Shown piece after piece: positions 1 through 31,695 of a stretch of 31,695 bases of DNA (its first letter is position 1; each line of letters begins with the position of its first letter). Source of the DNA: a virus; the IMG/VR virus record IMGVR_UViG_3300031673_000310, positions 1-31,695 of that record. The stretch is one strand, 5' to 3'. The notes under the pieces are model-generated. The model saw only the letters and a program-made list of their open reading frames with translations. It was not told where the DNA came from and did not search any database. Made by a program: the position numbers and the translations under genes.

Positions 1-7
1 AATAAAA

Positions 8-136
8 ATGAAAGTACCTTATCAAATTAGAATTGAGCCAGAATTATTAAAAGAGATCCAGGCAAAAGCAAAGAAAAATTATACAAGTGTAAACCACGAA
101 ATAAGAGAATCAATTAGAAAACACGTTAAGAAATGA
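8..136 (+). CDS. Ribbon-helix-helix (Arc-like) DNA-binding protein
   Basis: A 42-residue protein. It has a short N-terminal strand (YQIRIEPEL, residues 5-13) followed by two predicted helices around LLKEIQAKAKKNY and VNHEIRESIRKHV. This is the layout of the Arc/MetJ ribbon-helix-helix fold, in which paired strands of a dimer sit in the DNA major groove. Arc-type repressors of tailed phages are of similar size (about 40-55 residues). The stop overlaps the next start (ATGA). It lies next to the window edge, and if the molecule is circular it would be the first gene behind the promoter at 31653-31684, which would suit an early regulator. The fold is inferred from pattern; the operator is unknown. 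Confidence 0.65.
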   Translation: MKVPYQIRIEPELLKEIQAKAKKNYTSVNHEIRESIRKHVKK

Positions 137-222
137 AAGATAATGATTTAATTTGGGAAATAATAAATGCAATAGCTTTATTAATACCAACAATATTAAT
201 CTTATTATTTTTTTGGAAATGA
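133..222 (+). CDS. Small single-TM membrane peptide (29 aa)
   Basis: A 29-residue frame overlapping both neighbours by ATGA. It starts with an acidic stretch (MKDNDLIWE), continues as one hydrophobic helix (about residues 10-28, ending LLFFWK) and ends with a lysine. This fits a single-pass membrane peptide with its N terminus outside the helix. No family is recognised. Stop-start coupling on both sides is the main evidence that it is translated; its length alone would not support it. Confidence 0.45.
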   Translation: MKDNDLIWEIINAIALLIPTILILLFFWK

Positions 223-482
223 AAGATTCAACATTTTTATTGCTTTTTGTAATGATAATATTATTGTTTTACATTGGAAATAAACACGTAATTAGCAGAT
301 CTAAGGAGGTTTTATTGTCTGATAGTTTAGTTGTATATAAAAACAATAATGATAGTCTTAAAACGGCTTATATTGATTTAAAGAAATATGCAATGGATCT
401 GGAGGGGATTTGTAATAATTTTGAATCCAGTAAAAACGCAAAAAAAGAATATCATTTAAAAACTAAAAAAATAATAGAGTAA
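219..482 (+). CDS. Membrane-anchored small protein, unknown
   Basis: I place the start at the ATG that overlaps the preceding TGA (MKDSTFLLLF), giving 87 residues. A longer in-frame version beginning at 153 would add 22 residues that merely read through the upstream gene. Residues 5-20 form a hydrophobic signal-anchor. The rest is polar and helix-prone, with many Lys and Asn, and ends in a Lys-rich tail. The shape (short anchor plus soluble helical domain) resembles small phage membrane proteins such as inner-membrane spanins, but this gene is far from the lysis genes, so I do not assign that role. Unknown function. Confidence 0.6.
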   Translation: MKDSTFLLLFVMIILLFYIGNKHVISRSKEVLLSDSLVVYKNNNDSLKTAYIDLKKYAMDLEGICNNFESSKNAKKEYHLKTKKIIE

Positions 483-562
483 TGAAAAAAAATAAAACAA
501 AATGTGGCCAACCAGTTTGTCAAAATCCAGATTCTTGTATTTATCCAAGTTGTAATAAATAA
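482..562 (+). CDS. Cys-rich 26-residue peptide
   Basis: The ATG overlaps the TAA of the previous gene (TAATG). The peptide has four cysteines at residues 8, 13, 19 and 24 with spacing C-x4-C-x5-C-x4-C, which could bind one zinc ion or form two disulfides. It continues the run of overlapping micro-genes at the left edge. No family is recognised, and the evidence rests on the coupling to the upstream stop and the regular cysteine spacing. Confidence 0.4.
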   Translation: MKKNKTKCGQPVCQNPDSCIYPSCNK

Positions 563-563
563 T

Positions 564-571
564 TATATTTG
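564..571 (+). promoter_or_regulatory. Possible TAnnTTTG promoter element before parB-like gene
   Basis: TATATTTG matches the Bacteroidota -7 element exactly. Only four bases separate it from the ATG at 576, so a transcript starting here would be nearly leaderless. A TTG at the expected -33 distance is missing (the closest ones sit about 11 and 26 bases away), so this is weak. Confidence 0.25.
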
Positions 572-575
572 TATT

Positions 576-1199
576 ATGGAAGTAGTAGAACGAAAAATAA
601 AGGATTTAATCAAAGCAGAATACAATCCAAGAGAATTAACGAAGGACCAGGAAAATCAATTAAAAGATTCTTTAAAAAGATTTGGAATAGTTGATCCAGT
701 AATAGTGAATGTTAATAAGGAGAGAAAAAACATTATAATTGGAGGACACCAACGAACTAAAGTTTGGGAAATGTTAGGAAATAAAACAATTCCAACAATT
801 GAATTAGATCTTACTTTAGAAAAAGAAAAAGAATTAAACGTTCGTTTAAATAAAAATACTGGACAATTTGATATGGACCTACTCCAGGAACATTTTAATA
901 CTGATGATTTAATAGAATGGGGGTTTGATGAAAAAGATTTAATAGAAAAAGAAATTGATGAACTTGAAGAAGGAGAAGATATAAAAATTGAAAAATCTTT
1001 ACAAGTTTTACCAAAAAAAGAATATATTATTATTATTGCAGATGAAGATTCTGATGAATGGGAGGAGCTAAAAACAATTTTTTCTTGTGGCCTTGTTAGA
1101 CAAGGAGGATGTAAAATTGGATCAACAAGCGATAAAGCAACAACTGGATTAGAACGAGTATTTGACCTAAAAACATTTAAACAACGTGTCGGAATTTAA
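576..1199 (+). CDS. ParB/Srx-fold nuclease-like protein (free-standing ParB N-terminal domain)
   Basis: 207 residues from the ATG at 576. An upstream in-frame ATG at 504 is rejected because it lies inside the Cys-rich gene. The N-terminal 90 residues are a ParB N-terminal domain: an IKDLIKAEYNPR entry motif, a helix LKDSLKRFGIVDPVIV, and the signature GGHQR (56-60) followed by KVWEMLG. In many phages this domain is fused to a DNA methylase. Here that part is replaced by an acidic linker and a compact C-terminal region (about 148-207). The gene overlaps the glycosyltransferase downstream by 14 bases, implying joint production. Roles known for phage ParB-fold proteins include DNA binding, nuclease or CTPase activity and association with base-modification gene sets. 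Partitioning is unlikely because no ParA is present. Confidence 0.85.
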   Translation: MEVVERKIKDLIKAEYNPRELTKDQENQLKDSLKRFGIVDPVIVNVNKERKNIIIGGHQRTKVWEMLGNKTIPTIELDLTLEKEKELNVRLNKNTGQFDMDLLQEHFNTDDLIEWGFDEKDLIEKEIDELEEGEDIKIEKSLQVLPKKEYIIIIADEDSDEWEELKTIFSCGLVRQGGCKIGSTSDKATTGLERVFDLKTFKQRVGI

Positions 1200-1908
1200 A
1201 ATTTGTATTCCTTCTAAAGGAAGGGCTGGATTAATTACCTCTCAAAATATTTTTAAATCTGCAACTTTATTTGTTCCAGAAAGTGAATTAATGCAATATT
1301 CGCATTATGAAAACCCAATTGTTAAAGTTCCTAATGAAGTAAAGGGTATAACTGCAACAAGAAACTGGATATTAAAAAACACAAAAGAAAACGTTTTTTT
1401 TCTTGATGATGATTTACAATATGGAGGCTATATTGAAAGAACAGATTATAAATACAAAGTTAAAAGAGTAAAAGAGGAATATATTTATTTAAGAGAAATA
1501 GAAAAACTTTTTGATGTTTGCAATCAAATGAACTCAAAAATATTTGGATTTTTTACGGTTAATAACAATTTAACAAATTATAGTTTTAACCCTTTTTTAT
1601 TTAATGGAGTTTGTTTAGGATCTTGTATGGGAATCGTTAATGATGGAACATTTTATTTTGATGAATCATACGAAGTAAAAGAAGATTATGAATTAACTTT
1701 AAGACATATAAAACAACAAGGCCTAACGGTCCGTTCAAACATATTATTTATGCAACACGAACATACTCAATTGAGAGGTGGTTGTAGAGATTCAAAAAGA
1801 ATAGACAAAGAGAAGGCAGCAATAAAAAGATTAATAAAAGAATATCCTGGAATGATAAAAGAGGCTAAACATAGGGGAACTTCTTTTAGTATTCAATTAA
1901 ACATATAG
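1186..1908 (+). CDS. GT-A-type glycosyltransferase, possibly TAGT/GREB1-like
   Basis: 240 residues beginning at a GTG that overlaps the ParB-like gene. Motifs: IPSKGRAG (8-15), typical of the nucleotide-sugar-binding start of this group; ATRNWI (57-62); a DDD metal-binding site in FFLDDDL (71-77); an ED pair (166-167) where GT-A enzymes place the catalytic base; and a late RGGC (197-200). This pattern fits GT-A folds and resembles the TET-associated glycosyltransferases that phages encode beside ParB, terminase and base-oxidising enzymes. The family assignment is from memory of motif layout. The acceptor is unknown: modified DNA bases would fit the neighbourhood, but no TET/JBP oxygenase or hydroxymethylpyrimidine synthase is visible. 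A protein or surface-sugar acceptor remains possible. Confidence 0.6.
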   Translation: MSEFKICIPSKGRAGLITSQNIFKSATLFVPESELMQYSHYENPIVKVPNEVKGITATRNWILKNTKENVFFLDDDLQYGGYIERTDYKYKVKRVKEEYIYLREIEKLFDVCNQMNSKIFGFFTVNNNLTNYSFNPFLFNGVCLGSCMGIVNDGTFYFDESYEVKEDYELTLRHIKQQGLTVRSNILFMQHEHTQLRGGCRDSKRIDKEKAAIKRLIKEYPGMIKEAKHRGTSFSIQLNI

Positions 1909-1910
1909 TT

Positions 1911-2252
1911 ATGAAAACGACAAAAACGGACATAGTAAAAAAGAAAATGATTGAAGCTTTAGAAAAATCTTTAGGAATCGTTACAACTGCTTGTAAAATG
2001 GCTGAAATTGCAAGAAGTACTCACTATGAATGGATTGAAAAAGATCCAGAATATAAAAAGGCCGTTGAAGATATTGCAGAAATTGCAATTGATTTTGCTG
2101 AAAGTCAGTTACACAAACAAATAAAAGATGGTTTACCAGGATCAACTATTTTTTATTTAAAAACTAAAGGCAAAAAAAGAGGCTATATTGAAGCACAAGA
2201 ATTTAAAGTTGATTTAGATAAAAACCTTCCTTCCTGGATGAATGAAGAATAG
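1911..2252 (+). CDS. Terminase small subunit (HTH)
   Basis: 113 residues. The N-terminal half has a helix-turn-helix reading as ALEKSLGIVTTACKMAEIA then STHYEWIEKDPEYKKAVEDI, close to the phBC6A51-type HTH found in terminase small subunits of phages of Firmicutes and Bacteroidota. The following helices (IAEIAIDFAESQLHKQI, then GSTIFYLKTKGKKRGY) match the oligomerisation part of these proteins. It lies directly upstream of the large subunit, where it would recognise the packaging site and stimulate the ATPase. Length is normal for the family. Confidence 0.8.
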   Translation: MKTTKTDIVKKKMIEALEKSLGIVTTACKMAEIARSTHYEWIEKDPEYKKAVEDIAEIAIDFAESQLHKQIKDGLPGSTIFYLKTKGKKRGYIEAQEFKVDLDKNLPSWMNEE

Positions 2253-2274
2253 TAAAAATATTTTTTGTTTTTAC
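2252..2274 (+). repeat. 7-bp inverted repeat between terminase genes
   Basis: GTAAAAA (2252-2258) and TTTTTAC (2268-2274) are perfect inverted copies with a 9-base loop. They sit in the only gap (2253-2319) between the terminase genes. No T-tract follows, so this is not a clear terminator. It could affect translation of the large subunit or be chance in AT-rich DNA. Confidence 0.25.
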
Positions 2275-2319
2275 GATGGAGGAATGTAACTAAATAACTG
2301 ATAATTAAACTTTTAAAAA

Positions 2320-3441
2320 TTGGCTGCAAATCCTAATTTTATACATTTAAAAAAGAAAATACCAACTGATAGGTATATTTTGCTTCAAGGAGGAACAAGA
2401 TCTGGAAAAACATATTCAACAATTTATTTTATTATTTGGCTTTGTACTCAATATAAAGGATTAACTATTGATATTGTAAGAAATACACATAGAGCATTAA
2501 TTGATACGGTCTGGAAAGATTTTAAAGATGTTTTATTAGAGTTAAACTTGTATCACCCAGATAAACACCACAAAACAGATAAAATCTATAATTTAAACGG
2601 TAATGCAATAAGCTATTATGGAGCAGATGATCCAGGTAAAATACACGGTAGAAAAAGAGATATACTTTGGTTAAATGAGGCACATCAATTTGATGAAGAA
2701 ACAATTGATCAACTATTTCCAAGAACAAAATACAGAATTATAATGGATTACAATCCAGCAATGCCAACAGAACATTGGCTTGATCCATATATTGATGAAT
2801 TTCCTCCATTAATTACAACCTATAAAGATAATCCATATTTAAGCATTGAGCAGATAAACGAAATTGAAAGGAAAAAAAATAATCCTTACTGGTGGAGTGT
2901 TTACGGTACTGGAGAAAGAACAAAACCAACTGGTATTATATTTAATAATTGGGAATTTGGAGAGTTTGATAATTCACTTCCTTTTATTTATGGAATGGAT
3001 TTTGGATATGTAAATGATCCAAGTAGTTTGGTAAAACTTGCAATAAATAAAGATAAACTTTACACAAAAGAATTAATTTATGAAACTAATTTATCAACTG
3101 ATGATTTAGATCAAAGATTAACTGCTTTAATTGAGAATAAAGAAAGTTTAATTGTTGCTGATAATGCAGAGCCAAGACTTATTTATGAACTCCAGGAAAA
3201 AGGCTGGAATATAATACCTTGTCGTAAAGGGCCAGATTCAGTTCGTTTAGGTCTGGTTAAAATGATGGATTATACAATAATTGTAGAGAAAGAAGATCGT
3301 AATATGATAAAAGAATTAAACAACTATGTTTGGAATGATAAAAAAAGTAATACTCCTTTATCTAATGGCAATGATCATTTAATTGATGCTTTGCGTTATG
3401 GATTTGAAGAAGTAGCTGGTAACAATTTTTTCTTTATTTAG
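2320..3441 (+). CDS. terL: Terminase large subunit
   Basis: 373 residues, an ATPase-nuclease that drives DNA into the prohead and cuts it. Walker A is GGTRSGKT (24-31) and Walker B is ILWLNEAH (115-122) with the catalytic Glu. The RNase H-like nuclease half has GMDFG (225-229, Asp 227), VADN (Asp 281) and HLIDALRY (353-360, Asp 356), so all three acidic clusters are present. It resembles the terminase_3/XtmB group. The start must be the TTG at 2320: the frame is closed by TAA at 2314-2316, just upstream, and no ATG lies near. Use of a rare start may lower expression. Confidence 0.97.
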   Translation: MAANPNFIHLKKKIPTDRYILLQGGTRSGKTYSTIYFIIWLCTQYKGLTIDIVRNTHRALIDTVWKDFKDVLLELNLYHPDKHHKTDKIYNLNGNAISYYGADDPGKIHGRKRDILWLNEAHQFDEETIDQLFPRTKYRIIMDYNPAMPTEHWLDPYIDEFPPLITTYKDNPYLSIEQINEIERKKNNPYWWSVYGTGERTKPTGIIFNNWEFGEFDNSLPFIYGMDFGYVNDPSSLVKLAINKDKLYTKELIYETNLSTDDLDQRLTALIENKESLIVADNAEPRLIYELQEKGWNIIPCRKGPDSVRLGLVKMMDYTIIVEKEDRNMIKELNNYVWNDKKSNTPLSNGNDHLIDALRYGFEEVAGNNFFFI

Positions 3442-3464
3442 CAACATTATTCTAATTTTTTACA

Positions 3465-3472
3465 TAAATTTG
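3465..3472 (+). promoter_or_regulatory. Possible TAnnTTTG element before portal gene
   Basis: TAAATTTG fits the Bacteroidota -7 consensus and lies 28 bases before the portal ATG, inside the 59-base gap after terL. I find no TTG at -33, so support is weak. Confidence 0.25.
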
Positions 3473-3500
3473 ATGTTTAATAATCAACATTTCAATATGA

Positions 3501-4772
3501 ATGGGTTTAATTAATGACTTCAGAAGCTACTATAAAGAGGTAAAAGAATACCAGTTAGAAAAAAAATCTGTTCGGTTTTTAGATCAAAGCAATTCACAAC
3601 CAATTTTACACCCAATCAAATTTTTATTTGGAAAAAACAAAAACCTTGTTTCTCCTTATGAACATAATACAGATGCTTATTCAGTATTAAGAAAGGTTAT
3701 TGATGTTTTTAAAGGTGTTGAATGGATAGTAGAACAAAAGCAAAAAGACGGCCAATGGATTGAAGTTTATGATACTACAATAAACGATTTAATTAAAAAT
3801 CCAAATCCTTCAAAGAATTACACAATGCAAGATATTGATGAACAAATGCTTGTTTATTTATTTGGCAATGGTAATTCATATTTGTATGGAGAAACATTAT
3901 CTGGTAAAATTGCTGAAATAGATGTTTTACCTTCTGCAAATATTCAAGTAAAAACCAGTCAAAACTTTTTCCTTCCAAATCCAAGATATAAATTTGAAAT
4001 TGATGGAACTAAAAGAACATTTGCTGCTGAAGAATTAGAGCATACATTAATGTTTAATCCTTCTTATAGTACGATCCAAGAATCATATAATGGATTAAGT
4101 GTTTTTGATGTTGCTAAATATGTTATTGAAGTTGGAAATGATAAATGGGAAGCAGATGCACATTTATTAAAGAATAGAGGAATTGTTGGTATGATTACAA
4201 ATAAAGGTAATAGGCCAATGGTTGAAAGTGAAGCGTTAAAAATCCAATCTGCTTATGATCGAGATAATTCTGGAACAAAAAACTTTGGTAAAATTAGAGT
4301 TACAAACCAGGATCTATCATATATTCAAATGGGAATGAGTGCAACAGATCTTGAATTGGTTAAAAAAGGAGTGATAACATTACGTGCAATGTGTAATGTT
4401 TTTGGCCTGGATAGTTCATTATTTAATGATCCAGATAATAAGACTTATAACAACAGAAAAGAAGCAGAAAAGGCTATGTACACAAATGTAATTATTCCTT
4501 TAGCTGAAAAAATAGCTTATAAGCATACAAAATTCATAGCAGAAAATCATTATCCAGAAGGTAATTATAGAATTAGAAAGAACTTTGAATATGTTTCTGC
4601 TTTACAATCTGATTTAAAAGAAGAAGCAGAGAAGGACAAAATAGTAATGGAAGGAGTTAATGTTGTTTTAAATATGCCTATTAGCCAAGAAGCAAAGATA
4701 GAAATGTTAAAAGAACATTATCAAATAAGTGAAGATATTTTAAATAAACTAACAATAGAAAATAATGAGTAA
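3501..4772 (+). CDS. Portal protein, HK97 family
   Basis: 423 residues, the usual size for HK97-type portals. The portal forms the dodecameric ring at one head vertex through which DNA enters and leaves. Family-like parts include AYSVLRKVIDVFKGVEW near the N terminus, LIKNPNPSKNYTMQDI, YLFGNGNSYLYGE, ADAHLLKNRGIVGMI, and a late MCNVFGLDSSLFNDPDNKTYNN segment followed by EKAMYTNVIIPLAEKI, which is characteristic of these portals. It sits between the terminase and the prohead protease and overlaps the protease start by 8 bases. I see no truncation. Confidence 0.94.
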   Translation: MGLINDFRSYYKEVKEYQLEKKSVRFLDQSNSQPILHPIKFLFGKNKNLVSPYEHNTDAYSVLRKVIDVFKGVEWIVEQKQKDGQWIEVYDTTINDLIKNPNPSKNYTMQDIDEQMLVYLFGNGNSYLYGETLSGKIAEIDVLPSANIQVKTSQNFFLPNPRYKFEIDGTKRTFAAEELEHTLMFNPSYSTIQESYNGLSVFDVAKYVIEVGNDKWEADAHLLKNRGIVGMITNKGNRPMVESEALKIQSAYDRDNSGTKNFGKIRVTNQDLSYIQMGMSATDLELVKKGVITLRAMCNVFGLDSSLFNDPDNKTYNNRKEAEKAMYTNVIIPLAEKIAYKHTKFIAENHYPEGNYRIRKNFEYVSALQSDLKEEAEKDKIVMEGVNVVLNMPISQEAKIEMLKEHYQISEDILNKLTIENNE

Positions 4773-5493
4773 TTTATTCCAAACAAAAAATATAGCTTTT
4801 GAAATAAAGGATCTTGATACTGCTGGAAGAAGGGTAACTTTTGCAGCAGCTTCTTTTAATAATGTAGATTCTGATAATGATGTAATTACTTTTGGTGCAT
4901 TTAGTAAAAGCATAAAAGAAAGAGGTCCAGAAAGTCCAAGCAATAGAAAAATTAAGTTTTTAAGATACCACGACTTTGAACACGAAATTGGACTGATCAA
5001 ATCAATGCAAGAAACTTATGATCATTTAGTAATTACTGCTGATTTAGGAAGATCAACAAAGGGCAATGATGCTTTTTTAGATTACCAAGATGGAATTATT
5101 ACAGAACATTCAATTGGCTTTATGTTAGTTCAAGATAAAATTAATTTCCTGGATTCTGGAATAAGAGAATTAAAAGAGGTTAATTTAATGGAAGCTTCGG
5201 CAGTTACATTTGGAGCAAATTCAGAAACACCAGTTTTTAGCGTTTCAAAAGGTAATGAAACAGAATACCTGGAGAAGCTTAATAACCAGGTAAACGGTTA
5301 TTTAAATGCTTTAAAAAATGGTAAAGGAACTGATGAAAGATTAGAACAAATAGAAAATAATTTACGAGTATGCCAACTCAAATACAACAATTTAATTAAT
5401 TCACTTAAAGAAGGTAAGCCGTTTAATGATAACACTAACCAGAATAAGCCGAATGAAGCTAAAGAGTTTTATTTAAATCTATTGAAAAAATAA
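4765..5493 (+). CDS. Prohead maturation serine protease, HK97 family
   Basis: 242 residues. It should cleave the scaffolding part of the capsid protein during head maturation. The fold signature of the herpesvirus-type assemblin proteases is visible: an N-terminal strand set (RRVTFAAASFNNVDSDNDVI), the catalytic His region RYHDFEHEIG, and the Ser in EHSIGF followed by LMEASAVTFGAN. After about residue 165 comes a charged coiled-coil-like tail (LEKLNNQVNGYLNALKNG onward), which may act as scaffold. The start overlaps the portal stop. Position between portal and capsid genes matches HK97. Confidence 0.94.
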   Translation: MSNLFQTKNIAFEIKDLDTAGRRVTFAAASFNNVDSDNDVITFGAFSKSIKERGPESPSNRKIKFLRYHDFEHEIGLIKSMQETYDHLVITADLGRSTKGNDAFLDYQDGIITEHSIGFMLVQDKINFLDSGIRELKEVNLMEASAVTFGANSETPVFSVSKGNETEYLEKLNNQVNGYLNALKNGKGTDERLEQIENNLRVCQLKYNNLINSLKEGKPFNDNTNQNKPNEAKEFYLNLLKK

Positions 5494-5517
5494 TAATAAT
5501 AATTAATAAAAACAGAA

Positions 5518-6786
5518 ATGGAAAAATTCGAAGAAAAATCTGCTGAAGTTTTAGCAAAAATGACTGCTGAAGAATTAGCTGGTTATTATAATCAAAAAAA
5601 TGCTTTTACTTCAGAAGAAATTAAAGCGTTAAAAGAATCTGCAAAAACTTCTAATGAAGTAGCAGAAGAACTTAAAGTTAAATTAGCTACTTTAGAAGCA
5701 GACAAGATCGAGCAATTAAAGTCTTTAAATGAAACTTTAAAGCAACACGGAGTTGCAATTAAAAAATTAACAGAGCAAGAAAAATCTGATCGTACTGAAA
5801 AAGGAGAAACAATTTTTGATTCTCTTAAAAAACACGTTGATTTATTAACAGAAATGAAAGAGGACAGAAACAAATCTGTTAGCTTTAAAGCTGCTGCTCC
5901 AATGTTAATTTCAACAAACGTATCTGGAGGTAATGTACCAGTTGAACAAAGATTAGCTGGAATTAATAATATTGCTTCAAGAAGAATTAGACTTTTTGAT
6001 ATTGTTTCAAGAGGAGCTGCTGAATCTAATGTTATTTCTTGGGTTTACCAGGCTAACAAAGATGGAGCTGCTGGAGGAACTGCTGAAGGTGCATTAAAAA
6101 ATCAAATTGATTTTGATCTTGTTGTTAATTCTGAAACGGTTAAGAAAAGAACTGCTTATATCAAAATATCTAAAGAGATGTTAGGAGATATTTCTTTTAT
6201 GGAAACTGAAGTTAACAATGAGTTAATGAGAGAATTGGTAAAGGATGTGGAAAACCAAGTTTATCAAGGAAATAATACTGGATCTAATATGAATGGTATT
6301 AGAACGGTTGCTACTGCTTTTGCTGCTGGAACATTTGCTGCTTCAGTTGACAATGCAAACATTGTTGATGTATTAAGAGTTGCAATGAACCAAGTTAAAT
6401 TAGCTGATCAAGATGGAGTTAATTATATCTTAATGAATCCTTCAGATGTAACTTCTTTAAAACTTGTAAAAGTTGGATCTACTGATGACAGATACATTGA
6501 TCAATTACAATTAGTAGCTGGACAATTATCTTTAGATGGAGTAAACATTATTGAATCTACATTGGTTGCACAAGATGATTACCTGGTTGGTAATTTCGAT
6601 CTTGCTACAATTTATGATAGAGGAATGGTTGAAATGTCTGTTGGTTATGAAAATGACGATTTTACAAAGAATTTAGTTACAATTTTAGCTGAATGGAGAG
6701 GTCTTGTTGTTGTTAAAAACAATGATAGAACTGCTTTTGTAAAAGGAGATTTTACAACTGATAAAGCTGCATTAGAAACACCTTAA
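5518..6786 (+). CDS. Major capsid protein, HK97 fold
   Basis: 422 residues. The first 120 or so are charged and coiled-coil-like, equivalent to the HK97 delta domain that acts as scaffold and is removed by the protease. The mature shell domain then begins near SVSFKAAAPM (120-129) and shows family motifs: PVEQRL, RRIRLFDIVSRG, a long E-loop region around YQANKDGAAGGTAEGA, KKRTAYIKISKEMLGD, and a C-terminal EWRGLVVVKNNDRTAFVKG that closes the A-domain. The gene follows the protease and ends just before a hairpin terminator, consistent with high, bounded expression. Confidence 0.97.
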   Translation: MEKFEEKSAEVLAKMTAEELAGYYNQKNAFTSEEIKALKESAKTSNEVAEELKVKLATLEADKIEQLKSLNETLKQHGVAIKKLTEQEKSDRTEKGETIFDSLKKHVDLLTEMKEDRNKSVSFKAAAPMLISTNVSGGNVPVEQRLAGINNIASRRIRLFDIVSRGAAESNVISWVYQANKDGAAGGTAEGALKNQIDFDLVVNSETVKKRTAYIKISKEMLGDISFMETEVNNELMRELVKDVENQVYQGNNTGSNMNGIRTVATAFAAGTFAASVDNANIVDVLRVAMNQVKLADQDGVNYILMNPSDVTSLKLVKVGSTDDRYIDQLQLVAGQLSLDGVNIIESTLVAQDDYLVGNFDLATIYDRGMVEMSVGYENDDFTKNLVTILAEWRGLVVVKNNDRTAFVKGDFTTDKAALETP

Positions 6787-6804
6787 TTCTAATTGACTAC
6801 CTGG

Positions 6805-6831
6805 AGCCTATAACGAAAGTTATGGGCTTTT
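6805..6831 (+). terminator. Hairpin terminator after major capsid gene
   Basis: A 10-bp stem (AGCCTATAAC with GTTATGGGCT, one G-U pair) closes a GAAA tetraloop at 6815-6818 and is followed by a short T-run. It lies 18 bases after the capsid stop. The T-run is only four bases, so read-through into the connector genes is likely; it would reduce rather than stop downstream transcription. Confidence 0.75.
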
Positions 6832-6852
6832 GGTGGTATAAAACCTTATGTT

Positions 6853-7041
6853 ATGGCAAAGAAACAACCAACAAAAAAGACAATCGAAGCAAAATCTGAA
6901 AAAGTTGAAATAGCAGAAACTAAAAAAGCTACTCCAGAAAAAGAATTTAATGGTTATATTTTAATTGATGGAAAAGCTTATAGAGTTTCAAAAGCTAAAG
7001 CTGATGAATGCGTAAAAAGAGGAATTGCTAAATATCAATAA
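6853..7041 (+). CDS. Small Lys/Glu-rich protein, unknown
   Basis: 62 residues. The first 33 are low-complexity and rich in Lys, Glu, Thr and Ala. The last 30 form a small folded unit, FNGYILIDGKAYRVSKAKADECVKR in outline, with two strands and a helix. It sits between the capsid gene and a connector candidate, where other phages carry small head accessory proteins. The charged disordered arm plus compact domain would suit a capsid decoration or connector role, but I do not recognise a family. Confidence 0.7.
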   Translation: MAKKQPTKKTIEAKSEKVEIAETKKATPEKEFNGYILIDGKAYRVSKAKADECVKRGIAKYQ

Positions 7042-7043
7042 AG

Positions 7044-7547
7044 ATGAGTATATTACAAACTTCTGATTTTATAGGCCAATATCAAATTAGCCAAACGGTT
7101 TATGGTAGTTTAACTTCTTATATTGAAAAATACGAGCAATATTATTTATTGCGTTTATTTGGAGCTGAATTATATAATTTATTTGTTTCAGATCTTACTG
7201 GATCAACTCCACAAGTTCCACAAACACAAAAATACATTGATCTATTTAATGAATTTAGTATTGATGATGGTAACTGCATAAGAAGAAGCGAAGGAATAAA
7301 ACAGATGTTAATCCAGTTTATTTACTTTCAATTTATTAGAGATACTAATTTTGAAGTAACTGATTCTGGAGTAATGCGTACTGCTTCAGAAGTAAGTAAT
7401 ATTTTACCTTATAATGGATTTAATTTAATAGAATCATATAACCAGGCCGTTGAAAATTACAACAATATTCAATGGTATATTTGTGATAAACCTTTAGATT
7501 ATCCAGAAGAAAACGTACAACATATTGGTTATACTGCTGGAATATGA
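7044..7547 (+). CDS. Head-tail connector candidate (gp6-like position)
   Basis: 167 residues and mostly helical by pattern: ILQTSDFIGQY, YIEKYEQYYLLRLFGAELYNLF, GIKQMLIQFIYFQFIRD, NLIESYNQAVENYNNI. The opening, a short 'seen in state' segment then a helix ending LLRLFGAELY, resembles proteins of Bacteroidota phages and prophages in the slot directly after the capsid gene, where HK97 has the gp6 adaptor ring. Overlaps the next gene by ATGA. Function is inferred from position and helical content. Confidence 0.6.
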   Translation: MSILQTSDFIGQYQISQTVYGSLTSYIEKYEQYYLLRLFGAELYNLFVSDLTGSTPQVPQTQKYIDLFNEFSIDDGNCIRRSEGIKQMLIQFIYFQFIRDTNFEVTDSGVMRTASEVSNILPYNGFNLIESYNQAVENYNNIQWYICDKPLDYPEENVQHIGYTAGI

Positions 7548-7900
7548 GAAATTTCCAATTATTAAATAATGCAGATGCTTCAATAAGTGTTACAAGTCAA
7601 GAAGTTAATTTAGATAAAAGAACAGAATGGGTGCTTTTAATTGATTTAAGCAATGCAGATGGTATTCCTTCTATTTATATAGATCAAGGATTTACTGGAG
7701 GTAAATGTATTCCAAATCCTTCTGAATGGTATGTTTTAGCAAACAAGTGTGATAGTACTGGAGAATTTATTATTGATGATGAACAAATCCAGATAAAAAG
7801 TAATTATTTTAAAGGTAATTGGTTTAGAATTAGATATGAAGCAAAAGATAATACTGCTGGAACAATTAGTGTAAAATTATCTTATAAAGATTTTCCATAA
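7544..7900 (+). CDS. Beta-rich structural protein, unknown
   Basis: 118 residues, rich in alternating hydrophobic and polar residues that suggest a beta sandwich (WVLLIDLSNADGIPSIYIDQG, then IQIKSNYFKGNWFRIRYEA, AGTISVKLSYKDFP). It overlaps the genes on both sides by one to four bases. It opens a run of beta-rich genes between the connector candidate and the tail. A virion decoration or fibre-base role would fit; no family is recognised. Confidence 0.6.
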   Translation: MRNFQLLNNADASISVTSQEVNLDKRTEWVLLIDLSNADGIPSIYIDQGFTGGKCIPNPSEWYVLANKCDSTGEFIIDDEQIQIKSNYFKGNWFRIRYEAKDNTAGTISVKLSYKDFP

Positions 7901-8235
7901 TGCCAAAGACAATATATTTAGATAATACATTAAATGCTTGTGATCTTGAAGCTATTTTAAAGGCTGGTAATAATATTACTATTACCAAAATAAATGATTG
8001 CACTTTAGAAATTTCTGCTTCTGGAGGAGGAGCTGCAAATGGTATTAAATATCATTTTATTGCTGGAGAAAGTCAAATAATAGAAAATAGGTATCAATAT
8101 AATTTATATTATAACTTAATTTTAGATTTAAATAGTAACTTTACTATTGATTTAGGAGGCCAATTAGTTGTACATAAAGGGTACATTTTAAACAATGGAA
8201 CTTTAACTAATAACGGACAAATATTTAATTTATGA
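7900..8235 (+). CDS. Small beta-rich fibre-like protein, unknown
   Basis: 111 residues. The N-terminal half (ACDLEAILKAGNNITITKINDCTLEISASGG in parts) looks like the repeated short strands found at the base of phage fibres. The C-terminal half ends in an Asn/Gly/Thr-rich segment (ILNNGTLTNNGQIFNL) typical of beta-helical or trimeric fibre tips. Its stop overlaps the next gene. Probably a short virion appendage or an attachment protein for the larger fibre downstream. Confidence 0.55.
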   Translation: MPKTIYLDNTLNACDLEAILKAGNNITITKINDCTLEISASGGGAANGIKYHFIAGESQIIENRYQYNLYYNLILDLNSNFTIDLGGQLVVHKGYILNNGTLTNNGQIFNL

Positions 8236-9413
8236 GCCAATATATTATTAATCAAATAGCTGCTGCAAGTGTTCCTAATGCTCCTTCTGGTGCATTTACT
8301 TTGTTTTTAGATACTGATGGAATTTGGAAGAAAAAAGATGAATTTGGAAATGTAACTCCAGTAAGTAATGCTGATAATGATGAAAAAGTAAAAGTAACTG
8401 GAGCAGATACAACTCCAGGTTATTTACAAGATAAATTAATTGGAACTGCAAATAAAATTTCACTTACCATAATTAATCCTGGAGCAAATGAAAGTTATCA
8501 ATTAAATATTGGTAATGATGTTTTTGATATTTCAGTTAATACTTCAGATAATATAACAGAAGGAGTAGTTAATTTTTTTGTAACCAATGCAGAAAAAACT
8601 TTAATAGGTACTGCTTTACAACCTGGAGATAATATAAGCGAATTAAATAATGATGTTGGATATATAACTTCAAGTTTTAATATAGGTAATTCAGATTTAA
8701 CAACAACAGATTTTCAAAGAACTTTAAATTTAGGAGATAGAAGATTTAACATTGAAGGTTATGGAACGGTTTTGTCAACAAGCGTTATTAGGTATCAATA
8801 TTCAGATGGAGCAAATGCTGGGTTATTTGATTATGTTTTAAATAATTTTGGTAACGGATTATATACAAATGTAGATCATAGGCCAGGACAATATGTAATT
8901 GATAATGTTGGTAATCAAGATGGAGATGGAGGAGGATTAATTTTAGATCCAACACAAACTGCTTTAAGTTTTTATGATGGTATTGCTGGTCAAGAAAGAG
9001 CTTTTGCGTGTTCTCCAGATGGTTTAATATTAAGAGATGATATAATTCAAAGAGGTGCTGCTTATGATGCAGACTATTCAACAAATGGTATTGCTCAATT
9101 TGGCAATAGATGGATTCCAGATGTTGGATATACAAATCAACTTATTGAGAGTGCTAAAATAAAACAAAAAAGTGGAGTTGTATTAAAAGCAACTTTTACT
9201 GGTAATCCTAAAACTGCAACGGTAACTTTTGCAACACCTTTTGCAGATGCTAATTATTCTCCAATAATAACGTGTGAAGCTATAAATAGAAATGCCTACA
9301 CTCCAATAGTAACAAATATAACTTCTGCTGGATTTACAATTAATATGACGGTTAATAATATTAACAATCTAACAAGTGTTAGATGGGTTGCAATTAAACA
9401 CGGAGAAAATTAA
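8232..9413 (+). CDS. Fibre-like protein with H-type-lectin-like C terminus
   Basis: 393 residues. The N terminus (ASVPNAPSGAFTLFLDTDGIWKKKD) is a common start of Bacteroidota phage fibres. The middle is Asn/Gly/Thr-rich beta structure. The last 80 or so residues, with ATVTFATPFADANYSPIITC and later SVRWVAIKHGEN, form a small beta domain whose shape recalls H-type lectin domains of phage receptor-binding proteins; this match is from pattern only. It lies 2.3 kb upstream of the tail-tube gene among head-proximal genes, so it may decorate the capsid or neck instead of the tail tip. Confidence 0.6.
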   Translation: MSQYIINQIAAASVPNAPSGAFTLFLDTDGIWKKKDEFGNVTPVSNADNDEKVKVTGADTTPGYLQDKLIGTANKISLTIINPGANESYQLNIGNDVFDISVNTSDNITEGVVNFFVTNAEKTLIGTALQPGDNISELNNDVGYITSSFNIGNSDLTTTDFQRTLNLGDRRFNIEGYGTVLSTSVIRYQYSDGANAGLFDYVLNNFGNGLYTNVDHRPGQYVIDNVGNQDGDGGGLILDPTQTALSFYDGIAGQERAFACSPDGLILRDDIIQRGAAYDADYSTNGIAQFGNRWIPDVGYTNQLIESAKIKQKSGVVLKATFTGNPKTATVTFATPFADANYSPIITCEAINRNAYTPIVTNITSAGFTINMTVNNINNLTSVRWVAIKHGEN

Positions 9414-9414
9414 T

Positions 9415-10047
9415 ATGGGTAAAACAAGTGTAAATGCAATAGAATTTGATAATCTAACTGCTGATCCAACAACTTTAACAGAATCTTTAACTTGGTATAG
9501 AAGTGATTTAAACGAGTTAAGATCTTATATTAATGGAGCAATTTTAGTTTTAAATGCTGGTAATGCTGCTCAATGGCTGCCTAATAGTGTTCCTTTAGAT
9601 AGTTTATTACCTAAAGGAGCTACATTTTTTATTAATGGAGGAGCTGGAGTTTATTTATCTTTTTCTGGAACTGCTGATGATGCCGTTCATTATAATGATA
9701 GTTTAAGTAATGGTTTGCCGTATGATGGAAGCACTTTAGCAATGAAACTACATTGTAGATTAAGCTCAAATGGAGGTGCTGGAGATACGGTTGGTTTAAT
9801 AGTTAATTATGCAATTACAAAAAACGGAGATAATACAAGCACAACCGTAACAAATATTCCACAACAAAATGTAGATGTTAGCACAGAATTGCAAGATGTT
9901 CAATTTGAGATAGTACTTGGAACAATGACTGGAGTAGTTGGAGGAGAAATATTATTGTTTAGTTTAACCAGAAATTCAAAAGGAGGAGGATCTGATTCTT
10001 ATGGAGGTAATTTAGAAGTTTTGGCAATGGAACTTATAAAAATATAA
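9415..10047 (+). CDS. Beta-sandwich virion protein, possible head or neck fibre
   Basis: 210 residues from the ATG two bases after the upstream stop; a start at 9376 would overlap the lectin-like end and is rejected. Sequence is Gly/Asn/Ser/Thr-rich with alternating strands (GATFFINGGAGVYLSFSGTA, then DTVGLIVNYAITKNGDN), consistent with a jelly-roll appendage domain. The glycine-rich segment NSKGGGSDSYGGN near the end may be a flexible loop. It follows the lectin-like fibre and may be its partner. Unknown family. Confidence 0.55.
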   Translation: MGKTSVNAIEFDNLTADPTTLTESLTWYRSDLNELRSYINGAILVLNAGNAAQWLPNSVPLDSLLPKGATFFINGGAGVYLSFSGTADDAVHYNDSLSNGLPYDGSTLAMKLHCRLSSNGGAGDTVGLIVNYAITKNGDNTSTTVTNIPQQNVDVSTELQDVQFEIVLGTMTGVVGGEILLFSLTRNSKGGGSDSYGGNLEVLAMELIKI

Positions 10048-10049
10048 TT

Positions 10050-10373
10050 ATGAATAAAAAACTTTGGGAACAAGATCAAATAGTAGTTGCTGAATATAGT
10101 AAAAGATGCGATGAAAGAGAGATTACATTAATGAATGGAACTATGAATTTTGTAGTTTATTTTATGATGTTGGATAATTCAAATGATGAAGATGAAGTAA
10201 AAAAATTAAATGCAGAAATAAAGGTTGCTCAACTATCAACAGAAATAGCTCCTTTTTTATATGCTTATAGATTAGGAAATACACAACCGTTAATTAATGG
10301 TATTCAAAATAGTAATTTAGAATATATGGATCAATCTGCAAAAGATTATTTAATTAACTACTTAACTTTATAA
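10050..10373 (+). CDS. Small helical protein, unknown
   Basis: 107 residues, largely helical, with an acidic centre (DNSNDEDEVKKLNAEI) and a C-terminal half rich in Tyr and Leu. Two bases separate it from the upstream stop and one base from the next start, so it is part of the same operon. No motif recognised. Its place between a fibre-like protein and a two-TM protein gives no firm clue. Confidence 0.55.
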   Translation: MNKKLWEQDQIVVAEYSKRCDEREITLMNGTMNFVVYFMMLDNSNDEDEVKKLNAEIKVAQLSTEIAPFLYAYRLGNTQPLINGIQNSNLEYMDQSAKDYLINYLTL

Positions 10374-10374
10374 A

Positions 10375-10578
10375 ATGCAACAAGGAAAAATAGAGATATT
10401 AACAACAAAAGTTTCATTAATTTTAGGTATGATTACTGGAGGATTAACATTAGCAGAAATAGATTTAATTTTAGCTTTAGTATTAAAGTTAGTTTCTATA
10501 ATTTCTTTTATTATAGTTATTGCTTTGAATATTGATAAATTATTTGTAATGATTAAAAATAAATTTAGTAAAAAATGA
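10375..10578 (+). CDS. Two-TM membrane protein, holin-like
   Basis: 67 residues with two hydrophobic helices (about 10-29 and 32-57) joined by a short turn, and a basic tail (MIKNKFSKK). This is the topology of class II holins. The gene overlaps the DUF1353 gene by ATGA. A separate, better holin candidate lies at 25637-26098, so this could be an accessory holin, an entry-exclusion protein or a membrane partner of the DUF1353 protein. Confidence 0.6.
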   Translation: MQQGKIEILTTKVSLILGMITGGLTLAEIDLILALVLKLVSIISFIIVIALNIDKLFVMIKNKFSKK

Positions 10579-11009
10579 TCTTAATTACTAAAGAAAATAT
10601 CTTAGAAGAATTGATTAAAGGATCAATAAAATTTAGTTTAATTTATCCTATTGAGAAAGGAAAACATTTTAGATTAAATAATTCTATAAGAGTTTTTTTA
10701 GATCCAGAACATTCAGTTAAAATTCCAAAAGGATTTGAATTTGATGGATCAAGTGTACCAAGATTTTTATGGTGGATCTTTCCAAGTTATGGAAATTTCT
10801 TTTTTGCAGCCTTATTACACGATTATTTATACCAAACACAGTATATGCACAAAGATTTAGGTTATCAAATAGCACAAGAATTAGCAGATATTGAGATGTT
10901 GGAATGGAGTAATATCATAAATAACAAGAATATTTTTAAAAAAATAGACAACTATTTAAGGTTTTTGGCCGTAAGGTTGTTTGGAAAAAAGGTTTATATT
11001 AATTTATGA
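10575..11009 (+). CDS. DUF1353 family protein
   Basis: 144 residues. The core, KIPKGFEFDGSSVPRF then LLHDYLYQT, is the DUF1353 signature: a GF.FDGASVP-type loop and an HD pair in HDYLY. The HD residues suggest metal binding, and the family is widespread in phages, but its role is not established. It is coupled to the two-TM protein upstream and the neck candidate downstream by ATGA overlaps. Confidence 0.85.
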   Translation: MILITKENILEELIKGSIKFSLIYPIEKGKHFRLNNSIRVFLDPEHSVKIPKGFEFDGSSVPRFLWWIFPSYGNFFFAALLHDYLYQTQYMHKDLGYQIAQELADIEMLEWSNIINNKNIFKKIDNYLRFLAVRLFGKKVYINL

Positions 11010-11728
11010 GTTGTAAAGATAGAATAGAAACGGTTGATGTAGTAGGTAGTTTAGTTGCTTCTATTGATACTTCTATTAAAATTAATAGTGTAGTAGATAA
11101 CGGAGGGAGTTATACCGTTAAAACTTGTAATACAAAGTATTTAAGGCCAAGATCAACTTTTGAACATAATGGAATAATATATACGGTAATTGATGATCCT
11201 GGATTTGAATTTGATCCGAACAGATGTTTTACCGTAACTGGACAAAGTATAATAACTGGAAATGTTATTGAATTACCAAAAATGAAATATTACTATGGAA
11301 CGGTAATAGCAACAAGTAATGAATTAGACAAAGTTAAATTAGATACTAATAAATTTCCAATGGTTTATCTGCTGGAGGTTATAAGGGATGATTTTAACAA
11401 TTTAGAAGAAGATAGAATAGATAGAAATTCAGATTTTAAGGTATTTTTTCTTGTAAATACTGATGAAGAAAATTGGTTAACTGCTGATCATTACAGAATG
11501 GCAATTAAGCCAATGAGAAATATGGTTTACCAGTTTATAGATGAATTAAATAATAATAAAAATATTGGAGAATTTTCTAATTTTACGGCAATTAACCACG
11601 TTAAATTTGGAGTTTATACTACCGACAAAGGGCATACTCGAAGGGTATTTAACGACAAAACAAGTGGAGTTGAGGTAAGATTAGATTTACCAATAATAGC
11701 AAGCCAATTATGTTTGGCTTGTAATTAA
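11006..11728 (+). CDS. Neck or tail-completion protein candidate
   Basis: 240 residues. An N-terminal beta domain (about 1-95, with four scattered Cys) is followed by an alpha/beta region (YGTVIATSNELDKVKLDT onward; MVYLLEVIRDDFNN; MVYQFIDELNNN). Location directly before the tail-tube gene is where siphoviruses encode tail terminator and neck proteins, and the second half resembles that size and alpha/beta mix. I do not recognise the family; the role is by position. Confidence 0.55.
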   Translation: MSCKDRIETVDVVGSLVASIDTSIKINSVVDNGGSYTVKTCNTKYLRPRSTFEHNGIIYTVIDDPGFEFDPNRCFTVTGQSIITGNVIELPKMKYYYGTVIATSNELDKVKLDTNKFPMVYLLEVIRDDFNNLEEDRIDRNSDFKVFFLVNTDEENWLTADHYRMAIKPMRNMVYQFIDELNNNKNIGEFSNFTAINHVKFGVYTTDKGHTRRVFNDKTSGVEVRLDLPIIASQLCLACN

Positions 11729-11757
11729 AATTAATAATAATTTAAAAATTTAAAAAA

Positions 11758-12672
11758 ATGGCACAAGAATGTAATTGTGATACTGGATTATTTAACTTGC
11801 AACCTTCAAGTTGTGTTGCAACTCCAGGTATAGCTCGAAAATTTGTTTTTGTTGAATACTTTAAAGCAGATGGATCTGTTAATGGAGTAAATTTATCAAA
11901 TCCTTTTGGAGAAGCTGAAATAGATGCTTTGTTAGCTCAAAGCGACAAAAATTTAAGATGGTTTTTATCTGATAGATTTAAAAACTTTGTAACAGAAAGA
12001 GCAGATCCTAACTTTGAAACGGTAGATAATGAAAATTTATTTATTAGTCAAGGAACAAGAACTATGACTGGTAACTTTTATGCTGCTGGAGCAGATTTAG
12101 CAGCTAAATTAGATGGTAATAGATGTGTTGAATTAGGAGTTTTTATGATTGATTCTGCAAATGGAATTAATGGAGTAGTTACAAGAGATTTATTTTTAGA
12201 TCCTATAAGACTAAACAAAGAAACTTTCTTTAGTAAAATTAATTTCCCAACTGAATCAAACAGATTTAATGTAATGTTCTCAACAGAATGGGATCGTTTA
12301 GTTAAAGATGGAGATTTAAGAACTTTGGCTTTTTCAGATCATAAAACTGATTTATTAAACAAAGTTGGTTTAATTGATGTTTTAGCAAGATTTGGAACTG
12401 CTTCTTTAGCAACAGAAATTTCGATTGAACTTTATGATGTTGATGGTTCTGCTGCTGGAGATCCTTTTACTGGATTAGTTTTAGGAGATTTTACTATTAC
12501 TAATGAAACAATTGCTGCTTCAATAACTGCTTCTGCTGCAATTGAAAGTCCTAATGGAACTTATACCTTTACAATACCAGCCCAAGTAACTGGAGATTTT
12601 ATAACGGTAACCGCAACAAAGGCTGGATTTGATTTTAGTCAAACAACTAATGAGAAAATAACGGCACTTTAA
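11758..12672 (+). CDS. Major tail (tube) protein with Ig-like C-terminal domain
   Basis: 304 residues. It follows a 29-base A/T-rich leader and is the largest protein before the chaperone and tape-measure genes, the standard slot for the tube protein. The first 215 or so residues carry the tube candidate (VFVEYFKADGSVNG, FVTERADPNFETVDNEN, ELGVFMIDSANG). Residues from about 218 (EISIELYDVDGSAAG) to the end form an Ig-like beta repeat ending in TKAGFDFSQTTNEKITAL. Such add-on domains decorate tail tubes in several siphoviruses and help stick to surfaces. Assignment rests on context and size. Confidence 0.8.
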   Translation: MAQECNCDTGLFNLQPSSCVATPGIARKFVFVEYFKADGSVNGVNLSNPFGEAEIDALLAQSDKNLRWFLSDRFKNFVTERADPNFETVDNENLFISQGTRTMTGNFYAAGADLAAKLDGNRCVELGVFMIDSANGINGVVTRDLFLDPIRLNKETFFSKINFPTESNRFNVMFSTEWDRLVKDGDLRTLAFSDHKTDLLNKVGLIDVLARFGTASLATEISIELYDVDGSAAGDPFTGLVLGDFTITNETIAASITASAAIESPNGTYTFTIPAQVTGDFITVTATKAGFDFSQTTNEKITAL

Positions 12673-12682
12673 AATTTGAAAT

Positions 12683-12853
12683 ATGAAAACTTTTAAAATA
12701 GGTAAATTAGAATTTAACATTGATGCTTGTAAAAAAATGAGTAAGAAAGAATTTGTAAAAATTCATTCAAGAAACTGCAATATATACAATGTTGATATTG
12801 ATTATGCTTATGAAAAAGTTACTGGTAAAAAAGCTACTTCTAATAATGATTAG
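12683..12853 (+). CDS. Small protein between tail tube and chaperone genes (56 aa)
   Basis: 56 residues starting at an ATG ten bases after the tube stop and ending 14 bases before the next gene. Composition is Lys/Asn/Tyr-rich with two Cys, and helix-forming stretches occur near ACKKMSKKEFVKIHSR. It fills an otherwise empty 195-base gap. Tail modules often have a small chaperone-type gene here. No family is recognised. Confidence 0.6.
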   Translation: MKTFKIGKLEFNIDACKKMSKKEFVKIHSRNCNIYNVDIDYAYEKVTGKKATSNND

Positions 12854-12867
12854 GAGTAGCATTACTA

Positions 12868-13329
12868 ATGACTATTTTAAAGCAAATAAAGGCTAATTTA
12901 AGAACATTAGATATTAACTCTATTATAAGATCCATAATTTCAAGAGAAGAGGTTAAGGATTTTATAATAGATTTAAATACAAATAAGCAATTATTTGGTC
13001 AAGGCGAAAATAGCTTTGGAGTTAGATTAGAGAATGTACGAGGTAGAGATTATTCTGATCTTACCGTACAATTGAAAATTGAAGATGGATTGCCATTTGA
13101 TAGAATAACATTATTCCAGACTGGAGAATTTTATAGTAGTTTTGTTGTAATTCCTGGAAATGATTATTTTACAATTTCTGCTGATCCAATAAAAGGAGAT
13201 GATAATTTATTTGATGATTGGGGAGAAGATATTTTAGGGCTTCAAGATGAAAACCTACAACAACTTATTTTTTTTATAAAAGATGCAATTATTCAAGAGT
13301 TCAAAAGAGCCATTACAAGAGGTTTGTAA
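12868..13329 (+). CDS. Tail assembly chaperone or completion protein candidate (gpG position)
   Basis: 153 residues with an early helical part (IKANLRTLDINSIIRSII), a beta middle (FGVRLENVRGRDYSDLTVQL; FDRITLFQTGEFYSSFVVIP) and a helical end (LQQLIFFIKDAIIQEFKRAI). It lies between tube and tape measure where tail-assembly chaperone G or a completion protein is expected. Its last 47 bases overlap the next gene in the +1 frame. A T8 run occurs at 13268-13275 near the end. Confidence 0.55.
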   Translation: MTILKQIKANLRTLDINSIIRSIISREEVKDFIIDLNTNKQLFGQGENSFGVRLENVRGRDYSDLTVQLKIEDGLPFDRITLFQTGEFYSSFVVIPGNDYFTISADPIKGDDNLFDDWGEDILGLQDENLQQLIFFIKDAIIQEFKRAITRGL

Positions 13330-13786
13330 TGTTTATGATAGTATAGATACCTTACCACAATGGAATTGGATTAAAGTACACGAAACTGGTAATTTAGCTT
13401 ATATTAAGATACTACCAAATTATAGGAAGCTAAAAGAAGAAAATACTGAAGAATTAGAGGAGTTTTGGGCTAAAATTTATGATGAATTTATTGAAGAATT
13501 TGGATTTTCAGAAAATTATATTGAAGTTCTGGATCATAAAAAAAGAATAGCTATATTAAAAAATGATTTTGTAATTACTGATAATAGATTTTTATTAAAT
13601 CATATTAGAATTGCAGAAAATAGATTAAAAGAAATTGAAAAAACTGCTCCAATTGGTGTTAGTTTTAGAGAATCAATAGTAATGATAGAGAAGGAACAAG
13701 GAATAAAAATAGATGCTAAAAAAATAAGTGTAGCAGATTATAATTCATACATTAAAACAATGAACAAAAATGGCAAAGCAGATTAA
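13283..13786 (+). CDS. Tail assembly chaperone candidate (gpT position)
   Basis: 167 residues from the first start in this frame (ATG 13283), which follows a TAA at 13277-13279. The protein is acidic and helical (EENTEELEEFWAKIYDEF; DKKRIAILKNDF region; HIRIAENRLKEIEKTAP), as are many chaperones that coat the tape measure. It overlaps the upstream gene by 47 bases and the tape measure by 17, so the three are likely co-translated. The true N terminus is uncertain: residues 1-15 could be unused if translation starts elsewhere or by frameshift. Confidence 0.6.
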   Translation: MQLFKSSKEPLQEVCNVYDSIDTLPQWNWIKVHETGNLAYIKILPNYRKLKEENTEELEEFWAKIYDEFIEEFGFSENYIEVLDHKKRIAILKNDFVITDNRFLLNHIRIAENRLKEIEKTAPIGVSFRESIVMIEKEQGIKIDAKKISVADYNSYIKTMNKNGKAD

Positions 13787-16700
13787 ATTTAATGAGTTTG
13801 TAGATGCTCAAAGTGTAGAAGCTGGATTAAATACAATATTAGCTTCATTAAATAAGGTTGAGGAATCTTTGAAAAGTATTTCAAAGGCCAGTAAAAATGC
13901 TTTAAACTTAAATGAAGGAAAAAGTTTTAATGATGTTAAAAAATTAAATGATGAAATACAAAAAAGCAATAAAGTATATGATCAAAAAGCTAAAATAGCT
14001 AAAGAACGAATTGAAATAGAAAAAAAATTAAAAGTTGCAAGATCAAATGCTATTCAACAAAATGTTGAGATAAAATTACAATTACAAGAACAAAATAAAA
14101 TAAATAAGCAATTAGCCAGAGAGAAATTAAATTTAGTTGGAGCTTATGAAAAAGAAAGTAAAAGATTAATTGCTTTAAGAAAACAATATAAAGATCTTGC
14201 ATTAAGTGAAGGAGAAGGATCTGCAAAAGCAAAAGCTTTATTAAAAGATATAACTGCTTTAGATAATAAATTAAAAAGTGTAGATAAAAGCGTTGGCCAG
14301 AGCCAAAGAAATGTTGGTAATTATGGTAGTGCTTTACAAAGGTTAAAAGGATCATTCACAAGTTTGGCTGGAGCTGCTGGATTAACGGTTGGTGTAATGG
14401 GTGCTTTTAGAGTATTAAAAGATTCTATTGGATTAGTAAGAAAATTTGAATCTGCAAATGCTCAATTAGCTGGTGTTTTAGGAACGACACAAGAAGGAGT
14501 TAAAGTATTAACAGAAGATGCTTTAAGATTAGGAGCAGCAACTTCTTTTAGTGCTAATGAAGTTGCACAATTACAAACAGAATTTGCTAAATTAGGTTTT
14601 AATGAATCTGAAATATTAAATGCTACTGAAGCAACATTAGATTTAGCAGCAGCAGTAGGAGCAGATTTAGGAGAAGCTGCTGCAATAGCTGGAGCAACAT
14701 TAGGAGGTTTTGGATTAGGAGCAGAAGAAACTCAACGAGTTGTTGATGTTATGGCCAAATCTTTTTCAACTTCTGCATTAGATTTAGAAAAATTCAAAGA
14801 ATCAATGAAAACCGCAGCTCCAGCAGCAAAAGCAGTTGGAATAAATGTTGAAGAAACGACTGCTTTACTTGGAACATTAGCAAATGCTGGTATAAGTGGT
14901 TCAATGGCTGGTAATAACTTGAAATCTTCATTTATTAATTTAAATAAAGCTGGATTAACATTAGAACAAGGCCTGGAGAAAGTTGCTAATTCAGAAAATA
15001 AATTAGGTACTGCTGCTCAATTAGTTGGTAAAAATGCTGCTGCTTCCTTCCTTATTTTAGCAGAAGGAACAAAAACAACAGAAGAATTAACATTAGGTTT
15101 AGAAAAAGCTGGAGGAGCTGCAAAAGTGATGGCAGAAGAAAGATTAAATACTTTAGATGGAGCTTTAGCTTTGTTAAATTCAGCTTGGGAAGGTTTCATT
15201 TTAAACCTTAATTCTGGAACTGGAGCAGCAAAAGGAATGGCAAATGTAGTTAGATTTTTAGCTGATAATTTAGTTGGAATAATTACTACAATTGGAGCTT
15301 TAACTGCTGCTTTTTTAACGTATAAACTAACCGTTACGGCAACAAATGTTATAACAAAAGCATATACAATAACAACAAATGCTTTAAAAGTTGCACAAGC
15401 AGCATTAACTGGAGGTGTTCAAGGAGCAACCGTAGCAATGAGAGCTTTTAATGCAGTTACTAAAGCAAATCCAGTTGGTATTTTGGTAACGGTTTTAGCA
15501 GCAGCAGTAACGGCCTTTATAGCTTTTAGAGATTCGGCAACAGATGCAATGAAGGCACAAGAAGCTTTTAATGCAGAAGCAGAAAGGGCAAGAAAACAAT
15601 CGCAAGAAAATGTTAAATTAATAAAAGAAGAAACAAACGAAAAAATAATTGCTTTACAAAATGATATTAGAATTAGAAGGGCTGCTGGAGAAGATTCTAA
15701 AAAGTTAGATGAAGAATTTGCAGAAAGAAGGAAACAATTATTAATAGAAGAAAGAGAAGATAATAAATTAAGAATAAAGGCTGGATTAGAAGCAGCAGAA
15801 ATTGAAAAACAAAATTTGCTTTTAAAAATAAAAAGTGTAGAAGATCAAATTGCAGCACAAGAAAAATTAAGTATTCAAACTGGAAGGGATCAAGGATTAT
15901 TAAATAAGTTAAAAGATGAAAGAAGCAAATTAGTAATAGAAGCTGGAGAAACTGCTGGAAGATTTAAAGGTGTTTTATCAAGTTTAAAAGATGCTAATAT
16001 TAATTTAAACAAAGAAATTGCTCAAAGTGATAATGATTTAGCTGAAGTAATAGCTGGAAATACTGATAAAACGAGCAAGGAATATCAAAATAGATTAAAG
16101 GAATTAGAACTTTTAAGACAAAAATTAGAAGATATTGAAAATGGATTTATTAGTGATGATTTTGAAAGACAAAGAAAGGTAATCAAAACAAAATTTGAAC
16201 GAGAAATTAAATCAATAAAAGGAAATTCACAAGTTGAAAAAGATTTAAGAGTAGCTTTAAAAAGACAAGAAGAACAAGAATTGCAGAAATTAGCTGAAGA
16301 ATTTTTTAAGGCCAATGGAGAATTTCAAGAAGAAAAAGTAAAAGAATTAGCTGGTAAAAAAAGTAATGTTTTTCAAGAATATTTAGAAAAAAGAAAAACT
16401 GAATTAGAAAATGAATTGAAGCTTGAAGAATACTATTCTAATTTAAGAGTTGAAATACAAAAAAGCATTTTATCTAAATTAGAACAAATTTCTACAAAAA
16501 GAAGTGAACAAGAAATTGAAGCAATAGATAAAGAAATTGCAGCTAATGAAAAAAGACAAGATCAATTAAGAGAGTTGGCACAAAGAGATGTTTTAGGAGC
16601 TGATCAAAGTATTGCAGCAGAAAAAAAACGTGCTGCTGAATTAGAAAAAGAAAGGCAACAAGAGGTTAGAAAACAAGAATTAAAAACTGCTGGTTTTAAA

Positions 16701-17252
16701 ATATTATCTGCTTTATTAGAACAAGGCAAAAGTCCACAAGAAGCAATACCAGAAGTAGGCCTTCTTTTAGGAGCTTTACCAGCCGTAATAGATGCAATAC
16801 CTACATTTTATACTGGAACAAATACAACCGTTGCAGATGCTTTAGGAAGTCCACATTTAAACACTCAAAGAGATGGCTATATAATAAGAGCAGATGGATC
16901 TGAAAAAATATTAAATCCTTCACAAAGTAAAAGAACTGGAGGAAGAACAACAGATGAAATTACCTCAATAGTTGAAAAATATGATAATGGTTTATTGACT
17001 GGTTTAAATGATTATAACCAGCCAAAAGTTTTAAATACTAATTGGCAAACAAATGATCAAATTTTAAGTAAATTTAATTCATTAGAAAAATCTATTATTA
17101 ATACAAATAGAAGAATTGAGGAGGCTATAAATAAGCAGCCAGTTTTAGACGAAGTTAAATTCAATAAGATAACAAAAGAAATGATGGTTGTAATGAAGTC
17201 AAATAATAAGACAACAAACACAAGATCCAGCATTAAAAAGAGTATATTTTAA
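13770..17252 (+). CDS. Tail tape measure protein, TP901 type
   Basis: 1160 residues. It sets tail length and is expelled during infection. N-terminal coiled coils (1-190, Lys/Glu/Asn-rich) are followed by the TP901 core around residues 220-440 (RKFESANAQLAGVLG; SFSANEVAQLQTEFAKLGF; AGISGSMAGNNLKSSF). A hydrophobic block with two to three possible membrane helices lies at about 495-600 (DNLVGIITTIGALTAAFL; GILVTVLAAAVTAFIAF). Long coiled coils cover about 605-990, and a beta C-terminal part ends the protein. The many Gln/Lys/Glu repeats make overall length recognisable but alignment hard. Confidence 0.97.
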   Translation: MAKQIKFNEFVDAQSVEAGLNTILASLNKVEESLKSISKASKNALNLNEGKSFNDVKKLNDEIQKSNKVYDQKAKIAKERIEIEKKLKVARSNAIQQNVEIKLQLQEQNKINKQLAREKLNLVGAYEKESKRLIALRKQYKDLALSEGEGSAKAKALLKDITALDNKLKSVDKSVGQSQRNVGNYGSALQRLKGSFTSLAGAAGLTVGVMGAFRVLKDSIGLVRKFESANAQLAGVLGTTQEGVKVLTEDALRLGAATSFSANEVAQLQTEFAKLGFNESEILNATEATLDLAAAVGADLGEAAAIAGATLGGFGLGAEETQRVVDVMAKSFSTSALDLEKFKESMKTAAPAAKAVGINVEETTALLGTLANAGISGSMAGNNLKSSFINLNKAGLTLEQGLEKVANSENKLGTAAQLVGKNAAASFLILAEGTKTTEELTLGLEKAGGAAKVMAEERLNTLDGALALLNSAWEGFILNLNSGTGAAKGMANVVRFLADNLVGIITTIGALTAAFLTYKLTVTATNVITKAYTITTNALKVAQAALTGGVQGATVAMRAFNAVTKANPVGILVTVLAAAVTAFIAFRDSATDAMKAQEAFNAEAERARKQSQENVKLIKEETNEKIIALQNDIRIRRAAGEDSKKLDEEFAERRKQLLIEEREDNKLRIKAGLEAAEIEKQNLLLKIKSVEDQIAAQEKLSIQTGRDQGLLNKLKDERSKLVIEAGETAGRFKGVLSSLKDANINLNKEIAQSDNDLAEVIAGNTDKTSKEYQNRLKELELLRQKLEDIENGFISDDFERQRKVIKTKFEREIKSIKGNSQVEKDLRVALKRQEEQELQKLAEEFFKANGEFQEEKVKELAGKKSNVFQEYLEKRKTELENELKLEEYYSNLRVEIQKSILSKLEQISTKRSEQEIEAIDKEIAANEKRQDQLRELAQRDVLGADQSIAAEKKRAAELEKERQQEVRKQELKTAGFKILSALLEQGKSPQEAIPEVGLLLGALPAVIDAIPTFYTGTNTTVADALGSPHLNTQRDGYIIRADGSEKILNPSQSKRTGGRTTDEITSIVEKYDNGLLTGLNDYNQPKVLNTNWQTNDQILSKFNSLEKSIINTNRRIEEAINKQPVLDEVKFNKITKEMMVVMKSNNKTTNTRSSIKKSIF

Positions 17253-17253
17253 T

Positions 17254-17261
17254 TATTTTTG
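17254..17261 (+). promoter_or_regulatory. Possible TAnnTTTG element before tail-hub gene
   Basis: TATTTTTG matches the -7 element and begins one base after the tape-measure stop, in the 18-base gap before the next ATG. There is no TTG at -33, so it may be chance in T-rich DNA. Confidence 0.2.
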
Positions 17262-17270
17262 TAATTATTA

Positions 17271-19028
17271 ATGGCCGAAAACACAATAAATACCAGAGAA
17301 TCTTTTGAAATTAACGGATTAACCGTTAATCCTCCAGTAGAATGGGCTGATATTGAAATTGAAGCTTCATTTGACAATGATAATATTCAACCAAATATTA
17401 CTATTGATACTTTTAGATTTGTAAATAAAGAGGCCACAATATTAAAAGACTGGATTAATAACGGTTTTCCTGGAATATTTGAGGGTATTCCATTTAAAAT
17501 AAAGGGCTTTAACAATACAAATAATTTATCTGTTTTCGATGGATTTATAAATTTGTCAGATGATGTTTCACTTTTAGAAGATGGATCTGTTAATGCTAAA
17601 GTAATCAAGAAAGATGGTTTAAATAATTTACAAGATAGATTAGATGCTTTAACTTTTGGTTTCCTGGAGGACATAGGCATAATAAATTCTTCAAATTATA
17701 CAACAATAGATTACGTTGTTGAAAAAAAAATAAATGCAGTTGAATTAATTATTTCAAATGTTGTTTTATTTTTAATGATTAAAGAATTAGCTGAATCAAT
17801 TGAAAGAGTTGCTACTGATATTGCAACTGGAATAGCTTTAACTTCTATTCCATTAGGAGGAGCAATTGGAGCAGTTGTTTGGTTTGCAGCAAAAGCATTA
17901 ATCAATTTATCTTATGCAATTGTTTTATTGGCAGCAGTTATTAACTTAGCAAATAAACTTTTTCAATTGTTATTACCTCCAGTAAGACAACATAAGGTTA
18001 TGAAGTTAAGAACGGCAATGGAACGAGTTTGCATTGCTTTAGGTTATAATTTTGTAAGTCCAATTACGGAATTAGACGATGTTTATTTTTTACCTTCAAA
18101 TCCAAGACAAGATAATGTTAGTTTATTAGATGGATTAATTACAACTTATAAAGGAACACAATCTGGAATACCAAATCAAATTGATTTTGGTTATGGTTGT
18201 GGCGAATTTTTCCAGGTAATGAGAGAATTATTTAATGGTAAATATGCAATAGTTGGTAATGATCTACATTTAAGAAGTTTAAATGATCCATATTGGGTAA
18301 AAACTTCAACATATCAATTACCAGATGTATTAATTGAGGAGCAGAAATATAACACAAATGAATTAAATGCAAGATGGTCTTTAGATTTTAAAATAGATTT
18401 AAGAGATGATTGGACAATAGATAATTATGTTGGATCTTCATTAGAAAGAGTTACTGATGCTATAACCGTAAATAATTTAAAAGCTAAATATTTAAAAGGT
18501 ATAGAAGAAATCCAAATACCTTATGCTTTAGGTAACAGAAAAGATCAATTAAATGCAGTTGAAAACACTTTAAAAGTTGTGGCTGGTTTAATAGATTCGG
18601 TAACTGGTGCTTTTGGATCTGGAACTAACTTTGTTTCTACAATGAATAATAAAGTTGGAATGTTAAAGGTAAGCGATAATTCACATTCAATACCTAAATT
18701 ATTATTTTTGAAAGGAGGTAAAATACCAGTTAATGATCGTGTTTCTTTTTCTGCTCCAAAAATGTATCAAAAATACTGGAATGAGAGTAGTTGGGTAACA
18801 AACGCAAATAAAAGGCAAAGAAAAGTTTATAATAATGTAAGAATACCTTTTGGATTAAATGATTTTGTGAAGCTAATTGATAATAATTACATAACAGATT
18901 CAAACGGTAATCTTGGAAGGGTTTTAAATATTAGCTGGAATTTATTTTCTGATTATGCTACAATAACATATTATACAGAATTTAAATATGCTCCAAACTT
19001 AAAAGAAACTTTCATAATAGCACAATAA
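17271..19028 (+). CDS. Tail hub/distal tail protein with hydrophobic insert
   Basis: 585 residues, placed right after the tape measure where distal-tail and hub proteins lie. Residues 1-150 look like a beta-rich N-terminal domain (FEINGLTVNPPVEWADIEIE, VFDGFINLSDDVSLLEDGSV). Residues about 155-236 are strongly hydrophobic with three helices (AVELIISNVVLFLMI; GGAIGAVVWFAAKALI; AIVLLAAVINLANKLF). The rest is again beta-rich, with a domain at about 360-585 (YQLPDVLIEEQKYNTNELNA; PFGLNDFVKLIDNN). A membrane-like insert is unusual for a hub protein and may take part in host-membrane contact. Function by position. Confidence 0.65.
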   Translation: MAENTINTRESFEINGLTVNPPVEWADIEIEASFDNDNIQPNITIDTFRFVNKEATILKDWINNGFPGIFEGIPFKIKGFNNTNNLSVFDGFINLSDDVSLLEDGSVNAKVIKKDGLNNLQDRLDALTFGFLEDIGIINSSNYTTIDYVVEKKINAVELIISNVVLFLMIKELAESIERVATDIATGIALTSIPLGGAIGAVVWFAAKALINLSYAIVLLAAVINLANKLFQLLLPPVRQHKVMKLRTAMERVCIALGYNFVSPITELDDVYFLPSNPRQDNVSLLDGLITTYKGTQSGIPNQIDFGYGCGEFFQVMRELFNGKYAIVGNDLHLRSLNDPYWVKTSTYQLPDVLIEEQKYNTNELNARWSLDFKIDLRDDWTIDNYVGSSLERVTDAITVNNLKAKYLKGIEEIQIPYALGNRKDQLNAVENTLKVVAGLIDSVTGAFGSGTNFVSTMNNKVGMLKVSDNSHSIPKLLFLKGGKIPVNDRVSFSAPKMYQKYWNESSWVTNANKRQRKVYNNVRIPFGLNDFVKLIDNNYITDSNGNLGRVLNISWNLFSDYATITYYTEFKYAPNLKETFIIAQ

Positions 19029-19030
19029 AA

Positions 19031-19267
19031 ATGGATAACTTTACTAAAATAATTGAAGATTTAAAAGCAAATTCTATTGCATTAAATAAGGCTGCAAATT
19101 TAGAGTATCAAAAGGCCGTAACTAAGCTGAAGGAAGAAGGAACTGAAGAAGAAATAAAGAAGTTCGAGAGTATAGAAGAAAAATTAAATAAGGCCAAAGA
19201 AAGTTTAAATTCAAAAGATGCTTTAAATGTTATTTCTCAATTAAAAAATATGATAAATGGCAATTAA
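19031..19267 (+). CDS. Small coiled-coil protein in tail operon
   Basis: 78 residues, almost fully helical and charged (AVTKLKEEGTEEEIKKFES, KLNKAKESLNSKDALNVI). It lies two bases after the hub gene and overlaps the next by 11 bases. A small helper of the tail tip or a chaperone is possible; no family recognised. Confidence 0.6.
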   Translation: MDNFTKIIEDLKANSIALNKAANLEYQKAVTKLKEEGTEEEIKKFESIEEKLNKAKESLNSKDALNVISQLKNMINGN

Positions 19268-21743
19268 AACAATAGTAAATAGCGTTAAATTTTTTAATGA
19301 ATTTAAAAATGATCCTGGATTTGTTTCTAATTTAGGATCTTTTACCACAAATTTAACTGGAGAAGTTTTAACGAATGTAAAAGTTGAAATTTCAGTTGAT
19401 ATTAGCTGGGGTATTAATTATGCTCCTCCAGGAGGTTTTAACTGGACATTAACAAAGTCTGGAACATTATTAACAATTGTTTCAAATGATGGTTATGATT
19501 TTATTAATGAAGGATTTGCTGCTGGAGATGTTGTTGATTTAGGTCTAAATATTGGAGGAACACCAGTTTTAGCTCCAACTTTACCAATTACTTTTGTATT
19601 AGGAAATACAATGGTTATTGATACTGGAGTTTTAATTGCTTTACCTGGAGGAATAATAGGAGTTAGGATTGATGGTAAAAATGATTTAGTTGCTTTAAAT
19701 TATAAGTTTGGATTAATAGAAAATGCTGAAAGTTTTAATACAATTTCAAAAGTTTCTAATAATGATCAAGGTTATTATGCAACTGGAATAGGAGCAGATT
19801 TAGGAGGAGGAGTAAGAGATACAAGTTTTGTTGATATGACAAGATTAGGAACTTATAAAGATTGGCAAACTGGATCTGCAAGAGTTCGTTTTGTTAGCAG
19901 TCCGGCACTATATGTTCAAAGATTTATAATAGAACACGAATTTATGATCGTTCCCTTCTATTTAGAAGGTCAATTAACTAATTTAGAAAACAATGTACTA
20001 CCAACTTTATTTAATGGCTTAAATAGTCTTAAATACGTTTTTAATGCTGGTTTTAGAATAAACTTATCAAATCCAAATACTGAAAAACCTTTTCAAATAG
20101 ATGAATTTGCTGGATCGGTTGCCTGGTTTAATGAAAATTTTAATGGTTTTCAAAACGATTACGAAATAAAAAGTGTTGATTATTTTGATGGAAATACTTT
20201 GTTAGATGCAGAAGGAATTTTAGCTTCAACAAAAACAAAAATAGAAATATTAGTTGGCCGAGATTCAACACCTTTTGTTGCTGGAGATAGATTTGGAGTT
20301 TACATATCTTATTTACCAGAACAAAATGAATATGAAAATACAATTTTAAGTGATCTAAAACAGAATTTTATTTATGATCGAGCTTTAAATAGTGAAGGAG
20401 TTGCTGCTACTTCTGGAGATGATTTTATAACTTCTTGTGAAGCAGTATTATCTGGAGGAGATTTGCTTATTACTTTGGAAATGGAATATTCAAGTTTACA
20501 AAAAGCTTTTTTAGCCAATAAAATAAATTTAGGAGATACCAAATACTTAATTGGAGTTGAAGTTGGAGATAATACTTTAAGTTCTGCTGGAAGTAATAGA
20601 GTAATGCTTTTAGCAGATGTTAAAAATTATGATTTATCTGCTGATATTCCTGGATTAATGGAGTTTACAAAATATGATATTTACAAACACAATAAACAAA
20701 TTGGAGTTGGTACTCCTTCAACAGATGCTTTTACCTGGAATGAAGATGGATTAGTAGTTGATTATAACTTTTATTTAGATCTTAATAAACAAGCTTTTTT
20801 AAATAGTTTAGATTTTAAATTAATAGCTTATAATCCATTAACAGAACAAATGTTTGAATTAGATAGTTATACATTTGGAAATATAGCTTCTGCAATTGTT
20901 TCTGGAGGAGTTCAACAAATAAATGATATAACTACCAGGAATTATAATTTAGCTGCTGGAGATCAATTTAATGATGTTTCAATTATAACTGATTCAAATG
21001 CTGGAGGCCTTCAAAATTATGTTGGAAGATTTGGATTAAAAATATCTTGGCAAGACTGGTTAAGTAATGCAGATGTTGATCCTATTTTTTACGATCTTTC
21101 AAAACCTAATTACAACCTAAATGATAAAGCCAGTAATTATTCTTTTTTAAATGATTATGAAATAAGATTAGCAGTAACTTCAAATTTAGATGGAGTTTCA
21201 GATTTGGGAGTTTCTGGAAATACTGATTATTTATTTTTAAGTCCAGCAATTAATGTTTATGATTATAACAAAGGTTTTTATGATCCTTCAATTTGGAGTG
21301 GAGTAATTCAAACATTCCATCCAACAACTTTAGTAGATTTAGGAGGCCAAGTTTTATCTGGAGAAGATACGATAATGAAAACAACTTGGACAAGTACTGA
21401 TGGAGCAATAACAGATCTAACAGATTTTTGGGCTATTCATAGGATTGAAGAAAGTAATCAATTAGGTTATGAAATTGATGAATTAAGCAGTATTAATCCT
21501 TTTCCAACACCAAATAGATTAATTCCTTTATCTGGAGAAACACAATTAAAAATTTATTTAGATGCTGGAAATGTAATAACTGAATGTTTAGTTGATGGAA
21601 GCCAAATAACTTCTGGAGTATCTTATAATTTAAGTTCAAGAATAGAACAAGGAACACCAGCTATTCCAGAAGGTGCAAAAATAACTGAAGAAGATGTTTT
21701 AAAAGATACTGAAGGAGATGAATTAAAAATTATAGAAGAATGA
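19257..21743 (+). CDS. Large tail-tip/baseplate structural protein
   Basis: 828 residues rich in beta structure (Gly, Asp, Asn, aromatic). The N-terminal 250 residues include stretches like EVLTNVKVEISVDISWGINY, GDVVDLGLNIGG and IIGVRIDGKND. Mid-portion motifs repeat strand pairs around sugar-binding-like aromatic residues (GPESF-like loops are absent). The end is acidic and ATP-site-like motifs are absent. It is placed in the tail-tip segment between hub and fibre genes, where central tail-tip and baseplate proteins occur. No enzymatic signature found; assigned by position and composition. Confidence 0.65.
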   Translation: MAIKTIVNSVKFFNEFKNDPGFVSNLGSFTTNLTGEVLTNVKVEISVDISWGINYAPPGGFNWTLTKSGTLLTIVSNDGYDFINEGFAAGDVVDLGLNIGGTPVLAPTLPITFVLGNTMVIDTGVLIALPGGIIGVRIDGKNDLVALNYKFGLIENAESFNTISKVSNNDQGYYATGIGADLGGGVRDTSFVDMTRLGTYKDWQTGSARVRFVSSPALYVQRFIIEHEFMIVPFYLEGQLTNLENNVLPTLFNGLNSLKYVFNAGFRINLSNPNTEKPFQIDEFAGSVAWFNENFNGFQNDYEIKSVDYFDGNTLLDAEGILASTKTKIEILVGRDSTPFVAGDRFGVYISYLPEQNEYENTILSDLKQNFIYDRALNSEGVAATSGDDFITSCEAVLSGGDLLITLEMEYSSLQKAFLANKINLGDTKYLIGVEVGDNTLSSAGSNRVMLLADVKNYDLSADIPGLMEFTKYDIYKHNKQIGVGTPSTDAFTWNEDGLVVDYNFYLDLNKQAFLNSLDFKLIAYNPLTEQMFELDSYTFGNIASAIVSGGVQQINDITTRNYNLAAGDQFNDVSIITDSNAGGLQNYVGRFGLKISWQDWLSNADVDPIFYDLSKPNYNLNDKASNYSFLNDYEIRLAVTSNLDGVSDLGVSGNTDYLFLSPAINVYDYNKGFYDPSIWSGVIQTFHPTTLVDLGGQVLSGEDTIMKTTWTSTDGAITDLTDFWAIHRIEESNQLGYEIDELSSINPFPTPNRLIPLSGETQLKIYLDAGNVITECLVDGSQITSGVSYNLSSRIEQGTPAIPEGAKITEEDVLKDTEGDELKIIEE

Positions 21744-22660
21744 TAACAATACAATTACCTAATAGTACTCCAGCAGAATATTATCCTGGAATGGCCGTTA
21801 AGATTCAAAGAAATTCTTTGCCAGAAATAGGAGAAACACCAGAAAATGATTTTTGTTATTGTAAATTCGAGTGCGATTATACCGAAAATGTTTTTGGATC
21901 TGCTTCAAATGATTATTGGAAAAATGATAAAAACACTTTCATTTACAGAAGATTAATTGCTTCAGATACTATAACTATCAAATTATTAAAAAACGGAGTA
22001 GAAGTTGCCACAATTACAGATAATACTTTTGGAGAATATATTGATGGTTATACAACTGGAACACCAGATCAACAACTTTATGTTGTATTTACTATTTTTT
22101 GGCAAAATGTATTTTTAACTTTTGGATCTGGAGAATATACAATTGAAGCAGAACTAAATATTTTAGGTAGTACAACAATCCAGGAAAGTCAAAAGTTTAA
22201 ATTAATAGGTTATTCAGATTTAGCAGCAGATGGAACGGTAAGAATTGAGAGTTACCAAAATGGAAATATAATTGGAAGTGAATTTGATTTTACTGATCTT
22301 AATTTATATCAATCTTTTAGAGTTAAAGGTAAATTAACAGAAATTACTCCAGAACTTGAAAATGATAATTATTTAGATACGAATTATAAGAGTACACAAA
22401 TACAAACAAAAGTTTTACCAAAATGGAATTTAAACATTAAAAAAGTTAGTAGATTAGTATCTTTGTTAATAACAAGAGACGTTATTTTAAGCAATAAAAT
22501 GGAGGTAACGGATTATAATATAATTAACGAGGCAATATTTAGAAGGGTTAATGTAACGGTTGAGGCAATAGAAAAATTAGATTCAACATTTACAACAAGA
22601 GCAAGTTATGATCTTACTTTAAATGATAAAATAAACAACATTATAAAACGAAACAATTAA
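21740..22660 (+). CDS. Tail-tip protein, unknown
   Basis: 306 residues, beta-rich. It starts MITIQLPNSTPAEYYPGM, includes a Cys trio (FCYCKFEC, about residues 38-45), and ends with a helical part (IEKLDSTFTTRASYDLTLN). The start overlaps the preceding stop by ATGA. It sits between the large tail-tip protein and the long fibre, so it may join the two. No family is recognised. Confidence 0.6.
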   Translation: MITIQLPNSTPAEYYPGMAVKIQRNSLPEIGETPENDFCYCKFECDYTENVFGSASNDYWKNDKNTFIYRRLIASDTITIKLLKNGVEVATITDNTFGEYIDGYTTGTPDQQLYVVFTIFWQNVFLTFGSGEYTIEAELNILGSTTIQESQKFKLIGYSDLAADGTVRIESYQNGNIIGSEFDFTDLNLYQSFRVKGKLTEITPELENDNYLDTNYKSTQIQTKVLPKWNLNIKKVSRLVSLLITRDVILSNKMEVTDYNIINEAIFRRVNVTVEAIEKLDSTFTTRASYDLTLNDKINNIIKRNN

Positions 22661-22663
22661 GTT

Positions 22664-24205
22664 ATGCCAGAAAAAATTAGTCAATACATAGCAGATAATA
22701 CAAGTAATCCAATACAACCTTTTGATTTATTAGATTTTTCTAATTATGATAGTCCTGGAGTTTATGACGTAAGTAAAAAAATTACGGTTTTAGAATTTCT
22801 AACTTATTTAGCTGGAAATATAAATACTTATTATACTGGAAATGGATCTTTAAATGGTAATAGAGATATTAATGCAAATGGATTTTATACCAGGTGGCAA
22901 AATGGTAATCTTCTTTTACAAGAAACTGGATTAATAAATGATAGATTTTTTACCGTTCAAAATAGTTTAAGTCAAGAAAGAGCCAGATTAGGTTTTAAAC
23001 AAAGTGCAAATTCTGGAGAATTTTCTTTAACAGATTCAACTGGAGAGTTTTTTAAAGTTGGAGGTGCTGGTCAATCATATATATCAAGAGCATTTACGGT
23101 TGGAGATACTACACAAGCATTAAATACTCAATTTTCAGTTAGAGGATTAAACGATAATTCTACTCAATATTCAGCAAGATTTGGAGGTTTAAATGGAGAT
23201 TATGATTCTTTAGTTATTAGAAATGATAAAAGAGTTGGTATAGGATTAACAACACCTACTGCAAAACTTGATATTTTAGGAGAAGGAACTGGATCTGGAG
23301 TAGGTTTAAGGGTTAAAGATAGTTTAGGAGTTAAAAATTTATCAATATTTGATAACGGCAAAATAGTTTTAGGTAGAGATAACGGTGGAACTTATGATTT
23401 TGGAATTAATTTAAAATCATTTGACAGTATTAATTTAATGGCTATTGAAGAACAAGGAGGAGGTAACTATTATACCTTTAGTGCTGGATCAATGTACATA
23501 AGAAGTATAGCAAACATTGCAGCAATTAAAATGGGAGGTTTACTTTCAACTGATTCAATTGAAGCAAGAGGAGTTTATACTGGTGTTCACGATTTTGAAA
23601 TTTATAATCCAGTAGCTTCAACAAGAATAGCAAGATTTAGAACTGCAAGTAATGTAAATGGAACAACTGCTGGAGGAATTGTGCATTTAGATATGGCAAA
23701 TAATGGAGGTGTTAAGATAGGAGGGAATGCAACTTATGATCCATTAAATAAATTAGATATAAGAAATGCTTCTGATCAAAGAGCTTTAATTGTTGAAGAA
23801 GCAAGGATAACTTCTGTTTGGGGAGATGGTATTGCAAAAGCTCAAAATCCGTTTAGAGTTAAAAGATCAAATGGAACATTAATGGGCTACATAGGAACTG
23901 AAGCTAATGGAGATGGATTTGTAGCAATTGCAGATGTTGGGGGAGCTGATTCTATAAGATTAAGAGCTTTAGGAGATTCTTATTTTGGGCCAGGAACAAC
24001 TTTAGCAATTGGAAATAATAGTATTGATTCAACTGCTGCATTAGAAGTTGATAGTACAACAAAAGGGTTTTTACCTCCAAGATTAACAACGGCTCAAAGA
24101 ACGGCAATTGTAAGTCCGACAAGGGGTTTAATGGTTTATGATTCAGATATAAACAAACTTTATGTTTCAACTGCTTCTGGTTGGGAACAAATAACAAGTG
24201 TATAA
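22664..24205 (+). CDS. Tail fibre
   Basis: 513 residues. Key motif RVGIGLTTPTAKLDI (190-204) is a well-known building block of Bacteroidota phage and surface fibres. The end (463-513), with TKGFLPPRLT then GLMVYDSDINKLYVSTASGWEQI, is the other hallmark and often precedes a peptidase S74 chaperone domain; here the protein stops instead, so it lacks that self-cleaving chaperone. The middle consists of repeated Gly/Asn/Ser-rich beta units typical of trimeric shafts. Probably the main receptor-binding tail fibre. Confidence 0.85.
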   Translation: MPEKISQYIADNTSNPIQPFDLLDFSNYDSPGVYDVSKKITVLEFLTYLAGNINTYYTGNGSLNGNRDINANGFYTRWQNGNLLLQETGLINDRFFTVQNSLSQERARLGFKQSANSGEFSLTDSTGEFFKVGGAGQSYISRAFTVGDTTQALNTQFSVRGLNDNSTQYSARFGGLNGDYDSLVIRNDKRVGIGLTTPTAKLDILGEGTGSGVGLRVKDSLGVKNLSIFDNGKIVLGRDNGGTYDFGINLKSFDSINLMAIEEQGGGNYYTFSAGSMYIRSIANIAAIKMGGLLSTDSIEARGVYTGVHDFEIYNPVASTRIARFRTASNVNGTTAGGIVHLDMANNGGVKIGGNATYDPLNKLDIRNASDQRALIVEEARITSVWGDGIAKAQNPFRVKRSNGTLMGYIGTEANGDGFVAIADVGGADSIRLRALGDSYFGPGTTLAIGNNSIDSTAALEVDSTTKGFLPPRLTTAQRTAIVSPTRGLMVYDSDINKLYVSTASGWEQITSV

Positions 24206-24244
24206 TAAATAATTTTTAATAACTTTAACAAAAAATTTAAAAAA

Positions 24245-24568
24245 ATGATAGTAATAAACAAACAACTACAAAGGCCAGATAAAGGAATGGTAAGTACTGG
24301 ATCAATAATTAATTATACTGCAAGATTTTTAGAAGAAAATTTAACGGTTGTTTTTGATTTAACACATTGGTTTAGTGAAGCAGCTAAAACTGAAGGAGGT
24401 TGGTTGCCGATTAGCAGAATAACTAATTTTTCATATATTCAAATGAAAGAATGTACTCCAGAAGAATGGGCTTTATTAGATGATGCTGGAAGCGTTGCTT
24501 TAGTTGAAGGCTGGTTAAAAGAAATAATTGATGAAAAAATTGGTACTGGATTTACTGAAATAGTTTAA
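24245..24568 (+). CDS. Small protein, unknown
   Basis: 107 residues behind an A-rich leader that resembles the one before the tail-tube gene (AAATTTAAAAAAATG at both). Composition is mixed alpha/beta with Trp residues in FDLTHWFSEAAKTEGGWLP and CTPEEWALLDDAGSV. It lies between the tail fibre and the lysis genes. It may be a fibre assembly helper (replacing the missing S74 chaperone) or a small lysis-region protein. No family recognised. Confidence 0.55.
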   Translation: MIVINKQLQRPDKGMVSTGSIINYTARFLEENLTVVFDLTHWFSEAAKTEGGWLPISRITNFSYIQMKECTPEEWALLDDAGSVALVEGWLKEIIDEKIGTGFTEIV

Positions 24569-24577
24569 AAATAAAAT

Positions 24578-24757
24578 ATGATTACGCAAGAAGAAATACA
24601 ATTATTAAAACAAAGTTTAGATTTAGCAATTTCGCAAGTTTCAAATGCTATTCAACAAATCGAGCCAGAGAAAAAACAAGATGCAAGAAATTATTTAACT
24701 ACATTGATTAATTTAAATAATGATCTTGAAAATAAAATTGGCAAAAAACCGAAGTAA
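24578..24757 (+). CDS. Small helical protein, unknown (59 aa)
   Basis: 59 residues, fully helical (EEIQLLKQSLDLAISQVSNA and LTTLINLNNDLENKI). The stop and the next start share TAATG, and the start lies nine bases after the upstream stop, so it fits the operon. It may form a coiled coil and could be an oligomeric partner of the membrane-anchored protein that follows. Confidence 0.55.
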   Translation: MITQEEIQLLKQSLDLAISQVSNAIQQIEPEKKQDARNYLTTLINLNNDLENKIGKKPK

Positions 24758-25176
24758 TGGAATTGGTTAAAAAAAATTTAGTAGCAATAGTTCTTTTTTT
24801 ATCTGCAACAATTGGTGGTTATGTTTGGTCTTTAATCCAGAAAGGAGGAGAGGTTGAATTTAAAACGAAGGTTGAAGAAATAATTAAAGAAAAATTAGAT
24901 GATGCTCATATAATTGAAACATTATTAAAATCCAGACAAGTTGAAGAATTTAAAAAACAAGCTGGAGAAGATTTAAGAGATGCAATTATTGAAGATGTTA
25001 CTAAAAAAGATTCTTTAAAAATTAATCAAAACGCATATTTTGGAAAGGAATTAGGAATAAGAGATGAAGATGTAACTCCTTTAATGCTGCAACTTTTAAA
25101 AGAATATAAGGAAGGAAAACTTGTAAAGCAACAAGATATTCAACCGAGAAGAAATCCTAATACTATTGAATTATAA
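24757..25176 (+). CDS. Membrane-anchored protein of the lysis region
   Basis: 139 residues. One N-terminal membrane helix (VAIVLFLSATIGGYVWSLI, about 8-26) is followed by a helical soluble domain with many Lys and Glu (EFKTKVEEIIKEKLDDAHII, then LLKSRQVEEFKKQAGEDLRD). An anchor plus a periplasmic coil upstream of the endolysin fits an inner-membrane spanin-like or holin-related protein. No matching outer-membrane lipoprotein partner (lipobox) is visible in the window, so the spanin role is only a possibility. Confidence 0.55.
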   Translation: MELVKKNLVAIVLFLSATIGGYVWSLIQKGGEVEFKTKVEEIIKEKLDDAHIIETLLKSRQVEEFKKQAGEDLRDAIIEDVTKKDSLKINQNAYFGKELGIRDEDVTPLMLQLLKEYKEGKLVKQQDIQPRRNPNTIEL

Positions 25177-25178
25177 AG

Positions 25179-25640
25179 ATGGAAAAAATAAGCGAACATT
25201 TAAGTTTAAAAGAAGTTATAAAAAGCAATACTGCTTCCAGGAAAGGAATTAGTAATAGGCCAACAATTGAACATTTAGCTAATATTAAAATATTGGCTAA
25301 TGAAGTTTTTGAGCCATTGAGAATTTGGGCTGGAGTTCCTATTGGTGTTAGCAGTTGTTACAGAAGCAAAGCTTTGAACGAAGCTATTGGAGGGAGTTTA
25401 AAAAGCCAACATTGTGAAGGCAAAGCAATTGATCTTGATGCTGATATTTATGGAGAAATAACTAATGCAGAAATATTTGAATTTATTTCTGAAAATTTAG
25501 ATTATGATCAATTAATTTGGGAATTTGGAGATGATATTGAACCAGCCTGGATTCACGTTAGTTATAATTTAGGATCAAATAGAAAACAAAATTTGAAGGC
25601 CTACAAAGTTGATGGTAAAACAAAATATAAAGCAATATGA
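25179..25640 (+). CDS. M15-family peptidase endolysin
   Basis: 153 residues. This is the single-domain D-Ala-D-Ala carboxypeptidase-like fold: GVSSCYRS marks the entry strand, and the zinc ligands are H78 and D85 in SQHCEGKAIDLD (76-87) and H126 in WIHVS (124-128). It would cut peptidoglycan cross-links to release progeny. No signal peptide is seen, so export would depend on the holin. It overlaps the holin gene downstream by ATGA. Confidence 0.93.
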   Translation: MEKISEHLSLKEVIKSNTASRKGISNRPTIEHLANIKILANEVFEPLRIWAGVPIGVSSCYRSKALNEAIGGSLKSQHCEGKAIDLDADIYGEITNAEIFEFISENLDYDQLIWEFGDDIEPAWIHVSYNLGSNRKQNLKAYKVDGKTKYKAI

Positions 25641-26098
25641 AAAAAGAAGGAGGAACAAAAGTTGGTAATTTTTTAAGGTCAATAAAAGGAGTTGCTCCAG
25701 ATGTTTTAAACTTAGCTGGTAATATAACTGGAATTGATGCTTTAAAAGGATTAGCCAACGCAATTGAAGGATCTGATTCTATTACACCACAAGACAAAGA
25801 AACGGCCTTAAAACTTCTTGAAATGGATTTAGCAGAAATGCAAGAAGTAACTAAAAGATGGGAGGCAGATATGGCTTCTGATTCCTGGTTAAGTAAGAAT
25901 GTAAGGCCAATGGTTTTAATATATCTTATTTTGGTTTTAAGTATAACAATTATTTTAGATGGAGTTGATTCTATTGGCTTTAATCTTAATACTGGATATA
26001 TTAATTTAATGGAAACATTACTGATTACAATAGTTGTAGCTTATTTTGGATCGAGAGGAGCAGAAAAAGTTATGACAATTAGGAATAATAAAAAATAA
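25637..26098 (+). CDS. Holin, 3-TM gene-transfer-agent type
   Basis: 153 residues. The motif KRWEADMASDSWLSKNVRP (73-91) followed by two strong hydrophobic helices (91-108 and 125-138) and a short basic tail is the signature of the GTA_holin_3TM group. The N-terminal half is helical and soluble with the usual Asp/Glu motif around ALKLLEMDLAEM. It lies directly after the endolysin and ends before a strong terminator, so it closes the late operon. Confidence 0.87.
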   Translation: MKKEGGTKVGNFLRSIKGVAPDVLNLAGNITGIDALKGLANAIEGSDSITPQDKETALKLLEMDLAEMQEVTKRWEADMASDSWLSKNVRPMVLIYLILVLSITIILDGVDSIGFNLNTGYINLMETLLITIVVAYFGSRGAEKVMTIRNNKK

Positions 26099-26103
26099 AT
26101 TAA

Positions 26104-26111
26104 TATATTTG
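26104..26111 (+). promoter_or_regulatory. TAnnTTTG element just upstream of the late terminator
   Basis: TATATTTG matches the -7 consensus and stands about 40 bases before the terminator stem. A transcript from here would be only about 70 bases. No -33 TTG is present, so it is probably chance, but a short RNA cannot be excluded. Confidence 0.2.
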
Positions 26112-26152
26112 TAGTTCCATATATATTTATAGTTTATACTTTTGATTCCGAG

Positions 26153-26185
26153 AAAAACCTTTGCAAACGTGCAAAGGTTTTTTTT
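26153..26185 (+). terminator. Strong intrinsic terminator of the late operon
   Basis: A stem of at least 10 bp (AACCTTTGCA with TGCAAAGGTT, 26156-26165 and 26170-26179), extended by A-T pairs on its 5' side, closes an AACG loop and runs into a T-tract. It is located 55 bases after the holin stop and separates the late operon from the early promoter region. Confidence 0.92.
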
Positions 26186-26204
26186 GTTAAATTAATCTTA
26201 TTGA

Positions 26205-26212
26205 TTTTCAGT
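26205..26212 (+). promoter_or_regulatory. Shared upstream box of early promoter (copy 1)
   Basis: TTTTCAGT lies 66 bases before the -7 element of the early promoter. The same eight bases occur at 31608-31615, 69 bases before the second promoter. Conserved spacing suggests a regulator or activator site, though eight bases alone are weak evidence. Confidence 0.35.
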
Positions 26213-26247
26213 TAGTTAGCATATTTTTAAAAAAAAACATTTAAAGC

Positions 26248-26278
26248 TTGTTTTGTATTGTATTTATATATACATTTG
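26248..26278 (+). promoter_or_regulatory. Early promoter, Bacteroidota sigma-ABfr type (copy 1)
   Basis: TTG (26248-26250), 20 bases, then TACATTTG (26271-26278) matches the -33/-7 consensus TTG-N19-21-TAnnTTTG. It is followed by TAGGGAATTAA. The first gene starts at 26303, giving a short leader. It lies right after the late terminator and should drive the operon 26303-31592. A near-identical copy ends the window. Confidence 0.85.
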
Positions 26279-26302
26279 TAGGGAATTAAAAAATTAGAAA
26301 CT

Positions 26303-26470
26303 ATGACAACTATTGAAAAAGTACTTAGAGCAAACGGAATAATGACAACTACGGAAGGAGTTTTTGGAAACACAATTATTATAGCTTGGGATGATTTAGG
26401 AATTGAAGAACAAGCAAGATTTAAAATTGATACAGATTTAAATATTGTTTACAACTTCTTAGGATATTAA
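26303..26470 (+). CDS. Small first early gene, unknown (55 aa)
   Basis: 55 residues directly behind the early promoter. The sequence (MTTIEKVLRANGI, then VFGNTIIIAWDDLGIEEQAR) suggests a short alpha/beta fold. Being the first gene after a strong promoter points to early, abundant expression, as with phage takeover or anti-defence proteins, but there is no recognised family. Confidence 0.6.
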   Translation: MTTIEKVLRANGIMTTTEGVFGNTIIIAWDDLGIEEQARFKIDTDLNIVYNFLGY

Positions 26471-26501
26471 TATTTATAAAACTTAATAAAAACCAAAAGC
26501 T

Positions 26502-26789
26502 ATGAACTACCAACAAAAACAAGATTTATTACAAGAGCAAGAATATAAACAAAGAAAATTTTGGTTTGTATTTGAATTTAAAGGCCGAGTAAATTCTGCA
26601 TTAAATAAAGAAAATGAAAAATTTGGATTACCAAAAGATTTTATTTTTAATCCAAGACAAACAGAAGCAACAATGGAAGAATTTGATAAATTATTAAATC
26701 TAATTATTGATGCTGGAGAAAGTGAATTTAAATTAATTGGTACTCACAAATACAATTCTTTTGAAGAATTAAATAAAATATGGAAATAA
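26502..26789 (+). CDS. Small early protein, unknown
   Basis: 95 residues. Charged N terminus (QQKQDLLQEQEYKQRKFW) then an alpha/beta segment (NPRQTEATMEEFDKLLNLII, GESEFKLIGTHKYNSFEELN). The stop shares TAATG with the next start. No known motif. Early-operon position only. Confidence 0.55.
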   Translation: MNYQQKQDLLQEQEYKQRKFWFVFEFKGRVNSALNKENEKFGLPKDFIFNPRQTEATMEEFDKLLNLIIDAGESEFKLIGTHKYNSFEELNKIWK

Positions 26790-26968
26790 TGAAAAAATTA
26801 GAATTAATGAAGTCTGAAGCAGATAGAATTTCAAACTCAATTAAAAAAATTACAAAGTTTGAACAAGTTGTACCAACATTTAACTGGATCAAGAATTACG
26901 AAAAATTATTTAGTGCTCCAAATGTTGCAAATACATTAAGATATGAATTAACTTTAGTTGAACTATAA
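26789..26968 (+). CDS. Small early protein, unknown (59 aa)
   Basis: 59 residues from the ATG that overlaps the preceding stop (TAATG). A start nine bases upstream (26780) would add three residues and is less likely. Helical, basic near the start (KKLELMKSEADRISNSIKKI), with an aromatic centre (TFNWIKNYEKLF). Twelve bases before the annealing protein. Unknown. Confidence 0.5.
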   Translation: MKKLELMKSEADRISNSIKKITKFEQVVPTFNWIKNYEKLFSAPNVANTLRYELTLVEL

Positions 26969-26980
26969 AAATTAAAAAAG

Positions 26981-27439
26981 ATGGAATTAAAAGATTTAAA
27001 AAAAGTATTACCGTACAAATGGAGAGTGCAAAGTGCAAATCAATGGGGTGCAACTTGTGTTGCATATATTGATGCAAGAGATGTTCAAGATTTATTAGAT
27101 GAAGTTGTTGGACCTCAAAATTGGCAATGTAGATATTCAGAACACAAAGGAAATTTATTTTGTGAAATAGGTATTAAATGCCAAGAAGATTTTGATGGTT
27201 TTATTTGGAAGTCAGATTGTGGAACTGAATCAATGGTAGAAAAGCAGAAAGGAGAAGCTTCAGATGCTTTTAAAAGAGCAGCCGTAATGTGGGGGGTTGG
27301 AAGGTTTTTATATAGTTTAAAAGTTATTAAATTAGATGTTATTCAAAGTAATGGTAAATATTATCCAGCATTTAATGGAAAACAATTATCTGGAGATCAA
27401 ATAACAAAAGCTTGTGAATATAAACTAAAAAATAAATAA
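26981..27439 (+). CDS. Rad52-like single-strand annealing protein
   Basis: 152 residues matching the Rad52/22 family: YIDARDVQDLLDEVVGPQNW (29-48), CEIGIK (61-66), then the region DCGTESMVEKQKGEASDAFK (79-98) followed by RAAVMWGVGRFLY (99-111). These pieces form the DNA-binding ring of such proteins, which anneal complementary strands in phage recombination. No exonuclease partner is seen nearby, but NinB and NinG lie later in the same operon. Eukaryotic Rad52 is much longer; short phage Sak proteins are this size. Confidence 0.83.
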   Translation: MELKDLKKVLPYKWRVQSANQWGATCVAYIDARDVQDLLDEVVGPQNWQCRYSEHKGNLFCEIGIKCQEDFDGFIWKSDCGTESMVEKQKGEASDAFKRAAVMWGVGRFLYSLKVIKLDVIQSNGKYYPAFNGKQLSGDQITKACEYKLKNK

Positions 27440-27440
27440 A

Positions 27441-27722
27441 ATGGGTTTACCAAAAACAGAAAACAGAAAGATTTTAGATAAGTTAAATTTTGATGCTTTA
27501 TTAAAAAATTATTCTTTAGATGAATTAGCAGATATATTTGCAGTAACAAAAACTATGATTCATACTGCTGCTTCAGATTATTATACTAAGAAAAAAAGAA
27601 TAAATGATATTTTAAGTAATCCTAAATTTGTAATTTCTGAAGAAGATTTAAAAATTCCAGAAGGTATTTGGATGAAATCAGAAGAAAGAAAATTTTTAAA
27701 AGCATTTAGAAATGAATGTTAA
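27441..27722 (+). CDS. Small HTH-like protein
   Basis: 93 residues. The segment SLDELADIFAVTKTMIHTAASDY (about 25-47) has the shape of a helix-turn-helix (ELADIFAV then TKTMIHTAASDYY). The end is basic (KSEERKFLKAFRN). It lies right behind the annealing protein and before a possible promoter, so it could be a transcription factor or DNA-binding helper. Family not recognised. Confidence 0.5.
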   Translation: MGLPKTENRKILDKLNFDALLKNYSLDELADIFAVTKTMIHTAASDYYTKKKRINDILSNPKFVISEEDLKIPEGIWMKSEERKFLKAFRNEC

Positions 27723-27770
27723 AAGATTTTATTCTTACGAAAAAAAATATATACTTCATTTAGAATTTTA

Positions 27771-27778
27771 TATATTTG
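27771..27778 (+). promoter_or_regulatory. Possible TAnnTTTG promoter before replication gene
   Basis: TATATTTG lies 52 bases before the ATG at 27831 in a 108-base gap (27723-27830) that holds no gene. No TTG at -33, so the evidence is moderate to weak. Confidence 0.35.
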
Positions 27779-27830
27779 AATACGTCAATCTGAATCGTTG
27801 GCAATTCAAAATTTATTTAAACTAAAAAAT

Positions 27831-28526
27831 ATGGCACAAGACAAAAAAAGTTTTATTCTTTATTCAGACTTAATTCATACGGTTAAACACCTAACAAATG
27901 AACAAGCTGGAGATCTATTTAAACATATTTTAGAATATGTTAACGATAATGATCCAGTAAGTGAAAATCCAATTACTAATATAGCTTTTGAGCCGATTAA
28001 ACAGCAGCTAAAAAGAGATCTTAAAAAGTTTGAAGATGTAAAGGTCAAAAGAAGTATAGCTGGTAAAGCAAGTGCTGAAAAAAGAAAACAAAATTCAACA
28101 AATTCAACAAGTGTTAAAAGTGTTAAACAAACCTCAACAAATCCAACTGATAATGATAATGTAAATGATAATGTAAATGATAATGTAAATGTTATTGTTA
28201 ATGTAAATGATATTAATAAAAGAAAAGAGGAATTTAAAAATTCCTTAATCCCTTTTTTAGAGTTGTATAATAAAGATTTATTAAATGAATTTTTTAGTTA
28301 TTGGTCTGAAGCTGGTCTAAAAGATAGAAAAATGAGATTTGAAAAAGAAAAAAGTTTTGGCCTGGACCGAAGATTAATTACCTGGAAAAAAAACAAAGAT
28401 AAATGGAGCAATGAAAATAAAAAACAAACATTTAGCGAGGAAGTTTTAGGTCAAGAAAAAGCAAATCAATTGATGGATCTTTTAAATCAAAATGATAATA
28501 TTAACGATCAAAAGAATTTGTTATGA
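27831..28526 (+). CDS. DnaD-like replication initiation protein
   Basis: 231 residues from the ATG at 27831; a TTG start at 27798 would add 11 residues without support. The N-terminal 70 residues (KSFILYSDLIHTVKHLTNEQ, then AGDLFKHILEYVNDND) match the DUF6291-like N-terminal domain of phage and plasmid replication proteins. A low-complexity linker follows (residues 93-127), including DNVNDNVNDNVN encoded by 12-bp repeats. The C-terminal region (about 130-215, LNEFFSYWSEAG, GLDRRLITWKKNKDKW) resembles the helical DnaD-like end. It probably opens or marks the origin and recruits host helicase. Confidence 0.7.
   Translation: MAQDKKSFILYSDLIHTVKHLTNEQAGDLFKHILEYVNDNDPVSENPITNIAFEPIKQQLKRDLKKFEDVKVKRSIAGKASAEKRKQNSTNSTSVKSVKQTSTNPTDNDNVNDNVNDNVNVIVNVNDINKRKEEFKNSLIPFLELYNKDLLNEFFSYWSEAGLKDRKMRFEKEKSFGLDRRLITWKKNKDKWSNENKKQTFSEEVLGQEKANQLMDLLNQNDNINDQKNLL
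28155..28190 (+). repeat. Three 12-bp iteron-like direct repeats inside replication gene
   Basis: GATAATGTAAAT occurs three times head to tail without gaps (28155-28166, 28167-28178, 28179-28190). It encodes the DNVN repeats of the linker. Phage replication genes of the DnaD type often carry the origin inside the gene as AT-rich iterons, so this is an origin candidate. It could also be just a slippage-prone linker. Confidence 0.6.
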
Positions 28527-29164
28527 GAATCAAAAATTTACCAAAAGATCAAATAGAAACTTTAATCCAGGCAGTAGCAATTAGGTATAGAGTTAAAACA
28601 GATCAAATTAATACAACATTAATTAGGCAAACACTACAAGCAGAATTTAACAATATGTTTGTTAATGAATTTAATGAAGCATTTATAAAACATTGTGCTG
28701 GTAGATTTATGATAAGCAAAGAAGCAGAAGGAAACAAACCTTATGGAGATTTATCTTGCTTATTTGTTTGTAATGTTTTAAAAGCATTTAAATCCTGGAA
28801 ACAAGCTGAAAATGCAAAACCAAAGCTAATTACTCCAGATAAACAATTAGAAATGCCAAAAGAGAATATAAGAGATGCTTATGAATTTATTAAAAAAGTA
28901 GTTGATGAAACAAATAATTTGCCAATAGTTGCAAACTGGAATGATGCTTTTTTATATATGGAGCAAGAAGGTATAATAAAAATTGATCTTGATGAAAAAA
29001 TTATGTTTTCTGAAATAGTAAAAGAAGATTTATTAGATGAAATTAAATTTTTGAAAAAAGAAAGAAAAAATGGTTATCAAGATTTAATAAAGATTCTGGA
29101 AAATAAAAAATTATTTGCCGGAGAGTTAAGGAAAAGATATTTACAAAAGTATTTTGAAAACTAA
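28523..29164 (+). CDS. Replication-associated protein, unknown
   Basis: 213 residues, helical. The start overlaps the replication gene stop by ATGA. Residues 1-90 (EFNEAFIKHCAGRFMI, LFVCNVLKAFKSWKQ) and 115-210 (YEFIKKVVDETNNLPIVANW, LLDEIKFLKKERKNGYQDLI) look like two helical domains joined by a Lys/Pro linker. Helicase loaders commonly sit in this slot, but there is no Walker motif, so it would not be a DnaC-type ATPase. An iteron-binding or loader role is plausible. Confidence 0.55.
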   Translation: MRIKNLPKDQIETLIQAVAIRYRVKTDQINTTLIRQTLQAEFNNMFVNEFNEAFIKHCAGRFMISKEAEGNKPYGDLSCLFVCNVLKAFKSWKQAENAKPKLITPDKQLEMPKENIRDAYEFIKKVVDETNNLPIVANWNDAFLYMEQEGIIKIDLDEKIMFSEIVKEDLLDEIKFLKKERKNGYQDLIKILENKKLFAGELRKRYLQKYFEN

Positions 29165-29165
29165 A

Positions 29166-29193
29166 ACAACTAAACTAAAATGAGTAAACTAAA
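29166..29193 (+). repeat. Repeated leader, copy A
   Basis: ACAACTAAACTAAAATGAG and the next bases (to TAAACTAAA) recur with small changes at 29891-29923 and in part at 30099-30121, always around a gene start. See findings. Confidence 0.7.
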
Positions 29194-29290
29194 AAAACTA
29201 CTTAACAAGAAAGTTAATCCAGCTTCTGAATTTGAATTAGCTATATTTACTGCAATAGGATTTGTAATAGCATTAATAATAATATTGTAA
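29180..29290 (+). CDS. Single-TM membrane peptide (36 aa)
   Basis: 36 residues with a basic start (SKLKKLLNKKVN) and one strong membrane helix (AIFTAIGFVIALIIIL) at the end. Preceded by the repeated leader. A positive-inside rule would place the N terminus in the cytoplasm. Such short phage membrane peptides include superinfection-exclusion proteins; no family is recognised here. Confidence 0.5.
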   Translation: MSKLKKLLNKKVNPASEFELAIFTAIGFVIALIIIL

Positions 29291-29323
29291 CGTTAAATGT
29301 AAGATTTGTAAAATATACGGATT

Positions 29324-29506
29324 ATGAAAAGACCATACTTAACACAATTTCAAAGACAACTAATAACAGCAGGAACTTTAACAGGCGACTGTACGATGTT
29401 AGGATTTAGATTTAAACAACTTGAAAAGGCTATAATTGAAAGCCCAATTGGTAGTATATTTTATAAATTCTTACATAGTGTTATTAAGCGTTTAAATGAT
29501 TTATAA
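29324..29506 (+). CDS. Small accessory protein, unknown (60 aa)
   Basis: 60 residues, basic and aromatic (MKRPYLTQFQRQLITAGTL, then FKQLEKAIIESPIGSIFYKF). The 33-base gap before it holds no clear element. Possibly an amphipathic helical peptide. No match known. Confidence 0.45.
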   Translation: MKRPYLTQFQRQLITAGTLTGDCTMLGFRFKQLEKAIIESPIGSIFYKFLHSVIKRLNDL

Positions 29507-29533
29507 CGAAGGGTAATAAGGAAAGAAAAAATT

Positions 29534-29680
29534 ATGGAAAGATTAGCAAATAAATCAGTAAAGGAATTAAAGGAAATTAGAGAGCAATATATTGGACAAT
29601 ACATTGGTGACTTTAATAAGCCTTGGAACTACGAACAAGAATTAAAGCAATTAGATAAATTGATAGCACAAAAGGAATAA
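29534..29680 (+). CDS. Small accessory protein, unknown (48 aa)
   Basis: 48 residues, helical and charged (MERLANKSVKELKEIREQYI, then NYEQELKQLDKLIAQKE) with a short aromatic turn (DFNKPWNY) between the helices, giving a helical hairpin. It is followed by the gap with two hairpins. No family recognised. Confidence 0.45.
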   Translation: MERLANKSVKELKEIREQYIGQYIGDFNKPWNYEQELKQLDKLIAQKE

Positions 29681-29700
29681 TTTTTATTTTCTTTATTACG

Positions 29701-29731
29701 TGTTATGTGCTTTTTTAATTGCATCATAACA
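29701..29731 (+). other. Hairpin 1 in intergenic gap
   Basis: TGTTATG (29701-29707) pairs with CATAACA (29725-29731), plus TGC/GCA inside after one unpaired T, around a 10-base TTTTTTAATT loop. The 229-base gap 29681-29909 carries this and the next hairpin, two very short ORFs of 12-18 codons that I do not support as genes, and the second copy of the repeated leader. Confidence 0.6.
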
Positions 29732-29733
29732 AC

Positions 29734-29768
29734 TTGTGTAAGATTTCGTTTTAATGAATTTTACACAA
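29734..29768 (+). other. Hairpin 2 in intergenic gap
   Basis: TTGTGTAA (29734-29741) and TTACACAA (29761-29768) are perfect inverted copies with a 19-base loop, only two bases after hairpin 1. Could be an operator for a dimeric regulator or part of a structured RNA. No T-tract, so not a classic terminator. Confidence 0.55.
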
Positions 29769-29890
29769 TGTTATTGTTAGTGTTTGTTATACTTAAAAAC
29801 ATATAAAATGATGGAAAAAGCCATTATTATACGCAAATACATATACTAAAGATGGTTAAAACAAACATTAATTACAACAACCGAATAAAC

Positions 29891-29923
29891 ACAACTAAAC
29901 TAAACTAAAATGAATAAACTAAA
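29891..29923 (+). repeat. Repeated leader, copy B
   Basis: ACAACTAAACTAAACTAAAA then the ATG at 29910 followed by AATAAACTAAA. Same element as copy A at 29166, with one extra CTAAA unit. Placed over the start of the next gene. Confidence 0.7.
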
Positions 29924-30098
29924 TTTTGAGGATTGGAAAAAAGAATGTAAACGTATAATTTACGAAACAACAAGCGAAGTTGAATATGAGATAGCTAAGT
30001 TTAATATTGAATGTGTTGATGAATGGGATTGGCTGTTTGAAAATGGACTTTCGCCAAAGGATGCAATACAAGAAGCCTATGATAATACTGAAGAATAA
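29910..30098 (+). CDS. Small acidic accessory protein (62 aa)
   Basis: 62 residues, acidic and rich in Trp, Glu and Asp (NFEDWKKECKRIIYETTSEV, then CVDEWDWLFENGLSPKDAIQ). Two Cys are 24 residues apart. Acidic small proteins encoded in early phage cassettes can mimic DNA or bind host enzymes, but nothing specific is shown here. The start lies in the repeated leader copy B. Confidence 0.5.
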   Translation: MNKLNFEDWKKECKRIIYETTSEVEYEIAKFNIECVDEWDWLFENGLSPKDAIQEAYDNTEE

Positions 30099-30121
30099 TA
30101 AACTAAACTAAAATGAGTAAA
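30099..30121 (+). repeat. Repeated leader, copy C
   Basis: TAAACTAAACTAAAATGAG and TAAA follow the stop at 30098 and include the ATG at 30113. It shares its core with copies A and B. Confidence 0.7.
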
Positions 30122-30418
30122 GATAAAAATACTAACGATTATATTCGACTATTAGAATGTAGGGTAAGAGGATATAGTGAAGCTATTGAAGACCAACAAC
30201 AAAAAATAGAGCAACTTGAAAAAGAGGTTGAAAGGTTAAGAGTAGATAATTACCATTTAGAAAACAATATGAAAATATCGGAAGAACGTGTTAAAGAGTT
30301 AGAGGGGGAAAGCGAACAGTTAGTTAGCAACTGTTCTTGTATAAGTAGAGACACTTTAACTCCTGAAGCAAGAAAAATGTTTGACGATATAGATAAAGCA
30401 TTGGAAAGAAAGAAATAG
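30113..30418 (+). CDS. Coiled-coil accessory protein (101 aa)
   Basis: 101 residues. A long heptad-rich coil covers about residues 20-65 (AIEDQQQKIEQLEKEVERLR and on), followed by a Cys pair in SNCSCISRD and a helical end (MFDDIDKALERKK). An 8-bp inverted repeat (GAACAGTT at 30314, AACTGTTC at 30329) lies inside. The start is in leader copy C. A structural scaffold or regulator is possible; unknown family. Confidence 0.6.
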   Translation: MSKDKNTNDYIRLLECRVRGYSEAIEDQQQKIEQLEKEVERLRVDNYHLENNMKISEERVKELEGESEQLVSNCSCISRDTLTPEARKMFDDIDKALERKK

Positions 30419-30431
30419 TTGCTAACAACCA

Positions 30432-30447
30432 AATAAACAAACAATGA
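30432..30447 (+). repeat. 16-base leader repeat, copy 1
   Basis: AATAAACAAACAATGA occurs here over the start of the 64-residue gene and again at 30623-30638 over the start of ninG, 16 of 16 bases identical. Confidence 0.7.
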
Positions 30448-30638
30448 AAGCAAAAGTAGGCGACACAATAGAATGGGATTTTAAAGATGATAAGTTTAAA
30501 GATTATCCAAAGCATCTTAAAAATAAAACATTTCAATCTAAAGTAGTTATTGTAAATAAGGATTGTTATGGTGTTTATGCTGAATATGGACAAGACTTAA
30601 TACCTTTTGGTGGATGTAAAATAATAAACAAACAATGA
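30444..30638 (+). CDS. Small beta-type protein (64 aa)
   Basis: 64 residues, with KVGDTIEWDFKDDKFKDYPK then SKVVIVNKDCYGVYAEYGQD and IPFGGCKIINKQ. The alternating strands resemble a small SH3-like barrel. The gene lies between the coiled-coil protein and ninG and ends within copy 2 of the 16-base repeat, so the last residues (NKQ) are encoded by it. No family recognised. Confidence 0.55.
   Translation: MKAKVGDTIEWDFKDDKFKDYPKHLKNKTFQSKVVIVNKDCYGVYAEYGQDLIPFGGCKIINKQ
30623..30638 (+). repeat. 16-base leader repeat, copy 2
   Basis: AATAAACAAACAATGA, identical to 30432-30447, straddles the end of the small beta-type gene and the ATG of ninG at 30635. Confidence 0.7.
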
Positions 30639-31189
30639 GATGTAAGAATTGTAATAAAAAATTTGATCAATATGAATTTAATAACAAGTTCTGCAAAGAA
30701 TTAAACTGCCAAACGGCCAAAGGTTTGTATTTGCTGGAGAAAAAAAAGGCAAATGATAAGAAGGCCTGGAGAAAAGAAAAAGCAGTTAGGAAGGCTAATT
30801 TAATGACAATTCAAGATTGGTTAAAAATTACACAAGTTACATTCAATAATTACATTAGGTTAAGAGATCAAAACGAAAATTGTATTAGCTGCAACAATAA
30901 ACTAAGAAAAGGAAATATTGATGCTGGACATTATTATAGTGCTGGAGGACATTATAATATAAGGTTTAATGAATTAAATGTTCATTCGCAATGCTCCAGG
31001 CCTTGTAATAAAGATAAATCTGGAGATCTTATAAATTACCGATTTGGTTTAATTAAAAGAATTGGAGAAGATAAAGTAAATTATTTAGATAGTATTGCAC
31101 AACAAACCAGGAAGTTTACAATTGATGAATTAAAATCTATAAATGAAGAATATAAATTGAAAATAAAGGAATTGAAAAATGAAATATGA
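30635..31189 (+). CDS. ninG: NinG/Rap-like recombination endonuclease
   Basis: 184 residues, close in size to lambda NinG. An N-terminal Cys set (C3, C6, C20, C25) can bind zinc. The core is CISCNNKLRKGNIDAGHYYS (83-102) followed by RFNELNVHSQCSRPCNKDKS (110-129), with Cys and His that are the NinG/Rap signature. Rap cuts branched recombination intermediates. It follows the accessory cassette and overlaps ninB by 11 bases. A partner annealing protein is encoded upstream at 26981. Confidence 0.9.
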   Translation: MRCKNCNKKFDQYEFNNKFCKELNCQTAKGLYLLEKKKANDKKAWRKEKAVRKANLMTIQDWLKITQVTFNNYIRLRDQNENCISCNNKLRKGNIDAGHYYSAGGHYNIRFNELNVHSQCSRPCNKDKSGDLINYRFGLIKRIGEDKVNYLDSIAQQTRKFTIDELKSINEEYKLKIKELKNEI

Positions 31190-31592
31190 TTTAAGCAATA
31201 AAATGGATTTGAATAGCTATAAAGAGAGAGCAAATTATTTAGCTAAAAAAGGATCAAAGGTTGAGTTGAAAGAAATAAAAAAGATCAGATCAATTAAACA
31301 AAATTCATATTTGCACGTTTGTATTAGTTTGTATGCAATCGAATTTGGATATACTATTGACGAGGTTAAAACAGATTTAAAAAGAGGTTGCTCCTTTATG
31401 AGCTATGAAAAAAAAGGCCGTAAATATTTAAAAAAAACTTCTCAAATGAATACTGAAGAATTAACAAAGTTTATAGAATGGATTAGAAACTTTGCTGCTT
31501 CTGAAGGTTTATACATTCCAGGAAGTGAAGAATACCTGGAACATAAATTCAATATTGATAGATTAATAGATCAACACAAAGAATTTCTTTAA
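31179..31592 (+). CDS. ninB: NinB/Orf-like recombination mediator
   Basis: 137 residues. RSIKQN (37-42) corresponds to the RSLDQN of lambda NinB, and the later pieces (EFGYTIDEVKTDLKRG, KKTSQMNTEELTKFIEWIRN) follow the same order as NinB, ending EYLEHKFNIDRLIDQH. In lambda, NinB (Orf) helps load annealing proteins and replaces host RecFOR functions. Pairing with ninG and a Rad52-like protein gives a complete phage recombination set. A few extra residues precede the first Met of the family start. Confidence 0.78.
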   Translation: MKYDLSNKMDLNSYKERANYLAKKGSKVELKEIKKIRSIKQNSYLHVCISLYAIEFGYTIDEVKTDLKRGCSFMSYEKKGRKYLKKTSQMNTEELTKFIEWIRNFAASEGLYIPGSEEYLEHKFNIDRLIDQHKEFL

Positions 31593-31607
31593 ATTTAATA
31601 TTCCTGG

Positions 31608-31615
31608 TTTTCAGT
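31608..31615 (+). promoter_or_regulatory. Shared upstream box of early promoter (copy 2)
   Basis: TTTTCAGT 69 bases before the -7 element at 31677, matching copy 1 at 26205 (66 bases before its -7). Possible operator or activator site. Confidence 0.35.
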
Positions 31616-31652
31616 AATTACGTTTTTTATTCAAAAAAAGTTTACATTATAC

Positions 31653-31684
31653 TTGTATTGTATTTGTATTTTAGTTTATATTTG
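31653..31684 (+). promoter_or_regulatory. Early promoter copy 2 at the window end
   Basis: TTG (31653-31655), 21 bases, TATATTTG (31677-31684), then TAGGGAATTAA as in the copy at 26248. The gene it drives lies beyond the end of the window or, if the molecule is circular, at position 8. Confidence 0.85.
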
Positions 31685-31695
31685 TAGGGAATTAA

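Follow-up and report, generated by a model that had tools for sequence, protein, structure and literature searches.

The two genes directly upstream of the terminase genes in this virus encode a ParB-fold protein and a glycosyltransferase of the TAGT family, which raises the question of what the transferase acts on when no enzyme that prepares its acceptor is seen beside it. To our knowledge, all well-described DNA TAGT pathways begin from a hydroxylated pyrimidine, and the known phage DNA sugars are attached to bases first hydroxylated by another enzyme. A first-pass annotation had found neither a TET/JBP oxygenase nor a hydroxymethylase here, and had treated the pair as an odd case missing its partner.

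The window, i.e. the whole stretch of DNA analysed, is a linear virus record of 31,695 bases without end repeats. The ParB and TAGT reading frames overlap by 14 bases and are immediately followed by the genes of the terminase subunits TerS and TerL (Table 1), just as the first-pass annotation had described, and the motifs it quoted for both proteins are present. Comparison with a sister contig (L002), which is 99.97% identical to the window across 11,905 bases, revealed that the window is an incomplete genome, both ends of which are joined by L002; the contig supplies 1,522 bases that are absent from the window, between window position 31695 and base 1. Read from two near-identical contigs and not from a finished assembly, the molecule would be circular or circularly permuted, with a length of ~33.2 kb. 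L002 also carries a DNA methylase gene ~590 bases upstream of the ParB gene. Relatives of this methylase are found in L009, L014 and L019; as only some relatives have kept one, the methylase lies outside the ParB-TAGT module. Given this separate gene, the earlier suggestion that the C-terminal region of ParB replaces a methylase does not hold for the genome as a whole. A ~30-base repeat of 88-93% identity, at window positions 26267-26296 and 31654-31695 and at L002:697-744 and 112-127, is possibly an intergenic regulatory site. The right end of the window (26981-31592) encodes a Rad52-like annealing protein, NinG and NinB, an ordinary phage recombination set. The tail-region protein at 17271-19028 is 28-29% identical to Flavobacterium phages, which points to a flavobacterium-like Bacteroidota as the probable host.

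Table 1. Features of the ParB-TAGT locus and its surroundings (positions refer to the window unless L002 is given).
Feature	Position	Strand	Remarks
ParB-fold protein	576..1199	+	207 aa from ATG 576; frame open from GTG 504
ParB/Srx-like head, predicted to bind a nucleotide	residues ~1-120 of 576..1199	+	PF02195; model matches ParB/Noc/Srx/SerK structures
ParB C-terminal tail, residues ~136-207	981..1196	+	SLQVLPKKEY...VRQGGCKIGS...ERVFDLKTF; co-varies with TAGT
TAGT-family GT-A glycosyltransferase	1186..1908	+	240 aa, GTG start
IPSKGRAG motif, TAGT residues 8-15	1207..1230	+	N-terminal half; kept in alignments
DDD (D74-D76), DxD-type metal/nucleotide-sugar motif of TAGT	1405..1413	+	invariant in 62 sequences
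ED (E166-D167), predicted catalytic/acceptor-site acidic pair of TAGT	1681..1686	+	invariant in 62 sequences
Terminase small subunit TerS (context)	1911..2252	+	phrog_4044, E 6e-8
Terminase large subunit TerL (context)	2320..3441	+	PF04466, E 3e-20; PF17288, E 2e-15
Window end, identical to L002:1-127	31569..31695	+	L002 bridges onward to window base 1
DPPYGG N6/N4-type DNA methylase, 225 aa	L002:958-1635		PF01555, E 9e-17

Profile search assigned the TAGT protein to PF20691, with an E-value of 1.1e-14 (55.4 bits, against a curated cut-off of 27.5), and to phrog_842 ('beta-glucosyl-HMC-alpha-glucosyltransferase') with an E-value of 7e-21; PF20691 is matched by 62 of 62 homologues. A PDB sequence search with the TAGT profile yielded no match, so the fold assignment rests on an AF2 model (pLDDT of 88 and pTM of 0.88) and a Foldseek search with it. 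The search returned GT-A enzymes, with TarP (PDB 6h1j) as the best PDB match at an E-value of 2e-6, as anticipated for the 240-residue protein, and the structural neighbours include the polymer glycosyltransferases TarP, TarS and RmlT. These GT-A matches agree with the placement of phage TAGTs beside GT2 enzymes in PMC13216743. Residues P9, S10, R13, D74-D75-D76, E166-D167, H193, G199 and C200 are invariant among the 62 homologues, which go down to 39% identity. The dN/dS of TAGT against its relatives is ~0.07-0.17 where computable, and a decayed glycosyltransferase was rejected on account of this purifying selection. As judged from sequence and model, TAGT is very probably an active enzyme. 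In one contig (L036:47-760), TAGT is broken by one in-frame stop into two reading frames (8-433 and 437-760), through either decay or a sequencing error. Scanned with the TAGT profile, bacterial genomes gave no match in set A1 and matches to only two metagenome-assembled contigs in set A3.

The ParB-fold protein consists of a head and a C-terminal tail connected by a linker (residues ~126-145) of low model confidence. It matches ParB_N (PF02195) with an E-value of 4e-8 (33.6 bits, curated cut-off 26.3) and phrog_620 with an E-value of 3e-30, in line with the family proposed earlier. The model of the head matched the CTPase domains of ParB and Noc, with weaker matches to sulfiredoxin and the serine kinase SerK; its residues R19, G57 and N92 are invariant, and R60 is nearly so. 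In a Pfam search of the protein, ParB_N was the only match, with no helix-turn-helix domain and no match for the tail, and the 207 residues gave no methylase match outside the head, hence no fused methylase. A partition ParB was rejected, given the lack of a helix-turn-helix match and a TIGR00180 partition-protein score of 28.3, far under the cut-off of 58.45. An anti-phage defence gene was rejected likewise, as PADLOC matches ParB through a methylase model only, and TAGT not at all.

More than 100 contigs contain the pair, a recurrence that, together with the purifying selection on TAGT, is far beyond chance. With TAGT as the sole query, 81 distinct loci including the window were identified, 76 of which were counted as having upstream sequence. 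The ParB tail lies directly upstream of TAGT in 75 of these 76, at TAGT identities down to 38%; the 76th is L036, whose contig begins ~47 bases before the broken TAGT, leaving 75 of 75 testable loci with a ParB tail. Two loci that seemed to lack ParB (L006 and L022) proved to be an artefact of ORF picking. ParB as query identified 80 loci, and at least 25 of the contigs had already appeared in the TAGT search; the start of TAGT lies between -23 and +14 bases relative to the ParB stop in 80/80, and ParB without TAGT occurs in none of them (0/80). The coupling seen by the first-pass annotation thus extends well beyond this virus: ParB and TAGT form a strict, widespread two-gene module. One 44-kb contig (IMGVR_UViG_3300024346_000136) has two ParB-TAGT pairs (L178, 1-5207; L180, 31467-37072).

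Because the window is incomplete, the absence of a partner cannot be judged from the window alone; the added piece, however, is likewise without an oxidising partner. An oxygenase hidden in the missing part was rejected, as the 1,522 added bases encode the methylase and no recognised oxygenase. Searches with PF12851, PF00303 and PF00145 (TET/JBP, thymidylate-synthase hydroxymethylase and C5-methylase, respectively) detected none of these in the window or in sister contig G001, in agreement with the initial reading. No TET/JBP (PF12851) was detected in any of ~70 records (the window, L002, Javan291, Selwyn23 and over 60 others); Tonitrus, the positive control, did give a match. TET/JBP gives the TAGT family its name; genomic association with it plays no role in how the PF20691 profile is defined. 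The thymidylate-synthase family occurs in one of 47 ParB-TAGT records (L059), in addition to the control LuckyBarnes, and a C5-methylase in one record among those scanned. Fragments make up many of the searched records, so that an absence from any one of them carries little weight; Javan291 and Selwyn23, however, were deposited complete, and 11 compared records are 30-59 kb long or bridged. Among these 11, the only families present in at least five are ParB (10) and TAGT (9); G044 and G052 were not placed in the TAGT family in this comparison, an effect attributed to the borders of the regions and to an overlapping ORF on the opposite strand. At the level of sequence searches, being without a recognised base-oxidising partner is the rule for the ParB-TAGT module, and the pair is no odd case that has lost its partner.

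The known relatives differ from the pair in their partners. The characterised member of PF20691 is the enzyme of phage T6, by which glucose is added to glucosyl-hmC DNA (PMC13216743). It shares with the window TAGT the Pfam family, the GT-A fold, the DDD and ED motifs and a small size; however, T6-type TAGTs follow a first glucosyltransferase on hmC DNA, whereas the window has no recognised hydroxymethylase and ParB is always present. Solitary TAGTs without an alpha/beta-GT were counted in 288 of 753 phage genomes, as possible novel transferases; they are likewise without other DNA glucosyltransferases, but the passages on them in PMC13216743 give them as a count, with no mention of a ParB partner with a co-varying tail. 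The thymidine hypermodification set of Rhodococcus phage Tonitrus (PMC11955845) also has a ParB-like gene beside DNA-modifying enzymes, yet it possesses TET/JBP, aGPT-PPlase and a kinase, whereas the window pair is without TET/JBP; a ParB tail of the window type was not found in Tonitrus. Cultivated Microbacterium phages of cluster EC (Selwyn23 genes 84-86) share the order of a ParB-like gene followed by a TAGT relative. Their TAGT is diverged (30% identity in a tblastn match to L086, under the Pfam reporting level), and their ParB tail gave a weak match (E 8e-5 in a 5-sequence search), the Javan291 tail being not significant. Unlike in the window, the EC pair is not beside the terminase and is accompanied by an extra UDP-glucose dehydrogenase; two glycosyltransferases and a UDP-glucose dehydrogenase have been noted in this cluster (PMC7302621). 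In Selwyn23, gene 86 (L093:6561-7343), a shortened UDP-glucose dehydrogenase-like gene after ParB-TAGT, may supply the sugar donor, which hints that the sugar in cluster EC is derived from UDP-glucose. Brevibacterium phage LuckyBarnes encodes a long thymidylate-synthase-like protein followed by two TAGT genes (L094:3535-6699); in contrast to the ParB-TAGT arrangement, no ParB is annotated beside them.

We propose that the pair is probably a ParB-guided phage DNA glycosyltransferase module, whether the acceptor is supplied by a hidden enzyme or glycosylated directly. TAGT would be a metal-dependent GT-A transferase that uses a nucleotide sugar as donor, and ParB would recruit it by physical contact through the conserved C-terminal tail. 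The swappable ParB head, presumably binding a nucleotide, would place TAGT on its putative DNA target, probably late in infection, next to packaging. The acceptor would be either a base made reactive by a not-yet-recognised phage or host enzyme, or an unmodified base. The former version, in which such an enzyme makes 5-hydroxymethyl-pyrimidine or a similar base and the pair only adds the sugar, fits the well-described DNA TAGT pathways, none of which is known to begin with anything but a hydroxylated pyrimidine (PMC13216743), as well as LuckyBarnes, where a thymidylate-synthase-like gene accompanies two TAGTs. We regard it as somewhat unlikely, given the absence of TET/JBP and the near absence of thymidylate-synthase genes from the records searched, and the lack of any gene beyond ParB and TAGT common to even five of the 11 larger records: the hidden enzyme would have to differ from phage to phage, or come from the host. 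The latter version would be a self-sufficient two-gene system with a ParB-fold clamp, in which TAGT sugars an unmodified base (e.g. at an exocyclic amine) with no prior hydroxylation; we hold this to be distinctly unlikely.

The main, though indirect, argument for DNA as the target is the exchange of ParB heads. Identity to the window head is 60-64% for three sister heads (GGHQR type) and 44% for the ParB domains of ParB-DNA methylase fusions of Firmicutes phages (phrog_498; PADLOC MTase_II PDLC03229), compared to ~28-36% for most other TAGT-linked heads. These fusions have a ParB head like that of the window, but their payload is the fused methylase, whereas the window has a separate TAGT and a specific tail. 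Javan122 has a ParB-methylase ahead of terS, a placement before the terminase genes similar to that of the window pair, and in Javan291 a ParB-TAGT pair sits just before TerL. This suggests that, at one and the same genomic position in phages, ParB heads may serve various payloads that modify DNA. The Javan291 gene annotated as a DNA modification methylase (Javan291_0034, L091:5393-5983) has only ParB_N in Pfam, and is the ParB partner of the adjoining TAGT.

The main rival to DNA glycosylation is that TAGT acts on a non-DNA acceptor, such as a protein of the virion or host, or a polymer on the host surface, with ParB as the acceptor itself or as its nucleotide-regulated chaperone. Against the DNA reading, the genome has no recognised enzyme that makes a hydroxylated pyrimidine or its precursor, and the structurally closest GT-A folds, those of TarP, TarS and RmlT, act on teichoic acids and other polymers. 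ParB is acidic (pI 4.9) and TAGT basic (pI 8.8); as ParB is acidic and has no Pfam helix-turn-helix, its direct binding to DNA stays putative. The position of the pair at the start of the late genes and the UDP-glucose dehydrogenase added in the Microbacterium EC phages also favour a non-DNA acceptor. Yet the PF20691 members of known activity act on DNA (PMC13216743), and DNA methylase fusions share the ParB heads, so that we consider this rival unlikely.

Recruitment of TAGT by ParB is suggested by the co-variation of the two proteins. The pairwise identities of TAGT correlate strongly with those of the ParB tail (r=0.90, partial r 0.86), compared to r=0.52 (partial r 0.17) for the ParB head. 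Along ParB, the correlation with TAGT rises in a step at residue ~130, from ~0.45-0.5 to 0.75-0.84, which coincides with the low-confidence linker. The identity correlation between the two halves of TAGT itself is 0.89, near the values of the ParB tail. The tail can thus be regarded as belonging to the TAGT unit, as might be expected of the specificity or recruitment part that the C-terminal region had been proposed to be. As the tail belongs to the part of the gene nearest TAGT, genetic linkage may contribute to this correlation. That the co-variation is mere linkage in a mobile cassette, without functional contact, is improbable, however: the correlation steps up at the linker with no gradual rise, ParB never occurs without TAGT in 80 loci, and the opposite flank of the module varies between loci in its inserted genes and its TerS, which is of different families, so that the tail and TAGT mark the limits of the cassette. 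The step at a domain border is therefore better explained by function than by linkage. Turning from the tail to the head, it is very improbable that ParB is itself the chemical partner, activating the acceptor with a nucleotide (e.g. by phosphorylation) like the same-fold sulfiredoxin and SerK, since, for all the fold matches to these proteins, a weak SerK profile match, the strict pairing and the conserved head residues, the fold includes plain ParB CTPases with better scores, and the head is the variable, swapped part, ill-suited to a dedicated catalytic step.

The family membership of each protein was already known. What is new, as far as the literature compared shows, is that the two genes are obligately paired, that the ParB tail co-varies with TAGT and that TET, the namesake, is systematically absent; a 2013 paper, reportedly the source of the TAGT name, may mention such pairs. 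Altogether, an entire, widespread branch of the TAGT family is accompanied by a ParB-fold protein and lacks a recognised hydroxylating enzyme. If DNA is modified by ParB-guided glycosylation, the pair would represent a minimal two-gene modification system in which either the acceptor chemistry is new or the supplier is hidden, and possibly a new route to evade restriction and CRISPR. If DNA is not modified, the role of the TAGT family would be wider than DNA decoration. The diverged version of the pair in cultivated Microbacterium phages makes both outcomes testable in the laboratory.
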